Below, piece by piece: positions 1 through 64,000 of a stretch of DNA of 64,000 nt; position 1 is the stretch's first letter, and every line of letters starts with the position of its first letter. The notes beneath the pieces were generated by a model. The model did no database searches, was not told the DNA's origin, and saw nothing but the letters and a program-made list of their open reading frames with translations. The translations under genes were made by a program, and so were the position numbers. This stretch comes from Clostridia bacterium (GTDB taxonomy: Bacteria; Bacillota; Clostridia; Oscillospirales; Acutalibacteraceae): NCBI GenBank assembly GCA_017406805.1, contig JAFQXU010000032.1, positions 20,290 through 84,289 on the forward strand, read 5' to 3'.

Positions 1-293
1 TAATAAAGCTTGCTTCTGCGTACACGACCTTTTCTTACCACTTTAACATCGCTAACGCTTGGGGAATGAACCGGAAAAATTCTTTCCACACCAAATCCGT
101 AAGAAACTTTTCTGACTGTAAAAGTTTCGGAAATTCCGCTACCTTTTTTGCTTATCACAGTTCCTTCAAAAACTTGGATTCTTTCTCTGTCGCCTTCTTT
201 GATTTTTACGTCTACTTTTACGGTATCGCCAACGTTAAAATCAGGCAACGTTTTCTTTAATGAAGATTCTGAAATTTTGCTAAGTAAATTCAT
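1..293 (-). CDS. rplS: 50S ribosomal protein L19 (3' end cut by window edge)
   Basis: L19 of the large ribosomal subunit, at the 30S-50S interface. About 97 codons are visible, starting [14 protein letters not shown] and reading through the family's central barrel ([19 protein letters not shown], then [12 protein letters not shown] and [19 protein letters not shown]) to VRRSKLY at the edge, so only the last few residues are missing. The ATG is preceded by GGAGGAAAAAAC. It lies downstream of galU on the same strand but has its own promoter and leader in the 134-bp gap. The identification is certain. Confidence 0.97.
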
Positions 294-314
294 GTTTTTT
301 CCTCCAAAACTATC

Positions 315-388
315 TACACATTCATGCTAATCTCCAAAGCAGAGGAATGCTGATTTTCTTATTCTAAAAAATATCAAAAATTTAGAAT
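315..388 (-). promoter_or_regulatory. Probable L19 leader (autoregulatory 5' UTR of rplS)
   Basis: On the minus strand the rplS 5' UTR can form nested pairing: GCATTC with GAATGT around a small CTC...GAG hairpin (317-350), preceded by an 8-bp inverted repeat ATTCTAAA/TTTAGAAT at 361-368 and 381-388. Position and the CATTCC...GAATG pattern resemble the L19 leader family known from Firmicutes. The pairing is seen directly; the family assignment is by memory of the consensus and is moderate. Confidence 0.5.
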
Positions 389-396
389 ACTATGTA

Positions 397-425
397 ATTT
401 TATCATATAATGCGTTTTTTTGCAA
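397..425 (-). promoter_or_regulatory. Sigma-A-type promoter of rplS
   Basis: Minus-strand TTGCAA (420-425), a 17-nt spacer and TAAAAT (397-402), immediately after the galU stop codon. It gives a 5' UTR of about 100 nt that contains the putative L19 leader. Confidence 0.65.
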
Positions 426-427
426 GA

Positions 428-1291
428 CTATAATTCAATATTTTTAAGATAATTTTTGAAATCTTCTTTTATTTCGGGGTGTTCCAGCGCAAATTCCACA
501 GCAGCCTGCATTGCACCAAGCTTATTACCCATATCGTATCTTTTCCCTTCAAAATCAACCATTATTACACCGCTTTTGTGAGCAATCACCTTTAAAGCAT
601 CGGTAAGCTGAATTTCTCCGCCAGCGCCAGGCAAAGTTTTTTCTAAAATATCAAATATTTCCGGCAAAAGTATATATCTGCCAAGAATGGAATACAAAGA
701 AAGAACTTGGCTTGGCTGGGGTTTTTCCACCATGTCTGTACACATAAAAAGGTTATCTTTAATATTTTCAACTTTTAATGAACCATATTTATGAATTTCT
801 TCTTTCGGCATTTCTTTTGCAGCCACAACGCATTTACCAAATTCTTCATACGCACTTATCAACTGAGCGCAAACAGGAGTTTTACTTTTTATTATATCAT
901 CCCCGGAAAGCACGGCAAAAGGCTCACTTCCCACAAAACTTTTGGCGCAGCTTATGGCATGCCCCAAACCTTTAGTTTCTTTTTGGCGAACAAAATAAAT
1001 ATTTGCCATTTTACTTATGGACGAAACTTCTTCCAAGATTTTTTCTTTTCCGGTTTTAAGGAGCAGTCTTTCAAGCTCCGGGCTTACATCAAAGTAATTT
1101 TCGATTGCTTCTTTACCCCTGTTTGTTATTATTAAAATATCTGTAATACCGGATTTAACAGCCTCTTCCACTATATAGTGAATAGCCGGTTTATCCACCA
1201 CGGGAAACATTTCTTTTGGAATAGATTTTGTTGAAGGCAAAATTCTTGTGCCAAAGCCTGCTGCAGGAATAACCGCTTTTGTGATTTTCAC
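428..1291 (-). CDS. galU: UTP--glucose-1-phosphate uridylyltransferase
   Basis: Makes UDP-glucose from UTP and glucose-1-phosphate in the cytosol, for cell-surface glycans and glycolipids. 287 residues, normal for bacterial GalU. The nucleotide-binding AAGFGTR is at 10-16, followed by the STKSIPKEMFPVVDKP block at 20-35 typical of GalU; KGLGHA at 107-112 and the metal-binding GDD at 130-132 are present. The start has a GGGGGA ribosome site. Divergent from folD, with about 96 bp between the start codons. No neighbouring sugar pathway genes. Confidence 0.95.
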   Translation of the reverse strand: MKITKAVIPAAGFGTRILPSTKSIPKEMFPVVDKPAIHYIVEEAVKSGITDILIITNRGKEAIENYFDVSPELERLLLKTGKEKILEEVSSISKMANIYFVRQKETKGLGHAISCAKSFVGSEPFAVLSGDDIIKSKTPVCAQLISAYEEFGKCVVAAKEMPKEEIHKYGSLKVENIKDNLFMCTDMVEKPQPSQVLSLYSILGRYILLPEIFDILEKTLPGAGGEIQLTDALKVIAHKSGVIMVDFEGKRYDMGNKLGAMQAAVEFALEHPEIKEDFKNYLKNIEL

Positions 1292-1387
1292 TTTTATTTT
1301 CCCCCATTTTATGGTATAATTTATTTATCATTAATTCATATTTTAATAGTTAATATATATTAAAGTCAAGGAAGGTATCATTAAAAA

Positions 1388-2254
1388 ATGATAATAGACG
1401 GAAAAACTATTGCCGAAAAAATCAAAAATGACTTAAAAACAGAGATTTTAGAGCTTAAATCAAAAGGAATAATTCCAACACTTGCCGTAGTACTTGTGGG
1501 AGAAAATTCGGCGTCTAAAATTTACGTAAGAAACAAAAAAAAAGCCTGCGAAGAAATAGGAATTTATTCCGAAGAGTTCAATCTGCCTGAAAACACCTCT
1601 GAAGACGAACTTATAGATTTAATAGAAAAATTAAATTCCAACTCCGATATAAACGGAATTTTAGTTCAGCTTCCTCTTCCACTTCATATAAGTGAAAAAA
1701 AAATAGCTGAAGCAGTAAACCCCATTAAAGACGTTGACGTTTTTAATCCTGTAAACACCGGAAAACTCCTTTCAGGTAATGCGGATTTAATTCCATGCAC
1801 TCCAAAAGGAATTGCAGAACTTTTTGATTATGAAAAAATATCATTAAAAGGAAAACACTGCGTAATAATCGGAAGAAGCAATATTGTAGGGAAACCTCTT
1901 GCGATGCTTATGCTGCAAAAAGATGCAACGGTAACGATTTGCCACAGCAAAACAAAAAACTTGGAAAAAATCTGCCAAAACGCAGACATAATTATTGCAG
2001 CAATCGGAAAGCCAAAATTTATTACAAAAAATATGGTTAAAAATGGCTGCGTTATAATAGACGTGGGAATAAACCGAAACAAAGACGGAACAATTTGCGG
2101 AGATGCTGATTTTGAAGAAGTGAAAAATATAGCTTCATATATAACTCCCGTGCCGGGCGGAGTTGGACCCATGACGATTGCAATGCTGCTTGAAAATACA
2201 ATTATTACAACAAAAATGCAAAATAATATAGATATTAAAAAAGGAGAAATTTAA
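1388..2254 (+). CDS. folD: Bifunctional methylenetetrahydrofolate dehydrogenase / methenyltetrahydrofolate cyclohydrolase
   Basis: Interconverts 5,10-methylene-, 5,10-methenyl- and 10-formyl-tetrahydrofolate for purine and one-carbon metabolism. 288 residues, full length. Catalytic Tyr46 and Lys50 sit in the YVRNK motif, Gln94 in LVQLPLP, and the KDVDVFNP block is at about 114-121. The C-terminal signature PVPGGVGPMT marks the NADP-binding domain, and GRSNIVGKP is present. RBS AAGGAAGG. First gene of a probable folD-ppa-prfB operon; ppa begins 3 bp after its stop. Confidence 0.96.
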   Translation: MIIDGKTIAEKIKNDLKTEILELKSKGIIPTLAVVLVGENSASKIYVRNKKKACEEIGIYSEEFNLPENTSEDELIDLIEKLNSNSDINGILVQLPLPLHISEKKIAEAVNPIKDVDVFNPVNTGKLLSGNADLIPCTPKGIAELFDYEKISLKGKHCVIIGRSNIVGKPLAMLMLQKDATVTICHSKTKNLEKICQNADIIIAAIGKPKFITKNMVKNGCVIIDVGINRNKDGTICGDADFEEVKNIASYITPVPGGVGPMTIAMLLENTIITTKMQNNIDIKKGEI

Positions 2255-2257
2255 AAA

Positions 2258-2788
2258 ATGAATATTTGGCACGATATAAATCAAGAAAGAATCAAACCGG
2301 AAAACTTTACCGCTGTAATTGAAATTACCAAAGGAAGCAAAGTAAAATATGAGCTGGATAAAGAAACAGGGCTATTAAAAATGGATAGGATACTCTACAC
2401 TTCTACCCACTACCCCGCAAACTACGGATTAATTCCAAAAACATATGCAGACGACGGCGACCCGCTGGACGTTTTGGTGCTTTGCTCGCAACACATTTAT
2501 CCAATGACTCTGGTAGAATGCTATCCAATTGGGTATATATCAATGATTGACTCGGGAAGTAAAGACGAAAAAATCATAGCAATCCCAAACGACGACCCAA
2601 CGTATAATCAATATGATGATATTTCGGACCTTCCGCCGCATATATTTGAAGAAATGAAGCATTTCTTTAGCGTTTATAAGACACTTGAAAAAAAAGAAAC
2701 TGTGGTTAACGATATTCACGGCAAAAACGAAGCAATTAAAATTATTGCTCAAACAATTGAAGCTTACAAAAAGAAATTTGGAACTTAA
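2258..2788 (+). CDS. ppa: Inorganic pyrophosphatase, family I
   Basis: Hydrolyses pyrophosphate to phosphate, pulling biosynthetic reactions forward. 176 residues, usual for the soluble family I enzyme. The metal-binding signature DDGDPLDVLVL spans 65-75; KYELDKETGLL at about 30-40 and the HYPANYGLIPKT block at 51-62 are typical. It overlaps none of its neighbours but follows folD by 3 bp, with GGAGAAATT just upstream inside folD's end, and precedes prfB by 20 bp, so cotranscription is likely. Confidence 0.95.
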   Translation: MNIWHDINQERIKPENFTAVIEITKGSKVKYELDKETGLLKMDRILYTSTHYPANYGLIPKTYADDGDPLDVLVLCSQHIYPMTLVECYPIGYISMIDSGSKDEKIIAIPNDDPTYNQYDDISDLPPHIFEEMKHFFSVYKTLEKKETVVNDIHGKNEAIKIIAQTIEAYKKKFGT

Positions 2789-2808
2789 TTTTTTGGAGGA
2801 AACAGCAA

Positions 2809-3909
2809 ATGCAGCTTGAAGAAATTTTAAGTGAAATAAACAAACTCGGTCCACGTTTAAAATCGCTTTACGAATCATTAAAAATAAGCGATTCAGAAGA
2901 AAAACTGCAAAAATTGGAAGGGAAAACATCCAATGCAAATTTTTGGAACGACGCCGAAAATTCACAAAAAATAATCTCGGAAATCAGCACTTTAAAATCC
3001 AAAATCAAAGAATACAAAAAATTAAAAAACGAATACGATGATATTTCCACATTGGCACAAATGTCTATTCAAGAAAATGATGATTCGGCGCTTGGAGAAA
3101 TAGAAAGCGGTTTTAAAGAGTTTTCCAAAAATTTAGAAACAATGACTTTAACAACACTTTTAACTGGAGAATACGACTCGCAAAACGCAATACTTACCTT
3201 TCATGCTGGAGCTGGCGGAACAGAAGCACAAGACTGGGTGGAAATGCTTTGCAGAATGTACACCAGATGGGCTGAAAAGCACGGATACAAAGTAAAAATG
3301 CTGGACTTTTTAGACGGCGAAGAAGCAGGGCTGAAAAGCGCCTCTTTATTAATAGAAGGAGAAAACACCTACGGCTTTTTAAAAGGTGAAAACGGAGTCC
3401 ACAGATTAGTCAGAATTTCGCCGTTTGATTCTTCGGGAAGAAGGCACACCTCTTTTGCTTCAATAGAAGTTATCCCTGAAATTAACGATAATATAGAAGT
3501 TGAAATCTCTCCGGAAGACATAAAAATGGACGTATTTAGAGCAAGCGGCGCAGGCGGTCAACACGTTAACAAAACATCTTCAGCCGTAAGGTTAACGCAT
3601 ATTCCCACAGGAATAGTAGTTGCATGCCAAAACGAAAGAAGCCAGTTTCAAAACAGGGATACTGCCATGAAAATTTTAAAATCCAAGCTGATTGAAATAA
3701 AAGAACGCGAGCATCTGGAAAAAATTGAAGACATAAAAGGAGTTCAAAAGGAAATTGCGTGGGGATCTCAAATTCGTTCGTATGTATTTATGCCATATAC
3801 ACTTGTAAAAGACCACAGGACCTCATTTGAAGCAGGGAACGTGGAAGCCGTTATGGATGGCGACTTAGACGGATTTATAGAAGCGTATTTAAAGCAAAAT
3901 ATTTCATAA
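2809..3909 (+). CDS. prfB: Peptide chain release factor 2 (no programmed frameshift)
   Basis: Class I release factor for UGA and UAA stop codons. 366 residues in one uninterrupted frame. The stop-codon recognition motif SPF is at 204-206 and the peptidyl-transferase motif GGQ at 249-251, with context ASGAGGQHVNKT; the Gln is the substrate of PrmC, whose gene is at 58.3 kb. Start ATG has TGGAGGAAACAGCAA upstream. The region around codons 22-27, where many bacteria carry an in-frame UGA with CUUU slippage, has neither here, so autoregulation by frameshifting is absent. Confidence 0.96.
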   Translation: MQLEEILSEINKLGPRLKSLYESLKISDSEEKLQKLEGKTSNANFWNDAENSQKIISEISTLKSKIKEYKKLKNEYDDISTLAQMSIQENDDSALGEIESGFKEFSKNLETMTLTTLLTGEYDSQNAILTFHAGAGGTEAQDWVEMLCRMYTRWAEKHGYKVKMLDFLDGEEAGLKSASLLIEGENTYGFLKGENGVHRLVRISPFDSSGRRHTSFASIEVIPEINDNIEVEISPEDIKMDVFRASGAGGQHVNKTSSAVRLTHIPTGIVVACQNERSQFQNRDTAMKILKSKLIEIKEREHLEKIEDIKGVQKEIAWGSQIRSYVFMPYTLVKDHRTSFEAGNVEAVMDGDLDGFIEAYLKQNIS

Positions 3910-3917
3910 AAATAAAA

Positions 3918-3950
3918 AAGCCCTGAACTTAATTTTCGTTCAGAGCTTTT
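3918..3950. terminator. Bidirectional terminator between prfB and the surface-protein locus
   Basis: GCCCTGAAC...GTTCAGAGC hairpin (about 3920-3945), with A-rich sequence before it and TTTT after. It can end prfB on the plus strand and the convergent locus ending at 3976 on the minus strand. Confidence 0.8.
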
Positions 3951-3975
3951 ATTTATAATGCATATTTTCTTAGAC

Positions 3976-4278
3976 TTAATCCGGATCAAAAGGAACTAAA
4001 TTTTCATCCGGGAACAATTCAACATTTGCGGATTCTGCATCTTCCGAAATATCATCATCTGAATCATGCTTTATAATTTCGATGCTTCCATTTTCAAGAC
4101 CATATGCATGCCCGTGCGCTTTTTTACCGCCTACATTAAGGTGTATATCCATATCTCGAGATAAATCGTCAATTATAGTTGCACTATTAAAATGTCTTCC
4201 ACCTATTGTAAGCCCTCCAGCAACTCTTCCTAATTCATCCATATCAAGTTTTTCTACTTTTTTCTTTTTATCGTCCAT
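3976..4278 (-). CDS. Small acidic protein with double-glycine-like leader, unknown function
   Basis: 100 residues. The N-terminus is basic (DDKKKKVEK) and runs into LDMDELGRVAGG at 11-22, which has the L-x(3)-E-L-x(2)-V-x-G-G shape of double-glycine leaders in bacteriocin and other ribosomal peptide precursors. The remainder is mostly polar, with a strongly acidic tail (DSDDDISEDAE) ending PFDPD, and has no transmembrane stretch. RBS CGAGGTG. Last gene of the minus-strand locus 8243-3976, 14 bp after the membrane protein gene. Whether the GG is really cleaved is unknown; no peptidase-type ABC transporter is in the window. It could instead be an ordinary small cytosolic protein. Confidence 0.75.
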   Translation of the reverse strand: MDDKKKKVEKLDMDELGRVAGGLTIGGRHFNSATIIDDLSRDMDIHLNVGGKKAHGHAYGLENGSIEIIKHDSDDDISEDAESANVELFPDENLVPFDPD

Positions 4279-4292
4279 TTTAATTCACCTCG

Positions 4293-4817
4293 TTAAGATT
4301 TATTAAGAACTATTTTTAAATTTGCTGTTCCTTTGCTAAAATAAGTTTCCGGTTCAAACGCTTGAATCTTTAATATTGCACCTTGAATCCCCGATTCCAG
4401 ATTTTCTTTTAATTTAATGCTTTTTAAGTATGTTCCGGGTTTAATTATTCCGCTTTCAGCCAGCACCGTTTCCGATTCATCTTCAGAAACTAAAACACAT
4501 TTCATAAGTACTTTATTAGTTGGCATACTGGTAAGGTACAGATTTATATCGTCGCCATCTATTTCCGGCTCACCGCAAACTTTAAGCCTAAAATCAGGCG
4601 AAATGCCAAAAGGTGCATATCCTCGTTTATTCACATCATCAATTTCCGGCGTACCCTCAACGGCTGTTGTTTCCATTGGCGGAGGGTTATACTTTTTACT
4701 ATAAATATTAAAATAGTAATACGCACCTGCCGCACAAGCCAACATACTTAAAATTAAAATTATTATAAAAATATTATTTGATTTCCTTACTGTAATACTT
4801 TTTTTAACATTATTCAT
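4293..4817 (-). CDS. Single-pass membrane protein with extracytoplasmic beta-like domain, unknown function
   Basis: 174 residues: a short basic N-terminus (KKSITVRKSNN), one transmembrane helix at about 15-36, a Pro-rich spacer, then about 120 residues that should lie outside. The C-terminal part has SGIIKPGTYLKSIKL, matched in the GLUG protein two genes upstream by SGLIPPGYQLPKLKL, so the two seem to share an exported domain. It lies between the secreted paralog at 4861 and the acidic double-glycine peptide. RBS AAGAAGGG. No named family recognised. Confidence 0.75.
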   Translation of the reverse strand: MNNVKKSITVRKSNNIFIIILILSMLACAAGAYYYFNIYSKKYNPPPMETTAVEGTPEIDDVNKRGYAPFGISPDFRLKVCGEPEIDGDDINLYLTSMPTNKVLMKCVLVSEDESETVLAESGIIKPGTYLKSIKLKENLESGIQGAILKIQAFEPETYFSKGTANLKIVLNKS

Positions 4818-4860
4818 AGGAAATTTCCCTTCTTAAAAAACTTTAATTTACAAAATATCT

Positions 4861-5715
4861 TTATAAAGGATTTGCAGATAGCGTTATAATTGCAGTACCA
4901 ATAGCACTATTGCTTCCCCCTGTTAAGTTTTTGTAATTATACGTATTATTTTGAGCAATATCGTCAATATTGGCAGCCCTTGCGAAATGATCAGACGGTC
5001 TACCGGTAATATTAATATAAAGATTTTGGTAGCTCATTTTTCCTGTGCCGCCGCCATTTGGGAATTGAACACCAGGAATCATATAAGCAGAAGTTTCTGC
5101 GCTTGAACCCGAACCAAAAATCGTATCTTTATCTTTGTCTGTATCATTTACAAGACAGTCAGGGTAATACTTTCCGGATTTTGGATTATCAGGATCTCTA
5201 ACGACATTTTGATAATCGCTTGAGTTTATAACACTACCCGCCAAAAGCTGCAGATCTACATCATTACCAACGTTACTCTTATTTTCTGTAGTGGCATATC
5301 TGGTGTATAAATTTTGATTGGAACGGTTTATCAAAATTATACGGTTATTTAATCCGTCAAAACCATGCCAAAGGCCGACCCTGTTCGCATCTGCTTGTGG
5401 ATTAATAGTTGTATTACCACCATATTCGGCATCTGTGTTTGTATAATACGGAGTAAAACTTCCAGAAGTAAAGTTAAACTTACCTTTGTCATGATAAAAC
5501 ACCATATTTGACCACAAAAGCTCCACCGCATAAACGGATTCTCCTCCAACTTGAAATCCGGATACGCTGATGTCCGATGAATCTTCTCCATCAATTACTT
5601 TTTCTTCGCTGCCTGCATCTGCAAGACAAGAAAAGTTGCAAAATCCAGCAGAAAATAAAGCGAAAACCAGTAAAGAAATAATTTTATTTCTACATTTTTT
5701 AGATAGACTTTTCAT
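4861..5715 (-). CDS. Secreted protein, second paralog of the WxxM domain pair
   Basis: 284 residues with a signal peptide (hydrophobic 12-30, likely cleavage near residue 32). It shares ordered blocks with the protein at 7341-8243: a GFQ...VY box, then W-S-N-M-V-F-Y-H-D-K-G, then WHGFDGLNNRI, then GNDVDLQ, then YINITGRP near the end. The alternation of short beta-prone segments with N/T/S-rich loops suggests an exported beta-sandwich. RBS AAAGGAGGTAGC is very strong, which implies high expression. I recall similar W-x-x-M-x-F proteins in gut Clostridia but know no named family. Its start lies 26 bp after the GLUG gene's stop. Confidence 0.8.
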   Translation of the reverse strand: MKSLSKKCRNKIISLLVFALFSAGFCNFSCLADAGSEEKVIDGEDSSDISVSGFQVGGESVYAVELLWSNMVFYHDKGKFNFTSGSFTPYYTNTDAEYGGNTTINPQADANRVGLWHGFDGLNNRIILINRSNQNLYTRYATTENKSNVGNDVDLQLLAGSVINSSDYQNVVRDPDNPKSGKYYPDCLVNDTDKDKDTIFGSGSSAETSAYMIPGVQFPNGGGTGKMSYQNLYINITGRPSDHFARAANIDDIAQNNTYNYKNLTGGSNSAIGTAIITLSANPL

Positions 5716-5741
5716 AATTAGAGCTACCTCCTTTCAATTTG

Positions 5742-7205
5742 TTATTCCACAACTACAAGAACCGGAAGTTGTGAATTTATAACCGCACGCTCGTTTGTTT
5801 GATAGTCAAAGAATGACAAATAAGCAATCGCTCTATATGCTCCAGCGGGGAGTGAATTCCCGTTTGGTAATTTTCCAAGTTTTAACTTTGGTAGTTGATA
5901 TCCCGGAGGAATAAGCCCTGATACACAAATATCAATCCTTGCATTTTTCGGGTCGTAGTTTGGGTTAGCGTCAAACTCGGCTTGTTCGGCGTCTGTTCTG
6001 CCGGTGGAACCGGTTTTTTCTTTCATTTCGCTGTCCGTAATTTGGACCTTAAGCTGCATGGACTGGTTTGAATATCCCGGGTTAACCAAATTAAATTCGC
6101 CAATGCCGTTTTTAAAATTAATCACATCAGAAAATCCAAAGGTAACGGTATTTTGTCCGCCCTCATAGGAAAAATCTTCTGTATGTACGGCATACGGATC
6201 AATTGGCACATTGTTAAATACCGCTTTGTTCTTATATGGGTTGGTTATGTAAATATAAATCAACACGCCAAGAATAAGCAGCGGTATAAGTAGCCACCAC
6301 CAAAGAGGAAAAGCTTTTTTGATTTTACCGTAAAATGCGCATTTTTCAATAACGCCGTCATTTCTGCCGATAAAACCACCGGTACGTTTGCGTACTTTCA
6401 TGTAAGACACGGCGCTACAGCAGAAAATTTTGCTGTTTTTGGAAGCACCTGCAAAAGTGCCCGAGCATGAACCGGATTTTACCACACCGTCAACTTGCAG
6501 ATTTGCAATCAAAGCGTCTTCGATGAAGCCGAAAAATCCTGCAAAAGTAAGGGACTTATCGCAAACTTTAAAATTAAAGACTTTATGGCCGTTACCGTCG
6601 AACACACCTTTAAAAGGATGCGATTCATTACCGATAGGGATCCATTTTTTCCCGCCAAGGTCTATATCCTCGTCAAGAACATAAACCGAGGAAGCCGCCT
6701 TAAAGTCGCCGTCATTAATTTGCTTTGCAATTTCAAAAAGCTGGTTTGCGGATGAAACCACAACAGCAGATTCCGGATTATATTCCAAATCCGCTTCATA
6801 ATGCCAAGATTCTTCATCAAAATCGATGTCTGCAAATTTTGGGTCTTCGCATTCGGGAATGTAAAAAGCCGGATTAAGCGGGCCTTGTAATTCGTCCACG
6901 GAAGTATTTGCAAAATCGTACTCAAAAGCCGACATAGAATCAGGGCCATCGGGCTGAGCATCGCCTATATCCATATAAGAATTCTCCACAGTGCCCGAAT
7001 TATTAATGACAAAAGGCTTAACAAATTTTTTGCCCACATTAGAACGAGAAAAACAGTCCGTGATACTGCCGGAATTATCAAGCGCAAAACTCGCGCAGTC
7101 TATGCCACGTGAAAAACGAGAAATTGAAATACAGTCGCTAATTTTGCCGTTGTTAACGCCCGCAAAACCGGCGCATTTTTTCTCGCGATTAAATTCTAAA
7201 CTCAT
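5742..7205 (-). CDS. GLUG-repeat membrane protein with C-terminal exported domain
   Basis: 487 residues from the ATG preceded by GGGTGAT. Residues 10-75 hold short repeats of the type FAGVNNGKISDC / GSITDCFS / GTVENSY. About 150-298 is a GLUG region with WIPIGNESHPFKGVFDGNGH at 188-207 and later GGFIGRNDGVIEKC. One transmembrane helix (WWWLLIPLLILGVLIYIYI) follows at about 302-320, then about 165 exported residues with SGLIPPGYQLPKLKL. There is no signal peptide, and the positive residues KIKKAF before the helix predict an N-in orientation, so the GLUG part would be cytoplasmic. That is odd, because GLUG proteins are usually surface-exposed. Confidence 0.8.
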   Translation of the reverse strand: MSLEFNREKKCAGFAGVNNGKISDCISISRFSRGIDCASFALDNSGSITDCFSRSNVGKKFVKPFVINNSGTVENSYMDIGDAQPDGPDSMSAFEYDFANTSVDELQGPLNPAFYIPECEDPKFADIDFDEESWHYEADLEYNPESAVVVSSANQLFEIAKQINDGDFKAASSVYVLDEDIDLGGKKWIPIGNESHPFKGVFDGNGHKVFNFKVCDKSLTFAGFFGFIEDALIANLQVDGVVKSGSCSGTFAGASKNSKIFCCSAVSYMKVRKRTGGFIGRNDGVIEKCAFYGKIKKAFPLWWWLLIPLLILGVLIYIYITNPYKNKAVFNNVPIDPYAVHTEDFSYEGGQNTVTFGFSDVINFKNGIGEFNLVNPGYSNQSMQLKVQITDSEMKEKTGSTGRTDAEQAEFDANPNYDPKNARIDICVSGLIPPGYQLPKLKLGKLPNGNSLPAGAYRAIAYLSFFDYQTNERAVINSQLPVLVVVE

Positions 7206-7291
7206 TAATATCACCCATTAAAAAAATATTTAAAAAAACTTCTTTATCTTTTTTTCATTAAATACCCGCATTAAAACAAAAAAATTAAGGG

Positions 7292-7317
7292 TTTGGCGGC
7301 CAGTTTTGACCGCCAAA
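7292..7317 (-). terminator. Terminator behind the first secreted paralog
   Basis: TTTGGCGG (7292-7299) pairs with CCGCCAAA (7310-7317); on the minus strand the stem is followed by a T-rich run. It sits in the 135-bp gap between the secreted-protein gene and the GLUG gene, so the first gene may be transcribed in excess over the rest. Confidence 0.75.
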
Positions 7318-7340
7318 GTTAATTACCAAATTATATTAAA

Positions 7341-8243
7341 TTACGATACTGATGGGGTTCTTGGGCTGTCTCCTGATGGTGTGAAGGTTAGGTTAATATC
7401 ACCAATTTTTTCCCAATAGTTTCCGCCAACAGATGGAGTGTTTTCATCTATTGTATCAAGTTCAGAGCTATTTGCAGTACCATCAGTTGCGGTTTGTTGT
7501 GGTGTACCTGTAATATTCAGATAAAATACAACTTCATTTGCTCTGTCTTGGCCTGATGATACTACTGTACCATCAAGATTCATATATTTTTGAATTGTGG
7601 TTGTTGCAGCTGTACCAGTTCCGGATGCTATGGTCATAAGAACAGGAGTCCCTGCAGTGTTTTTCATATATTTATTATTAGTTGTCGAAGCACCTTCACT
7701 AAATGCCCAACCATCTGCACCGCTTCCCATGTCTGCATTTGCAATAGCTATTTGCATGTCTACATCGCTACCGAGTGTTTGCTCTGTAATTCCTTCTGTA
7801 CATCCTACACCCAATTGAACGTTACCGTTACCTTTGTTTACAACAGTAACATGGTTGTTATCTCCGTCAAATCCGCACCATTTACCAACACCTACACCGG
7901 TAGTAGCTGCTGTACCATCTGTTACTCCGGCTTCACAGAAATTCCAAGGAGTATTGGTTACTCTTTTGGTTAATGCATCCGTTCCCGGATCATATACACC
8001 ACGGTCAAATACGAATTTCATCGCGCCCCATGATACATTTAATTCATACACAAAATCTTTTTTAGTTTGAAAACCATATACAGGGATATTACCATTGTCA
8101 GGGCCTGGATCACTTATCGTTATATCAGAAGTACCATTTGGCAATGGATCTATGGTTACTGCTGAAGCACCACCGATTGTAGCAAGAACTGCTAATGCGC
8201 CTGTGGCGAGTTTTTTGCTTGTTTCTTTTACAAATTTTTTCAT
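7341..8243 (-). CDS. Secreted protein, first paralog of the WxxM domain pair
   Basis: 300 residues. Signal peptide MKKFVKETSKKLATGALAVL with cleavage likely after ASA near residue 28. The mature part is acidic and rich in G, T, N and A. It shares with the 4861-5715 protein the blocks VYGFQ, SWGAMKFVFD, WCGFDGDNNHVTVVN, GSDVDMQ and YLNITGTP, in the same order and spacing. The RBS TGAGGTG is good and the 5' UTR is long and structured. Its own terminator suggests an abundant product, perhaps a surface-layer or fibre component; that role is inference only. Confidence 0.82.
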   Translation of the reverse strand: MKKFVKETSKKLATGALAVLATIGGASAVTIDPLPNGTSDITISDPGPDNGNIPVYGFQTKKDFVYELNVSWGAMKFVFDRGVYDPGTDALTKRVTNTPWNFCEAGVTDGTAATTGVGVGKWCGFDGDNNHVTVVNKGNGNVQLGVGCTEGITEQTLGSDVDMQIAIANADMGSGADGWAFSEGASTTNNKYMKNTAGTPVLMTIASGTGTAATTTIQKYMNLDGTVVSSGQDRANEVVFYLNITGTPQQTATDGTANSSELDTIDENTPSVGGNYWEKIGDINLTFTPSGDSPRTPSVS

Positions 8244-8643
8244 ATTAACACCTCATAAATTTTAAAATTTTTTACGCAATCATCTTCGCCCGGCGCATGT
8301 TTCAAAGTTATGTACCACGAATTTTACTTAAATTTATATTTTTCTATAAAATTAAGCACCCTTCGTAAATATTCCCTCCTTTTTACAATATTTACGCCTT
8401 GCTGTGATTACATTTATCAATAATACATAGTTTTTAAAAAATATGCAAGCATTTTTGACGGATTTTTCAAAATTTAATCAAAATATTAGCCCGAGATTGA
8501 ACCGAATCAACCATTTTTATATATTTTTTTAACATTTATTGCCGATTTTTTAAAAAAATATTGGCGTTTTTTCGCATATGCATGGCATTTCTTGATGATT
8601 TATGATATAATTTAGAAAAACAAGTTTAATTTTAGGAGTTTTT
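8244..8643. other. Divergent intergenic region with structured leader
   Basis: No gene is evident. It carries the start regions of the secreted-protein gene (minus) and nth (plus). A TATAAT at 8606-8611 with a poor -35 may serve nth. The minus-strand side holds a 10-bp inverted repeat at 8364-8396 and a GC-richer stretch CGCCCGGCGC near 8290 that could form another hairpin in the 5' UTR. I could not match it to a known riboswitch. Confidence 0.5.
8364..8396 (-). repeat. Inverted repeat with a ribosome-binding-like loop
   Basis: Perfect 10-bp arms CGTAAATATT (8364-8373) and AATATTTACG (8387-8396). On the minus strand the 13-nt loop contains AAAGGAGGG. It lies about 120 nt upstream of the secreted-protein start, either inside its leader RNA or at its promoter. 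Confidence 0.6.
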
Positions 8644-9282
8644 ATGAATAAAATTGAAAAATGCAACGAAATTATTAAAATTTTTAAAAAAATTTACCCA
8701 GACCCACGCTGCACGCTTAATTACGGGAGCGCTTTTGAGCTGCTCGTCAGCACACGCCTTGCCGCGCAGTGCACCGATAAGCGAGTAAACATGACCACGC
8801 CGAAACTTTTTGCCAAATACCCCGATGTTTACGCTATGGCGGCGGCGAATTTGGAGAGCGTGGAGGAAATCATCAAACCCTGCGGCTTTTTCAAAACCAA
8901 AGCGAGGGATATTGTGAGCCTTTCTAAAAAAATCGTGGAAAACTTTGGCGGAAATGTCCCCGGAAGCATGGAGGAGCTGACTTCTTTGCCGGGAATTGGC
9001 AGAAAAACCGCGAATGTAATTTTAGCGGAGATTTTTCACAAGCCGGCAATCGTAGTGGACACACATTTTATGCGAATTACCCGCAGACTTGGCTTTCACA
9101 ACCTAAAAGACGCAACTAAAATTGAATTTTTAATGAAGAAAATCGTCCCCGAAAGCGAATCGGCAAATTTTTCGCACAGACTCGTTGCCCACGGGCGAGA
9201 AATTTGCAAGGCTATAAACCCGAAATGCGATTTATGCGGGATTAAAAACTTTTGCGAAAAATATAAAAAAGACAGCCGATAA
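8644..9282 (+). CDS. nth: Endonuclease III (DNA glycosylase/AP lyase)
   Basis: Base-excision repair glycosylase for oxidised pyrimidines. 212 residues. The helix-hairpin-helix LPGIGRKTA is at 115-123 with catalytic Lys121; catalytic Asp139 is in VVDTHFMR. Cysteines 188, 195, 198 and 204 follow the C-x6-C-x2-C-x5-C iron-sulfur pattern. RBS TAGGAG. By eye its middle part is much richer in G and C than any neighbour (many GCG, GCC, CTG, CTC and AGC codons), which hints at recent acquisition or unusual selection. It converges on comF with no gap between the stop codons. Confidence 0.95.
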   Translation: MNKIEKCNEIIKIFKKIYPDPRCTLNYGSAFELLVSTRLAAQCTDKRVNMTTPKLFAKYPDVYAMAAANLESVEEIIKPCGFFKTKARDIVSLSKKIVENFGGNVPGSMEELTSLPGIGRKTANVILAEIFHKPAIVVDTHFMRITRRLGFHNLKDATKIEFLMKKIVPESESANFSHRLVAHGREICKAINPKCDLCGIKNFCEKYKKDSR

Positions 9283-9293
9283 TTAGCTGTCTT
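9269..9293. terminator. Bidirectional terminator inside the nth and comF 3' ends
   Basis: AAGACAGC (9269-9276) pairs with GCTGTCTT (9286-9293). The hairpin is built from the last codons of both convergent genes, with A-run before and pyrimidines after, so it can act on both strands. Confidence 0.65.
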
Positions 9294-9927
9294 CCATTGT
9301 AATCGCCGCACAATAAACCGTTTTTGCTCCGGCGGTCATTAACGTTTTGGCGCATTCTTTAAGAGTATTACCCGTAGTACAAACATCGTCAATTAAAAGA
9401 ATATTTTTCCCTTTTATGTCGTTTTTGTTTATTACATTATATACATTTAAAATGTTTTGTTCCCTTTCGTTTCTTTCAAGGTTATGTTGTTCTGCATTGT
9501 CAGCCATCTTTTCAATTGTACTTTTTAAAGGTACGTTTATTATTTTGCTTATTTTTTCAGATAAAATTTCGCTTTGGTCAAACTTTCTTTTTATTTTTCT
9601 GCTGCTTGAAATCGGTACGAAAGTTACAAGATCTAAATTCGAATAATATTTATTTATCGTTTGCGACATCATGTAAGCAAAAAATGCAGCGTGCGACATT
9701 TTTCCTTTAAACTTGAATTTTAAAATTGAATTTCTAATTAACCCTTCATATTTAAAAGGCGCAATGCAATAAATAGATTTATTATTTATTTTAAACAGCT
9801 CTTTTTTCAAATTTAAATTTTTAATTTTCCCCATACAAGACTTACAAATTAACGAATTATACGACATTATGCAGTCGCAAACAGGGCATTTATTCGGAAA
9901 AATAAACGACAAAATCATATCTAACAT
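9283..9927 (-). CDS. comF: ComF family phosphoribosyltransferase-like protein
   Basis: Homologous to ComF, needed for natural DNA uptake in competent bacteria and related to amidophosphoribosyltransferases. 214 residues from the ATG preceded by AAAGGTG. An N-terminal zinc-ribbon-like set of cysteines (CPVC at 14-17, CKSC at 28-31) is followed by the phosphoribosyltransferase fold; the PRPP loop ILLIDDVCTTGNTL lies near the C-terminus. It follows the S41 protein by 11 bp at the end of the ftsE-ftsX-M23-S41-comF string. No other competence gene is present, so the name reflects family rather than proven uptake. Confidence 0.88.
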   Translation of the reverse strand: MLDMILSFIFPNKCPVCDCIMSYNSLICKSCMGKIKNLNLKKELFKINNKSIYCIAPFKYEGLIRNSILKFKFKGKMSHAAFFAYMMSQTINKYYSNLDLVTFVPISSSRKIKRKFDQSEILSEKISKIINVPLKSTIEKMADNAEQHNLERNEREQNILNVYNVINKNDIKGKNILLIDDVCTTGNTLKECAKTLMTAGAKTVYCAAITMEDS

Positions 9928-9938
9928 TTTATACACCT

Positions 9939-10874
9939 TTAGTTATTAAAATAATTTACCGCTTTCATTAATAGCTCATCGTTTTGGAAGTCAAGAGCGT
10001 GGTCGCTGAATAATTTTTCCTTTTCAGCAGAAAGTTTAATATATTCATTTGGCTCCACACCACTATTTAAAATAATATTTCCCGATTTTGTAACATAGTA
10101 TGCATCCGGAAACACCAAAACGAAATCTTCGGAAATAATAACCGCCTTTTCACGAACAGCGCTACCTTTTGTTTTGCAGCCTATTACCGCAGAATCTTCT
10201 TTGTCTTTAAAAGCAGAGGCTAAAACTTCGGCCGGGCCGGAAGTTTTTTCATTTACAAGCACTGCAACTCTAACTCCCAAATCTATATCCGACGAACAAA
10301 TAACGTCCTTTTCGCCTTTTTTATTCACAGCACTTACGATTTCTTTGTCATTTATTAAAAACTTCAGCACATTCATGGCCTCTGAGTAATCGCCATATTC
10401 ACAATTTCTTACGTCAATCACTAGTTTTTTTATTCCGTCAGACATTAATTTATTCAGCTTTTCTTTAAAAATACTGCTTGATGTGGAGCAAAAATTATCT
10501 ATTCTTATATAACCGACATCATTAATTTTGCTATCGTTAATACTTACTTTCCTATAAATCTGGTTTTTATTATATTCTTCATAATCTTTATTTGTAAAAA
10601 ACTTACAATTTTGAGAATCTACTCCATTTGCATATCCAACGCATATTTGCTCCAAAAGTTTATTTTCGTCAATCTCTCCCACAAAATCGTTTCTAATATT
10701 ATAATCCACATCGCTGAGAAGAGAATACATTTTATGCTTTTCATTATTATATGAAACAATATTATTAAATTTATTCATAGCCATTTTGTAGCCCACCGAA
10801 TACACAATTGCAGAAAAAATAAACAAAAACGCCAGCGCAAAAACAAGTGGAATTTTTTTATTTAATATTTTCAT
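9939..10874 (-). CDS. S41-family protease homologue, probably inactive
   Basis: 311 residues. N-terminal transmembrane anchor at about 8-28, then an extracytoplasmic part. The S41 core is recognisable: VGYIRIDNF near 120-128, LVIDVRNCEYGD near 151-162, VLVNEKTSGPAEVLASAFKD at 205-224 and IGCKTKGSA at 231-239. In active CtpB/Tsp proteases the catalytic Ser is in T-A-S-A-S-E and the Lys is 25 residues later; here those positions are Gly213 and Ser238, so the dyad appears lost. The PDZ domain is also missing. The gene follows the M23 hydrolase by 27 bp. The likely role is scaffold or regulator of the FtsEX-linked hydrolase (inference). Confidence 0.82.
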   Translation of the reverse strand: MKILNKKIPLVFALAFLFIFSAIVYSVGYKMAMNKFNNIVSYNNEKHKMYSLLSDVDYNIRNDFVGEIDENKLLEQICVGYANGVDSQNCKFFTNKDYEEYNKNQIYRKVSINDSKINDVGYIRIDNFCSTSSSIFKEKLNKLMSDGIKKLVIDVRNCEYGDYSEAMNVLKFLINDKEIVSAVNKKGEKDVICSSDIDLGVRVAVLVNEKTSGPAEVLASAFKDKEDSAVIGCKTKGSAVREKAVIISEDFVLVFPDAYYVTKSGNIILNSGVEPNEYIKLSAEKEKLFSDHALDFQNDELLMKAVNYFNN

Positions 10875-10901
10875 ATAATCAACACCTCTGAGAAAATAAC
10901 A

Positions 10902-12080
10902 CTAAACTATTTTGTGTGGATTTTGTCTTACACCATTAACACGATACTCAAAATGCAGATGCGGACCTGTTGAATGACCTGTGCTACCAACGTTACCTAT
11001 TGTCTGACCTTGTGAAACTTGTTGCCCCACAGACACAGCAACACTACTCATATGTGCATATAAAGTAGAAATTCCATTTCCGTGATCTATAACTACATAT
11101 TTACCATATCCTCCGCCACTTCCGGCAAATATAACCTTACCCGATGCAGATGCAACTATTTTTGCACCATAAACACCGGCGCCTGCTATATCTATCGCAC
11201 CATGCATATGTGAACGTTCCGACGTATCACTATAATCTGACGTTATTTTTGTATACCCCGGCAAAGGCCATATAAATTCGCCCTTGGATTTTGGAGCTTT
11301 TTCGCTATCATAATTACTTTGTTGATTTTTTTTATTTAGATTATCATAATATTTCTTAATCTGTGCATCAAGCGCTTTTATCTGCGCATCGTTTTGATCA
11401 ATTCTATCTTTTGCCTTTTTCTCTTCTCCTTGCAGTTCGCTCAATAATTTTTCGCTTTCATCGAATAAATTTTGTAATCCAGCACGATTTTTCTCCAATC
11501 CTTCTCTCTCGCGCTCTTGCTCAGACTTTGTTTTGATTATTTCTTTTTCTTTTTCTTCTATATCAATTAAATCACTTTTGAGTTCATCAATAAGTTTTTT
11601 TACATATTTACTTATAGACCTTGCAATATCTACTTTGTCAAGAAAATCTTCAAAATCTTTTGCGCCCAAAATAATATCTAACGTTGACGTATCGCCCGCT
11701 TTATAAATAGCAACCAAACTCTTTCTTAAAAGAACCACTTTTTGAGCCATTCTTTCTTTTATTTCGTTAATTTGATCTCTTAACGACAGTATTTCATTAT
11801 CCAGTGAATTTATGTAATCGTTTGAAATATCTATTTGATTTTTAACTATACTTATTTTTTTGTCTAGTGCATCTTTATTTTTAGCTTCTTTAGAAACCTC
11901 ATCACTAGCTTTTTTAAGCTGTTCTGCAAGCTCCTTTTTTTTCCTTTGGAGTTCTGCTTTTTTTGTTTCACTTTGTAATGAATTTATAACTGAAGGCCCA
12001 AAAAAATTACCAAAAAGTAAACTGCCAGATAAAATAGTTAAATATAATGATTTTAATATTTTTTTACCACGCAACAACAT
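10902..12080 (-). CDS. Coiled-coil M23 peptidoglycan endopeptidase (EnvC/PcsB-like, FtsEX partner)
   Basis: 392 residues from the ATG. A hydrophobic signal/anchor spans about 10-32. A long coiled coil (about 38-255, rich in K, E and L heptads) resembles the FtsX-interacting region of EnvC and PcsB. The C-terminal M23 domain (about 268-392) has zinc ligands His293 and Asp297 in HGAID, catalytic His343 in YAHMSS, and His376 in GPHLHFE. It overlaps the end of ftsX by 17 nt, so the ATP-driven FtsEX pair is very likely its activator in cell-wall splitting. All catalytic residues are present. Confidence 0.93.
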   Translation of the reverse strand: MLLRGKKILKSLYLTILSGSLLFGNFFGPSVINSLQSETKKAELQRKKKELAEQLKKASDEVSKEAKNKDALDKKISIVKNQIDISNDYINSLDNEILSLRDQINEIKERMAQKVVLLRKSLVAIYKAGDTSTLDIILGAKDFEDFLDKVDIARSISKYVKKLIDELKSDLIDIEEKEKEIIKTKSEQEREREGLEKNRAGLQNLFDESEKLLSELQGEEKKAKDRIDQNDAQIKALDAQIKKYYDNLNKKNQQSNYDSEKAPKSKGEFIWPLPGYTKITSDYSDTSERSHMHGAIDIAGAGVYGAKIVASASGKVIFAGSGGGYGKYVVIDHGNGISTLYAHMSSVAVSVGQQVSQGQTIGNVGSTGHSTGPHLHFEYRVNGVRQNPHKIV

Positions 12081-12966
12081 CACCGCCTTCTTTGGAAAGA
12101 TAACGTCTTATTGAAATAGAGCTTCCTATTACACCAAAGAACATGCCTGTGGCAACAAACCCCCCCATCACTCGCCAGAAGATGTTTTTAAAGCTCACTC
12201 CCACAAATGGTACTATTCCTTCAATTACTTCCCATAATACATTATAGACACTACCTAACACAAAAGTTGAAACAATAGCAGCAACAAGCCCAATAATTAT
12301 ACCCTCTATTAAAAATGGTGCTCTAATAAAACCGTTTGTTGCACCAACGGATTTCATTATGCTTATTTCGAATCTTCTGCTATGCATAGAAATACGAATT
12401 GTATTTGAAATTATAAAAAGCGACACCAATCCAAGCGAGCAGACCACTCCTATGCCGCCCCTTGCGATGGTTTTACTTAAATTAGAAAGTTTCTGTGCTG
12501 TTTCACTGCGGTCACCAACGGAATCTACTTCCGGAATTGATTTAATTTTATTAACTGTGCTTTCATAAAGTGAAAGATCCTTCATTGTAACATGAAAAGA
12601 CTCCGGAAAAGGGTTATCTTCTTCACAAACCGCATCATAAAGCGAACCTAAAACGTCTTTGTATTTTTCTGCAGCTTGTCCGCTTGAATAATATTCGCAT
12701 CCAATTACATTGTCTACATTTTCAATTTTTTTACCAACATTCATTGCCTGAGAAGGCGTTACTTCTTTATATAAAAACACAGTAATGCTATTGCGATTTT
12801 CTATTGATTTAAGCGCATGATTAACATTATAAGAAAACAGCACCGCACCGCCGGTGAGTATCATGCAGCAAATCATCACTAGCATAGAAGCCGCCGACAT
12901 TATTCTATTTACCCATATATTTTTAAATCCTTCTTTTATAAAGTAATTCAAAGAATTCATACTCAT
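12064..12966 (-). CDS. ftsX: Cell division ABC transporter permease-like FtsX
   Basis: Integral membrane half of FtsEX, which transmits ATP hydrolysis to a periplasmic or wall hydrolase instead of transporting. 300 residues. Short cytoplasmic N-terminus, first transmembrane helix at about 20-45, large extracellular loop to about 170, then a FtsX/MacB-type three-helix domain with RRFEISIMKSVGAT near 200. The start overlaps the ftsE stop by 4 nt (ATGA), showing tight coupling, and the 3' end overlaps the M23 gene. Confidence 0.95.
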   Translation of the reverse strand: MSMNSLNYFIKEGFKNIWVNRIMSAASMLVMICCMILTGGAVLFSYNVNHALKSIENRNSITVFLYKEVTPSQAMNVGKKIENVDNVIGCEYYSSGQAAEKYKDVLGSLYDAVCEEDNPFPESFHVTMKDLSLYESTVNKIKSIPEVDSVGDRSETAQKLSNLSKTIARGGIGVVCSLGLVSLFIISNTIRISMHSRRFEISIMKSVGATNGFIRAPFLIEGIIIGLVAAIVSTFVLGSVYNVLWEVIEGIVPFVGVSFKNIFWRVMGGFVATGMFFGVIGSSISIRRYLSKEGGDVVAW

Positions 12967-13646
12967 TGTTTTTCACCACTCAATTCACTATCTTTTGTTA
13001 ATTTCCCGTTTGATATTTCCACTATTCTAAACCCACTAAACTTTTTAACAATCGAAATATCATGTGTTACCATTATAATTGTTGTTCCACACTTATTAAT
13101 CTGGCTAAGAAGATCAACAAGTTCATATGAAAGGGACGGATCAATATTTCCCGTAGGCTCGTCCGCAATAATCATACTGGGGTTATTAACAAGCGCTCTG
13201 GCAAGGCCAACCCTTTGCTTTTCACCACCGGAAAGTTCGGAAACTTTTCTTCTTGCCTTACCACTTAATCCAACCAAGTTAAGCACGTACGGTACACGTT
13301 TTCTTATATCCCTGGCTCTTGCACCTATAACGTGCATGGCAAATGCAACATTTTCAAAAACCGTCATTTTTTCTATTACCCTAAAATCTTGGAACACAAT
13401 TCCCATTGTTCTGCGTAAATAAGGAATTTTTCTTTTTTTCATTTTACCTAAAGATACATCATTTATTAATATTTCACCTGATGTTGGTTCTTCTTCTTTT
13501 GTTAAAAGCTTTAAAAATGTACTTTTTCCAGAGCCTGATGGCCCTACCACAAATACGAATTCACCGTCAGAAATATTTAAATTCAAATGATCAAGCGCTT
13601 TAATATCTTGCGCGTATTCTTTTGTAACATCTTTAAATTCTATCAT
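12963..13646 (-). CDS. ftsE: Cell division ATP-binding protein FtsE
   Basis: Cytosolic ATPase of FtsEX. 227 residues, normal length. Walker A GPSGSGKST is at 35-43; Q-loop in VFQDFRV; ABC signature LSGGE followed by KQRVGLARAL; Walker B MIIADEPTGNID; switch His in VTHD. First gene of the ftsE-ftsX-M23-S41-comF cluster. The start is preceded by AGGGTGTGATTTTTGTATT, a weak and distant ribosome site. Confidence 0.96.
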   Translation of the reverse strand: MIEFKDVTKEYAQDIKALDHLNLNISDGEFVFVVGPSGSGKSTFLKLLTKEEEPTSGEILINDVSLGKMKKRKIPYLRRTMGIVFQDFRVIEKMTVFENVAFAMHVIGARARDIRKRVPYVLNLVGLSGKARRKVSELSGGEKQRVGLARALVNNPSMIIADEPTGNIDPSLSYELVDLLSQINKCGTTIIMVTHDISIVKKFSGFRIVEISNGKLTKDSELSGEKQ

Positions 13647-13676
13647 AATACAAAAATCACACCCTAAAAATTATTA

Positions 13677-13708
13677 ATGTGCTGCCCGAAAAAATTAAGG
13701 CAACACAT
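13677..13708 (-). terminator. Probable terminator of the PucR-type regulator
   Basis: ATGTGCTGCC (13677-13686) pairs with GGCAACACAT (13699-13708) at nine of ten positions. On the minus strand the stem is followed by TTAATAATTTTT. It separates the regulator gene from ftsE. Confidence 0.5.
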
Positions 13709-13800
13709 AGATTAATAACATTAATTTTAAGCTATAAATTAAAATTTAATATTTTGCCCTATATAAAATTTTTAAATTTAGCAAATCGAACTACTTAATT

Positions 13801-14886
13801 TTAAAATTTAACAGGATTGGACAGCAAATATTTTTTTACCATTAAAGCTACTTTAAATACGATTGCATCTTCGAATTCTCTAAGATCCAAGCCGGTGATT
13901 TTTTTGATTTTTTCAAGTCTATAAACAAGTGTATTTCTGTGAACAAAAAGTTTTCTGGAAGTTTCGGAAACATTCAAGCTGTTTTCAAAGAATTTTTGAA
14001 TTGTGAAAAGCGTTTCGTGATCCATGGAAGTTACGGAACCTTTTTTAAATACTTCTTTTAAGAAAGTTTCGCAAAGTGTGGTCGGAAGCTGATAGACAAG
14101 ACGGGCAATTCCCAAGTGATCGTATGTAATAACATTTTTTTCTGTGTCAAAAACTTTTCCGACTTCAATTGAAACTTGGGCTTCTTTAAATGATCTTGCA
14201 AGTTCTCTGATTCCGCTAACAGCAGTACCAACACCCACCACAGCGTGTGTATAATATTCGCCCGAGAGTGTGTCCACTATCGACGCAGCCAGTTTTTCCA
14301 AAGATTTTGGATCTGTATCTTTCTTTATTTCTTTTACAAGAGCAATATCGTTTTCATTAATGCTGATTACGAAATCCTTTGTTTTATCCGGGAATAACCC
14401 TTGAACAACGTCAAACGGAGAAGCGTCTGATTTTGAAGTTACTTTTACAATCATGCAAACGCGGTTTACATCACAGTTGAATTTCATTTCGCGGGCTTTA
14501 AGATAAATATCCCCCGGCAAAACGTTATCTAAAAGAACATTTTTTATAAAGTTTACTTTGTCGTATTTTTCATCATTTTGTTGTTTTACACTATTCATAG
14601 CAACAGACAAAAGCACTGCATCTCTACTTGCAGCTTCGTCCACACCTGTTACAAAAACTGCAAACTCAGGGTGTGAAGGATTTCCAAAAGCCTTGAATGT
14701 GTATCCGTTTGAAACAAATGTTTCGCCGGAAATCATCATATCTGAATTCACAGAGCTAATGTTTTCACCAATTTTTGACGGATCATTACACGCAATTATC
14801 ATTGACGAATCATCAATAACTCCCATAGTTCCTTTCATAACATCTGCTGTTTGTCTTATTATGCTTTGAAATAATCTGTTAGACAT
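13801..14886 (-). CDS. PucR/CdaR-type transcriptional regulator
   Basis: 361 residues; the ATG at 14886 is preceded by AGGAGAG at a good distance. The N-terminal 110 residues look like a ligand-sensing domain (GVIDDSSMIIACNDPSKIGE). A middle region resembles the GGDEF-derived CdaR domain (VVGVGTAVSGIRELARSFKEA). The C-terminal PucR helix-turn-helix is clear: LNVSETSRKLFVHRNTLVYR then LEKIKKITGLDL near 310-345. Such proteins usually control sugar-diacid or purine use, but no such genes are adjacent, so the target is unknown. It stands alone between ftsE and ftsL. Confidence 0.85.
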   Translation of the reverse strand: MSNRLFQSIIRQTADVMKGTMGVIDDSSMIIACNDPSKIGENISSVNSDMMISGETFVSNGYTFKAFGNPSHPEFAVFVTGVDEAASRDAVLLSVAMNSVKQQNDEKYDKVNFIKNVLLDNVLPGDIYLKAREMKFNCDVNRVCMIVKVTSKSDASPFDVVQGLFPDKTKDFVISINENDIALVKEIKKDTDPKSLEKLAASIVDTLSGEYYTHAVVGVGTAVSGIRELARSFKEAQVSIEVGKVFDTEKNVITYDHLGIARLVYQLPTTLCETFLKEVFKKGSVTSMDHETLFTIQKFFENSLNVSETSRKLFVHRNTLVYRLEKIKKITGLDLREFEDAIVFKVALMVKKYLLSNPVKF

Positions 14887-15164
14887 AATCAATCTCTCCT
14901 ACTCTCTTAAATATTAAAATTAAAGCATTTTTTAATTTGTAAATGTAAAAAAATAATGTATTCTTTTATCAATTATATACAATTAATAAAAGTTTTGCAA
15001 CCTTATAATTATTTTCACATTAAAAATTACGTTTTGCACACTTATAAAATATTCTCTTTTACTTTATAGTAAAACTGTACAAAAAATATTTCTTTTTATG
15101 TGCTACAAAACAAATATACTCGCCATAATGACGAGTAATTATAATATAAATTATTTATATTTAT

Positions 15165-15548
15165 CTATTTTACCGCTGCTAAATCTTCCCCTGCAATTTT
15201 TACTATTTCTACTCTTGCATTTTCTAAATCTTTATAATTTTGAGCTGCTTTTAAACTTTCACTTTTTAAAAGCAAGGCTGTATTTTCGCTTTGAATTTGG
15301 TCAAGCTCTTTGGAAGCTTTTGAAACTTTATCTATAGATTCCGCAAGCTTAGACTGCTCAGAAATAAAAAGGAAACCGCATCCTGCCGACAACAAAAAAA
15401 CCGAAAAAACAGAACCCATAAGCATTTTTAGGGCTTTATTTTTCTGATTTTTTCTTTGCGACTTACCGGGAAGTTTAAGAACCTTTCCTTTGCCATGCTG
15501 TTCTTTTCTCAGTGGAGCAAAATCATAAGCTGCATTCCTGTTATACAT
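15165..15548 (-). CDS. ftsL: FtsL-like cell division protein
   Basis: 127 residues from the ATG with GGAGATG upstream. Basic cytoplasmic N-terminus rich in K, R and Q, one transmembrane helix at about 42-62, then an extracellular coiled coil (about 66-115). Size, topology and position directly behind rsmH match FtsL of the FtsLBQ divisome complex, which diverges so much that sequence alone cannot prove it. The rest of the usual dcw cluster (ftsI, mraY, murD) does not follow; the next gene is the PucR regulator. Confidence 0.75.
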   Translation of the reverse strand: MYNRNAAYDFAPLRKEQHGKGKVLKLPGKSQRKNQKNKALKMLMGSVFSVFLLSAGCGFLFISEQSKLAESIDKVSKASKELDQIQSENTALLLKSESLKAAQNYKDLENARVEIVKIAGEDLAAVK

Positions 15549-15572
15549 CAATTCAACATCTCCATAAATTCC

Positions 15573-16502
15573 TTAAATTTTTTCACAAACCCTAAGCTTT
15601 GCACTTCTTGACCTTGTATTTTCCTCGGTTTCTTTTGCTGAAGGTTTAATTGCTTTTTTTGTTATCATTTGTGCGCTCGGCGTTTTTCCGCAAGTACAAA
15701 TTGGAAAATCCGGCGGGCAAATACACCCTTTACACCAATTTTGCATTTTCTTTTTTACAATTTTATCTTCAAGAGAATGGAAAGTTATTGCTACAATTCT
15801 TCCGCCCTTTTTTAGGACTTTAAACGCATCTTCCAAACTTACTTTTAAATTTTCAAGCTCATTATTAACATAAATTCTTATTGCTTGAAATGTCCTTCTT
15901 GCCGGATTGCCGCCTTCTCTACGTGAAAACGACGGTATGGCGTTTTTCACTATTTCTGCAAGTTCGGTGGTCGTTTGGATTAATTTCTTTTCCCTTGCTT
16001 TTACTATTTTAAATGCTATTTTTGATGCGTATCTTTCTTCACCATATTCACTTATTATTTTTTTAAGCTCGCTTTGATCGAAAAAATTCACAACATCGTA
16101 TGCAGACTGACCTTGCTTACTCATTCTCATATCAAGCGGCGCTTCTTTTTTGTAGGAAAATCCTCTATCTGCGGTATCAAGCTGATATGAAGAAACTCCT
16201 AAATCAAAAACGACTCCATCTACACCATCAAAACCTAAACTATGTACAATGTTATAAATATTGGAAAAATTATCATTCACTATTTCAACATTTTTGAATT
16301 CTTTTAATTTTTCTTTACACGCCAAAATTGCGTCAGGGTCTTGATCAATGCAAATAAGTTTGCCATTTTTAGAAAGATTTGATGCAACTTTATAAGATAA
16401 TCCGCCGCCACCCGCAGTAGCATCAACATAAACCCCATTCGGGTTAATATTAAGTAAATCTACTGTTTCGTTTATAAGTACGGTTTTATGATTAAATTCC
16501 AA
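15573..16502 (-). CDS. rsmH: 16S rRNA (cytosine(1402)-N(4))-methyltransferase
   Basis: Methylates N4 of C1402 in the 30S decoding centre, using S-adenosylmethionine. 309 residues, full length. FNHKTVLINETVDLL at the start, SAM motif VDATAGGGG at about 26-34, GVVFDLGVSSYQLD, PLDMRM and RIVAITFHSLEDKIVK are all diagnostic. It precedes ftsL by 21 bp in the minus direction. mraZ, the usual upstream neighbour, is absent; the 160 bp upstream contain no gene. Confidence 0.97.
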   Translation of the reverse strand: MEFNHKTVLINETVDLLNINPNGVYVDATAGGGGLSYKVASNLSKNGKLICIDQDPDAILACKEKLKEFKNVEIVNDNFSNIYNIVHSLGFDGVDGVVFDLGVSSYQLDTADRGFSYKKEAPLDMRMSKQGQSAYDVVNFFDQSELKKIISEYGEERYASKIAFKIVKAREKKLIQTTTELAEIVKNAIPSFSRREGGNPARRTFQAIRIYVNNELENLKVSLEDAFKVLKKGGRIVAITFHSLEDKIVKKKMQNWCKGCICPPDFPICTCGKTPSAQMITKKAIKPSAKETEENTRSRSAKLRVCEKI

Positions 16503-16662
16503 AGTTACATTCCTTCTTTTAATAGTAGCACGATTAATGACACCACTACATTTTATTATGCTACAACGATCTTATTTGAAAATCAACACCCAAATTATGA
16601 CATTATAAAATTTTGGGCAATTGCATATTTTTAAGCTTTAATTTATATTATTTTTGTCATTA

Positions 16663-17247
16663 TTAGCTAAATAAATTACCAACCATTCCACTTTCGTGCT
16701 GAGCGGCGTTTCCTTCATCTGTATCTATATGCATTGCAAGGGAAAATTTCTCGCTTACCCTGGCTACCACATCTTCAAAAATCAAAGTGCGGCCTTCGCT
16801 TTTTATTCTTACTTTTACTTCTTCACCATTTTTCACATCTAATTTTTCTGCATCTTTCGGCGACATATGAATATGCCTTTTAGCCACAATCAAACCTTCG
16901 GAAATCTCAATGCTACCTTTTGGGCCAATTAACGTGCACCCTGGCGTACCGTCTAAATCTCCCGACTCCCTAATCATTCCTTTTACGCCAATCTTCCTGG
17001 AGTCAGTCAAAGAAATTTCAACTTGCGTTTTTTCCCTAAACGGGCCTAAAACCGCAACGTTTTTAAGCATTTCTTTATCGGTTTTAATGTCCACACGTTC
17101 TTCACAAGCAAACTGCCCAGGCTGAGAAAGATCTTTTCTTTTAGAAAATATATAATTCTCTCCGAATAGCACATCCGCCACATCTTTGGAAAGATGAACA
17201 TGTCTGGCGGAAACTTCCACCGGTATATCAACTTGATTTATGCTCAT
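16663..17247 (-). CDS. pduL: Phosphate propanoyltransferase / phosphotransacylase PduL
   Basis: Converts acyl-CoA and phosphate to acyl-phosphate and CoA. 194 residues, both PduL domains present. Zinc-ligand motifs are RHVHLS (15-20) and KRHIHMSP (123-130), with ERVDIKT and DGTPGCTLIGPKG between and a final GNAAQHESG. No N-terminal microcompartment targeting peptide is visible and no shell genes lie nearby, so it probably works in the cytosol, perhaps in place of Pta in acetate formation. It overlaps nadK by 4 nt. Confidence 0.93.
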   Translation of the reverse strand: MSINQVDIPVEVSARHVHLSKDVADVLFGENYIFSKRKDLSQPGQFACEERVDIKTDKEMLKNVAVLGPFREKTQVEISLTDSRKIGVKGMIRESGDLDGTPGCTLIGPKGSIEISEGLIVAKRHIHMSPKDAEKLDVKNGEEVKVRIKSEGRTLIFEDVVARVSEKFSLAMHIDTDEGNAAQHESGMVGNLFS

Positions 17248-18089
17248 GGTTTTACCCCCCTTTTTAGGATCTTTTTTTCGAAATTTTTGTAAAAATGATT
17301 TTTAGAAAATCTGATAAATTTAACCGCGGCATCTGCTTTTTTAATTTTAATCATTTCGCCGTTTAATTTGGCAGATTTTCCTACGCCGTCTGCATTTAAT
17401 ATGGCTTCACCACAAGATTTTATAGATATTTCATCTTCGCAAGACAAAATAATAGGCCTGCAAGATATTTCTTGGGGACAAACGGGAGTAACCGCCACAC
17501 AATTTACATTATTATCGATTATCGGGCCGCCCGCAGAAAACGAATATGCAGTGGAGCCCGCCGGAGTGGAAACAATCACACCATCTGCACGGAACGACAA
17601 AATTCTTTCCCCGGATTTATAAATTTCAAAATCCAGCATACGTGAAAAAGAACCACGATTTACCGAAAGTTCATTCAGTGCCAAAAAATTCTCGTTATTA
17701 TGATTTATTTCAAGCAAAAAGTGATTTTCAGTAATATAATCACCGTTTACCAAACGCTTAAGTTCATCTGTTTCGCTTTTTTCTATGGTAGATAAAAAAC
17801 CCATTTTGCCTGTGTTTATGCCTAAAATCGGCTTATTAAATTTTGCGCAAAGCTTAGAAAAATATATTATGCTGCCATCTCCGCCAAAAACCACGGAGGC
17901 GTCACTGCTAGAAATCATTTCGCTTATATCATCAAAAAAATTTACATTATTATTTTTTATATGACCTTTTATTTTTGAACTTATAAAAATCTGTACATCA
18001 TAAGCAGCCAAAACAGAAACAGCTTTTTCTATTGTTTCTGTTTTGTATTCTTTGTTTTCATCAAATAATAGTGCTATTTTTTTAATCAT
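17244..18089 (-). CDS. nadK: NAD kinase
   Basis: Phosphorylates NAD to NADP. 281 residues. The phosphate-binding GGDGSII is at 69-75, LNELSVNRG and GVIVSTPAGSTAYSFSAGGP follow, and the PVCPQ block is near the usual place. It sits 27 bp downstream of tlyA, the order tlyA-nadK being common in Firmicutes, and overlaps pduL by 4 nt. The AACCATG start is preceded by TAGGGTGATTATAT. Confidence 0.95.
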   Translation of the reverse strand: MIKKIALLFDENKEYKTETIEKAVSVLAAYDVQIFISSKIKGHIKNNNVNFFDDISEMISSSDASVVFGGDGSIIYFSKLCAKFNKPILGINTGKMGFLSTIEKSETDELKRLVNGDYITENHFLLEINHNNENFLALNELSVNRGSFSRMLDFEIYKSGERILSFRADGVIVSTPAGSTAYSFSAGGPIIDNNVNCVAVTPVCPQEISCRPIILSCEDEISIKSCGEAILNADGVGKSAKLNGEMIKIKKADAAVKFIRFSKNHFYKNFEKKILKRGVKP

Positions 18090-18116
18090 ATAATCACCCT
18101 AAACGTAAATATTCGG

Positions 18117-18914
18117 CTAAAGCTCATCGTGAGAAAGCTCAACGATGTTTTCCGGGTCAACCGGTTCATCAATATATGGGCTCCATGATTTTTTTACTAA
18201 AATTAAATACTCTATATTCCCATCCGGGCCTTTTATTGGCGAATAATCCAGAGCCAAAACTGCAAAGCCATTATTAAGACAAAAATCACAAACTTTTGTT
18301 ACAGCCTTAGTATGTAATTTTTTATCTTTTACAACTCCGGTTTTATTGGCGTTTTCTTTGCCAACTTCAAACTGAGGTTTTATTAAACACACACCCAAGG
18401 TACCATTTTCCACTATATTTCTGATCGCCGGCAAAACCAAAGTCAACGATATAAATGAAACGTCCACAGTAAAGAAATCAATTTTATCTTTAATAAGCTC
18501 TTTTTTCAGCTTTCTTGCGTTAACTCCTTCGATGTTTACAACTCTTGGATCGTCCAATAATTTTTGGCTAAGCTGATCGTGGCCAACGTCCACGGCGTAA
18601 ACTTTTTTACAGCCGTTTTGAAGCATGCAATCGGTAAATCCGCCCGTACTTGCGCCAACATCAAGGGCGATTTTACCGTCAAGTCTAATATCAAAATTAT
18701 TAATAGCTTTTTCCAGCTTAATCCCACCACGGCTTACGTATTTTATGGCGTTTTCTTGAACTTTAACATCAACACCATCTTCAAATTCCGCACTTGGTTT
18801 ATTAATAATTTGATTATCAACGGAAACAAAACCGTCTAAAATTAATTTTTTTGCTTTTTCTCTGCTTGGAACCAATTTTTTTTCACACATTATAATATCT
18901 AATCTTTTTTTCAT
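18117..18914 (-). CDS. tlyA: TlyA family rRNA 2'-O-methyltransferase
   Basis: 265 residues: an N-terminal S4 RNA-binding domain (about 1-60, with RLDIIMCEKKLVPSREKAK) and an FtsJ-like methyltransferase domain with SAM motif ALDVGASTGGFTD at 83-95. TlyA proteins methylate 16S and 23S rRNA; the old name haemolysin is misleading. Its ATG overlaps the TGA of a short upstream reading frame (18911-18946) that has the strong ribosome site, so translation is probably coupled to it. Confidence 0.92.
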   Translation of the reverse strand: MKKRLDIIMCEKKLVPSREKAKKLILDGFVSVDNQIINKPSAEFEDGVDVKVQENAIKYVSRGGIKLEKAINNFDIRLDGKIALDVGASTGGFTDCMLQNGCKKVYAVDVGHDQLSQKLLDDPRVVNIEGVNARKLKKELIKDKIDFFTVDVSFISLTLVLPAIRNIVENGTLGVCLIKPQFEVGKENANKTGVVKDKKLHTKAVTKVCDFCLNNGFAVLALDYSPIKGPDGNIEYLILVKKSWSPYIDEPVDPENIVELSHDEL

Positions 18915-18946
18915 TTGGGAGATAATGAATCATTTTTTAAATCCAT
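18911..18946 (-). CDS. Possible 11-codon leader peptide coupled to tlyA
   Basis: ATG at 18946, eleven codons (MDLKNDSLSPK) and a TGA that overlaps the tlyA ATG as ATGA. GAGGAG lies just before it, whereas tlyA itself has no good ribosome site. It may be a translated leader, or simply a device that brings ribosomes to tlyA. It is too short for homology support. Confidence 0.4.
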   Translation of the reverse strand: MDLKNDSLSPK

Positions 18947-18975
18947 TGTTACTCCTCGAGCCACCTACCTTTTTA

Positions 18976-19548
18976 TTAATTATAATTACTCATTGCTTCA
19001 TCGATTTTACCACTAATCATAAGCTCAAGAGCTTTAAAAACACTTTCAAAATCACCTTCAACGGTTTTAAGTTCATCCTCTGAAAAGGAAGAAATAACCC
19101 AATCATCTAACCGCCACATATCATTCGGCTTATTACCGATTCCAATTTTAATACGCGGAAAATTATCTGTACCACACAGCGTTATAATGCTTTTTACTCC
19201 ATTTTGTCCGCCGTGCGATCCTTTTTTTCTGATGCGAATTTTTCCCACCGGAAGACAAATATCATCAAAAATAAGAATTATATTTTCGGGTTTTATTTTA
19301 TAAAAAGACATCGCACCAAAAACTGATTTCCCGCTTAAGTTCATGTACGTTTGCGGCTTTAAAAGCATTATTTTTTTGCCATTAATCGAAACCGTGGCAC
19401 TAAGAGCATCAAACCTGCTAAAAGAAAAATTAACGTTCGTTTTTTGAGCTATTAAATCCAGAATAATAAACCCTGCATTATGGCGTGTTTTTTTGTATTT
19501 ATCGCCGGGATTCCCCAACCCTACAATTATGTAATCTACCGCGCTCAT
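18976..19548 (-). CDS. pth: Peptidyl-tRNA hydrolase
   Basis: Releases tRNA from stalled peptidyl-tRNA. 190 residues, full length. GLGNPGDKYKKTRHNAGF at 10-27 holds Asn13 and catalytic His23; LLKPQTYMNLSG and IFDDICLPVGKIRIRKKGS GGQNG-type blocks follow in normal order. RBS AAGGGGAA. It is 17 bp after prs, as in many Firmicutes, and probably cotranscribed with prs. Confidence 0.96.
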   Translation of the reverse strand: MSAVDYIIVGLGNPGDKYKKTRHNAGFIILDLIAQKTNVNFSFSRFDALSATVSINGKKIMLLKPQTYMNLSGKSVFGAMSFYKIKPENIILIFDDICLPVGKIRIRKKGSHGGQNGVKSIITLCGTDNFPRIKIGIGNKPNDMWRLDDWVISSFSEDELKTVEGDFESVFKALELMISGKIDEAMSNYN

Positions 19549-19564
19549 TTAAATTCCCCTTAAA

Positions 19565-20527
19565 TTATTCCAAAATCATAGTAGACATCGGCTTATCGCC
19601 ATTTATTCTTTTAATAGCTTCGGAAAGTATCGGCGCAACATTAAGAACTGTAAATTTATCAAGCATCTTTTCTTCTGGGATATCGATTGTATTAAACGCA
19701 ATTATCTTTTTAATGCAGCTGTTTTTAAGATTTTCAACCGCATTACCCGAAAGAACAGGGTGTGCAACATAAGCGTAAACCTCTTTGGCTCCGCCTTTCT
19801 CAATTGCAGCTTCTGCAGCATGGCAAAGCGTTCCGGCGGTATCCATAATATCATCAACCAAAATAATTTTTTTATCTTTAATATCACCTATAATATTCAT
19901 AACTTGGCTTACGTTTGCTTTTGGGCGCCTTTTGTCAACCAAGGCTATTGGGCAACCAAGCCTTGTAGCAAACTGTCTTGCTCTGGCAATGGACCCTAAA
20001 TCCGGAGCCAAAACAGTAAATTCTTCCGGGTCAAAACCATCAATTTCTTTAATAAAAGAGGCAAAAATCGGCGCTGCTATTATGTGATCTACCGGAATAT
20101 CAACAAATCCCTGAATTTGAATTGTGTGAAGTTCAAGCGTAAGAATCCTATCAACGCCAGCCTGAGTAAGCAAATTTGAAACTAATTTTGCGGAAATTGG
20201 ATCCCTTGGGTTAGCTTTTCTGTCTTGACGTGCATACCCAAAATAAGGTATTACCGCCGTAATTCTGGCCGCAGATGCACGTTTGACAGCATCAACCATA
20301 ATTAGAAGCTCCATAAGATTATCATTAACCGGTGCACAAGTTGACTGAACTATAAAACAATCTGCACCTCTGACAGACTCATAAATCGAAACAGATATTT
20401 CCCCGTCGCTAAAACGTCCCACCTTTGACTTACCAAGATCACAGCCAAGCTCCTTGGCAATATCCGCCGCTAATTTTGGATTGGAATTTGCCGAAAAAAT
20501 TCTTAAGTCTCTTTTTTGATAATCCAT
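19565..20527 (-). CDS. prs: Ribose-phosphate pyrophosphokinase
   Basis: Makes PRPP from ribose-5-phosphate and ATP for nucleotide, His and Trp synthesis. 320 residues. ATP-binding YFGYARQDRK, divalent-metal TLELHTIQIQGF and the PRPP loop LVDDIMDTAGTL are present. RBS AAAGAGGTTAG. It lies between the short glmU and pth; glmU-prs-pth is a common Firmicutes order. Confidence 0.97.
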   Translation of the reverse strand: MDYQKRDLRIFSANSNPKLAADIAKELGCDLGKSKVGRFSDGEISVSIYESVRGADCFIVQSTCAPVNDNLMELLIMVDAVKRASAARITAVIPYFGYARQDRKANPRDPISAKLVSNLLTQAGVDRILTLELHTIQIQGFVDIPVDHIIAAPIFASFIKEIDGFDPEEFTVLAPDLGSIARARQFATRLGCPIALVDKRRPKANVSQVMNIIGDIKDKKIILVDDIMDTAGTLCHAAEAAIEKGGAKEVYAYVAHPVLSGNAVENLKNSCIKKIIAFNTIDIPEEKMLDKFTVLNVAPILSEAIKRINGDKPMSTMILE

Positions 20528-20569
20528 AAACTAACCTCTTTCCTTAATTATTAAACTTCCCAAAAGACT

Positions 20570-21595
20570 TTATTTATTATTTACAAAAGATACAAAAGGC
20601 CCTATTTTTTGATTTTCCGGTATAATGCATTCCTTGCAGTAGCTGTTATTTACAACTGTATTATCGCCTATTTTAGAATCAATAATTTGACTGCTTGGCC
20701 CAATCACACACTCGTTACCTATTATTGTTTTTCCCGTAAGAATTGTCCCCGGCAAAATAGTTGTTCCACATCCCACTTGAACCCATCTTCCAACTATTAT
20801 GCCATCTGTACACGGAATTTTTACACCGTTTTCCATTAGGCCATTTAAAACTTTTTCTCTGGCTATTTCGTTTAATTCTTGCAACTGGCACACATCATTT
20901 GCGCCAAGAGCAACGTCAGAAGATGATGTTTCAAATGCGTCTACTCGATAATTGTTTTTTATTAAAAGTTCTATAACTGAAGTTAAATAGAATTCGTTTT
21001 GCGATGTGTTATCACTTACTTTATCAATAAATTTCAAAAGATCTTTTACTTTAAACCAGTATGCGCCCGAGTTTATTTCTTTTATTGACCTTTGAACGAA
21101 ACTTGCATCTTTTTCTTCTACTATTGCTTGAACGTCGTAATCTTTATTATCTCTGATAATTCTTCCGTATCCACACGGATTTTCAAGTCTGGAAGATATT
21201 ATTGTGGCTGAATTGTTAGAATTTTTATGAGTTTTATAGGCTTTTATAATCGTGGATTTATCTATGAACGGCGCATCGCCCCCAAGAATAAGAACATCGC
21301 CGTTTTGGTGCCTATTTAAAAACTCCGATGCCGTCATTACAGCGTGAGCCGTTCCTTTTCTTTCTGCTTGAATTACGCTTTCAAGATTATACTTTAAACT
21401 TTCAAGGTATTCTTGCACAAGCTCGTGTTTATAGCCCGTAACAACGCAAACATTTTTTATATCACATTTAATAACTGCATTTATTACCCAGCCGACCATC
21501 GGTTCAAAAAGAACAGACGAAAGCACTTTGGGAATATTGGATTTCATTCTTTTTCCTTCGCCTGCAGCCAATATTACACAGCAAACATTTTCCAA
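20570..21595 (-). CDS. glmU: Short GlmU: N-acetylglucosamine-1-phosphate uridylyltransferase without the acetyltransferase half
   Basis: 341 residues from a TTG start chosen because GGGAGTG lies six bases upstream; full-length GlmU has about 450. The pyrophosphorylase domain (about 1-230) is intact: LAAGEGKRMKS, QAERKGTAHAV, GGDAPF and NSGAYWF. The beta-helix follows (CTDGIIVGRWVQVGCGTTIL) but the protein stops at IGPFVSFVNNK, before the region that carries the catalytic His (His363 in E. coli). It should make UDP-GlcNAc from GlcNAc-1-P but not acetylate GlcN-1-P. A separate beta-helix protein at 56752 has the missing motif. The stop codon is clean, without debris after it. Confidence 0.85.
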   Translation of the reverse strand: MENVCCVILAAGEGKRMKSNIPKVLSSVLFEPMVGWVINAVIKCDIKNVCVVTGYKHELVQEYLESLKYNLESVIQAERKGTAHAVMTASEFLNRHQNGDVLILGGDAPFIDKSTIIKAYKTHKNSNNSATIISSRLENPCGYGRIIRDNKDYDVQAIVEEKDASFVQRSIKEINSGAYWFKVKDLLKFIDKVSDNTSQNEFYLTSVIELLIKNNYRVDAFETSSSDVALGANDVCQLQELNEIAREKVLNGLMENGVKIPCTDGIIVGRWVQVGCGTTILPGTILTGKTIIGNECVIGPSSQIIDSKIGDNTVVNNSYCKECIIPENQKIGPFVSFVNNK

Positions 21596-21678
21596 CGAAT
21601 TCACTCCCACGCATATAATTAAAAATATAAGTTATATTTTACCACTTTAATCCAAAAATTTCAACAAAAAGAAGTTCT

Positions 21679-22605
21679 TTATTTATTATTTATTGCACTT
21701 TCCACTGCTTTTACTATATCCGCAGCCGTCATGTTGTATGCTTCTTTTAAAAACGGCATTTTACCGACTTGGCCAAAAACGTCTTTTATTCCAACGGATC
21801 TAATCGGCACGGGGTAATTTTCTGACAAAGTTTCGGCAACGGCGCTGCGAAGTCCACCAATTATATTATGATTTTCCACCACAACTACTGCACCCGTTTT
21901 TTTCGCGGAATTTATAACGCTTTCTTCGTCAAGAGGTTTAATTGTATGAATATTTATAATTTCTGCATTTATTCCCATTTCTTCAAGAATTTTATTTGCT
22001 TCCAAAACTTCTGAAACCATAATCCCAGTGCAAAAAATACTTACATCGGTTCCGGCTTTAATTGTTTTAGCGTTAAATAGATTAAATGTTTCGCCCTCAT
22101 CAAAAATATCAGGGGTTGTTTTTCTAAACATTCTTATATACACAGGGCCTTTGTAATCAATAATCTGCGGCAAAATATTTTTTAGTTGGTTATTATCGAC
22201 AGGCTCAAAAATTACAATATTCGGAATACTGCGCAAAACACCTATATCTTCAAAACTCATGTGCGTTCCACCGTTATACTCTGCGCTTATGCCTGGGTCA
22301 GTACCAATTATTTTAACATTTTGCTTGGCGTAACAAATAGAAATTGCTATTTGGTCGCATATTCTTCGTGTTGCAAACGGCGCAAAAGTGCAGATAAACG
22401 GAATAAATCCATAGCTGCTCATTCCGGCTGCAATACAGGCCATGTTTTGCTCGGCAACGCCAACGTTTATCGCTCTTTCAGGATATTTTTGGGGTAAATT
22501 ACCAAATCCGTTCGGCTTTGCCAAATCGGCATTTATTATGACAATATTTTCGTTTTTCTCCATTAATTTATCAAGCTCAGACGCAAAAAGTTCTCTCATT
22601 TCCAT
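21679..22605 (-). CDS. Transketolase, C-terminal subunit
   Basis: 308 residues: the pyrimidine-binding and C-terminal domains of a split transketolase of the pentose phosphate pathway. It has INADLAKPNGFG, AEQNMACIAAGMSSYGF with the conserved Glu, and a C-terminal domain with GIMVSEVLEA and VVVENHNIIGGLRSAVAE. Its start codon overlaps the last base of the N-terminal subunit's stop (TAATG), so the halves are translationally coupled. RBS GGGGGG. DXS-like in length but paired with an N-terminal half, as is usual in split transketolases. Confidence 0.92.
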   Translation of the reverse strand: MEMRELFASELDKLMEKNENIVIINADLAKPNGFGNLPQKYPERAINVGVAEQNMACIAAGMSSYGFIPFICTFAPFATRRICDQIAISICYAKQNVKIIGTDPGISAEYNGGTHMSFEDIGVLRSIPNIVIFEPVDNNQLKNILPQIIDYKGPVYIRMFRKTTPDIFDEGETFNLFNAKTIKAGTDVSIFCTGIMVSEVLEANKILEEMGINAEIINIHTIKPLDEESVINSAKKTGAVVVVENHNIIGGLRSAVAETLSENYPVPIRSVGIKDVFGQVGKMPFLKEAYNMTAADIVKAVESAINNK

Positions 22606-23420
22606 TATTGGTCGCCCCCCAATTCTTCCATTGCTTCTTTAAACATTTCTTCGCTTACCGGCATGCTGTGGTTTGACGCTCCGGCTTTTTCAGCAAAGCT
22701 TACTCCGCAGCCTTTTACTGTGTTTAAAATAATCATTGTCGGTTTAGATGCAAAAGCTTTTGCTTTTTTTACTGCTTCGTCAATTTCTGTGCAGCTGTTA
22801 CCGTTCTCAACAACTATAACATTCCAGCCAAAAGCTTCCCATTTTTTATCCAGCGGGTCAATCGAGCAAATGTCCTGAGTTTTTCCGTCCAGCTGAAGTT
22901 TATTGTAATCAGTAAATGCGATTAAATTATTCAAATCATGGTGCGAAGCAAACATTGCAGATTCCCAAATTTGCCCTTCCTGAGTTTCGCCATCACCTAT
23001 TATAGTGTAAATTGTAGCGCCGTCTTTTTTTATTTTTGATGCTTTGGCAATCCCCACAGCGCAAGAAAATCCCTGCCCCAGTGAACCTGTTGTCATATCT
23101 ACTCCCGGAGTTCTGTTCATGTCGCAATGACTTGGCAAATTTGTTCCGGGTTTATTAAGCGTAAGAAGCCAGTTTTTTGGGAAATATCCCAAATCTGCCA
23201 AAACGGCGTAAACCGCCGGGCCACTATGCCCTTTGGAAACAACAAGTCTGTCTCTTCCTATCATTTGCGGACTTTTGGGGTCAATATTCATATGTTTGTA
23301 GTAAAGCACTACTAACGTTTCCACTATTGAAAGCGAACCGCCAATATGCCCCACTCCCAGAGTCCCTATTTCTTTTAATATACTTTTTCTTATTTCTATA
23401 CATTTTTTCTCTAAATCCAA
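22605..23420 (-). CDS. Transketolase, N-terminal subunit
   Basis: 271 residues, the thiamine-diphosphate-binding domain. GVGHIGGSLS near 17-26 holds the conserved His; GDGETQEGQIWESAMFASHH and the following NLIAFTDYN form the TPP/Mg motif; GTNLPSHCDM and TTGSLGQGFS are family blocks. Starts after GGAGGGATTATATTG. Together with the next gene it makes one heterodimeric transketolase. Confidence 0.93.
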   Translation of the reverse strand: MDLEKKCIEIRKSILKEIGTLGVGHIGGSLSIVETLVVLYYKHMNIDPKSPQMIGRDRLVVSKGHSGPAVYAVLADLGYFPKNWLLTLNKPGTNLPSHCDMNRTPGVDMTTGSLGQGFSCAVGIAKASKIKKDGATIYTIIGDGETQEGQIWESAMFASHHDLNNLIAFTDYNKLQLDGKTQDICSIDPLDKKWEAFGWNVIVVENGNSCTEIDEAVKKAKAFASKPTMIILNTVKGCGVSFAEKAGASNHSMPVSEEMFKEAMEELGGDQ

Positions 23421-23456
23421 TATAATCCCTCCGACTTAAATAATAACTCACTTTCT

Positions 23457-23879
23457 TTAATTTAAATTATCCGGTCCAAAACTTTGCGGAAGCAAATCTT
23501 CCAGTGTAAAAACCTTAAAATCCTCTGCACTTTTTGCAAGAATAACTTTAAATTCTTTTGGGTCGCAAAATTCCCTAAGCGCTTGCCTGCACATCCCACA
23601 AGGAGGCGCAAATGAAGACAAAACATCTTCTTCAGCTTCGTTTCCCCCGACAATGGCAATAGCTTTAAAATAGTTATGCCCTTCATAAACAGCTCTAAAA
23701 AGTGCCGTGCGCTCCGCACAGTTGCAAACCGAATACGCTGCACACTCAATATTAAATCCACCGTAAATTTTTCCGGCAGAAGTCATAAGCGCTGCGCCGA
23801 CTTTATAACCGGAATACGGCGCATATGCATTTTTTCTTGACTCAAGCGCCTTTGATATTAATATTTTCACATCTTCCAA
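23457..23879 (-). CDS. cdd: Cytidine deaminase
   Basis: Deaminates cytidine and deoxycytidine in pyrimidine salvage. 140 residues from a TTG start, chosen because GGAGGG precedes it and the length fits the family; an upstream extension is possible in frame but has no ribosome site. Catalytic zinc site: Cys54 and Glu56 in NCAERTA, Cys94 and Cys97 in PPCGMCRQ. AYAPYSGYKVGAAL at 18-31 is the substrate-binding signature. About 36 bp upstream of the transketolase genes on the same strand. Confidence 0.95.
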   Translation of the reverse strand: MEDVKILISKALESRKNAYAPYSGYKVGAALMTSAGKIYGGFNIECAAYSVCNCAERTALFRAVYEGHNYFKAIAIVGGNEAEEDVLSSFAPPCGMCRQALREFCDPKEFKVILAKSAEDFKVFTLEDLLPQSFGPDNLN

Positions 23880-24077
23880 TATGTGTCCCTCCAAAAACAG
23901 GCTACGATAATACAGTATAATATTAATTTCAAAAAAATTCAAAATTTTATCATCAAAAAAATAATTTTAACAATAAATTTTAATTTTCTTTTTCAGTTAT
24001 ATAATATTTTACTATATGATTTTTTTGTTATAAATAGTATAATTAATTAGCATAATTATTTTTAGGGGGTAAAAAAG

Positions 24078-24416
24078 TTGAATACCAAATTTAAAAAAAT
24101 CATTTCTTTATCTGTGGCATGTTTAATAGGATTGTTTTCCATGTCTTACGTAAAAACCCATGCAGGAGCGCTTGGAGACATAAAAAACATGATAAGTTCT
24201 TTTAAAGGCTCCGACAATCAATCCGAAGAAAGTTTTAATTTTATTAAATCAAATGAATCTTCAGGCGATTTTCTTTATGATGGGTCACTATTTCTTTACG
24301 GCGGGATTGCTTTTATATCAATATCAATAATAGGTATAATTATAACTTTAAAACCAAAAAGAAAGAAGAAAAAATCCGCCCATAAAGTACATAAAAAATC
24401 AAAAAAAGAAATTTAA
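24078..24416 (+). CDS. Small exported membrane protein, unknown
   Basis: 112 residues from a TTG start with TAGGGGGT ten bases upstream. A signal-like hydrophobic segment (about 9-29, ending THAG) is followed by about 45 polar residues, a transmembrane helix at about 68-92 and a very basic tail (KPKRKKKKSAHKVHKKSKK). The tail should be cytoplasmic. It is 24 bp upstream of the M16 peptidase pair and probably cotranscribed with it. No family recognised. Confidence 0.65.
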   Translation: MNTKFKKIISLSVACLIGLFSMSYVKTHAGALGDIKNMISSFKGSDNQSEESFNFIKSNESSGDFLYDGSLFLYGGIAFISISIIGIIITLKPKRKKKKSAHKVHKKSKKEI

Positions 24417-24440
24417 CATAACATTACGGAGGAGTCATTC

Positions 24441-25718
24441 ATGCCCAGTATAACCCGCACGGAAATATGCAAAGGTGTTAATTTTAGCTATATTCCGGAA
24501 AATAAATTCAAAAATGAACTTATTTCGTTTTCCATGTTTATTCCGCTGGACAAAAAACACGTTTCACAAAATGCAGTTATTCCGAGTCTGCTTACGCACA
24601 GCTGCAAAAAGTATCCATCTATAAAACTTTTAAACCAAAAGCTGGAGGAACTCTACGGCGCAAGCATTTCGCCAAGCGTAAGCAAAGTGGGCGATTTTCA
24701 AGCTCTTACAATCACCGCGTTTTGCGCCGATGATCGTTTTTTGCCGTACAAAAGCGCAAACATAAACAACCTTTCGAATTTGCTTTGCGAGTTAATATTC
24801 AGTCCGAACCTTAACAAAGAAGGCTTATTTTTTGATGAAGATATCGAGCGTGAAAAAACACAAATTATCGAGGAAATAAAATCAGAAAAAAATGATAAAA
24901 AAGTTTATGCACGGGGTAAATGCGTAGAAATCATGTGCAAAAACGAAAAATACGGTATTAATTCTTTGGGAACGATTGAAAGCGCGAAAAATCTTAGCTC
25001 TAAAACTATTTTTGATGCGTGGAAAAATCTGCTGGAAAATGCACATGTAGAAATTATGATGATAGGGAATGGAGAAAACAATCTTATCATTAATGAATTT
25101 AAAAAAAGATTTCAAAATATAAAAAGGGGCAAAAATCCCCCCTTTAAAACAGAAATTATCAAAAAAGTAAATGAAATAACCCAAAAACAAGAAAGCATGG
25201 ACGTTACTCAGTGCAAATTGGTTATGGGATTTAGAACCGAAACAGCAAAACCGGACGAAAAAGTTTCGGCCGTAAAAGTAATGAATGCTCTTTTAGGCGG
25301 AACACCTCAATCTAAACTCTTTTTAAATGTAAGAGAAAAACTAAGTTTGTGCTATTACTGCAGTTCAAGATACAACGCCAATAAAGGAATTATCCTAATT
25401 GAAAGCGCAGTTGAACCGCAAAATATAGAAAAAGCAAAAAAAGAAATACTTGAGCAAATAAAAGATATTCAGCTTGGAAATTTTTCTGACACACAGCTTG
25501 AAGAAACAAAACTTTATTTAAAACAAAACACGAAAAAAATACAAGACGACATAGAGCTTATGGGGACCTGGTATTTGCTACAAACATTTGACGAAACGAA
25601 AAAAGCCCCAAGCGAGGCTATAAAAGAAATAGAAAACGTTTCCAGGGAAGACGTAATAAATGCCGCATTAAAAATTTCGCTTGATACTATCTACATTTTA
25701 TCGGGCAGTAAGGAGTAA
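24441..25718 (+). CDS. yfmF: M16-family peptidase-like protein YfmF
   Basis: 425 residues with the two-domain M16 fold. It lacks the zinc motif HxxEH: the equivalent segment reads LLTHSCKKYPSIKLLNQKLEEL. A glutamate-rich REKTQIIEEIKSE follows, and the second half has GGTPQSKLFLNVREKLSLCYY, the typical substrate-side R/Y block. This is the non-catalytic partner of the next gene, as in the YfmF/YfmH pair of Bacillus that is linked to EF-P modification. RBS ACGGAGGAG. Confidence 0.85.
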   Translation: MPSITRTEICKGVNFSYIPENKFKNELISFSMFIPLDKKHVSQNAVIPSLLTHSCKKYPSIKLLNQKLEELYGASISPSVSKVGDFQALTITAFCADDRFLPYKSANINNLSNLLCELIFSPNLNKEGLFFDEDIEREKTQIIEEIKSEKNDKKVYARGKCVEIMCKNEKYGINSLGTIESAKNLSSKTIFDAWKNLLENAHVEIMMIGNGENNLIINEFKKRFQNIKRGKNPPFKTEIIKKVNEITQKQESMDVTQCKLVMGFRTETAKPDEKVSAVKVMNALLGGTPQSKLFLNVREKLSLCYYCSSRYNANKGIILIESAVEPQNIEKAKKEILEQIKDIQLGNFSDTQLEETKLYLKQNTKKIQDDIELMGTWYLLQTFDETKKAPSEAIKEIENVSREDVINAALKISLDTIYILSGSKE

Positions 25719-25721
25719 TTT

Positions 25722-27008
25722 ATGAACCCTAAAAAAATAACAAGTGAAATTCTAAAAGAAAATTACTTTTATATGAAACACCCTTCCGGGCTTGATATTT
25801 ACGTCTACCCAAAAAAAGATTACAATTCAAAATATGCCATAATCGGCAGCAATTTTGGGTCAATAAACAACAAATTCAAACTAAAAAATGAACTTTCTTA
25901 CACAAACATTCCCGACGGAACTGCACATTATTTGGAACATAAGCTATTTGAAAGCAAAAAAGGAGATGCTTTTGAACTTTTTTCCAAAACAGGAGCAAGC
26001 GCAAATGCTTATACCTCTTTTGAAAAAACAGCTTATTTGTTCTCTTGCGCAGATAATTTCGATAAATCCTTAGAAATTCTGCTGGAGTTTGTTCAGTCAC
26101 CTTATTTTACCGAACAAGGCGTTTTAAAAGAACGTGGAATAATCTCTCAGGAAATAAAAATGTATAGCGACAGCCCGGACTGGAAAGTTTTATTAAATCT
26201 TTTGGACGCACTTTATAAAAACCACCCCGTAAAAATTGACATTGCGGGTTCGGTGGAAAGTATTTCTAAAATAACTCCCGAAACTCTTTACGAGTGCTAT
26301 AATGCATTTTATAACTTAAGTAACATGTGTTTGTGCGTTGTCGGCGATGTAGACTACATGAAAGTATTTGAAATTGTGGACAAAAACCTTAAGTTTTCTC
26401 CCGCTGTGGAAGTGGAACGCTTTTTCCCCGACGAACCTCATGAAATTTCAAAAAAAGAAGTTACCGAGCGTTTAGATATGGAAACATCTATGTTTAACAT
26501 TGGATTTAAAGAAAACATTTCCAAGGGCGAAAGGGTTTCCGTAAAAGATTTAGTATATCATGACCTTATAATAAGTGCCATATCATCCAAATCTTCCAAT
26601 ATGTACGATGAACTTATAAAATCGCAATCAATAAATGAGGTTTCATTTTCAAATGAATATCTGGAAGGGCCGGGATATGCATCGGTTATTTTTTCCGGAG
26701 AGTCGCAAAACCCCAAAAAAGCCTGCGAAATAATTAAAAAGCACATTGAAAAAGCTCATAAAAACGGAATTGACAAAAAAACATTTGAAAGAGCCAAAAA
26801 ATATGCATACGGTCAAAGTTTGGCGGTGTTTAACGGTGTATCTTCAATAGCAAACTTACAGCTGGACTTTGCTTTGGCGGGAAAAGAAATATTTGAATAT
26901 CTTGAAACTTTAAAAAATGCCGATTTTAGCGAAATAAATGCCCATTTGGGTAAAAAATTAAATATTGATAACTCAGCAGTATCAATCGTAAAACCAAAAA
27001 ATGAGTAA
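25722..27008 (+). CDS. yfmH: M16-family zinc peptidase YfmH
   Basis: 428 residues. The inverted zinc motif HYLEH is at 69-73 (His69, Glu72, His73), and the third ligand Glu is expected in GIISQEIKMY about 75 residues on. Predicted to form a heterodimer with YfmF, which begins one operon position earlier and ends 3 bp before. The last codons overlap lgt by 8 nt. RBS AAGGAGTAATT. Confidence 0.88.
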   Translation: MNPKKITSEILKENYFYMKHPSGLDIYVYPKKDYNSKYAIIGSNFGSINNKFKLKNELSYTNIPDGTAHYLEHKLFESKKGDAFELFSKTGASANAYTSFEKTAYLFSCADNFDKSLEILLEFVQSPYFTEQGVLKERGIISQEIKMYSDSPDWKVLLNLLDALYKNHPVKIDIAGSVESISKITPETLYECYNAFYNLSNMCLCVVGDVDYMKVFEIVDKNLKFSPAVEVERFFPDEPHEISKKEVTERLDMETSMFNIGFKENISKGERVSVKDLVYHDLIISAISSKSSNMYDELIKSQSINEVSFSNEYLEGPGYASVIFSGESQNPKKACEIIKKHIEKAHKNGIDKKTFERAKKYAYGQSLAVFNGVSSIANLQLDFALAGKEIFEYLETLKNADFSEINAHLGKKLNIDNSAVSIVKPKNE

Positions 27009-27804
27009 GGCTACTATTTATCATATTTCTTTTCCAAAATTAAACATAGATTTTTCAATAAACCCCATTTTGGCAAAAATCGGAAGCATAAATGTGCATT
27101 GGTACGGAGTAATAATCGCCTTGGGATTTACTTTGGCTTATATTTATATGGTTTCACAAAGAAAAAAATACAACTTAAAAACCGAAGAAATTTCTGATTT
27201 TACATTTATTTCTTCTGTCCTGGCAATAATTTTTGCAAGAATTTATTATGTTGTATTTTACCCGGGAGATTTTTACATCAAGAATCCCATTGAAATAGTG
27301 AAAATTTCAAACGGCGGAATTGCCATATATGGAGCCGTAATAGGTGGGTTTTTGGGGATTTTAATATTTTGCAAAATTAAAAAAATGGCATTTCTTCCTG
27401 TTTTAGATATTGCATGCATAGGCCTTGCAATCGGTCAATCAATCGGCAGATGGGGAAATTTTGTAAATCAAGAAGCTTTTGGCACTGTTACAAATTTGCC
27501 CTGGGGAATGGCAAGCGAGAACACAAATTTTCAGGCAGTTCACCCTTGCTTTTTGTATGAATCCATCGGCTGTTTTATTTGCTTTTTAATTTTGCATTTT
27601 TTGTCAAGCAAAAAAACAAAAAGCGGAACCGTGTTTTTTACTTATCTTTTAATTTACGGCACGCTGAGAATGGTAATCGAAAGCTTTAGAACAGACAGCT
27701 TAATGATACCAAGCACAAACATTAAAGTGTCTTCCCTTTTTAGCGCAGCGATAATAATTACATCAATAGTTTTCTTATTTATAAAAAAACAAAAAACCAC
27801 TTAA
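27001..27804 (+). CDS. lgt: Prolipoprotein diacylglyceryl transferase
   Basis: Transfers diacylglycerol from phosphatidylglycerol to the lipobox Cys of prelipoproteins, in the membrane. 267 residues with about seven hydrophobic helices. The Lgt signature GRWGNFVNQEAFG lies near 146-158; HWYGVIIALGF near 33-43 and FLYESIGC near 181 are conserved blocks. It serves lipoproteins such as those at 39066 and 61346 in this window. Start overlaps yfmH. Confidence 0.95.
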   Translation: MSKATIYHISFPKLNIDFSINPILAKIGSINVHWYGVIIALGFTLAYIYMVSQRKKYNLKTEEISDFTFISSVLAIIFARIYYVVFYPGDFYIKNPIEIVKISNGGIAIYGAVIGGFLGILIFCKIKKMAFLPVLDIACIGLAIGQSIGRWGNFVNQEAFGTVTNLPWGMASENTNFQAVHPCFLYESIGCFICFLILHFLSSKKTKSGTVFFTYLLIYGTLRMVIESFRTDSLMIPSTNIKVSSLFSAAIIITSIVFLFIKKQKTT

Positions 27805-27820
27805 CTTAATAAGTGGTTTT
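27793..27820. terminator. Terminator of the yfmF-yfmH-lgt operon
   Basis: AACCACTT (27795-27802) pairs with AAGTGGTT (27811-27818), followed by TTTATTTTG. The arms contain the last codons of lgt. The A-run on the left allows function for the convergent DUF975 gene too. Confidence 0.8.
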
Positions 27821-27844
27821 TATTTTGCAAATTTATTTTTGTTA

Positions 27845-28558
27845 CTAAGCCTTTGCTTCTTTTAATTTTAAGTAGAAATTTGTTCTGGTTGCATTAACAT
27901 AAGGCGCAATGTAAATAGAAGCAAAACCCAAGGTAATCGGAATTAACAAATACCAAAGAATAAACGACAAATCAAGAATAAACAATTCAAATTTGTGGCC
28001 TTTCATCATTTCTTTACTCTTTGTAATGGCCTCTAAAGCATCTATGTTCGGATTTTCCGCCATAATGTAAGGTGACATGCTGTAAGAATAAGTTTTAATT
28101 ATTCCCGGAATAAAGAAAAGAAGTGACCAAAGAAAAGTAAACACTAATGTAAGTAAATTAAGTAAAATAGAATCTACCCAGCAATTTTTATAGCCATAAC
28201 CAAGCATTGAAAATCCCGGTTTTTGATCTTTTGCAGCCTCAAGATAAGCATAATTATGCGAAATTCTAAGTGGGCTCATAATAACTAAACTTATGATAAT
28301 GGATATTATCAAACACCATATTAAAGGCATAAACATTGCAGGAGACAAAGTTGCAGATTTAGATCCTACAGTTACTGCATTAAATCCTGAATTAAATCCT
28401 GCATTGAAATTGGACATCAATGTGTTACTTTGCACAATACTACTAAAGAAACTTCCCAAAAAGTGGTCTGCACCTGCAATTAAACCAATCACAAATAAGA
28501 TTAAAACATTGCCTTTGATTTGCTTCTTCGCCAAACTTTTTAATTCCGCTCTAGACAT
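27845..28558 (-). CDS. DUF975 family membrane protein
   Basis: 237 residues with an N-terminal RAELKSLAKKQIKGN, the typical start of DUF975 proteins, then five or so hydrophobic helices (about 17-33, 75-95, 130-155, 190-225). MAENPNIDALEAITKSKEMMKGHK near 165-190 is the characteristic cytoplasmic loop. Function unknown in the family. RBS AGGAGAGG, own promoter at 28625-28653. Confidence 0.85.
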   Translation of the reverse strand: MSRAELKSLAKKQIKGNVLILFVIGLIAGADHFLGSFFSSIVQSNTLMSNFNAGFNSGFNAVTVGSKSATLSPAMFMPLIWCLIISIIISLVIMSPLRISHNYAYLEAAKDQKPGFSMLGYGYKNCWVDSILLNLLTLVFTFLWSLLFFIPGIIKTYSYSMSPYIMAENPNIDALEAITKSKEMMKGHKFELFILDLSFILWYLLIPITLGFASIYIAPYVNATRTNFYLKLKEAKA

Positions 28559-28624
28559 AAATATCCTCTCCTTTAAGTAAAAAATTTTAGTGTCCTGGCT
28601 ATATTATGACTACCAAGCAAGGCC

Positions 28625-28653
28625 ATTGTAGCATATGCTTATAAATTTGTCAA
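28625..28653 (-). promoter_or_regulatory. Sigma-A-type promoter of the DUF975 gene
   Basis: Minus-strand TTGACA (28648-28653), 17-nt spacer and TACAAT (28625-28630), giving a 5' UTR of about 60 nt. Confidence 0.75.
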
Positions 28654-28704
28654 CATTTATTTTATTTTTTTGTGCTATATATCAATTTTTTCTGTTTAAA
28701 ATAA

Positions 28705-29475
28705 TTAAAACTTTAAATTTAAGTTTATTAGTAAATCAGAATTATATTTACGGACTGTATTTAAATTATTGTCTAATCGTATATTATGATATTGATAAAT
28801 ATTTTCTATACCATTAAGCCGACAAAAATTATCGTACGCCACATAAACTTCCACAATAAATTTTTCATCGCCTTCATTTTCTTCGGAAACTGAAAAACTT
28901 GGGGTAAATAAATCTTTATTTAAATAATCTATTTTAAAACGTGAAGTACCGGCTGTTTCGATAATATTTAAATTCTTCTCACCACAATTTAATCCTAATA
29001 TTTTATATAAATTTTCAAGATTTATAGTAAAGCCACATTCAGTTTTTGTCCAATTATTTTTATTAAAAAAGTACTTTAACGCTTTAACACACGGTAACTC
29101 ATTAATAATTTCAGTTTTACCGTCGAAAGGGAAATTAAAATTAGTATTAATACCGCAATCGACGATATATGCATCTTTTTCCGACAAACCAAATTTACTC
29201 TTGGCACATTCTAAATCCACTATAAACTGTTCATTTGTAAGCTTATTTATATACATACAGTACTTACAATTTAACTTTTTATGACAAAAAGAGCCATCCA
29301 ATTTACCGCATTCACACTCTGTTTCGTACCCTTCGGGAATTCGCACAACACCCAAAAAACTGTTAAATTCAGTACTCGAATTCTTCTCGGTCGGGAACAT
29401 CGCTATAGCAGACACCGCAAAAAATAAAAATAATGATAAAACTACGCTAAATTTTGATAAATAATTTTTTTTCAT
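28705..29475 (-). CDS. Exported Cys-rich protein, unknown
   Basis: 256 residues. Signal-like N-terminus (hydrophobic 8-27). Residues about 53-74 carry a cluster of six cysteines in CECGKLDGSFC and CKYC, reminiscent of a small zinc-binding or disulfide module. Further Cys are spread through the sequence. The rest is a mixed alpha/beta stretch without recognisable motifs. RBS AGGGGTTGG. It stands alone between DUF975 and rsmA, on the same strand as both. Confidence 0.65.
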   Translation of the reverse strand: MKKNYLSKFSVVLSLFLFFAVSAIAMFPTEKNSSTEFNSFLGVVRIPEGYETECECGKLDGSFCHKKLNCKYCMYINKLTNEQFIVDLECAKSKFGLSEKDAYIVDCGINTNFNFPFDGKTEIINELPCVKALKYFFNKNNWTKTECGFTINLENLYKILGLNCGEKNLNIIETAGTSRFKIDYLNKDLFTPSFSVSEENEGDEKFIVEVYVAYDNFCRLNGIENIYQYHNIRLDNNLNTVRKYNSDLLINLNLKF

Positions 29476-29576
29476 GTAAAAATTTCCAACCCCTTATAAT
29501 ATAATTATTAAGGTTAATTTTATCATTATAAAAAATTGATTACAACAAAATTCTACAAATTTTTCGATTGCTAATT

Positions 29577-30431
29577 TTATAATAAATTCACAATTTTAGA
29601 AAAATCTTCAAAAGTCAGTTGCTCGGCCCTAAAATTTGGATTTATACCTGCAGAATTTAAAATGTTTTTTATTTCGTCTTTGTTTTTACCCAAACCCGAA
29701 CCAAGGGAATTTGCAATATTTTTTCTGCGCTGAGAAAATGCCGCTTTTACTACTTTAAAAAACCTAGTTTTATCTTTTATAATTTTAGAATTCAATTTTT
29801 TTAAATTTATTTTTATAACGCACGAATCCACATTTGGCATCGGGATAAAGCATCCCCTATTTACGGAAAACAGAATTTCCGGCTCACCGTAATACCTAAC
29901 TGCCAAACTTATTGCCCCGGACTGACGTGAACCGGGCTGTGCACATATTCTTTCCGCGGCTTCTTTTTGAATCATTAAAACAAGTGAATTTACTTTTATT
30001 TCTTCGTTTTCCAAGATATACATTATTACCTCAGAAGTTATATAATACGGTAAATTTGCGCAGACGTTTATCTCGTCAAAATCTTTAAATTCGGTTTCGA
30101 TAAGTTTCTTTAAATCGGTTTTAAGGATATCCCTGTTTATTATTTTTACATTTTCAAATTCGGCTGTGGTTTCCTTTAAAATCGGGATTAATCTTTTATC
30201 TATCTCCACAGAAACAACCTTCTTAAAGCGTTTTGCAAGCTCGATTGTCAAAACGCCTATACCCGGCCCGATTTCTATTACCCCGCTGTTTTTATTTTCG
30301 GTTGAATTTTCGGCCATTTTTGGGCAAACCGAACTATCCACTATAAAATTTTGTCCCAGCGACTTAGAAAATTTAAATCCAAAACTGCTTAGTGTTTTTT
30401 TTATAACTTTAATATCCGAAAGATTTTCCAT
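29577..30431 (-). CDS. rsmA: 16S rRNA (adenine(1518)-N(6)/adenine(1519)-N(6))-dimethyltransferase
   Basis: Dimethylates the two adenines of the helix-45 loop during 30S maturation. 284 residues. SLGQNFIVD near 24-32, SAM motif VIEIGPGIGVLT, NLPYYITS catalytic motif and the C-terminal FSQRRKNIANSL block are all present. RBS TAGGAG. It follows folE by 14 bp. Confidence 0.96.
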   Translation of the reverse strand: MENLSDIKVIKKTLSSFGFKFSKSLGQNFIVDSSVCPKMAENSTENKNSGVIEIGPGIGVLTIELAKRFKKVVSVEIDKRLIPILKETTAEFENVKIINRDILKTDLKKLIETEFKDFDEINVCANLPYYITSEVIMYILENEEIKVNSLVLMIQKEAAERICAQPGSRQSGAISLAVRYYGEPEILFSVNRGCFIPMPNVDSCVIKINLKKLNSKIIKDKTRFFKVVKAAFSQRRKNIANSLGSGLGKNKDEIKNILNSAGINPNFRAEQLTFEDFSKIVNLL

Positions 30432-30445
30432 TTAAACTCCTACTA

Positions 30446-31021
30446 TTAATTTAAACTATTTAAAAATAAATTTTGATATTCTGCGCTTTCTTTAAAAGTA
30501 CCGCTAAAATGATTTGTTACGGTCTCGGAAGATACATTTTGTATTCCTCTTGCCGTCACACAGCTATGTTTTGCTTTAATATTCACCGCTATATCGTTTG
30601 ACTTTGTTAAAATTTTCATAATTTCCAAAATATCTTCGCCGATTTTCTCTTGAAGTTGAAGGCGCTTACACACCATGTCCACCAATCTTACAACTTTAGA
30701 AAGTCCCAGCACAAACCCGCGCGGAATGTACGCCACGGAAATTTTCATATCATACATAAGCGCAATATGATGCTCGCACAAACTAAATGCGTCTATATTT
30801 TTTAATATTACCATGTTTTTAGAATTAGTTTTTCTGTCTATTTCAAAAATTTTATTCACTTTTTCTGCAATTTCTTTATTAGGTACATTATTATATGCCG
30901 TTAAAAACTTCATCATATTAACGAACCTTTGCGGAGTTTCATCCGGCAATTTTATATCCAAACAATTAAATAAATACTCCGCTGCTTTTACGGCCTGTTC
31001 ATTTTTATCTGCGATATTCAT
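30446..31021 (-). CDS. folE: GTP cyclohydrolase I
   Basis: First step of tetrahydrofolate synthesis: GTP to 7,8-dihydroneopterin triphosphate. 191 residues. Zinc ligands are in SLCEHHI (Cys and His) and in AKHSCVTARGIQN; IPRGFVLGLSKVVRLVD is the family signature. Other folate synthesis genes (folP, folB, folK) are not adjacent. RBS GGAGAA lies some 14 nt before the ATG. Confidence 0.95.
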   Translation of the reverse strand: MNIADKNEQAVKAAEYLFNCLDIKLPDETPQRFVNMMKFLTAYNNVPNKEIAEKVNKIFEIDRKTNSKNMVILKNIDAFSLCEHHIALMYDMKISVAYIPRGFVLGLSKVVRLVDMVCKRLQLQEKIGEDILEIMKILTKSNDIAVNIKAKHSCVTARGIQNVSSETVTNHFSGTFKESAEYQNLFLNSLN

Positions 31022-31057
31022 AATTTAAAAACAAATTCTCCTCGAAAAAAATTAAAT

Positions 31058-32428
31058 CTAATCCCCTATTTTTAGCATTTCTACAATTTCATCGGTGTGC
31101 ATACCTCTAGAACCTTTTACCAAAACTTTATCGCATGGCTTAATTATACTTTTTAAGGTTTCGTATGCTTCTTTGTTATCTTTGCAGTGAGTGGCTTTTA
31201 TATCTTGGTTTGTTTTTTTGGCTCCTTCGTGAATAAACTTTGCCATTTCGCCTGTTGTTATTAAAACGTCTATTCCCTCCAAGGCTATATACCTGCCGAT
31301 TTCTTTATGAATTTCACGGGATTTTTCGCCAAGTTCAAGCATATCCGCCATAACCACTATATTTTTACCGCCGGAATTCAGGCTTCTTAAAACCCTTATT
31401 GAACTTTTCACGGAATCCGGGCTGGCATTGTAGGAATCGTCTATTACAACCACTTCATTTATATTTAAAATCTGCTGCCTCATTGCAATATTTTGAAATT
31501 TTGCAAGGCCTTTTTTTATATCTTCCATGTGAATATTCATTTTTCTAGCAACTGCAATTGCCGCAAGCGCATTGTAAACATTATGTATACCAAGGCATGG
31601 TATTTTTATATCTTCTTTAAATTTATCCGTAACCAGAGTAAAATTCGTTTCGGTATCGTTTGAAGATACATTCTCGCATCTGTAATTATAAGCACCGTTT
31701 ATTCCAAATGTTACTATTTCTTTGCCGCTTTTTTCGGCAGCTTCCAAAAGCAGTGGCAAATCACCGTTTACAAAGTACGTTCCGCCGCTTTTTTTTAGCA
31801 TTTTTAGTTTTTCGCTGCAAGTTGTTTCTATATTTTTAAAATTTTCAATATGAGAAAGACCTATATTCGTAATAACTCCCATATCTACGTCTGCAATATC
31901 GGCGAGTTTTTCCATTTCGCCAATTTTGCTTACGCCCATTTCCACCACAGCGGCCTGATGAGTTCTGTCTATATTAAATATTGTAAGTGGCAAACCAATT
32001 TGCCCATTATAATTACCCTGAGTTTTTAAAATATTTAAATTTTCGCCTAAAACTGCCGCAATCATTTCTTTAGTTGTTGTTTTTCCAACACTGCCTGTAA
32101 CACCTATAAACGGTATATTAAATTTCTTTCTATAATATTTGGCAAGGTCTTGAAGTGCCGAAACAGTCGATTTTACTTCCACCAGTGCGCCGCAAACGTC
32201 GTTTAATTTATGATCCGACTGCACAAAAGAAACAACAGCTCCGTTTTCAAACGCCGATTTTATAAAATCATGCCCATCGCTATGTTCCCCGACTATCGGG
32301 ACAAACAAAGAATTGTTTTTTATTTCTCTGCTGTCTATACAAACAGCTTCCACTACCGCATCTGTATTACCTGAAAGAAGTTTCCCGCCCGTTGCAGAAA
32401 GTATTTCCGATATGCTTATTTTTTCCAT
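31058..32428 (-). CDS. murF: UDP-N-acetylmuramoyl-tripeptide--D-alanyl-D-alanine ligase
   Basis: Last cytoplasmic step of the peptidoglycan stem peptide; it uses the D-Ala-D-Ala made by Ddl (48300). 456 residues. N-terminal Mur domain with VCIDSREIKNNSLFV, P-loop GVTGSVGKTTTKEM, VVEMGVSKIGEM, NAL AAI-type block and VIDDSYNASPDS. Begins 3 bp after the murE stop, so murE-murF is one operon. Confidence 0.97.
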   Translation of the reverse strand: MEKISISEILSATGGKLLSGNTDAVVEAVCIDSREIKNNSLFVPIVGEHSDGHDFIKSAFENGAVVSFVQSDHKLNDVCGALVEVKSTVSALQDLAKYYRKKFNIPFIGVTGSVGKTTTKEMIAAVLGENLNILKTQGNYNGQIGLPLTIFNIDRTHQAAVVEMGVSKIGEMEKLADIADVDMGVITNIGLSHIENFKNIETTCSEKLKMLKKSGGTYFVNGDLPLLLEAAEKSGKEIVTFGINGAYNYRCENVSSNDTETNFTLVTDKFKEDIKIPCLGIHNVYNALAAIAVARKMNIHMEDIKKGLAKFQNIAMRQQILNINEVVVIDDSYNASPDSVKSSIRVLRSLNSGGKNIVVMADMLELGEKSREIHKEIGRYIALEGIDVLITTGEMAKFIHEGAKKTNQDIKATHCKDNKEAYETLKSIIKPCDKVLVKGSRGMHTDEIVEMLKIGD

Positions 32429-32431
32429 ATA

Positions 32432-33910
32432 TTAGGCCTCTCTTTTAATTTTTAATTCTTTGCAAATTTCATCTATTATTTCTCGCTCGTCCATATGATA
32501 CTTTGTGCCTTGTATTTCTTGATAATCTTCGTGGCCTTTTCCCGCCAAGATGATTACATCACCCCTCCGAGCATTTTCTATGCAGTATTTTATTGCTTCT
32601 TTTCTGTCAGGTATTACAACATACTCACCGTTCGTTTTGCTTATCCCGGTTTTAATGTCTTCTATTATATCCATCGGGTTTTCATACCTGGGATTGTCAC
32701 TTGTTATAACGGACAAATCGGAATATTTACCGGAAATTTCCCCCATTTCGTATCTTCTTATTTTAGGCCTGTTTCCTCCGGCACCAAAAAGCGTTACGAT
32801 CCTTTTTGGATTATACTTTTTCAGCGTTGTAAGAACATTTTCCATGCTAAGAGCATTATGAGCATAGTCAATAAATAAAGAATACTCGCTTGAAATTTTT
32901 ACAGGCTCCATTCTGCCTTTAACTTTTACATTTTTAAGTCCGCTTACTATATCTTCTTTTTTTACGCCGATGCACTCACATACCGCTGACGCCGCCAAAG
33001 CGTTATAAACATTAAACTTACCTGGAATTGGAATATAAATATCTGAGATTTCGTTGTTTAACCCGCATATATCAAAACTCACGCCAATATTTCCATTTTC
33101 GTTTACTAGGTTTATATTTTTTGCCGTAATATCTGCTTCTTTACTTATTGAGTAATTAAAAATTTTACACGTGTGATCAATAATTATGTCGCCATATTTT
33201 TCGTCATCTAAATTCAAAAAACCGGTTTTACATTTTTTAAAAAGCATACTTTTACACTTTAAATATTCTTCCATGGTTTTATGTTCATTTCCGCCTATAT
33301 GATCGTGCGAAAAATTTGTAAATATACCAAAATCAAATTCAAAACCATCTAAACGATGCTCTTTAAGGCCTATTGACGAAGCTTCTATCACACAATACGT
33401 ACAGCCGTTGTCATACATATTTTTTAAATGCTTTTGAACTTCGTATGATTCGGGGGTTGTATTTGGAAGTTTTGTGATTGTATCTCCGCAAAGCGCACCA
33501 ATTGTGCCGATTATACCAACTTTTTTACCTGATTGTTCCAAAATCTTTTTTATCATAAAAGATGTTGTCGTTTTTCCTTTTGTACCGGTAATTCCAATGG
33601 TTTTTATTTTTTCTGCGGGATTATCAAAAAAATTAGCGGAAATTTCGGCAAGAAATTCTCTTGTGTCTTTAACGTATAAAATTGTTACTCCGGGAATGTC
33701 AATTTCTCTTTCTACCACTATTGCCACAGCACCATTTTTTACGGCATTTTGAGCGTAGTCATGCCCGTCACTGTTACTGCCAACCAAACAAACAAAAATA
33801 TCTCCCTTTTTTACTTTTCTGGAATCGTATGAAATGTCTGAAATATCCAGCTCTAAACTGCCAACAGACTTAGAAACTTTTAAATTTTTAATCATGTTTT
33901 TTATAAGCAC
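32432..33910 (-). CDS. murE: UDP-N-acetylmuramoyl-L-alanyl-D-glutamate--2,6-diaminopimelate ligase
   Basis: Adds meso-diaminopimelate to the peptidoglycan precursor. About 492 residues. P-loop GTKGKTTTSFM, NTTPES and the DNPR motif in VITSDNPRYENP that selects meso-DAP over lysine. The start is uncertain: a TTG at 33916, a GTG at 33910 and an ATG at 33895 are in frame; GGGG is six bases before the GTG, which I chose. Coupled to murF. It implies a DAP-type wall. Confidence 0.95.
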   Translation of the reverse strand: MLIKNMIKNLKVSKSVGSLELDISDISYDSRKVKKGDIFVCLVGSNSDGHDYAQNAVKNGAVAIVVEREIDIPGVTILYVKDTREFLAEISANFFDNPAEKIKTIGITGTKGKTTTSFMIKKILEQSGKKVGIIGTIGALCGDTITKLPNTTPESYEVQKHLKNMYDNGCTYCVIEASSIGLKEHRLDGFEFDFGIFTNFSHDHIGGNEHKTMEEYLKCKSMLFKKCKTGFLNLDDEKYGDIIIDHTCKIFNYSISKEADITAKNINLVNENGNIGVSFDICGLNNEISDIYIPIPGKFNVYNALAASAVCECIGVKKEDIVSGLKNVKVKGRMEPVKISSEYSLFIDYAHNALSMENVLTTLKKYNPKRIVTLFGAGGNRPKIRRYEMGEISGKYSDLSVITSDNPRYENPMDIIEDIKTGISKTNGEYVVIPDRKEAIKYCIENARRGDVIILAGKGHEDYQEIQGTKYHMDEREIIDEICKELKIKREA

Positions 33911-34009
33911 ACACAATTCCCCTTTTTAATCACTTACACTAAACAAATTATACATTATATCATAAAAATAATCAACGCGACTAATGTCGAACAAAAAACA
34001 ATATAGAAA

Positions 34010-34030
34010 AAACCGCCTTGTTTCAGGCGG
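34010..34030 (-). terminator. Terminator of the spoIIIA operon
   Basis: CCGCCT (34013-34018) pairs with AGGCGG (34025-34030); on the minus strand the stem is followed by TTTTTTCTAT. It lies just after the spoIIIAH stop. Confidence 0.8.
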
Positions 34031-34040
34031 ACAAATAACT

Positions 34041-34604
34041 TTATTTAACCTCGGTTATTTTTATTTTTTCAAATGGAATTCCCGCTTGACCGGAAACAAT
34101 ATCCCTAATAATTATTACGGAATTTTCGTTCAGAGTCCCGGAATTTACTATCACACTGCATTCCCCGTTTTGAATAAACACAACGCAATCGCCGAATCCC
34201 TTCGCTTTTATCAAATTTTCGATGTTTGTTTCTTGCTGAGAATTTTTAACCAAAGAATTAATGCTTTCTTCTATTGTTTTTTTACTTTCTTCGCTTTTGT
34301 TTGATTCGTTTAATAAACTTTTTAGTTTTTCGTCCAATTCATCTCGCACTTTTTGTCGGTCGGATTTTGCTTGTGCAAAATATTTTTTTGATTCGTTTGA
34401 AAGTTTGTCGGAGTTTTCGTTTTCTTCTCCGTCGGAAACTTTTGAACTGTTTACATACCTTGCCTCTCCAAGCTCACGAGTTGACTCCAAAACACTTGTG
34501 CTGCTTAAATTTTTATTGTCTGAAAATTGCCAGTTCAGATAAACTGCCGCTCCAAGCGTTGCCACCAATGCTGTTAAAATAAGTTGACGTTTACGAAATT
34601 TCAT
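34041..34604 (-). CDS. spoIIIAH: Stage III sporulation protein AH
   Basis: 187 residues. Mother-cell half of the SpoIIQ-AH channel between mother cell and forespore. Short basic N-terminus, transmembrane helix (about 8-24, ending YLNWQFS), a charged low-complexity linker (about 30-75) and a C-terminal YscJ/FliF-like domain with KGFGDCVVFIQNGECSVIV near 135-153. RBS TTAGGAGG. Last gene of the operon. Confidence 0.95.
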   Translation of the reverse strand: MKFRKRQLILTALVATLGAAVYLNWQFSDNKNLSSTSVLESTRELGEARYVNSSKVSDGEENENSDKLSNESKKYFAQAKSDRQKVRDELDEKLKSLLNESNKSEESKKTIEESINSLVKNSQQETNIENLIKAKGFGDCVVFIQNGECSVIVNSGTLNENSVIIIRDIVSGQAGIPFEKIKITEVK

Positions 34605-34622
34605 TTTTTTCCTCCTAATTAT

Positions 34623-35210
34623 TTAAATAGATTTTGTTACGCATACACGTTTTGACGAAATACTTAGTGCAGTTGTTACCGCTTCTGTTATTCGGTTTTT
34701 TACAATTGGATCATCTCCTCCGGGGCAAATAATAACAACGCCTTTTACTTTTGGCTCTATTTTTTTTACTGCAAGAGCGTGTTCTGTACCCTCAGAATCT
34801 TTTACCGTTATGTATTTTTTCTCACAATCGTCGCTTTCTTTTTTTCGTGTGATTTCTCCCGAAGATTTGTCTTCAGAGGCTTCTTTGTTTTTTCTTTCTT
34901 CCGTTGCGTAGATTGTTTCGGCGGTATTTTCCAGCGTTACAAGCACCTGCGGACTTCCGGCGCCTTCTATTTTTGAAACTGCATAAGTTAAATTTTTTTC
35001 CAAAAGTTCTCTGTGCGTTTCGGAATTTACAGATGTATCGGATTTTATTTTTGATAATTCCGATTCCTTTACTTTTTTTGGTATCATACCAGACACAAAA
35101 ATCAAAAAAATTCCTAAAAAGCCAACTATTACCGCTAATTTAACGTAATCTTTTTGTGAAATCATTTTTTTAAAATATTCTTTTATTTTTATGTATAAAT
35201 CACTGTTCAT
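34623..35210 (-). CDS. spoIIIAG: Stage III sporulation protein AG
   Basis: 195 residues. Forms the ring of the mother-cell feeding-tube complex. One transmembrane helix at about 24-42, then an extracytoplasmic ring-building motif domain with PQVLVTLENTAETIYATEE, a charged insert, and VKGVVIICPGGDDPIVKNRI with the usual C-terminal block TEAVTTALSI. Spacing to spoIIIAH is 18 bp. Confidence 0.94.
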   Translation of the reverse strand: MNSDLYIKIKEYFKKMISQKDYVKLAVIVGFLGIFLIFVSGMIPKKVKESELSKIKSDTSVNSETHRELLEKNLTYAVSKIEGAGSPQVLVTLENTAETIYATEERKNKEASEDKSSGEITRKKESDDCEKKYITVKDSEGTEHALAVKKIEPKVKGVVIICPGGDDPIVKNRITEAVTTALSISSKRVCVTKSI

Positions 35211-35234
35211 CTTCCGCCTTCAGCCTCCTGATTT

Positions 35235-35717
35235 TTACTGCTGCAAAACTACCTGAGTTTTTATTTTTAGTTTACTTTCTACTTCTTTTATTATTTTTTC
35301 CATACTGCCCTGCTCATCTTGGGGAATATATATTTTACACTTAATCATTAATATGCAGTTGTCCCGGTTTCTATCCATAAATATTTCAATTTTTTTAAAA
35401 TCTACATTGTTGTCTTTCAAAACGCCTTTAATTAGCGCTTCTATGTTCTTTTTTGCAATGTCCGTGGTCTGCTCATCTGCCACATTTGAAACACTCTCCA
35501 ACTTTTTTGAAATATTTTTTTCTTCCAGTTTTTCAAAGTCTATCTTTTTTATTTTATTTTTAGATGTAAAAGGGGTTATAAACAAAAGAATTACCAAAGA
35601 GCCAAGAACGATATTCATGCTTTTTGAAATTTTGCCGGGCGGAATTAAAAACTCAAATGCCGCCGAACCCACAATTAGTGAACAAAGCATCACACACCAA
35701 TTATTTACACTATTCAA
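35235..35717 (-). CDS. spoIIIAF: Stage III sporulation protein AF
   Basis: 160 residues. Two N-terminal transmembrane helices (about 8-26 and 35-51, with GKISKSMNIVLGSLVILLFI), then a ring-building-motif-like domain. The start is TTG with GGGAGGTG about ten bases upstream. Position between AE and AG supports the call. Confidence 0.9.
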   Translation of the reverse strand: MNSVNNWCVMLCSLIVGSAAFEFLIPPGKISKSMNIVLGSLVILLFITPFTSKNKIKKIDFEKLEEKNISKKLESVSNVADEQTTDIAKKNIEALIKGVLKDNNVDFKKIEIFMDRNRDNCILMIKCKIYIPQDEQGSMEKIIKEVESKLKIKTQVVLQQ

Positions 35718-35726
35718 AATTATTTT

Positions 35727-36854
35727 TCACCTCCCTATTATTAAGATTATTCCTATTGAAACGATTAAAACCGTTATTATGCAAACCATAATTGCCAGAA
35801 GAACCGAAATCACATTCACTGTGGATTTAATAAGTGCCGATATTTTTTTTAGCTCAAAAACATCTGAAACAAATAAACAAATGTTAAGCAAGAGCATCCA
35901 CAAAAAACACTCCACTATTACCGGCAAAAAAACTAAACTCCCGGCTATAATTCCAAACGCACCCAGGCTTGTTTTTAAAAGATCCAAACAACTCCCCATG
36001 GTATGCACGGCATCACTTACCGCACCGCCAACAATCGGCACACAGCTGTCTATTGTTAATTTCCATGTACTTTTTCCCAGAGTATCTGCGCAGTTCCCTA
36101 TTAAATTTTGCAAGGTAAGCAGCCCTGTGAAAATAGATGCAAGCGCCTTTAGCAAAATTTTGACGGATTTTTGAACTGTTAAACATAAATTTTCTATATT
36201 TAGCCGTGGAGAAATGGAGGAGATAAGCGAAACCCCCAAAAGAGTGTTCATAACCGGAATTAAAAAATTAGCAGACAGATAAGAAACCACTTGCCCTGCA
36301 AATATAACAAGCGCATGGTAAGATGTGGCAGATAAAGCACGACCTGTGGCTATCATTATTCCGGTTAAAACGGGGACTATACCCATTGTAAAATTTGCTG
36401 CAGCATTTATAATAGCCGAAGATTCATTTATAAACCTTACAATCGGGTTAATAATACTGACAGATATGCAAATCAAGCTTATTATGTCGGTAACCTGGGG
36501 AATATTTTTTAGATTTGCCGATATTTTAAAATTTTTAATAAGTGCACTTAAAAAAATAACCGCTAATATTGGCATAACAGAAAAAATCGATATTCTACTT
36601 TTTATTTCTTTACCTATTTCTTTTATTATTTTTGAATATTTTAAATCAAGAAGATTACCGAGCTCGAGCTCATTAAGGCCAACGGCGTTTAAAGAATCTC
36701 TGGTTTTTTTGGGCAAAATATTTTTTACTTTGTTTATATCCAGCGATTTTAACTGCTCTGTGTATGCCTCTTTAATATTTGAATCTATTTCTGCGGCTTT
36801 TACACCTACAATAAAAGAAATTAACAAAATTAAAAAAACAACAAATTTTTTCAT
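35727..36854 (-). CDS. spoIIIAE: Stage III sporulation protein AE
   Basis: 375 residues. Signal peptide (1-20, ending VKA) and a polytopic membrane region of seven or so helices from about 85 onward. LLKALASIFTGLLTLQNLIG and SCVPIVGGAVSDAVHTMGSC are typical. Overlaps spoIIIAD by 4 nt (ATGA). Confidence 0.94.
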   Translation of the reverse strand: MKKFVVFLILLISFIVGVKAAEIDSNIKEAYTEQLKSLDINKVKNILPKKTRDSLNAVGLNELELGNLLDLKYSKIIKEIGKEIKSRISIFSVMPILAVIFLSALIKNFKISANLKNIPQVTDIISLICISVSIINPIVRFINESSAIINAAANFTMGIVPVLTGIMIATGRALSATSYHALVIFAGQVVSYLSANFLIPVMNTLLGVSLISSISPRLNIENLCLTVQKSVKILLKALASIFTGLLTLQNLIGNCADTLGKSTWKLTIDSCVPIVGGAVSDAVHTMGSCLDLLKTSLGAFGIIAGSLVFLPVIVECFLWMLLLNICLFVSDVFELKKISALIKSTVNVISVLLAIMVCIITVLIVSIGIILIIGR

Positions 36855-37258
36855 ATTCTATTACCCATTAAATTTACCGCTGCTTTAAAAATACTTTCAA
36901 AAAGCGGAATAGCTGTTAACAAAACCATAAATTTTCCGCCCATTTCCACTTTGGCAGCAATGGAATTTTCCCCCGCATCTTTGCATGCATCACAGATAAA
37001 CTGCGTTATAATGCATATTCCGAGCGTTTTAAAAAGTATAATTTCGTTTTCGGAAGTAATCCCCGATTTTTCCATAAGCGATTTTATGTAAAAAACTGCT
37101 GGAGAAACCGCAGAAATAAAAGAAAAAATCAAGATTGCCCCTGCAGCCAAATTTATGGCCACAGAATATTCCGGCAAAGTCTTTTTTATCATTACCGACA
37201 AAATCGCCGTTATAATCGCAACTCCGCTAAACGCCAGTATGTTCATATTTACATCCAC
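36851..37258 (-). CDS. spoIIIAD: Stage III sporulation protein AD
   Basis: 135 residues, four hydrophobic helices. IKKTLPEYSVAINLAAGAIL and LGICIITQFICDACKDAGE are typical of the AC/AD family. Four base pairs after the spoIIIAC stop. Confidence 0.93.
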   Translation of the reverse strand: MDVNMNILAFSGVAIITAILSVMIKKTLPEYSVAINLAAGAILIFSFISAVSPAVFYIKSLMEKSGITSENEIILFKTLGICIITQFICDACKDAGENSIAAKVEMGGKFMVLLTAIPLFESIFKAAVNLMGNRI

Positions 37259-37262
37259 CTTT

Positions 37263-37457
37263 TTAAAGATTAAATACAGACTTTATGGTTTTAAAAAGCA
37301 TGTCAATTTGCTGAATTATCATCATCAAAACCACAATAAGCCCCGCCAGAGTTGTCATCATAGCTTGGTCTTCTCTACCGGAACGAATAAGAAGCTGATT
37401 AAGTATGGCAACTATTATTCCCACTGCCGCAATTTTAAATATTAAATCTATATTCAT
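37263..37457 (-). CDS. spoIIIAC: Stage III sporulation protein AC
   Basis: 64 residues, two transmembrane helices with the AC motif LIRSGREDQAMMTTLAGLIV between them. Normal size for the family. Paralogous to the N-terminal half of SpoIIIAD. RBS AAGGAC; 28 bp behind spoIIIAB. Confidence 0.94.
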   Translation of the reverse strand: MNIDLIFKIAAVGIIVAILNQLLIRSGREDQAMMTTLAGLIVVLMMIIQQIDMLFKTIKSVFNL

Positions 37458-37485
37458 ATAAATAAGTCCTTCGTTTTTTTAATTT

Positions 37486-37989
37486 TTATATAAGCACAAT
37501 TGATATTAAAACGCTGATTCCCACGCATAAAATCACAGAAAGTTTACCTTTGCTTTTCCTTTTTTCTTTGGAACTGAGTAAATACGGCTTTATCATGTCC
37601 AAATTATAATCGCAGTAATGAATTTGCCCGCTAACATCGCAGGATCCCAAAGTGCTGCCAAAATTTTTAATTATTTCCTGTTCCTCACCCGAAATTCCCA
37701 AACAACCACAGTCTTTAAAGGCTGCGTCCCACGATTTTTTAAACGATCCCGTTTTATTTAAATACTCGGTGCAGCGTGATATGTATTTACTAAGCGGATT
37801 TTCACAGCGGAAATTTTTTAAAATCTCCACAAGCGGCTTTTGCGAATATCTTATTTCGTTTCTTAAAACCGTTATAAAGTTTATATACTGCGTTAAAAAG
37901 CTAACTTTTAAATTATATTTGCTATAAAATATGAATCCGCTCAGAACACCCGACATTATTAAAAGTATAATTCCTATAATTTTTATCAT
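37486..37989 (-). CDS. spoIIIAB: Stage III sporulation protein AB
   Basis: 167 residues. N-terminal helix (1-22), a cytoplasmic GspF-like helical domain with NEIRYSQKPLVEILKNF, and a C-terminal helix. The ATG at 37989 with GGAGGAG upstream lies inside spoIIIAA; a later start would remove the first membrane helix, so the 68-nt overlap appears real. Confidence 0.9.
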   Translation of the reverse strand: MIKIIGIILLIMSGVLSGFIFYSKYNLKVSFLTQYINFITVLRNEIRYSQKPLVEILKNFRCENPLSKYISRCTEYLNKTGSFKKSWDAAFKDCGCLGISGEEQEIIKNFGSTLGSCDVSGQIHYCDYNLDMIKPYLLSSKEKRKSKGKLSVILCVGISVLISIVLI

Positions 37990-38905
37990 ATAACTCCTCC
38001 ATGCTGTATATTTCTTTTATTTTTCCAAAATTTTCACCGTCTAAAAATATAATTTTTTCGAACGCTCCGGAATTAACAAGCGGCACGATTTGAGGCTTTT
38101 TAAGAAAATCATCTAAACCAAAAGCATGTATCGTGGCAATTATTTTTACTCCGCAATTTAAAGCAGATTTCACCGCCATGGCCTCTTCGCTTGTTCCTAT
38201 TTCATCACATATTATAATATTTGGCGACATACACCTAACCGCCATCATAATCCCGGCACTTTTTGGAATACCACTTAAAACATCACTAAGTCCAATATTA
38301 AATTGCACTTTTCCGCCATGACACGACGCAATTTCCAGGCGCTCGTCAATAATGCACGTTTTTGGAAGCTTTAACTTTTCTGACAATGAAAACCTGCGAG
38401 ATAAATCTCTTATTATCGTAGTTTTGCCGCAACACGGCGGCCCAACAATCAAAGCACCCAAAAAATCATTTTTTATTTTTTCAAAAATATCTTTGCTGCA
38501 ATTTGGAAATTCTCGCGCAATTCTTATATTCAAAGACGTTAATTCGTTTACGGCAGATATTTTATCCCCCGAAAAAACATATTCGCCACAAAGGCCTATT
38601 CTGTGGCCGCCGTCTATTGTAATAAAACCTTTTTTTATTTGATTTTCAAAGCTGTAAACAGAATATCCGCAAAGCAAATTAAAAATTTCTTTTATATCCA
38701 CGGGTGTAGCCACAGACTCGGATCCATCCAAAATAAAAGAATTGTTTGAGCACACAATAACCGTCGGCATTCCTGCACGTATTCTTATTTCTTGCAAAAA
38801 ATCCTTTTTTTCTTTGCTCAAATTCTTCAAAAGCTTTTTAAATTTAGAATTCATAAATTCAATAACCCTATCAAATCCATCTTTTTTTTCATTAAATTCC
38901 GCCAT
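37922..38905 (-). CDS. spoIIIAA: Stage III sporulation protein AA (ATPase)
   Basis: 327 residues from the ATG at 38905, chosen because AAGGAAGG precedes it; an in-frame ATG at 38923 lies on the ribosome site. AAA/secretion-type ATPase of the feeding tube: Walker A GPPCCGKTT, Walker B NIIICDEIG, and the R-rich INELTSLNIRIARE block. First gene of the eight-gene operon, expressed in the mother cell under sigma E in known species. I could not find a convincing sigma E promoter upstream. Confidence 0.95.
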   Translation of the reverse strand: MAEFNEKKDGFDRVIEFMNSKFKKLLKNLSKEKKDFLQEIRIRAGMPTVIVCSNNSFILDGSESVATPVDIKEIFNLLCGYSVYSFENQIKKGFITIDGGHRIGLCGEYVFSGDKISAVNELTSLNIRIAREFPNCSKDIFEKIKNDFLGALIVGPPCCGKTTIIRDLSRRFSLSEKLKLPKTCIIDERLEIASCHGGKVQFNIGLSDVLSGIPKSAGIMMAVRCMSPNIIICDEIGTSEEAMAVKSALNCGVKIIATIHAFGLDDFLKKPQIVPLVNSGAFEKIIFLDGENFGKIKEIYSMEELYDKNYRNYTFNNVGCSERIHIL

Positions 38906-39065
38906 ACTTGTCCTTCCTTTCATAAAATAACTATGAAACAGGGAAAAAATTTAGAACATAATTTTAAAAAAACATTGATTTATATAGACAAATGATATAT
39001 TATTTTGATATAAAGTTTTGTTTTTAATAAAAAAATATAAATATATGCTATTTGGAGATGATTTT

Positions 39066-40583
39066 TTGAAAAAGAGTTTAAAATCTTTTGTTGCTGCTTC
39101 TTTAACTTCGGCCATATGCTTGATGTGCTTCTCGGGTTGCTCGAATAAATCCGGAGAAGATAACAGTAGCATTAGCAATTCAACAAAAAAAGACTACGAT
39201 ATCTTTGTTTACAATGCGGACCCCGACATTGGAACATCATTTAGGGCAATGTGCGACGAATACACAAAGCGAACCGGCGTTATAATTAGAACCGTTACGC
39301 CAACAGAAGAAAAAAATACGCTTGAAAATTTGGAATCATATATAAATTCAGACCACCCACCGGATATTTTTACGGTTAATAATTTAAGCGAGCTTAAAAA
39401 ATGGAAAGACGAATCAACAGTTTGGGATTTTAGCAATGCAACGGAGGAAAGCTTTAAAAAAGTTGTAAACAGTATCCCCGATTCGCTGCGCCTAAGTTCA
39501 AACACTTCCGATAGCTTCGGCCTGCCATATTCCACGGAAGGATACGGATTTGTGGTTGATCCAAAAATGATTTCTTCACTTTTTGGCGGCGAAAAACACA
39601 GAAGTGCGCAAAACGATTTAAAAAACTGCTCTTACATGGAATTTAAATCAATGATTGTCGCCCTTAACGCATATATAAATAACAATACAATTGTAAGTTT
39701 TAAATTAAATAAAAAAGACTACTCCTTTGCAGGTGCAAAAGGCGAACTGAGCCGAAAATTAACCGGCGTTTTCTCTTTATCAGGGGGAGAAACAAAAAAC
39801 TTTGGAAGATATCTGCCAAACATTGCGCTAAGTGCAATATTTAGAAGCGCAGCATTTACTAACATTGCAACTGAAATTAAAATTGATCAATGTGCAGAAC
39901 CGTTTTTAAAATTTACTGAAGCTTTGGATATTATAACATCTTATGTTTCCGGAAATTATTACTCAATTTCCAGAGGAGCGGAATTTATAAGCAACTCCAA
40001 AAACAGCACGACCCAGGCCATGAAAAACTTTGTAAACGGGAAATCGCTCTTCCTTTTGGCAAGCACACAAGACTATAAAAATTTGGCAACATTTAATTCT
40101 TTGGTGGCCAAAAGATGCGTATTTATACCAATAAAAATGGATTTTGATTCAGATGATATTATTTCTTCCACAGATATTGCCAAAAATATGTATAGGTCAA
40201 TTCCCGTTTATGCACCTAAATATTACTGCATAAACGCAAAATCAAGTGACAAAGAAAAAAAGGCCGCTCAAGACTTTTTAACTTGGGTTCAAACTTCAGA
40301 CCTTGCACAAAAATATATTATTTCTGAATTTGGATTCACCCCGTACGACATCAAAGAAAGCAGCGTTATAGATAATCCGTTGTCACGCTCTATGATAGAA
40401 TATCTAAACGAAGGAAACACCTTGCCGGACGTTACCTCTGGCATGCCGGACGGATGGTGCGAAAACGTTTTTGGAAAAAATATTATAGATCAGTACCTAA
40501 CAAAAATATCTTGGTCAAAAAATGACTATAAAAAAATCTCAGACTACGGGGTTTACAAATGGAAAGAATTAATAAACAAATAA
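39066..40583 (+). CDS. Extracellular solute-binding lipoprotein (ABC family 1-like), orphan
   Basis: 505 residues from a TTG start with TGGAGATG upstream. Lipoprotein signal peptide with lipobox FSGC, lipidated Cys at 25. The mature part has the two-lobed binding-protein layout: DIFVYNADPDIGTSFRAMCD, then DHPPDIFTVNNLSELKKW, LPYSTEGYGFVVD, and near the C-terminus AAQDFLTWVQTSDLAQKYI. This matches sugar-type (family 1) binding proteins. No permease or ATPase gene adjoins it. Instead a 173-residue unknown gene follows after 18 bp. Confidence 0.85.
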   Translation: MKKSLKSFVAASLTSAICLMCFSGCSNKSGEDNSSISNSTKKDYDIFVYNADPDIGTSFRAMCDEYTKRTGVIIRTVTPTEEKNTLENLESYINSDHPPDIFTVNNLSELKKWKDESTVWDFSNATEESFKKVVNSIPDSLRLSSNTSDSFGLPYSTEGYGFVVDPKMISSLFGGEKHRSAQNDLKNCSYMEFKSMIVALNAYINNNTIVSFKLNKKDYSFAGAKGELSRKLTGVFSLSGGETKNFGRYLPNIALSAIFRSAAFTNIATEIKIDQCAEPFLKFTEALDIITSYVSGNYYSISRGAEFISNSKNSTTQAMKNFVNGKSLFLLASTQDYKNLATFNSLVAKRCVFIPIKMDFDSDDIISSTDIAKNMYRSIPVYAPKYYCINAKSSDKEKKAAQDFLTWVQTSDLAQKYIISEFGFTPYDIKESSVIDNPLSRSMIEYLNEGNTLPDVTSGMPDGWCENVFGKNIIDQYLTKISWSKNDYKKISDYGVYKWKELINK

Positions 40584-40601
40584 AAACAAGGGGGCGACAA
40601 T

Positions 40602-41123
40602 ATGTGCGATACTTATATCGACAGTCAGTTCTTGGGAACCGCAACATATTTATGGGAAAAATCCGTTTTAAATCAAGTTTTTAAAATTTTAAAAGACCAA
40701 AAAGGGTCAAAAACCAGCGAAGAATGCTTTTTAAAATTAAAGACAGAACTTACAAATTCAGTTCACGCATTTTTAGAACAAATAAGAGTTCTAAAGCTGA
40801 TTTCAAACTGCAGAGTAAAAGGCGACAACACAAGCAAATTTGGTGGAACTGAATGTGCAGCTCTTGCAAAAAAAATAAGGGCATCTTGCGAAAAATATAT
40901 GAAAGAAACCAAATATAAATCAGAAAGAGAAGGCTCTTTATTCAGCTTTATTTCTTTAATAAGAAACAAAGCAAAAGAAGACGAACTAAGTGCAGCCGAT
41001 ATAGAAAAACGTTTAAGAAACAATTACAAAGAGTCAGGGAAAGACGATTCCCTTCTCTACATTCAAAAATGCGGATATGATTTTAACAACTTAAACTTTA
41101 AAGACATAATGGGCGTAGACTAA
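40602..41123 (+). CDS. Unknown helical cytosolic protein behind the solute-binding lipoprotein
   Basis: 173 residues with RBS AGGGGGCGAC. No signal peptide or membrane helix. Mostly helical and charged, with seven scattered cysteines and segments such as ECAALAKKIRASCEKYMKE. Starts MCDTYIDSQFLGTATYLW. Not recognised. The 18-bp gap and shared terminator place it in an operon with the lipoprotein at 39066. Confidence 0.65.
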   Translation: MCDTYIDSQFLGTATYLWEKSVLNQVFKILKDQKGSKTSEECFLKLKTELTNSVHAFLEQIRVLKLISNCRVKGDNTSKFGGTECAALAKKIRASCEKYMKETKYKSEREGSLFSFISLIRNKAKEDELSAADIEKRLRNNYKESGKDDSLLYIQKCGYDFNNLNFKDIMGVD

Positions 41124-41150
41124 ATTTAAAAATTATTTTAAAGCGCAAAA

Positions 41151-41182
41151 AAGCACCTGCATAAACTTCTATGCAAGTGCTT
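41151..41182. terminator. Bidirectional terminator
   Basis: AAGCACCTGCATA (41151-41163) pairs with TATGCAAGTGCTT (41170-41182) with one mismatch, followed by TTATTATT. Lies between the 40602 gene and the convergent aldo/keto reductase. Confidence 0.85.
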
Positions 41183-41188
41183 TTATTA

Positions 41189-42061
41189 TTAATCCCAACT
41201 CCAAAGTCCACCAAAAATCGGGAATACACCGGATTTACCGTAATCTATTAATTTTATTTTTTTAAGGGTTTCCATATCCTCTTCGGAAATTAAAAAATCA
41301 AGATCCGCATTTGTTTTCATATGTTCAGGGTTATCAGTTTTTGGCAAAACTACCATTCCAAGCTGCAAATCGTATTTTATGCAAATTTGTGCAACGGTTA
41401 CTCCGTATTTTTTTGCAATATCATTCACTTCTTTGTTTTGCAGAATTTCGCCGTGGGCTATTGGGGAATAAGCTTCCATTAAAATATTTTTTTCTTTGCA
41501 ATAATCAATAAGTTCAAATGGTGTATTGGAAATATGCGAAAGAACCTGATTCACCGCCGGACGAATCTTACAATCGGATAAGATGTTTTCAATATCTTCC
41601 TTTAAAAAGTTAGAAACGCCTATTGTTTTTACTTTTCCCTCCCGCACGGCATCTTCCATTGCGCGCCAAACTTCTTTATTTTCCTTAAAATATCTGTTTT
41701 CTGAGCGGTTAACCTCCACCCATGGCTGCGGGCTGTGAATTATCATCATATCAATATAGTCAAGACCCATTTTCTTTAAGCTTTCATCAATGGAAGCTTT
41801 TGCAGAACTGTATGATTTGTTTTCGGCAGCGACTTTGCTGTTTACGAAAATTTTTTCTCTCGGCACTCCGCATGTACGAATTCCTTCACCCACGCCACGC
41901 TCATTTTCGTATCCTTGCGCCGTATCAATATGACGATAACCTATTTTAACGGCCTGCCTAACCGACTCGGCAACTTTGTCATCATCAATCATCCATGTCC
42001 CAAGTGCAATTTTTGGAATTCCCAATCCGTTGTTCATTTTGTACGTTTCGTTTAAAATCAT
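41189..42061 (-). CDS. Aldo/keto reductase
   Basis: 290 residues from the ATG at 42061, preceded by AGAGGT. NADPH-dependent carbonyl reductase of the AKR TIM-barrel family, substrate unknown. Catalytic tetrad: Asp46 and Tyr51 in HIDTAQGYENE, Lys76 in NSKV, His109 in IIHSP. C-terminal VLPKTDNPEHMKTN is the cofactor-binding motif. Divergent from the YjbR-like gene. Confidence 0.92.
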   Translation of the reverse strand: MILNETYKMNNGLGIPKIALGTWMIDDDKVAESVRQAVKIGYRHIDTAQGYENERGVGEGIRTCGVPREKIFVNSKVAAENKSYSSAKASIDESLKKMGLDYIDMMIIHSPQPWVEVNRSENRYFKENKEVWRAMEDAVREGKVKTIGVSNFLKEDIENILSDCKIRPAVNQVLSHISNTPFELIDYCKEKNILMEAYSPIAHGEILQNKEVNDIAKKYGVTVAQICIKYDLQLGMVVLPKTDNPEHMKTNADLDFLISEEDMETLKKIKLIDYGKSGVFPIFGGLWSWD

Positions 42062-42110
42062 ATTTTTACCTCTTTTCATTTTTTATAATTTATTATACCC
42101 GATGCACATA

Positions 42111-42139
42111 TTGACAATACTATTTTTTAAATGTAAAAT
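42111..42139 (+). promoter_or_regulatory. Sigma-A-type promoter of the YjbR-like gene
   Basis: TTGACA (42111-42116), 17-nt spacer, TAAAAT (42134-42139), about 45 bases before the ATG at 42183. Confidence 0.7.
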
Positions 42140-42182
42140 CAATATCAAATTTGTATAATATTAAATGAAACGAGGCCACAAT

Positions 42183-42563
42183 ATGAAAAAAGAAAAAATT
42201 TTTAAGTACGCAAAAGAGCATTTTGGCTCAGATCCGGAATATTTATGGGAAAACACTCCCGATTGCTGCATTTTAAGAAATAAATCAAACAGAAAATGGT
42301 ACGCAGTACTTATGAAAGTTGAAAAAGAAAAATTAGGGCTACCGGGAAATGAAAAAACTTACATTCTTAACGTAAAATGTAACCCTATAATGATTGGTTC
42401 TTTTACATCGCAAAAAGGATTTTTGCCTGCGTACCATATGAATAAAGAGCACTGGATAAGTATTATTATTGAATCAGCCAAAGATAGCCAAATTCTTGAT
42501 ATGCTTCACGGAAGCTTCGACCTAATAAATAAAAAAGCCAAAACAAAAAAGCAGCCGTTTTAA
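42183..42563 (+). CDS. MmcQ/YjbR family DNA-binding-like protein
   Basis: 126 residues from the ATG with CGAGG upstream. The family's CyaY-like fold is suggested by AKEHFGSDPEYLWEN, WYAVLMKVEKEKLGL, LNVKCNPIMIGSF, GFLPAYHMNKEHWISI and a final helix LDMLHGSFDLI. Function is unknown in the family. Stands alone with its own promoter and terminator. Confidence 0.85.
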   Translation: MKKEKIFKYAKEHFGSDPEYLWENTPDCCILRNKSNRKWYAVLMKVEKEKLGLPGNEKTYILNVKCNPIMIGSFTSQKGFLPAYHMNKEHWISIIIESAKDSQILDMLHGSFDLINKKAKTKKQPF

Positions 42564-42572
42564 GGGCTGCTT
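42549..42572. terminator. Bidirectional terminator
   Basis: AAGCAGCC (42549-42556) pairs with GGCTGCTT (42565-42572), with A-run on one side and TAAAATTTT on the other. It overlaps the last codons of the YjbR-like gene and faces the phosphomannomutase end. Confidence 0.8.
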
Positions 42573-42579
42573 TAAAATT

Positions 42580-44112
42580 TTAAAAAAACTTTTTTAAATC
42601 TGAAATATCAAGTTCCGATTGCTTTGCAAAAAACGGGTTAATAAGCTTAAACATCGAGCGCAAATTGTTTTGAATGTAGCTTTCCGCATAAAGTATAAGC
42701 ACAGGATCGTGAACACTCTTACGAAGGAGCATCCAACCTTTTTGGTGTTTAAATTTAAATGTTACACGAACGCCTTCTATGTTATCTTGTTCCAAAACCA
42801 GATTTTTATTATTGCTGCAATAATTTTTAAAACTGTTTAAAATTTTAACTCCGGCATTATTTATATTTCCTTCGTCAGCTTTTATAGGTAGCCTGATGGA
42901 CACTTTTTCTTTTGCGTTTACAAAGTTTTTTAAATAATCTTCCAGATTTTGATTTTTCTCTTTTAATTTCACAAGCTCGGCTATGATTTTACACGCAAAA
43001 TATGCGCCATCATCAATAAATTTATTTTCTTTAAATGCCGCATGGCCTGACGTTTCTATTGCAAGGGGGCAATTTTCTCCCTTTTCATTTATTGTTTTTG
43101 CCATTGTTATCACATTGTGATATCCACGTTTGTACCTAAACTGTGTTCCACCAAATTTTTCTATAAATTCTTTTAAATAATCGGAAGTTACCGAGTCTGT
43201 TACTATTATTGAACCGGGATTTTCTTCCAATACCATTCTGGACGCAAGTGCTATTAATTTGTTGGCAGATATTTCTCGGCCGCCGCTATCCACAAAAGCC
43301 ACTCTATCAACATCTGTATCGAATATTATTCCCAAGTCTGCACCGTTTTCTTTTACCGCAGCAACAATAGACTTAATTGCATTCGGATCTTCGGGATTTG
43401 GTATGTGATTTGGAAATTTGCCGTCAGGATTAAGAAATTTACTACCTTTTGTGTTTGCTCCAAGAGGCGTCAAAACATCTTTTACAAAAAAGCCTCCTGC
43501 TCCATTTCCTGCATCAACTACTATTTTTAATCCATTAAGTGGCCTTTCGTGACTTTTTTTGCTGTTTATTTTATCTTTTATTAAACCTTTTAATTTTTCG
43601 CAGTAATGCTGCATTAAATCAACGGATCTTACGATTCCCTCTTTATTTAATGAGAATTCATTTTCCGTTTGAGCAATTTCCAAAATTTCATCTATATCTT
43701 CCTCAGAAAGTCCACCATCGGCAGTAAAGAATTTCAAACCATTTCGATCAGAAGGATGATGACTTGCAGTAATTTCAATAGAAGCAGTGCAAGAAAGTGC
43801 AGAAGTTGCCATAAACATAGCGGGGGTGGAAGTAAGTGAACAATCGTAAACACTGATTCCCAAACTTCTTAAGGAATTTATTATCACATTTTTTATTCTA
43901 AGGGCGGACTCCCTGGAATCATGCCCCAAAGCAACGGTAATGGACGAATATTCAAGTTTTGTTTTTTTAGAAAGCCATACCGCAAATGCAAGAGAAATTT
44001 TCTCAATTGCTTCGTTTGTTAAAGTAACTTCTTCCCCTTTTACCGTGTCTGACGCCACTCCTCTTATATCTGAACCGCTTTTTATCTTTCTCCATACGCT
44101 TTCTGCTATCAT
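42580..44112 (-). CDS. Phosphomannomutase/phosphoglucomutase
   Basis: 510 residues, alpha-D-phosphohexomutase family. Interconverts hexose 1- and 6-phosphates; with GalU it could supply UDP-glucose. GSDIRGVA at 12-19 is the N-terminal signature; active phosphoserine Ser117 in TASHHP (115-120); metal loop DTDVDRV; sugar loop ETSGHAAF. The exact substrate preference cannot be told. Slightly longer than usual (about 450-500). RBS AGGAAGAAA. Confidence 0.9.
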   Translation of the reverse strand: MIAESVWRKIKSGSDIRGVASDTVKGEEVTLTNEAIEKISLAFAVWLSKKTKLEYSSITVALGHDSRESALRIKNVIINSLRSLGISVYDCSLTSTPAMFMATSALSCTASIEITASHHPSDRNGLKFFTADGGLSEEDIDEILEIAQTENEFSLNKEGIVRSVDLMQHYCEKLKGLIKDKINSKKSHERPLNGLKIVVDAGNGAGGFFVKDVLTPLGANTKGSKFLNPDGKFPNHIPNPEDPNAIKSIVAAVKENGADLGIIFDTDVDRVAFVDSGGREISANKLIALASRMVLEENPGSIIVTDSVTSDYLKEFIEKFGGTQFRYKRGYHNVITMAKTINEKGENCPLAIETSGHAAFKENKFIDDGAYFACKIIAELVKLKEKNQNLEDYLKNFVNAKEKVSIRLPIKADEGNINNAGVKILNSFKNYCSNNKNLVLEQDNIEGVRVTFKFKHQKGWMLLRKSVHDPVLILYAESYIQNNLRSMFKLINPFFAKQSELDISDLKKFF

Positions 44113-44196
44113 TAATTTTCTTCCTTTCTTTTTTGGCTTAATAAAATATATTACTTTTTAAATATTCATGATTATATCATATAATAAATAAAAAAT

Positions 44197-44228
44197 AAAT
44201 ATCCAATGATTTTATTCACCGGATATTT
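44197..44228 (-). terminator. Terminator of the GH25-LysM gene
   Basis: AAATATCC (44197-44204) pairs with GGATATTT (44221-44228), followed on the minus strand by ATTTTTTATTT. Confidence 0.7.
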
Positions 44229-44237
44229 TTATTTTTG

Positions 44238-45419
44238 TTATTTTTTCGGTATTTTTAAAATTTGACCCACCTGTAAATTGCCATTTGGTAAATTATTTAA
44301 ATTCATTATTTCGGAATATTTATTTCCGTCTCCAAACAGATTTTGAGCAATTTTCCAAAGTGTATCACCTTGTTTTACCATGTAAGTTCTATATTCCGGC
44401 TCCCGTACACTTGAATCGGATCCACCAGGATTTGATGCCGGTATTTTAAGTATCTGCCCCGGGTAAATCATGTCATTCGTAAGGCCGTTTGCGTCCATAA
44501 TTTCTTTGTATCTTGGCCCTCCACCCAAATACTGCCTAGAAATGCCCCAAAGAGTGTCGCCCGATTTAACTCTGTACAGCAAAGCATCATTACCATTACT
44601 TCCGCCACTTATACGTGGAATCCTTAAAGTTTGCCCTGTAAATATCACAGGCCGTGTTATTCCGTTTAAATCCATAAGTTTTTTATAGTCATCTTCGTTT
44701 CCGTAAACCCTTTTTGCTATGTTTCTTAAAGTATCACCGTTTTGCACAGTATAAAACGAGCTGTCCGCTCCGTTGTTTTCTGCATCGGTACTGCCGGAAT
44801 TCATTACTGAGTTGCCATTAATTCTACTCCCTTGAAAATTAATATAAGAAATGTCCAAATTCACATTTCCAGATATGCCCCGTATAACACCCCTGTTGGA
44901 ATATTGCCAAATTGCAACATTTGGGTCAAGTGGAAGCCTTTCGGACACATTACTCGTTAAATCCGCCAGCCAAATCTTAGCATCTTCTAATTTGGACATA
45001 TCAATGTAATTGTCAATCATTTCCTGACTTGCGTACAAAAGAACATCATACCCTGATTTTTTCAAAATATCAAAAAAAGAAAATATAATATTTGTAAAAA
45101 ATTCTTTACCTATGTTCATTGCTATTTCGCTCTCTATATTAAGTGCCAAAGGATAAGAAAATTTATACGGTCTAATCGTTTCTAAAAAATGATACGCCTC
45201 TGCCACTGCTTCGTTTACATTTTGTGCGTTCGATTGATGATATGCCCCAACGGAAATATCCGTATCTTTAATATTATTCATATTATTAACAAACTGGTCA
45301 TCAACACCGGAAGAGCCGTACGATGCACGTATCATGGCAAAATCAATATTACTCAGTGCAACATTTTTCCAGTTTATATTTCCTTGAATTTCTGAAACAT
45401 CAATCCCATTAAATGCCAT
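44238..45419 (-). CDS. GH25 lysozyme-like protein with three LysM domains
   Basis: 393 residues. GH25 domain at about 1-196 with GIDVSEIQGNINW (Asp7), then a linker and three LysM repeats at about 222-268, 281-327 and 344-391 (each with NGDTL/SGDTLW/QGDTLW and a final LRIP/LKIP). LysM binds peptidoglycan glycan. Two acidic positions expected in active GH25 enzymes read Asn: Asn94 in LALNIE, whose Glu96 is kept, and Asn187 in GNVNLD. No signal peptide is present, so export would need lysis or a special system. RBS AAAGGGTGA. It could serve the contractile system at the window's right end, or spore germination; neither is shown. Confidence 0.88.
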   Translation of the reverse strand: MAFNGIDVSEIQGNINWKNVALSNIDFAMIRASYGSSGVDDQFVNNMNNIKDTDISVGAYHQSNAQNVNEAVAEAYHFLETIRPYKFSYPLALNIESEIAMNIGKEFFTNIIFSFFDILKKSGYDVLLYASQEMIDNYIDMSKLEDAKIWLADLTSNVSERLPLDPNVAIWQYSNRGVIRGISGNVNLDISYINFQGSRINGNSVMNSGSTDAENNGADSSFYTVQNGDTLRNIAKRVYGNEDDYKKLMDLNGITRPVIFTGQTLRIPRISGGSNGNDALLYRVKSGDTLWGISRQYLGGGPRYKEIMDANGLTNDMIYPGQILKIPASNPGGSDSSVREPEYRTYMVKQGDTLWKIAQNLFGDGNKYSEIMNLNNLPNGNLQVGQILKIPKK

Positions 45420-45548
45420 AAAATCACCCTTTATAAAAATATTTACCCGTAAAAAACTATCCTCCTTCGTTTTTAATTGTAAAAAATATTTAAATTTAAG
45501 TTTTAAACATCAAAAATACTGTGAAATTATCCAATAGTTTTTTTGGTC

Positions 45549-45577
45549 TTGACATTCATGCCATTAAATGATATGCT
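45549..45577 (+). promoter_or_regulatory. Promoter of the tRNA-Thr/tRNA-Tyr operon
   Basis: TTGACA (45549-45554), 17-nt spacer, TATGCT (45572-45577), about 26 bases before the first tRNA. Confidence 0.75.
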
Positions 45578-45602
45578 AACTTATGGAGCAAATATACCAT
45601 TT

Positions 45603-45678
45603 GCTGGTGTAGCTCAGTTGGTAGAGCAATTGATTTGTAATCAATAGGTCGGGGGTTCAAGTCCCTTCACCAGCTCCA
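45603..45678 (+). tRNA. tRNA-Thr (anticodon TGT)
   Basis: 76 nt including CCA. Acceptor GCTGGTG pairs with CACCAGC; D-loop AGCTCAGTTGGTAGAGC; anticodon loop TTTGTAA in the stem ATTGA/TCAAT reads TGT; T-loop GGTTCAAGTCC. CCA is encoded. Cotranscribed with tRNA-Tyr. Confidence 0.97.
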
Positions 45679-45694
45679 TTTAGTTATTATTTAT

Positions 45695-45779
45695 GGGAGA
45701 TTTCCCGAGCGGTCAAAGGGGGCAGACTGTAAATCTGTTGCGTTATGCTTCGGTGGTTCGAATCCACCATCTCCCACCA
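45695..45779 (+). tRNA. tRNA-Tyr (anticodon GTA)
   Basis: 85 nt including CCA, class II with a long variable arm (TGCGTTATGCTTCG). Acceptor GGGAGAT pairs with ATCTCCC; anticodon loop CTGTAAA reads GTA; T-arm GGTGGTTCGAATCCACC. Sixteen bases after tRNA-Thr. Confidence 0.97.
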
Positions 45780-45784
45780 AATGA

Positions 45785-45812
45785 AAAGAGCCGAACACAT
45801 GTTCGACTCTTT
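45785..45812 (+). terminator. Terminator of the tRNA operon
   Basis: AAGAGCCGAAC pairs with GTTCGACTCTT (about 45785-45812), followed by TTGCTTTAT. Confidence 0.85.
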
Positions 45813-45841
45813 TGCTTTATATACTTTTAACTTAAAAATAA

Positions 45842-45876
45842 AACAGACAGCTTTTTAAAAACTGCCTGCTTTTTAA
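45842..45876 (-). terminator. Possible terminator of the 45934 gene
   Basis: Imperfect inverted repeat CAGACAG / CTGCCTG around a TTTTTAAAAA loop; on the minus strand it is followed by a T-rich run. Confidence 0.45.
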
Positions 45877-45933
45877 TATTTATGGCTACACATTAATACT
45901 CATCAAAAATTTCTTGAATTTGATGTATATATT

Positions 45934-46332
45934 TTAATCGACATCGTCATAACTTTTTACTGAACCGCCACCAGTAGAATCTGGTTCTAAATCTTGGATT
46001 TCAATTTCTCTAAAATAATTATCCATATACATCGTGTTGTCAAACTGTTCAAGCCAATGGTTTATATTTTCTTGTTCTTTTTTTAAGGTGCCAATTAATT
46101 TATTTATTTTCGGTATATACTTCTTTTTAGTTTCTTCTTTTTTGGCTTTTAAAATCATAACGCCAATCTCTTTTAACAAACGTTTCATCTTTCCTGATGC
46201 TTTGCTAATTTCAAATGCAACGGCTTCTCTTGTTTGCTCCCTTTCCAGATCCCCTTTATTCCATATTCCTTTCTCATATAATTCTTTGGATTTCGGTGCG
46301 AAGAATCTTTTAATTTTAACTGGATATGGCAT
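45934..46332 (-). CDS. Small helical charged protein, unknown (paired with 46510)
   Basis: 132 residues from the ATG at 46332, with GGGAGG eight bases upstream. No signal or membrane segment. The middle (about 28-100) is a basic, heptad-rich helix (SGKMKRLLKEIGVMILKAKKEETKKK by parts) and the end is acidic, with STGGGS. Its promoter and 5' UTR are nearly identical to those of the 46510 gene. No family recognised; possibly part of the regulon of the injection-system-like operon at 62 kb. Confidence 0.7.
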   Translation of the reverse strand: MPYPVKIKRFFAPKSKELYEKGIWNKGDLEREQTREAVAFEISKASGKMKRLLKEIGVMILKAKKEETKKKYIPKINKLIGTLKKEQENINHWLEQFDNTMYMDNYFREIEIQDLEPDSTGGGSVKSYDDVD

Positions 46333-46341
46333 AAAAATCAT

Positions 46342-46449
46342 CCTCCCTAAAATTTAAAATATTAAACCATTTTTATGGTTTTAATTAATTATACTATATA
46401 AATATATTATGTCAAGTGCATTTTATAAGTTTTATATAATTTTAATTAA
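46342..46449 (-). repeat. Promoter/5'-UTR repeat, copy 1
   Basis: About 108 bp closely resembling 46861-46977 (copy 2). It holds a minus-strand promoter with TTGACA (46410-46415), 16-nt spacer and TATAAT (46388-46393). AAACCAT/ATGGTTT arms (46364-46370, 46375-46381) sit at the presumed transcript start and may be an operator or 5' hairpin. Confidence 0.85.
46388..46415 (-). promoter_or_regulatory. Consensus promoter of the 45934 gene
   Basis: Perfect TTGACA and TATAAT hexamers with a 16-nt spacer, read on the minus strand. Confidence 0.85.
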
Positions 46450-46451
46450 AA

Positions 46452-46478
46452 AAGCCTTGGGATTAAATTCCAAGGCCT
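46452..46478 (-). terminator. Terminator of the 46510 gene
   Basis: GCCTTGG (46454-46460) pairs with CCAAGGC (46470-46476); on the minus strand it is followed by TTTTTTAATT. Confidence 0.75.
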
Positions 46479-46509
46479 TTATTAAACGTGGTATGTATTA
46501 TAAAATTCA

Positions 46510-46860
46510 CTATTTTTTTATTCCAAAATCATTTTTGATGACTTCTTTGATATCCTCTTTAGATTTTGATGCTAATTCATTAAAAAGACTTTCGTTAAAA
46601 TCATTATGTATTTCGTCCTGTTTTTTTCCTTGATCTATTACAGAATTTTTTAATTTTTCAAATAAACCACCTGCTTCACTATAACATTTACGCAAATCAG
46701 ATGCATTATTCTTTTTTTTGGCATTTTGATATTTTCCCCTAAGTTCTTCAATCTTCTTGCACAAACTTTTAAGTTTCCCCATTTCCTTGCTGGATTCAGA
46801 CTGTTTCTTTTCTAATTTAGATAAGCATTTTCCATATTTTTCAAATATACTATCTGACAT
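46510..46860 (-). CDS. Small helical charged protein, unknown (paired with 45934)
   Basis: 116 residues from the ATG at 46860, with AAAGGAATGA upstream. Coiled-coil-like throughout (KYGKCLSKLEKKQSESSKEM, then MGKLKSLCKKIEELRGKYQN), no signal peptide, three Cys. Its ribosome-site region AAGGAATGATTTTTATG closely matches AAGGAATGATATAAATG before the tube-like gene at 62087. Unknown function; the two neighbouring genes look like a pair under common control, though their protein sequences are not obviously homologous. Confidence 0.7.
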   Translation of the reverse strand: MSDSIFEKYGKCLSKLEKKQSESSKEMGKLKSLCKKIEELRGKYQNAKKKNNASDLRKCYSEAGGLFEKLKNSVIDQGKKQDEIHNDFNESLFNELASKSKEDIKEVIKNDFGIKK

Positions 46861-46977
46861 AAAAATCATTCCTTTCTAAATTTAAAAATATTAAACCATT
46901 TTCATGGCTTGTAATAATTATAATATATAAATATATGTTGTCAAGCGTATTTTGTAAGTTTTATATAATTTTAACCA
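46861..46977 (-). repeat. Promoter/5'-UTR repeat, copy 2
   Basis: Matches 46342-46449 over its length with scattered substitutions. The CCAT...ATGG palindrome is conserved (46893-46910) and the promoter hexamers are unchanged. Confidence 0.85.
46917..46944 (-). promoter_or_regulatory. Consensus promoter of the 46510 gene
   Basis: TTGACA (46939-46944), 16-nt spacer, TATAAT (46917-46922) on the minus strand. Confidence 0.85.
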
Positions 46978-46989
46978 AAAAATAAAAAA

Positions 46990-47007
46990 GCAAGGCCTAA
47001 GCCTTGC
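46990..47007 (-). terminator. Terminator of the asparaginase gene
   Basis: GCAAGGC (46990-46996) pairs with GCCTTGC (47001-47007), followed on the minus strand by TTTTTTATTTTTT. Confidence 0.8.
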
Positions 47008-47034
47008 CTGATTTTTTAGTTTTACAATTATTTA

Positions 47035-48030
47035 TTAATACGTATTAAAAATTTCTTGAATTTCTTTGATGTCTTTTGTTTTAGTCAGCGCCAACATAAG
47101 AAGAATTCTTGATTTTTGCGGAGTAAGGCTGTTTGAATATACACCTTGTTTAAATATTTCTTCATTGTCGTAAGTAACTAGTCCGTTGCCAACTCTGGAA
47201 CTTCTAACGACTACTGTTCCGGATTTAAGCATTTCTTCTATTTCATTGTTCCATTTGGTGCTTGCTCCGCCGCAACCTGCGCCGCCAAGCACAACGCCTT
47301 CGGCAATTTTCGACAAATATTTTAAACTTTCTTCGCTACGACCCAAATAATAGTTTATAACTTCTACATTCGGGAGTTTCATTCCTTTAAAAACTTCAAA
47401 TTCGCTGCTCATTGTGTGTTTTTTTATTGAATGATTATAGAAATATGCTTTATCGTCACGCATATAACCAAACGAACCCATATCTTTTTGATTAAAAGCG
47501 TCCGTTTTAAATGTATTTACTTTTATAACGTCCCTTGCACCGTAAATTGCATCGGAAAACACAACCAAAACACCTTTTCCTTCAGCCTCAGGGCTTCTTG
47601 CAAGTGCTACGGCCTGATATAAATTAAAAGGTCCGTCTGCACTTATTGCCGTGCTTGGACGCATCGATCCGGTAAGTACTATCGGTTTATTTGTATGAAC
47701 AGTTAAATTTAAAAAATATGCCGTTTCTTCTAGTGTATCTGAACCATGAGTAATTACAAAACCATCAACATCATCTTTTGCAGCCATTTCTTCTATATAA
47801 CATGCCATATTTACCAATTTATCTATATCCATATCGCAACTATCAACATTATAAAGTTCCACTGCTTTTATATTTGCCAATTTTTCTATATATGGTACTC
47901 CGCTTAAAATATTATCAACTTTTATTTGAGCAGAATCATAGCCTGACGTTTTCCCTTCATCGCCCACACCGGCAATAGTACCCCCTGTCCCTATTACCAA
48001 AATGTTCTTTTTATTGTTTAATTTATCCAT
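47035..48030 (-). CDS. Asparaginase
   Basis: 331 residues from the ATG at 48030, chosen because AAGGGGAAGG precedes it. Hydrolyses L-asparagine to aspartate and ammonia. GTGGTIAG at 14-21 holds the two catalytic threonines' first site (Thr15), and ITHGSDTLEET near 98-108 the second. IYGARDVIKVNT is closer to type II enzymes, but there is no signal peptide, so it acts in the cytosol. Own terminator; divergent from ddl. Confidence 0.92.
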   Translation of the reverse strand: MDKLNNKKNILVIGTGGTIAGVGDEGKTSGYDSAQIKVDNILSGVPYIEKLANIKAVELYNVDSCDMDIDKLVNMACYIEEMAAKDDVDGFVITHGSDTLEETAYFLNLTVHTNKPIVLTGSMRPSTAISADGPFNLYQAVALARSPEAEGKGVLVVFSDAIYGARDVIKVNTFKTDAFNQKDMGSFGYMRDDKAYFYNHSIKKHTMSSEFEVFKGMKLPNVEVINYYLGRSEESLKYLSKIAEGVVLGGAGCGGASTKWNNEIEEMLKSGTVVVRSSRVGNGLVTYDNEEIFKQGVYSNSLTPQKSRILLMLALTKTKDIKEIQEIFNTY

Positions 48031-48160
48031 AAACCTTCCCCTTACCATTAACTTTTAATCACAAATATTAGTATGGTTAGTATATTACAACAAAATACGA
48101 ATTATTTCAATATAAAAATAGACCAATAATTTTTGTAAATTATTACTTTTAAAGCGTTTA

Positions 48161-48190
48161 AAAAATCAAAAAAATATTTTTTTGATTTTT
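48161..48190. repeat. Perfect 30-bp AT palindrome between asparaginase and ddl
   Basis: The 15-bp arms (48161-48175 and 48176-48190) are exact reverse complements with no spacer. It lies in the 269-bp divergent region, upstream of a TATAAT at 48215-48220 that may serve ddl. Candidate operator; an AT-rich coincidence is possible. Confidence 0.6.
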
Positions 48191-48299
48191 ATAAAAAATT
48201 ATATCAAATAGTGGTATAATATTTTAAGGAATATATTTTATGAAAAATAAAATCATATACTTTAATATATAACTATAAATTTTATGAGGTGAATTTTTT

Positions 48300-49373
48300 A
48301 TGTCTAAGCTTAATATTGGTATAATTTGCGGGGGAAACTCCTCGGAGCATAAAATTTCGTTATCTTCGGCAGAAACAATTTCTAAATTTATTTCCAGTGA
48401 AAAATACAATGTTTATTACATAGGCATCACAAAAAGTGGGAAATGGTACTTACTGGGCAACAGGGAATATATTTCGGATGACTCTGACTGGGAAACAAAC
48501 CCGAATAATAAACCCGCAGTAATTTCCCCGGATGCAGGTACAAAAGGAATAATTATACAAAATAAAAACGAAATAACTACAATCAAACTTGATGCTGTAA
48601 TCCCCGTTCTTCACGGGAAAAATGGCGAAGACGGTTCAGTTCAGGGCTTACTTCAGCTTTCGGGAATACCTGTGGTCGGATGCGACATGACTTCTTCCGC
48701 AGCGTGCATGGATAAAGTTATAACCAACACAATGCTTTCTTTCGGCGGAATAGAAAAAGCGAAATTTCACTGGTTTACAAAATATGATTTTGAAAAAGAC
48801 CCTGAAAAATGTATAAAAGAAACAGAGCTCACTTTAAAAAATTACCCAATGTTCGTAAAGCCGTCCAAAGCCGGCTCTTCGGTTGGAATTTCAAAAGTCA
48901 AGAACAAAGATGAACTTATAAAAGCAATAAAAATCGCAGCAAAAGAAGACGAAAAAATATTAATAGAAGAAGCAATTGAAGGAAAAGAAGTGGAATGCGC
49001 CGTTCTGGGGAACGACGAACTTATTGCTTCTGTGGTTGGAGAGATTTCGCCATCAGGCGATTTTTACGACTACGATTCAAAATATGTTTCCGGGGACTCC
49101 GGGCTACATATTCCCGCAAGAATAGACGAAAAAACCACAAAAGAAATCCAGAAAATTGCCAAAAAAGCCTTTAAAATAATGGGATGTAAGGGACTTTCGA
49201 GGGTGGATTTTTTTGTAGAAAACGAAACAAACAGAATCCTATTAAACGAAATAAACACCTTCCCGGGATTTACGGAAATCAGCATGTACCCCAAGTTAAT
49301 AGAAAAATCGGGATATCCACTCCCGAAACTCATTGACAAATTAATTGAGCTTGCCATAAAAAAAGAATTATAA
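48300..49373 (+). CDS. ddl: D-alanine--D-alanine ligase
   Basis: Makes D-Ala-D-Ala for MurF. 357 residues, ATP-grasp fold. GGNSSEHKISLSSA near 11-24, HGKNGEDGSVQG, KPSKAGSSVG, DFYDYDSKY and the metal loop LLNEINTFPGFT are present; the tyrosine-type DYDSKY context is that of D-Ala-D-Ala rather than D-lactate ligases. RBS TGAGGTGAA. Followed by murI after 31 bp. Confidence 0.96.
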   Translation: MSKLNIGIICGGNSSEHKISLSSAETISKFISSEKYNVYYIGITKSGKWYLLGNREYISDDSDWETNPNNKPAVISPDAGTKGIIIQNKNEITTIKLDAVIPVLHGKNGEDGSVQGLLQLSGIPVVGCDMTSSAACMDKVITNTMLSFGGIEKAKFHWFTKYDFEKDPEKCIKETELTLKNYPMFVKPSKAGSSVGISKVKNKDELIKAIKIAAKEDEKILIEEAIEGKEVECAVLGNDELIASVVGEISPSGDFYDYDSKYVSGDSGLHIPARIDEKTTKEIQKIAKKAFKIMGCKGLSRVDFFVENETNRILLNEINTFPGFTEISMYPKLIEKSGYPLPKLIDKLIELAIKKEL

Positions 49374-49404
49374 ACTCATATAAATCAAAAAGTGATGTGA
49401 TAAC

Positions 49405-50232
49405 TTGGAAAACATTTTAAAAGATGAAAAAAACAAACCAATAGGTATATTTGATTCCGGATTGGGCGGACTTACAGCTGTAAAAGCCATTAAAAATTTA
49501 CTTCCGAATGAAGACATAATTTACTTTGGCGACACCGGAAGAACGCCATACGGTACAAAAAGCGAAAAAACAATTATATCTTACGCAAATCAAGATATAA
49601 ATTTTTTAAAATCAAAAAACGTAAAAATGATTGTTTCTGCCTGCGGAACAGTAAGTTCACATATTAATAAATTAGAAAATTCCGAATTGGTAACAGGGGT
49701 TATTGAGCCCTCTTGCCAAGCTGCAGTAAAACTTACAAAAAATTATAAAATAGGAGTAATAGGAACCACGGCAACCATAAAAAGCGGAGCTTACACAAAT
49801 GTACTAAATAAAATATGCCCAAAGGCAAAAATAATCAATCAAGATTGCCCGCTTCTTGCGTCGCTTATTGAAAATGGTTTTATAGATAAATCCAGCGAAA
49901 TACTTTTAAAAACCATAAAAATTTATATGAAAAAATTCATAGAAGAAAAGGTAGATACTTTAATTTTAGGTTGCACTCATTATCCAATTGTAAAAGATGT
50001 TATAAATGATGCTTTGGGTGGGCATGTTAATCTAATAAATTCAGGGGAAGAAACTGCTAAATTTATTAAAAAACATCTGAAAGAAAAAAACATGCTCTCC
50101 GAAAAAAACAGTCCGGGTATTTATAACTTCTTTGTAAGCGATAAATTAAACGATTTTTCCGAAAGAGCTAAAATGTTTTTGGGCTACGACATTCAAAACC
50201 ATACTCAAATAATAGACATAAATGAATACTGA
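49405..50232 (+). CDS. murI: Glutamate racemase
   Basis: Supplies D-glutamate for peptidoglycan. 275 residues from a TTG start preceded by GTGATGTGA. GIFDSGLGGLTAVK at 14-27; catalytic cysteines Cys80 in VSACGT and the second in LILGCTHYP near 190. The TTG start may keep the level low. Operon with ddl, the DUF1934 gene and argS. Confidence 0.95.
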   Translation: MENILKDEKNKPIGIFDSGLGGLTAVKAIKNLLPNEDIIYFGDTGRTPYGTKSEKTIISYANQDINFLKSKNVKMIVSACGTVSSHINKLENSELVTGVIEPSCQAAVKLTKNYKIGVIGTTATIKSGAYTNVLNKICPKAKIINQDCPLLASLIENGFIDKSSEILLKTIKIYMKKFIEEKVDTLILGCTHYPIVKDVINDALGGHVNLINSGEETAKFIKKHLKEKNMLSEKNSPGIYNFFVSDKLNDFSERAKMFLGYDIQNHTQIIDINEY

Positions 50233-50246
50233 TTTTAAAAAGGGAG

Positions 50247-50690
50247 ATGACAAACATAAAAGAAAATTATTTAATTGATATTACCTCTACGTATAAAGTG
50301 GACGATAATAAAGAAACTTTAAACATAAAAACAACAGGAACATTTAAGGAAAAAGAAGGAAAAAAATACATAATATACAAAGAATACAGCGATTCTAACC
50401 CAAATAAATTCAAAACATGTATATTGAAAATTGAGAATGACAGCAAAAAAATCACCCTAATAAAAAATGGAAATATTCAAACAAAGCTCGTCCTTGAAAA
50501 GGGAAAACGCATATACAGCCCCTATCCCACTGAATTTGGTGCCATTATGATGGGTATATTTACAGATTTTATAGAGTTTAACGGATTTGAAAACGAAGCA
50601 CAGCTTAATTTAAAATACTCAATCGATGTAAACTCTGAATTTGTTAGCACAAATAATATAAAAATCCGTGCAACGAAACAGAATAATTAA
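50247..50690 (+). CDS. DUF1934 family protein (YwiB-like)
   Basis: 147 residues, beta-rich lipocalin-like family of unknown function. The order with argS directly downstream (6-15 bp) is the same as ywiB-argS in Bacillus, which supports the call. GTFKEKEGKKYIIYKEYSD and LEKGKRIYSPYPTEFG are typical blocks. RBS AAGGGAGATGAC. Confidence 0.82.
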   Translation: MTNIKENYLIDITSTYKVDDNKETLNIKTTGTFKEKEGKKYIIYKEYSDSNPNKFKTCILKIENDSKKITLIKNGNIQTKLVLEKGKRIYSPYPTEFGAIMMGIFTDFIEFNGFENEAQLNLKYSIDVNSEFVSTNNIKIRATKQNN

Positions 50691-50705
50691 AAGAAGGTGA
50701 AAAAC

Positions 50706-52394
50706 ATGTACAATCTTGAAAAAACAATCAGTAATTTAAAAGAATTAATAAACAGCGCTTTTCTAAAAGCCGCCGAAAAAAACAACATTTTAGATGTAAA
50801 CTCTCCTAAATTTGAAGTGGAAATACCCGCAAACAGAAGCCACGGAGATTTATCCACCAATATTGCCATGGTTTCGGCAAAAAGTTTTAAAATGCCACCT
50901 AGAAAAATTGCGGAGGAGATCTTGGAGTTTTTAAAAAGTGATAGTCAAAATATTTTTAAAAATGTAGAAATTGCAGGTCCCGGATTTATAAACTTTTTCC
51001 TTAAAGAAAATTTCTTTTCGGATACTTTAAAAGAAATAAACGATTTTGGGGGAGATTTTGGCAGCTCAGACTTTGGAAAAAACAAAAAAATAATGGTGGA
51101 ATTCGTTTCCGCAAACCCAACGGGACCAATGCATATGGGTAACGCGCGGCTTGGGGCATTGGGCGATTGCTTATCGGCAGTTCTTAAAAAAACTGGCTAC
51201 GACGTTTATAAAGAATTTTACGTTAATGATGCAGGAAATCAAATTGAAAAATTCGGACTGTCTTTAGACGTAAGATACAGGCAAATTTGCAGCCCAAACG
51301 AAAAAATAGAAATGCCGGAAGAATGCTACCAAGGTCAAGATATTACTGACTTGGCACAAGAATTTTACAATAATTTTGGCGATAGCTACATAGGTAAAGA
51401 TTTTAACACAAGAAAAACCGCGCTTGTGGATTTTGCACTGCCAAAAAACATATCCCGCATGCAAAAAGACATGGAAAAATATAAAATTATATACGATAAC
51501 TGGTTTTACGAAAGCACACTTCACGAAAACGGCGACGTGATTAAAATTATTCAAAAATTAAAAGATAACGGCTATACATACGAAAAAGACGGCTCTGTTT
51601 GGTACAAGGCAACAGAATTCGGCGCTGAAAAGGACGACGTTTTGGTGCGCCAAAACGGCATTCCAACGTATTTTGCGGCAGATATAGCCTACCATTACAA
51701 CAAATTTATTGTGCGTGGATTTGACACTTGCATAGATATCTGGGGCGCAGATCATCACGGACATGTTGAAAGAATGAAAGGCGCAATGGAAGCGCTAGGA
51801 ATAAACAGAAATCGTCTGCATGTAATACTCGTTCAGCTGGTAAGACTACTTAAAAACGGCGAAATCGTCCGTATGAGTAAAAGAACCGGAAAAGCTATTC
51901 AACTTTCTGATTTGCTTGACGAAGTTGGCCCGGACTCTGCGAGATTTATTTTTAATAATCACGAAGCCTCTTCCGGAATGGATTTTGATTTAGACCTCGC
52001 CGTAAAACAAGATTCGCAAAACCCCGTTTATTACGTTCAGTACGCTCACGCAAGGATTTGCAGCATTTTTAATAAGCTTTCCAAAAATAATATAGATCTA
52101 AAAAATGCAGATTTATCTTTGCTTGAGGGCGAAAACGAAAAGAAGCTTATCTTCTTTATGGCAACATATCCCGGAGAATTAATAAAATCCGCAGAATCTT
52201 ATGACCCAACGAAAATCACAAAATTTGCAATTGAACTTTCTACCCTTTTCCATAAATTTTATTCCTCGTGCAAAGTTATATCGGAAAATAAAGAGCTTTC
52301 AAAAGCCAGATTATACCTTTGCAATTGCGTGAAAATAATACTTAAAAACACGCTTGATTTAATGAAAGTAAACGCACCGAAATCGATGAACTAA
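50706..52394 (+). CDS. argS: Arginyl-tRNA synthetase
   Basis: 562 residues from the ATG at 50706, with AAGAAGGTGA upstream (the GTG at 50697 lies on the ribosome site). Class I synthetase: N-terminal Add-1 domain, HIGH-like HMGN in ANPTGPMHMGNARLG, Arg-specific YVNDAGNQI, KMSK-like RMSKR, and a C-terminal DALR domain with YAHARICSI. Ends the ddl-murI-DUF1934-argS string. Confidence 0.97.
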   Translation: MYNLEKTISNLKELINSAFLKAAEKNNILDVNSPKFEVEIPANRSHGDLSTNIAMVSAKSFKMPPRKIAEEILEFLKSDSQNIFKNVEIAGPGFINFFLKENFFSDTLKEINDFGGDFGSSDFGKNKKIMVEFVSANPTGPMHMGNARLGALGDCLSAVLKKTGYDVYKEFYVNDAGNQIEKFGLSLDVRYRQICSPNEKIEMPEECYQGQDITDLAQEFYNNFGDSYIGKDFNTRKTALVDFALPKNISRMQKDMEKYKIIYDNWFYESTLHENGDVIKIIQKLKDNGYTYEKDGSVWYKATEFGAEKDDVLVRQNGIPTYFAADIAYHYNKFIVRGFDTCIDIWGADHHGHVERMKGAMEALGINRNRLHVILVQLVRLLKNGEIVRMSKRTGKAIQLSDLLDEVGPDSARFIFNNHEASSGMDFDLDLAVKQDSQNPVYYVQYAHARICSIFNKLSKNNIDLKNADLSLLEGENEKKLIFFMATYPGELIKSAESYDPTKITKFAIELSTLFHKFYSSCKVISENKELSKARLYLCNCVKIILKNTLDLMKVNAPKSMN

Positions 52395-52411
52395 ATTAAT
52401 TAAACAGCAAA

Positions 52412-52440
52412 AAAGCATCTAAAATAAATTTAGGTGCTTT
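52412..52440. terminator. Bidirectional terminator between argS and the ABC-F gene
   Basis: AAAGCATCTAAA (52412-52423) pairs with TTTAGGTGCTTT (52429-52440), one G-T pair, followed by TTAATTTTT. It contains the last codons of the ABC-F gene. Confidence 0.85.
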
Positions 52441-53977
52441 TTAATTTTTCTATATCTATTATTTTTGCATTCCAGCCTTTGTAAAAATCGGGATCATGCG
52501 AAACCAAAATTATATTTCCCTCCCACTTTTTTAGTGCTTCTTTAAGTGCTTCTTTTGCTAAAACGTCCAGATGATTCGTAGGCTCATCTAAAATCAAAAA
52601 ATTACACGGCTTTAAAGTGAGCAAACATAGCTTAACTTTGGCTTGCTCTCCCCCGCTAAGGGAATTTACAGGCTGAGAAATATCTTTGGCTTTAATCCCG
52701 CACTGCGCCAGATGCATTCTTGCCTCTTTAACAGAAAGTTTTGGGTATGCTTCCATTATTATTTGAAGAGGTGTATCTTCCCCATATTCCCAATTTAAAT
52801 CCTGCTCAAAGTATCCTGTTTTTATATCCTCAAAAAACCACGAATATCCATTAATCGGCGGAATTTCTCCAACCAAGGTTTTTAAAAGTGTGGATTTTCC
52901 TATTCCGTTAAAACCTATTACAACTATTTTTTGACCGGTTAGAATTTCGTAGCTTAGCCTTGGGAGTAATTTTTTACCATTATAGCCAACTTCCAAATTT
53001 TTAATTGTAAGCGCTCTGCCTGAACCAATCGGACAATACGAAAAATTAAATTTTGGCTTTACTTCGTTTTTCGGTGGGGCCAGTTTTTCCATTTTATCAA
53101 GCTGTTTTTGGCGGCTTTTTGCTTGCTTAGCCGTAGAAGCCCTCGCTTTGTTTTTTGCTATGTACGTTTCCAGTTTGTCAATTTTCTGCTGCTGGGCTTT
53201 GTATTCACGCTCGTAGCTGATTTGATTTAATTTTTTGCTGCTTAAAAATTTAGAAAAATTACCGGTATATTTTTTGATATTTTCAAATTCAATATTGCAA
53301 ATGCAAGTTGTAATTTTATCTAAAAATTTATAATCGTGAGAAATAACCATAAAAGCGTTTTTGAAATTTTTTAAATAATCAGTTAGCCACTCAATATGGC
53401 TTTTATCAAGAAAATTGGTGGGCTCATCAAGCAGCAAAACATCAGGATTTTCAAGAAGAAGTTTAGCAAGTATGACTTTTGCCCTTTGCCCACCGCTTAA
53501 ATTTTTAAGTTTAGTATCCATTCCCAGTGCAGTAATTCCAAGGCCGTCGGAAACTTTTAAAACAGTGCTTTCTATTTCGTAAAAGCCCCTATTTACCAAA
53601 ACGCTTTGATAATCCGAAGCTTTGTTCATGGTTTCTTCGCTGCTGTCCTCAGCCATATTTTCATAAATTTTGTTTAGCTTGTTTTCGATTTCATAAAGGT
53701 CGTTAAATGCCGTTTTTAAATACTCAAAAATCGTGATATCTTTATCTATCTTTACATGCTGATCCAAATACCCGATTTTTATTCCTTTTTTAATTCGCAC
53801 CTCGCCTTTATCAGGAATTATTTCTCCGGCAATACTATTTAAAAGGGTCGTTTTTCCTGTTCCGTTATGCCCTACAATCCCCATATGTTCGCCCTTAAAA
53901 AGCTCAAAAGAGGCATTTTTATATAAAATTTTATCACCAAAAGAATGCGAAATATTTATCGCTTCAATAAGTCCCAT
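52430..53977 (-). CDS. ABC-F family ATPase
   Basis: 515 residues, two ABC domains in one chain and no membrane part. Walker A motifs GHNGTGKTT (36-44) and GFNGIGKST; signatures LSGGQ and LSGGE; Walker B VLLLDEPTNFLD and FLILDEPTNHLD. A charged linker (about 240-305) with KNKARASTAKQAKSRQ joins them. ABC-F proteins act on ribosomes as translation factors or antibiotic-protection proteins; the subtype cannot be told here. Just downstream of rdgB. Confidence 0.93.
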   Translation of the reverse strand: MGLIEAINISHSFGDKILYKNASFELFKGEHMGIVGHNGTGKTTLLNSIAGEIIPDKGEVRIKKGIKIGYLDQHVKIDKDITIFEYLKTAFNDLYEIENKLNKIYENMAEDSSEETMNKASDYQSVLVNRGFYEIESTVLKVSDGLGITALGMDTKLKNLSGGQRAKVILAKLLLENPDVLLLDEPTNFLDKSHIEWLTDYLKNFKNAFMVISHDYKFLDKITTCICNIEFENIKKYTGNFSKFLSSKKLNQISYEREYKAQQQKIDKLETYIAKNKARASTAKQAKSRQKQLDKMEKLAPPKNEVKPKFNFSYCPIGSGRALTIKNLEVGYNGKKLLPRLSYEILTGQKIVVIGFNGIGKSTLLKTLVGEIPPINGYSWFFEDIKTGYFEQDLNWEYGEDTPLQIIMEAYPKLSVKEARMHLAQCGIKAKDISQPVNSLSGGEQAKVKLCLLTLKPCNFLILDEPTNHLDVLAKEALKEALKKWEGNIILVSHDPDFYKGWNAKIIDIEKLKST

Positions 53978-53983
53978 TATTTT

Positions 53984-54586
53984 TTACTCCTTAAATTCGT
54001 TTTTAAAAAAATCCATAAATTTTTTAAGCGCAATTGACCTGTGATTTATCTCTACTATTTCTTCGTCTGAAAGTTCCGCTAAGGTTTTGTCGTACCCGTC
54101 CATTTTAAAGCACGGGCAATATCCAAAACCATTTTCTCCGCGCGGAGGATAAACAAATTCTCCATTTATTTTACCTTCAAATACTTTTTCTATGACTTCG
54201 CCGCCTTTTTCATATACAAACGCAACCGCAGTAGAAAAAGATATCCTTTTGCTACTTCCTTCCAGGCATTTTGAAATTATTTCAAAAGATTTTTCATACC
54301 CGCCACACGCTTCTGCAAATCTAGCAGTTACCAATCCGGGAAATCCATTTAAAAAGTCAATATTTAGCCCGGAATCGTCCGCCAAAGTGGGCAGACCCGT
54401 TATTTTAAATGTATGCCGAGCTTTTATAAGCGCATTTTCGGCATAAGTTTTTCCGTTTTCAATCGGCGAATTAATATCAAAATCTTTCATTCCCTTTATA
54501 TTTATATTTACATCATACTCCGAAAGAAAATTTTTTATTTGAAATATTTTGCCTTCATTTTCCGAAGCAACAACTAATTTATTCAT
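53984..54586 (-). CDS. rdgB: XTP/dITP pyrophosphatase (RdgB/HAM1)
   Basis: Removes non-canonical purine nucleotides. 200 residues. VVASENEGKIFQIKNFL at 4-20, TLADDSGLNIDFLNGFPGL with catalytic Asp, ENGFGYCPCF and NHRSIALKKF are family motifs. RBS AAGGAGAAA. First of a two-gene unit with the ABC-F gene 6 bp away. Confidence 0.95.
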   Translation of the reverse strand: MNKLVVASENEGKIFQIKNFLSEYDVNINIKGMKDFDINSPIENGKTYAENALIKARHTFKITGLPTLADDSGLNIDFLNGFPGLVTARFAEACGGYEKSFEIISKCLEGSSKRISFSTAVAFVYEKGGEVIEKVFEGKINGEFVYPPRGENGFGYCPCFKMDGYDKTLAELSDEEIVEINHRSIALKKFMDFFKNEFKE

Positions 54587-54626
54587 AAAATTTCTCCTTT
54601 ATTTTTTGTTTTTTTAAAATAAAAAA

Positions 54627-54648
54627 GCCACTTGATTCCTCAAGTAGC
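54627..54648 (-). terminator. Terminator of tRNA-fMet
   Basis: GCCACTTGA (54627-54635) pairs with TCAAGTAGC (54640-54648), followed by TTTTTTATTTT on the minus strand. Confidence 0.8.
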
Positions 54649-54656
54649 CGCTATTT

Positions 54657-54733
<77 letters not shown>

Positions 54734-54754
54734 ATATTATTTACTTCCAAAATT

Positions 54755-54783
54755 ATTTTACTATATATTTTTATATTTGTCAA
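54755..54783 (-). promoter_or_regulatory. Promoter of tRNA-fMet
   Basis: TTGACA (54778-54783), 17-nt spacer, TAAAAT (54755-54760) on the minus strand. Confidence 0.8.
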
Positions 54784-54876
54784 CATAAAAATATGATAAT
54801 TTTTTTATTTAATTTACTACACATAAAACTCTAGTATTATTTTAAAAATATGATACAATAAAAAATGCCGATTTAA

Positions 54877-54915
54877 ATTTATTTCAAACTATAAATTAAC
54901 CGGTTTGAAATAAAT
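54877..54915. repeat. 13-bp inverted repeat, 13-nt loop
   Basis: ATTTATTTCAAAC (54877-54889) and GTTTGAAATAAAT (54903-54915) are exact reverse complements. No T-run follows on either side, so a protein-binding site or RNA hairpin is likelier than a terminator. Confidence 0.65.
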
Positions 54916-55202
54916 CAATTCTTAAAATAGAAAAAACTACATAATATTTTTAAAATTGGTTTTGCATAGTAATATGTTTTACAATCATCTTATTGTATAA
55001 TTTATTGCCAAATTTGCAGTCACAATTTAAAAAACTAATAAAAGTATTTGTTATTTTTTTCTATTTGGTTTAAAATAGGTATAGGTTAAAAACAGTTATA
55101 CCAGCATTAAGAAAATATTTTTCAACACTGTGAGTATATCTGTGAATTAATTTATACTTATGAATTATTTAATTTATTTTTTATTAAGGAGTGTTTTATA
55201 TC

Positions 55203-55925
55203 GTGGAAAAAACAGAATCCGGTCTCATTTACATTGTAGATGACGAACCAAACATCAGAAAACTTGCTTCTTTGGCACTTAAGGAGCATGGGTTTGAAAC
55301 CCAAGAATTTGCAGGAGGAGATGAACTTCTTAAAGCTGTTCAACGCAGATTACCGGACGTAATTATTTTAGACTGGGTTATGCCTGCACCGGACGGACTA
55401 AGCGTTTGCGGAAGACTTAAACTTGGGAAAGAAACAAGAACTATACCGATAATACTCTTAACAGCAAGAAATGACGAGGTTGACTGCGTACTCGGCCTTG
55501 AAATGGGTGCCGACGACTATGTAACAAAGCCATTTAGCTTAAAAGAACTCTGCGCCAGAGTAAAAGCTTTAATCCGCAGAAAAGAATATTCTAACATAAC
55601 CAATCCAAGCAACGAAATTATCACTTGCGGTGAAATCACAGTAAATCTTGCCAGAAGAACTGTTTCTAAAAATGGCAAACCAATTGACCTTACAATGAAA
55701 GAATTTGATCTTTTGACATCTCTTATGCTCAGCAAAGGCAGAGTTTTAAACAGAGACCAACTCATGGAAAAAGTTTGGGACGTAGAATTCTGCGGCGATG
55801 CCAGAACAGTTGACGTTCATATAAGATATTTACGTCAAAAAATTGAAGACGAATCCGAAAACCCAAAATATATTTTAACTGTAAGAGGTGTGGGATACAG
55901 ATTCGCTTCGGAAGATGAGCTTTAA
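55203..55925 (+). CDS. OmpR/PhoB-type response regulator
   Basis: 240 residues from a GTG start, 11 bases after AAGGAG; a GTG at 55191 lies on the ribosome site. Receiver domain with acidic pair in YIVDDEPNI, phospho-acceptor Asp57 in IILDWVMP, LLTAR and Lys in VTKPFS. C-terminal winged helix with GRVLNRDQLMEKVW and VRGVGYRF. DWVMPAPDG replaces the usual DIMLPGMDG. Followed after about 50 bp by a soluble histidine kinase, its likely partner. Confidence 0.92.
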   Translation: MEKTESGLIYIVDDEPNIRKLASLALKEHGFETQEFAGGDELLKAVQRRLPDVIILDWVMPAPDGLSVCGRLKLGKETRTIPIILLTARNDEVDCVLGLEMGADDYVTKPFSLKELCARVKALIRRKEYSNITNPSNEIITCGEITVNLARRTVSKNGKPIDLTMKEFDLLTSLMLSKGRVLNRDQLMEKVWDVEFCGDARTVDVHIRYLRQKIEDESENPKYILTVRGVGYRFASEDEL

Positions 55926-55974
55926 TATCAATTTCAAATAAAAGAGGTGAACTCGGCAAGGCATTTTTACGGCT

Positions 55975-56694
55975 TTGCAAGCTAATATGCAAATTAATAT
56001 GAATGATAATATAAACGAAAAAAGCAATATAAGGGAAATCGTTCATGATTTAAAACTACCCATAACTTCTATTATGGGGTTTACGGAACTGCTTAAAAAA
56101 GGCTCTTATGACGAAAAAAGCAAAGATGAATTTTTTGATATCATAACTTCAGAATCTCAAAGACTTTTAAAACTCATAGACGAAATTTTAAAGCATCCCG
56201 AAATTAACGAAGAAGAAAACCAAAACAAATGCAACATAACCATCCAAGTTAATAAGTATGCCAAAGCCATGTCACCTCTTGCGTCAAAGAAAAATATAGA
56301 CATTTCTTTAAATATTAACTCCAACAATATTTATGTTTCCATTCCGGAAAATAAAATCTCCAGAATACTTACAAACATAATTGAAAACGCAATTAAGTAC
56401 AATAAAGAAAGAGGAAAAATCTTTATTGATGTAACTGAAAATGAAGACAGGGTTAATATTATAATCAAAGACACCGGAATCGGCATTGCACAGCACGAAC
56501 TGGACAAAATCTTTCTTAAAAATTACCGTTCGGAAGCTTGCAAAGAATTAAATATTTCGGGTTCCGGGCTTGGACTTTCAATTGCAAAAAAATTTGCCGA
56601 AGATTACGGCGGAACAATAAAAGTTACCAGCAAATTAGGGCTGGGGACGGAGTTCACCGTTTCTTTTCCAAAAATGAAAATGGACGAAAAATAG
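55975..56694 (+). CDS. Soluble sensor histidine kinase without sensor domain
   Basis: About 239 residues. Start uncertain: a TTG at 55975 and ATGs at 55987 and 55999 are in frame and none has a good ribosome site. Only the kinase core is present: H-box REIVHDLKLPITSIMGF with His24 (TTG numbering), N-box NIIENAIKYN, DTGIGIA and GSGLGLSIAKKF. No membrane helix or PAS/GAF domain, so the signal must come from an interacting protein. Probable partner of the preceding regulator. Confidence 0.88.
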   Translation: MQANMQINMNDNINEKSNIREIVHDLKLPITSIMGFTELLKKGSYDEKSKDEFFDIITSESQRLLKLIDEILKHPEINEEENQNKCNITIQVNKYAKAMSPLASKKNIDISLNINSNNIYVSIPENKISRILTNIIENAIKYNKERGKIFIDVTENEDRVNIIIKDTGIGIAQHELDKIFLKNYRSEACKELNISGSGLGLSIAKKFAEDYGGTIKVTSKLGLGTEFTVSFPKMKMDEK

Positions 56695-56720
56695 CTTAAT
56701 AATCAAAGGGAGGATTAAGT

Positions 56721-56742
56721 GGTTAAATAATATTATTTAACC
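56721..56742. repeat. Perfect 22-bp palindrome before the beta-helix gene
   Basis: GGTTAAATAAT and ATTATTTAACC (56721-56742) are exact reverse complements, located between a GGGAGG ribosome site (56708-56713) and the ATG at 56752. Confidence 0.65.
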
Positions 56743-56751
56743 ATATTTTTT

Positions 56752-57423
56752 ATGGATAAAAAATTAAACCATTCTAATTTTTTGGATTTGTCCCAAAGCA
56801 TTTCCAAAGAAATTTTTAAAAATTGTAAGTTCCCGTGGGAAGCAATCCCATTAATAAAAGAATTCGTAATAAATTTGGGAAAATCACTGCCAAAAGAAAA
56901 TTTTGAAGAAATAAAAGAAAATGTGTGGGTATCTAAAAACAACGTAAAAATTTACCCCTCGGCGCACATAGATGGCCCGGCAATAATAGACGAAAACGCA
57001 GAAATACGCCACTGCGCCTTTATAAGAGGAAGCGTAATTATTGGAAAAAACTGCGTTGTGGGGAATTCCACAGAATTAAAAAACGTTATTTTATTTAATA
57101 ATGTTCAAGTCCCTCATTTTAATTATGTTGGAGATTCAATTTTGGGGTATAAATCACATCTTGGAGCGGGTGCCATTACCTCTAATGTAAAATCAGACCG
57201 CTCTTTGGTAACAATTAAGCATAGCGGCGCTAAAATAGAAACAAATTTAAAAAAATTTGGAGCAATTCTTGGAGATTACGTTGAAGTGGGATGCAATGCA
57301 GTGCTTAACCCAGGAACAATAATCGGCAGAAATTCATCGATCTACCCTACAACGATGATAAGAGGCATTATAGAAGAAAACACCATAGTTAAAAACACCG
57401 GCGAAAAAGTGAAAAAAATATAA
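56752..57423 (+). CDS. Left-handed beta-helix acyltransferase-like protein (GlmU C-terminal type)
   Basis: 223 residues. A helical N-terminal part (1-55) precedes hexapeptide repeats (about 58-215). VPHFNYVGDSILGYKSHLGAG at 120-140 and AITSN at 141-145 match the GlmU acetyltransferase block, with His122 at the position of the catalytic His and Tyr125 nearby. It could acetylate glucosamine-1-phosphate and so complete the short GlmU at 20570, or be one of the uncharacterised UDP-GlcNAc-pyrophosphorylase-related proteins of Firmicutes. No ribosome site is at normal spacing; the palindrome at 56721 lies between. Confidence 0.82.
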   Translation: MDKKLNHSNFLDLSQSISKEIFKNCKFPWEAIPLIKEFVINLGKSLPKENFEEIKENVWVSKNNVKIYPSAHIDGPAIIDENAEIRHCAFIRGSVIIGKNCVVGNSTELKNVILFNNVQVPHFNYVGDSILGYKSHLGAGAITSNVKSDRSLVTIKHSGAKIETNLKKFGAILGDYVEVGCNAVLNPGTIIGRNSSIYPTTMIRGIIEENTIVKNTGEKVKKI

Positions 57424-57429
57424 AAAATA

Positions 57430-57452
57430 CGGCAAGGATTTTTTCCTTGCCG
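57430..57452. terminator. Bidirectional terminator, copy A
   Basis: CGGCAAGG (57430-57437) pairs with CCTTGCCG (57445-57452), between the beta-helix gene and peptide gene A. Confidence 0.85.
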
Positions 57453-57460
57453 CTTTTGAA

Positions 57461-57685
57461 CTATTGTTTTTTAAATAAATTTGCAGTTTCTCGAATAACT
57501 TTGTCATATAAATTATCGCCGTGGTTGCTTTCTTTATAAACATCGTTGGCAAATTTTCCTATAAATATAGCACTTGCTATTAAAGTAGCAACTAATAATA
57601 GTTTGTTTACTATTTTTACAGCATCGCCACCTCCGGAAATAAGTTCAAGCTCTTCATTTGATAATGCTTTAATGTTTTCGCTCAT
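57461..57685 (-). CDS. Double-glycine leader peptide A (bacteriocin-like precursor)
   Basis: 74 residues. Leader MSENIKALSNEELELISGG matches the double-glycine pattern (L-S-N-E-E-L-x-x-I-S-G-G), cut after Gly19 by peptidase-containing ABC transporters in known systems. The core of about 55 residues has a long hydrophobic stretch (KLLLVATLIASAIFIGKF) and a charged end. RBS GGGAGTG and a perfect promoter (57720-57748). No transporter or immunity gene adjoins it. A class II bacteriocin or pheromone-like peptide is the best guess. Confidence 0.85.
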   Translation of the reverse strand: MSENIKALSNEELELISGGGDAVKIVNKLLLVATLIASAIFIGKFANDVYKESNHGDNLYDKVIRETANLFKKQ

Positions 57686-57719
57686 TATATAAACACTCCC
57701 TTCTTTGTATTGTAACTTA

Positions 57720-57748
57720 ATTATAACATAAAGAAAATTGCTTGTCAA
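57720..57748 (-). promoter_or_regulatory. Promoter of peptide gene A
   Basis: TTGACA (57743-57748), 17-nt spacer, TATAAT (57720-57725) on the minus strand; same layout as copy B. Confidence 0.85.
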
Positions 57749-57753
57749 TATTT

Positions 57754-57888
57754 TTATGATTTTTTTACACCAATTAAGACTCTTGTTATTTCGTTTATGT
57801 CTTTTGCGCTTTTTATTCTCTCCATGCCATGCATTTTCATTATTTTCTTTACGTCTTCAACCTGACCCGCACCTATTTCAAAAGCCAT
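57754..57888 (-). pseudogene. 3' fragment of prmC left by tandem duplication
   Basis: 44 codons, MAFEIGAGQVEDVKKIMKM to LIGVKKS, closely matching the C-terminus of the intact PrmC at 58313 (MAFEIGAGQAEDVKK...). The rest of the gene is missing upstream; similarity fades after about 57911. It begins with an ATG by chance (Met is internal in PrmC), has no ribosome site, and cannot make a functional enzyme. Confidence 0.88.
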
Positions 57889-57960
57889 TAACTTTTAATT
57901 TTTGAATCTTTTATATACTGAAAAACACCAGCAAAAAAGTGAAAAAATATAAAAAAATCA

Positions 57961-57983
57961 CGGCAAGGATTTTTTCCTTGCCG
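57961..57983. terminator. Bidirectional terminator, copy B
   Basis: CGGCAAGG (57961-57968) pairs with CCTTGCCG (57976-57983); the duplicate of the hairpin at 57430. It ends peptide gene B. Confidence 0.85.
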
Positions 57984-58046
57984 GTTTTTAAAATTAAATA
58001 ATAAACTATTTTGACCTTTGTTTTTTAATACATGCTTTATTTATGA

Positions 58047-58244
58047 TTATAACTTATTCTTATTAAAAATATCATAAATACCTTTTCCAAATAGGCTTAA
58101 AAATGCAAGGCCACCAAAAACACCAGCTACCTCTACTATTCTCCATGTTACTTTAGCAACTTTTTTAACGACTTCACCTGCAGTCACTCCACCGGAAATA
58201 GCTTCAAGCTCTTCATTTGATAATGCTTGAATGTTTGCGTTCAT
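58047..58244 (-). CDS. Double-glycine leader peptide B (bacteriocin-like precursor)
   Basis: 65 residues. Leader MNANIQALSNEELEAISGG differs from peptide A at only a few positions, but the 46-residue core is very different (VTAGEVVKKVAKVTWRIVEV, then AGVFGGLAFLSLFGKGIYDI), with a GxxG-type hydrophobic helix typical of class II bacteriocins. RBS AAGGAGTG and perfect promoter (58279-58307). The promoter -35 lies 6 bp past the prmC stop. Could form a two-peptide system with A. Confidence 0.85.
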   Translation of the reverse strand: MNANIQALSNEELEAISGGVTAGEVVKKVAKVTWRIVEVAGVFGGLAFLSLFGKGIYDIFNKNKL

Positions 58245-58278
58245 TATATAAACACTCCTTTCTTTGTATTGTAACTTA

Positions 58279-58307
58279 ATTATAACATACTAGAAATTTT
58301 TTGTCAA
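58279..58307 (-). promoter_or_regulatory. Promoter of peptide gene B
   Basis: TTGACA (58302-58307), 17-nt spacer, TATAAT (58279-58284) on the minus strand, directly behind the prmC stop codon. Confidence 0.85.
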
Positions 58308-58312
58308 CATTT

Positions 58313-59167
58313 TTATTGCTGTTTTTTTACGCCAATTAAAACTCTTGTTATTTCATTTATATCTTTGAAGCTTTTTATTTCATCAAAGCCATTCATTTTC
58401 ATTATTTTTTTTACGTCTTCAGCCTGACCAGCGCCAATTTCAAAAGCCATTATCCCGCCGCGTTTTAATTTAGAAATCCAAAATTTGCATATTTTTTTAT
58501 AAAAATCAAGCCCGTCTTCCCCACCGCTAAGCGCTAAGATTGGCTCTTTTTTTACTTCTTCTTCCAAACCTTCAATTTCTGAATTTTTTACATACGGCGG
58601 ATTAGAAACCACTGCATCTAAACTTTCGTCATCAAATTTCTTGTAAATTTCAAAAACATCAGCGTTAATAGGCAAAACGCCGCTTCTATTATCTTTAATA
58701 TTTTCATTCAAATATTTAAATGCCTTTTCAGAAATCTCCACCGCGTAAATTTTAGGACTATTATTTAATTTTTTATCAAGCAAAATTGCAACACACCCAC
58801 TACCACTGCATAAATCGGCAATATATGGGCTGTTTTTTTTACTTAAAATTTTAGTACTTTCTTCCACAAGCACAGACGTATCTTCCCTTGGAATTAATAC
58901 CCCTTCGCCAACTTTAAATTTCAGGCCCATAAATTCCCAAGACCCTAAAATATACTGAAGTGGTATGTTTTTTTCTCTTTTAGAAATTATTTCTTTTACC
59001 TTTTCGTATGCTCCGTTTTCTATGGCTCCCCCACCATTTACCAAAAGCGAAACCCTATTCATTTTAAAGTAATGCTCAAATATAATGCCGGCCTCCGTAC
59101 GGAAGTCAGCTTTTTTGATTTTCTTTAAATTTTCTTTTGTAAATTCATAAAGTTCATGCCATGTCAT
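58313..59167 (-). CDS. prmC: Release factor glutamine N5-methyltransferase
   Basis: Methylates the Gln of the GGQ motif in RF1 and RF2 (RF2 is at 2809). 284 residues. N-terminal helical domain, LGSWEFMGLKF and VLIPREDTSVLVE, SAM motif ADLCSGSGCVAI, catalytic NPPY in VVSNPPYVKNSE. Its start overlaps the histidine kinase stop by 14 nt, making it the last gene of the lipoprotein-regulator-kinase operon. Its 3' end was duplicated (57754-57888). Confidence 0.95.
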   Translation of the reverse strand: MTWHELYEFTKENLKKIKKADFRTEAGIIFEHYFKMNRVSLLVNGGGAIENGAYEKVKEIISKREKNIPLQYILGSWEFMGLKFKVGEGVLIPREDTSVLVEESTKILSKKNSPYIADLCSGSGCVAILLDKKLNNSPKIYAVEISEKAFKYLNENIKDNRSGVLPINADVFEIYKKFDDESLDAVVSNPPYVKNSEIEGLEEEVKKEPILALSGGEDGLDFYKKICKFWISKLKRGGIMAFEIGAGQAEDVKKIMKMNGFDEIKSFKDINEITRVLIGVKKQQ

Positions 59168-60608
59168 TTTCCGGTTGCTCCTTTGCGGGTTCTTCCCTTT
59201 TTTCGTCTTTTGCTATCGGGAAATTTACGGTAACGGTAGTACCAAAGCCTTCTTCGCTGATAATATTAAGCTTTCCGCCATGAAGAACTACAATCTCATC
59301 AACAATAGCTAAACCTATTCCCGAACCACGTTTAAGGTAGTTGGCTTTATAAAATTTTTTGGTAATATTCGGCAAATGCTCCGCCGGAATGCCGCAACCG
59401 TTATCTGTAACGCTAACATAAACATTTCCGCCCTTTGTCCCAACGTTTACGCTAACGCCGCCACCCTCAGACGTATATTTTAATGCGTTATCTATTATGT
59501 TAATAAATACCTGTCTTAACCTGTTTTTATCTCCGATTACCGCAGGAATACTTTTTGGTTCATTATAAATTAGGGCCTTTTTTTCCTCTTTGGCACGTTC
59601 TTTAAACATATAAACTGCTTCACCAAGCTCGGCCAAAATATCAATTTTTTCTTTTATTAATTTAATTCTTTTTTCTTTAATGCTTGAAAAATCTAAAAGC
59701 CCTTCGACTATCCAAGAAAGTCGGCCGGATTCTTTTACGATTGTATCAAGGCCTCGTTTCATGGTTTCTTCGTCCGAATCGCACATCTGCATTGTTTCCG
59801 CCCAACCTTTTATTGCAGTAAGCGGCGTTCTGAGTTCGTGCGAAACTGAAGATATAAACTCATTTTTTAATTTTTCCGAAGTGTCCAATTCTTCTGCCAT
59901 GTAATTTATTGTGTCGCTAAGTTCGCCGATTTCGTCGTCGTACTTTTTATCTATTTTAATATGAAAATCTCCCTCTGCGATTTTTTTTGCTTTGCCGCAA
60001 ATTTCGCTGACCGGCCGAACTATTGACTTAATAAAATACATCCCCGAAACAACCATAAAAAATATTATAATTATCTCTAAAACGAGTATCATAATTGTGC
60101 TTAAAATCACACGATAATTCGCTTCTTCCAGCGAAACCACATACCGCACGGCGCCCAAAAAACGATGTGAACCATCATAAATATACCTTGTAACAGCCAT
60201 TAATCTTTCGCCTTGGTGAGATTTCCCCTCCCAAGTGCCAACACCGTCTTTATTTTCTTTGGCTTTGTCATAGTCCGGCATAATTTCGCGCATTTCAGGC
60301 AAAAAACCCGACGACGTAACCGCCACATTATTATCCTCATCAAAAATCATAATTTCCATGATTTTATTATCGGAAAAATTTTCAACATAAACTTTGGCGA
60401 CATCAACGAAGTCTGAATTTTTCTTAAGTGTACGCCCTCTTAAAATTTCGTAAAGCTCATTTGTTCTTCCGCGTATTGTTTGCTGAATACCGCTGTAAAA
60501 ATAGCCCCTTACAACCATGGAAAAAATTATAACAAGTATTGTAAATATAGAAATCGTAAAACCCAAACTATTAATTATCCAGCGCTTTTTTATGCCTTTT
60601 ATAATCAT
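59154..60608 (-). CDS. Membrane sensor histidine kinase with HAMP domain
   Basis: 484 residues. Transmembrane helices at about 11-33 and 167-190 enclose an extracellular sensor of about 130 residues; HAMP about 190-243; H-box SSVSHELRTPLTAIKGW with His257; N-box NIIDNALKY, DNGCGIP and GSGIGLAIVDEI. Pairs with the regulator at 60626, 17 bp upstream. The charged tail (KDEKREEPAKEQPE) overlaps prmC. Confidence 0.95.
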   Translation of the reverse strand: MIIKGIKKRWIINSLGFTISIFTILVIIFSMVVRGYFYSGIQQTIRGRTNELYEILRGRTLKKNSDFVDVAKVYVENFSDNKIMEIMIFDEDNNVAVTSSGFLPEMREIMPDYDKAKENKDGVGTWEGKSHQGERLMAVTRYIYDGSHRFLGAVRYVVSLEEANYRVILSTIMILVLEIIIIFFMVVSGMYFIKSIVRPVSEICGKAKKIAEGDFHIKIDKKYDDEIGELSDTINYMAEELDTSEKLKNEFISSVSHELRTPLTAIKGWAETMQMCDSDEETMKRGLDTIVKESGRLSWIVEGLLDFSSIKEKRIKLIKEKIDILAELGEAVYMFKERAKEEKKALIYNEPKSIPAVIGDKNRLRQVFINIIDNALKYTSEGGGVSVNVGTKGGNVYVSVTDNGCGIPAEHLPNITKKFYKANYLKRGSGIGLAIVDEIVVLHGGKLNIISEEGFGTTVTVNFPIAKDEKREEPAKEQPENDMA

Positions 60609-60625
60609 TAATTATCCCTTTCAAC

Positions 60626-61327
60626 TTAGTTTTCCCATTTGTAGCCCATTCCCCAGACGGTTATTATGTGCTTTGGTGCAGAAGGGTCATCTTCTATTTT
60701 CATTCTAAGCCTTCTTATGTTAACGTCCACTATTTTTTCTTCGCCTTTATGAGATTCTCCCCAAACATGCTCTAAAATTTGCGTACGGCTTAAAACTGTT
60801 CCCGGATTAGAGAAAAAGTACTCCATAATTTGAAACTCAACCTGAGTAAGTTCAATTACATGACCGCGTTTTTTAAGTGCTCTGTTTTTTAAATTAAGCA
60901 CAAATTCACCAAATTTAATTTCTTCTTGAAATTTATTTTCGCTTCTCATAAGATTTAGTGCCACACGTCTGTAAAGAGCATCAACCCTGGCAACCAATTC
61001 AGACGGGCTAAACGGTTTTGTTATATAGTCATCCGCACCACGCATTAGCCCGCTGATTTTGTCCATCTCCTGAGTTTTTGCCGTTAAAAGTATTATACCA
61101 ATGCTGTCACTTCTTTCTCTAAGCTCTTTGCAAACTTTCATTCCGTCTATTCCCGGAAGCATAATATCCAAAACAGCCAAGTCAAAATCCCCGTTGTACC
61201 TGTCGAACATTTCAAGAGCTTTTTCGCCGCTGTCCGTTTCCACAACCTCGTAACCCGAGCGCTGCAAATTTATCACTTCAAACTCTCTTATTGCTTCTTC
61301 GTCTTCTGCTATTAATACACGTTTCAT
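60626..61327 (-). CDS. OmpR/PhoB-type response regulator
   Basis: 233 residues. Receiver domain with acidic pair in IAEDEEA, Asp54 in VLDIMLPGIDG, LLTAK and Lys in ITKPFS; winged-helix domain with GTVLSRTQILEHVWG and VWGMGYKW. RBS TAGGAGGAA. Lies 18 bp after the lipoprotein gene and 17 bp before the kinase. Confidence 0.95.
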   Translation of the reverse strand: MKRVLIAEDEEAIREFEVINLQRSGYEVVETDSGEKALEMFDRYNGDFDLAVLDIMLPGIDGMKVCKELRERSDSIGIILLTAKTQEMDKISGLMRGADDYITKPFSPSELVARVDALYRRVALNLMRSENKFQEEIKFGEFVLNLKNRALKKRGHVIELTQVEFQIMEYFFSNPGTVLSRTQILEHVWGESHKGEEKIVDVNIRRLRMKIEDDPSAPKHIITVWGMGYKWEN

Positions 61328-61345
61328 TAAAAAATTCCTCCTAAA

Positions 61346-61879
61346 TTATCTATCCATAGAATCAAAAAAATTATTTTGTATTTTCATATCTAAAACTTTA
61401 TCTTTTAAACATTTATATGCGTAAACGGAATTATAAGAATTTTCGGTGCTTTGGTCCAATATCACTATTTCTTTGGCGCCGTCGCCATCAATATCTTCTA
61501 AATTTACCTTTTTTGTATCCAAAAGCATCTGCACGGCGTCTTTCAAAATTACCCATTTATCATTTTTATTTTTCAAAAATAATATATGTATCTTTTTTGT
61601 TTCTTCCGAATGCTGGCAAAACGCCAAGTAAACTTCGTCTTCTTCGCTAATTTTACAATTAATCACAGTGGCATATGTTTCGCCGTATTTGGCGTATTTC
61701 CAAATAACATCAGGGCCCATATGATTTACTACTGCTTTTTTTATTTCTTCTTGAGTTTTAGTCAAAGCAGGAGTACTCATCGCGCTTTGCACATCAAAAA
61801 AATTAGCACCGCTACACCCCGAAAACAACAAAACACATAGAGTTAAAACCGCAAAATTACCAATATTTTTAAACTTCAA
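61346..61879 (-). CDS. Lipoprotein, possible accessory to the downstream two-component system
   Basis: 177 residues. Lipoprotein signal with lipobox FSGC, lipidated Cys22. The mature part is mixed alpha/beta and contains VNLEDIDGDGAKEIVILDQ, an FG-GAP/VCBS-like Asp-rich loop that usually binds calcium. RBS GGAGGATAAAATTG. First gene of the lipoprotein-regulator-kinase-prmC string, so it may sense an envelope signal for the kinase; this is inference. Confidence 0.8.
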   Translation of the reverse strand: MKFKNIGNFAVLTLCVLLFSGCSGANFFDVQSAMSTPALTKTQEEIKKAVVNHMGPDVIWKYAKYGETYATVINCKISEEDEVYLAFCQHSEETKKIHILFLKNKNDKWVILKDAVQMLLDTKKVNLEDIDGDGAKEIVILDQSTENSYNSVYAYKCLKDKVLDMKIQNNFFDSMDR

Positions 61880-61977
61880 TTTTATCCTCCATATAAAAAT
61901 TATTAGGAATTAAATTATACCATAACTTCAACGCATTTTAAAGATGTAATTTTTTCGCTAAACTATATATTATTATG

Positions 61978-62006
61978 TTGACATAATTTTTCGATACGTA
62001 TATAAT
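61978..62006 (+). promoter_or_regulatory. Consensus promoter of the injection-system-like operon
   Basis: TTGACA (61978-61983), 17-nt spacer, TATAAT (62001-62006). The context TTGACATAAT...TATAATTAATTA matches the promoter of the 45934 gene, and the ribosome-site region AAGGAATGAT matches that of the 46510 gene. Confidence 0.85.
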
Positions 62007-62086
62007 TAATTATTATGTTAATTTTATAAAAACAAACCACAAGACTTATAATTTAAATACATTTTTTATAGTAAGGAATGATATAA

Positions 62087-62839
62087 ATGAGCCTACTCAG
62101 CAAAGCAAAAAGTGCAGCTTCAAAAGTAGCCAAAGGCGCAAAAAAAGGAATTACAGCTTTAACGACTACACAGCAAATCACAAGCACACTAAATGAATTT
62201 AGCACAGTGGAAAAAGCCACTTTAACTTTTGAAAATGTAGAAAAACCTATAAAAGTTCAAATAAACCCTTCTGACTTAACTTATGAATACCAAACTAATG
62301 GACATTTAGGCGAATTAACAATAAGCTCCTTAGATGGCAAGCCCAGTCCGGCTATATCAGCGGAAACACACCCTTACGAAAAAGGCTCTCTCAGCTTTAT
62401 GCTTTACTACGATTTTTATGATGAATACTATGCAAGAAGTACAAACGGATCAGGGTTTAGCCTAAATTCTCTTACTTCTAGTTTTCACTTAAAAAACGAA
62501 AAATTTTCTTCACTTGAAACAATCATAGAGCAATCAAAAATACACGCACCTGTTTTATTTAAATGGGGAGAAATTGAAGAATTTGGATTTATGCAAACGG
62601 CAAGCCCCAGATACAGCGCATTTTCTCCTTGGGGGGAACCATTAAAAGCAACCATTAACATTGTAATATCTATTTTAAATTTCAGTGATGACTTAAAAAA
62701 CAACGACAAAAATGCTAGGGCTTTAACCGGAAAAACAAAAGAAATATACTATGAATTAAAAAATAAATTAGAAAACGGCACTTCCGCCATAGGAGGAGCA
62801 ATAAAAAAACTGGGCTCCACCATAAAAGCGCTAAGATAA
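62087..62839 (+). CDS. Contractile injection system tube/LysM-adaptor-like protein
   Basis: 250 residues. An N-terminal basic amphipathic stretch (KAKSAASKVAKGAKKGITAL) precedes a domain with the layout of CIS tube/Afp7-type proteins: KATLTFENVEKPIKVQINPSD (by parts), a beta segment SLSFMLYYDFYDEY, then HAPVLFKWGEIEEFGFMQ and SPRYSAFSPWGEPLKATINI. The order 'hAP-x-FxWG...F-x-G/FM...xRYxxFxPxGxPxxA' is what I recall for that family. A phage tail or extracellular contractile injection system is therefore likely. RBS AAGGAATGA; first gene after a perfect promoter. Confidence 0.72.
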   Translation: MSLLSKAKSAASKVAKGAKKGITALTTTQQITSTLNEFSTVEKATLTFENVEKPIKVQINPSDLTYEYQTNGHLGELTISSLDGKPSPAISAETHPYEKGSLSFMLYYDFYDEYYARSTNGSGFSLNSLTSSFHLKNEKFSSLETIIEQSKIHAPVLFKWGEIEEFGFMQTASPRYSAFSPWGEPLKATINIVISILNFSDDLKNNDKNARALTGKTKEIYYELKNKLENGTSAIGGAIKKLGSTIKALR

Positions 62840-62861
62840 AAAACGAAAAGGAGTTTTTAAA

Positions 62862-64000
62862 ATGGGCGATGAACAAAAACAACTAACCAATGAACAAAAA
62901 AAGCAACTAAAATCACAGGTAAAATCAACTAAACAATACAGAGAAATGATGGCATACAAAAATTTCTTTGAAGGAGCAGACAACTATTTTAATCAAATTA
63001 ATGACATTCAAGTAAATATAATGGAGGAAAATAAAAAACTATTAAACGAATTAGGCGACAATTTAAGTGGTAACTTTCAAATCATCTTAAACAAACACTT
63101 TTCAGACAAAAAATTACAAGGAAAACACAATATAGAAGATGAAGAAATCGATTTAACTCTTTATAAAAATGATGATGAAAACAATGTTGACAATATTTCT
63201 GGGCTAAAAGATGCTGTTAAAGATCTTATAAACCAATCGACCGACAAAGAAGTAACAAGAATTTTAAAAAATCTTTTAACCAAAATAACGCCCATAATAG
63301 ACACCATGGGGAAAAATCTAAAAAATTATAAACTTAACACCAGATTTAACGATTTATTAGATAACTACAATAAATTAAAAAACAAAGCATCTACCAAATA
63401 CAAAAGCGATAGCGATGACGAGAACGACGACGAAATTGAAATCGAAAACGAGGCTGAGATTGAAAATGAAAACGAAAATGAAAATAAACGTAAAATGGAG
63501 CCAAAAGTAGCAAAAATCGTAAATAAACTTGAATCCAAAGGAAAACCTGAAAAAACAAAAGAAAAAAAGCCAATTAACCGAGAAGAACTGCAAGGAATAA
63601 TAAACCAAAATGCTTTAGAAAACAGCACTGATAAATTTATAGAAACCGCTGCTGAAGTTGCTGATGCAATGCATTTACAGCCAACTAAAAAGCCACCTGA
63701 AAAAGCAAAAGGGCCAGAAGAAACTAAAGAAAATGAAACTTCTTCAACACCTGAAGAATCTACAGCTCCTACTACATCTAACGACACTAAAACAATCCAA
63801 GAAAACAATATGCCTAATATAGACGCCAGACAATATGAATACGAGCTTCTAAGAACAGATTACATCAATAAAATAGAAGCTCAGTTGGTAGCTGCCATAA
63901 GAGCAATAAACGCAGTGCGAACTCAAGAACAAGAACAAAAAGAAAAGAATAAGATCAAAGAAGAAGAAAAAAAGAAGGAAAAAGAGGCCGCAGAAGAAGA
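62862..64000 (+). CDS. Long charged helical protein in the injection-system-like operon (3' end beyond window)
   Basis: At least 379 codons without a stop, from an ATG with AAAGGAG upstream, 22 bp after the tube-like gene. Residues 1-180 are helical and charged. About 185-215 is an acidic low-complexity run of D, E, N and I; about 215-330 is disordered and K/E/P/T-rich (PTKKPPEKAKGPEETKENE by parts); a helix with YEYELLRTDYINKIEAQLVA follows, then a K/E-rich coiled coil at the edge. Unknown function. The position suggests a structural or effector-loading part of the system. Confidence 0.75.
   Translation, partial: MGDEQKQLTNEQKKQLKSQVKSTKQYREMMAYKNFFEGADNYFNQINDIQVNIMEENKKLLNELGDNLSGNFQIILNKHFSDKKLQGKHNIEDEEIDLTLYKNDDENNVDNISGLKDAVKDLINQSTDKEVTRILKNLLTKITPIIDTMGKNLKNYKLNTRFNDLLDNYNKLKNKASTKYKSDSDDENDDEIEIENEAEIENENENENKRKMEPKVAKIVNKLESKGKPEKTKEKKPINREELQGIINQNALENSTDKFIETAAEVADAMHLQPTKKPPEKAKGPEETKENETSSTPEESTAPTTSNDTKTIQENNMPNIDARQYEYELLRTDYINKIEAQLVAAIRAINAVRTQEQEQKEKNKIKEEEKKKEKEAAEE

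Follow-up and report, generated by a model that had tools for sequence, protein, structure and literature searches.

In the window (the whole 64,000-nt stretch of Clostridia DNA that was analysed), two small genes encoding double-glycine peptides, A and B, are located between two intact genes. The left flank is a hexapeptide-repeat (left-handed beta-helix) acyltransferase-like gene, hereafter hexapep (56752..57423, plus strand), which scored 57.4 bits against the Pfam Hexapep model (cut-off 27), the NCBIfam matches shown for it being all under their cut-offs; the right flank is prmC (58313..59167, minus strand; TIGR03534, 239.3 bits, cut-off 199.1). Read on the minus strand from prmC outward, the order of the parts is (i) promoter B (58279..58307), peptide gene B (58047..58244) and terminator B (57961..57983, found on both strands), (ii) a short, decayed second copy of the hexapep tail (57921..57954, plus strand), recognized from alignments, (iii) a novel junction (57891..57920) between this tail and (iv) a 137-nt 3′ fragment of prmC with an open frame of 44 codons (57754..57890), a scar of the repeat, and (v) promoter A (57720..57748), peptide gene A (57461..57685) and terminator A (57429..57453; a 10-pair stem with a T-rich tail). 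Both promoters, both peptide genes, the prmC fragment and terminator A lie on the minus strand.

Peptide A, deduced from an ORF and its translation, has 74 aa and consists of the leader MSENIKALSNEELELISGG and a 55-aa core of net charge +2, and the ORF of peptide B encodes 65 aa, with the leader MNANIQALSNEELEAISGG and a 46-aa core of net charge +4. Both leaders end at GG, in agreement with the preliminary description of this DNA, which took the peptides for double-glycine precursors, and both cores are Cys-free with a hydrophobic stretch. Each gene has a TTGACA-17-TATAAT promoter with TG before the −10 hexamer (12/12 match to the sigma-70 consensus). These were the sole 12/12 matches in the scan, in which promoter-like hits totalled 6 against a chance mean of 5.0 (not above chance) and terminator-like hits 3 against 0.7 expected. 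With its own promoter and terminator matches, each unit looks monocistronic in the window.

Comparison of the two units over six segments, with 300 shuffles per segment, confirmed that the tandem repeat in the window is real. The score exceeded that of 300/300 shuffles in the terminator block (identity 40/42), the leader DNA (50/57), the promoter with the 5′UTR (59/64, or 58/62 with slightly different ends) and the prmC tail (120/136), so that the matching parts of the units are 88–95% alike. In the case of the core coding parts (91/132, with 45 gap positions; shuffle mean identity 0.71), 25% of the shuffles scored as well, and therefore no similarity of the cores was detected; the sixth segment is a spacer of 3 nt, too short for such a comparison. 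The A/B spacing is 531 bp at the terminators, 559 bp at the leaders, promoters and prmC stops, and 562 bp in the inner prmC tail, because the intact prmC carries one extra codon at its end. The order of the parts, the similarity beyond chance and the scars at the inner junction are those of a tandem duplication, with the cores as the exception. The terminators, peptide genes, promoters and prmC ends, and the offsets of 531 and 559 bp, are thus as given in the preliminary description, which had also proposed that the units include the ends of both flanking genes; the inner junction indeed carries a prmC tail and a short hexapep tail, and the similarity reaches beyond the leader into the terminator, the promoter with the 5′UTR and the prmC tail.

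Of 39 genomes searched, 38 yielded prmC; within the genus it was detected in 10 of 11 genomes, with no match from G008. Within the searched stretch, hexapep lies beyond prmC in three of the ten genus loci, namely those of the window and of genomes G010 and G007, and the number of peptide genes at this junction varies from one to three. G010 has a single unit, a counterpart of B, the window has two, and G007 has three double-glycine peptide genes (P1, P2 and P3), of which P3 adjoins the intact prmC. The G010 peptide is identical to B at 61 of 65 residues; the differing codons (4/65) are all non-synonymous and all located in the core. The leader pattern revealed no peptides in the other seven genus loci (L008–L014), over approx. 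1.5 kb beyond prmC (0.6 kb for L008). A GG-leader-like ORF of 85 aa is present 3′ of prmC in L010, from a more distant member of the genus (G004). A scan of named genomes for prmC found it at five loci, of which two are close (93% and 81%) and the other three distant (33–36%). Family-wide, a profile built of six peptides had matches (E up to 0.01) in 10 of 398 genomes, strongly in the window genome (G000) and G010 only, and G007 was not among the matches listed; of 29 pattern matches on viral contigs, none was confirmed.

The relatives also bear on the age of the repeat, which had been ascribed in the preliminary description to a single duplication, with the two peptides diverging thereafter. 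Over the region, the window and G010 have a median identity of 94.9% (974 windows of 750 nt), i.e. a difference of approx. 5%, against 12% between the prmC tails of A and B (88% identity). Since the tails differ more than the genomes, the A/B split looks older than the split of the two genomes. In addition, the prmC tail of G010 is a mosaic: at the 21 sites that separate A from B, G010 agrees with A at the first 10, with B at the next 7, and with A, A, B and A at the last 4 (best-split permutation p = 0.013), the last three sites being located at an indel by the stop codon. In G010, prmC resembles A as far as fragment A extends, with identity over positions 57819–57890 of the fragment; over the 61 nt of prmC that follow, the window and G010 do not differ. 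Exact matches of 72 nt are common between the window and G010 (9797 of 50311 windows, 19%), and this one was therefore not used by itself. The identity of prmC between the two genomes is low, not extreme (91.1% over 58300–59050, rank 140/974), as is that of the tail alone (89.3%, rank 336/2501). The simplest reading of these data is that the prmC of G010 was converted by an A-like fragment, in which case the G010 lineage, or its donor, would once have held unit A.

Leaders and cores show different relationships. The leaders of A and B are 88% identical and those of the G007 trio 91–96%, compared with 75–82% across species. The upstream regions of A and B are 94% alike, and that of P3 is 83–84% like those of A and B and 74–79% like those of P2 and P1, for which no strong promoter match was found upstream. 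The upstream regions are thus not grouped by species, and homogenization is seen in the leaders only. The core of A is likely to be related to the core of P3: this pair scored 61 (shuffle mean 25), a value reached by 0/1000 shuffles and 0/2000 block shuffles, and the two are reciprocal best matches, with an identity of 11/49, whereas cores A and B scored 33 (p 0.017). Cores P2 and P3 scored 46, which was reached by 1/1000 shuffles, the cross pairs B-L059 and P2-L044 gave z values of about 6, and the mutual similarity of the P1, P2 and B cores is weak. The apparently older A/B split, the B counterpart in G010, the prmC mosaic and the proximity of core A to a G007 core suggest that the repeat probably arose in one of two ways: by a duplication that preceded the separation from G010 and was followed by conversion and loss, or by the joining of two divergent versions of the locus.

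Neither an exporter nor a recognized immunity gene adjoins the peptide genes, and the view of the locus as an orphan is upheld. The window genome (96.6% complete) contains one match to the C39 peptidase, on contig C2. The C39 gene passes TIGR03796 (899.4 over 853.3) and its partner TIGR03797 (717.8 over 709.4); a HlyD-like partner on the same contig is under its cut-off (101 vs 156.2). C39 matches occur in 11/11 genomes of the genus, in some of them more than once. The NHLP-type exporter genes on C2 (L054, G000:C2:12000-25253) have V-ATPase genes nearby, an ankyrin-repeat ORF lying in between. Visual inspection of 12 exporter loci showed an ORF whose start resembles V-ATPase subunit D in 6 of them. 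An ORF with a SPASM domain lies approx. 4 kb from the C2 exporter genes, which leaves room for modifying enzymes. One LANC-like match was considered as a linked lanthionine enzyme and rejected; it lies on contig C51, has two stops inside, falls within a RamC-like ORF and is unlinked to the peptides. This RamC-like ORF (L107; RamC_N and part of a LanC domain) is placed beside an MFS-like ORF and may be foreign to the bin.

A third unit elsewhere in the genome was sought and rejected, as a search with peptide A returned both genes and one weak match (E 0.25), and the leader-start pattern matched the window genome at two places, both in this locus. A wider double-glycine pattern matched it at six places (none in the reversed control): both genes, two double-glycine-like ORFs on contigs C20 and C21, and two sites inside unrelated-looking ORFs (C23 and C47). 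A regulon sharing the 5′ block was likewise rejected, the block being found (with 3 mismatches allowed) at four places in G000, G007 and G010, all in this locus. Another double-glycine-type ORF of 100 aa (3976–4278 of the window, minus strand; leader ...LDMDELGRVAGG) had no NCBIfam match at E up to 0.01. In locus L099 (G010:C32), two double-glycine ORFs whose leaders are similar and whose cores are not lie next to each other, and a near copy of one of them is present in the window genome (C20:445); in L092 (G153:C47), two ORFs share nearly identical long leaders ending AGG and have different tails. Since double-glycine ORFs are scattered (C20, C21, 3976–4278 of the window, and more in the genus), it is likely that one exporter serves scattered precursors, and we infer that the C2 exporter handles peptides A and B in trans.

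The short leaders ending at GG and the small, Cys-free, positively charged cores are those of class II double-glycine bacteriocins. However, the scores are under the cut-offs of Bacteriocin_IIc (PF10439; A 18.8 and B 17.5, cut-off 27.1) and of the NCBIfam bacteriocin leader TIGR01847 (14.3 and 14.8, cut-off 15.7), and the linked immunity gene and exporter of this class are absent from the flanks, which are hexapep and prmC, although the analysis could overlook small immunity proteins for which no family model exists. Class IIb two-peptide systems have both precursors in one operon, and here each gene would be transcribed separately, judging by its own promoter and terminator match. No match to the NHLP and Nif11 precursor families (TIGR03793, TIGR03798) was obtained at E up to 1.

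The best overall explanation, to which we assign a probability of roughly 0.55, is an old, copy-variable double-glycine locus between hexapep and prmC, with export in trans and with recombination that keeps the leaders alike while the cores diverge or are swapped. Each unit encodes a precursor with a 19-aa leader ending at GG. Removal of this leader and export of the core would probably be carried out by the single C39-peptidase exporter detected in the genome, which is of the NHLP type and located on another contig. The cores most likely act extracellularly on membranes as class II-like bacteriocins, with signalling as the second possibility. Both units would derive from a tandem repeat that predates the separation from G010, after which conversion between the prmC fragment and prmC may have occurred, the leaders would have been kept alike within a genome, the cores would have diverged or been exchanged, and unit A would have been lost in G010. 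Points against this explanation are the lack of a recognized adjoining immunity gene, the peptide scores under the Pfam and NCBIfam cut-offs, the low A-P3 identity together with the values reached by P2-P3 and the two cross pairs, the upstream regions that do not follow species, and the sub-cut-off HlyD-like partner; moreover, the mosaic comprises 21 sites in one gene end.

The chief rival to an old copy-variable locus is the joining, by one illegitimate crossover, of two divergent alleles from different strains, unit A bringing its own prmC tail and unit B its own hexapep tail. Fragment A retains the reading of a good PrmC C-terminus (14 of the 42 codons compared differ from those of B, 8 of them synonymously and 6 non-synonymously), as if it had diverged within a working prmC, and the position of P3 beside an intact prmC in G007 is consistent with such an origin. 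Nevertheless, the A-like tract in G010 ends where the fragment ends, which is easier to reconcile with conversion from the fragment than with inheritance from an intact A-type prmC, and we consider this history possible, but unlikely.

A different function, compatible with any of these histories, is that the peptides are signalling or developmental molecules and not bacteriocins. The absence of a recognized immunity gene, the strong promoter matches and the many double-glycine ORFs of the genus beside one or few exporters would suit this role. On the other hand, no locus-specific receptor adjoins the genes, and the neighbouring kinase-prmC pair also occurs in the seven other genus loci, which lack these peptides; we consider a signalling role possible, but less likely.

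It is somewhat doubtful that diversity is generated in a modular way in the gap between hexapep and prmC, a site at which gene conversion keeps the leaders alike in each genome, the cores represent an older, cross-species type polymorphism (A with P3), exchanged or lost, and the fragments of the flanking genes serve as homology handles. In that case, the prmC of G010 would preserve the trace of a unit A since lost.

A recent unequal duplication in place, with fast divergence of the peptides, as envisaged in the preliminary description, is improbable. The order of the parts and the scars of both flanking genes fit a single tandem duplication, but the flanks of A and B have diverged more than the window and G010, and G010 combines a B counterpart with A-type prmC sites; the grouping of core A with P3 of G007 likewise opposes such a simple history. 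An assembly artefact merging two strain variants in a metagenome contig is very improbable. In its favour, G010 and G007 are both bins from metagenomes, as the window genome may be, and perfectly duplicated blp regions proved to be artefacts in contigs (PMC4860687, in the text available). The copies in the window, however, are imperfect, unlike those, and the remnant of the hexapep tail is decayed. When the junction (57891–57920) was compared with the G010 contig and with the remainder of the window, the longest exact match measured 16 nt within the junction, 15 nt where it spanned the left edge and 10 nt where it spanned the right edge; such a junction is not easily produced by an assembler.

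The locus belongs to a known type, that of orphan double-glycine precursors, and it is known that bacteria diversify such peptides by means of matching promoters and leaders with unlike cores. Its most interesting features are the mosaic prmC and the discord between leaders and cores. It offers a small, readable case of orphan precursors multiplying beside housekeeping genes and probably feeding one distant exporter, and the presence of one, two or three genes at one place in the three relatives makes leader conservation versus core turnover directly testable in gut Clostridia.

Several known systems resemble this locus in part. Bacteriocins of the rumen have been surveyed (PMC13289728, as far as its available text goes), and class II precursors (PF10439) share with peptides A and B the leader grammar LSNEELxxISGG, the small Cys-free core and the hydrophobic stretch; the sub-cut-off scores and the absence of an adjoining exporter or recognized immunity gene set the present locus apart. 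The accessible part of PMC2887384 describes the NHLP exporter family, the expansion of paralogs and the pairing of conserved leaders with hypervariable cores; the exporter families TIGR03796 and TIGR03797 are common to the NHLP/Nif11 precursors and to the window genome, but the leaders of those precursors are long (nitrile-hydratase-like or Nif11), whereas those found here have 19 aa and match neither family. Prochlorosins, according to the portion of PMC10783134 at hand, are lanthipeptides modified by the ProcM enzyme, unlike the Cys-free cores A and B, yet they too combine a conserved leader with hypervariable cores, and one processing system serves many precursors. In the blp locus of Streptococcus pneumoniae, for which recombination among double-glycine bacteriocins is reported in the excerpted text of PMC4860687, the genes are almost wholly confined to one regulated locus with the BlpAB exporter, in contrast to the orphan units and distant exporter found here; as at the hexapep/prmC junction, its double-glycine peptides have a few leader types and are diversified by recombination, and some of its genes are duplicated in some strains.
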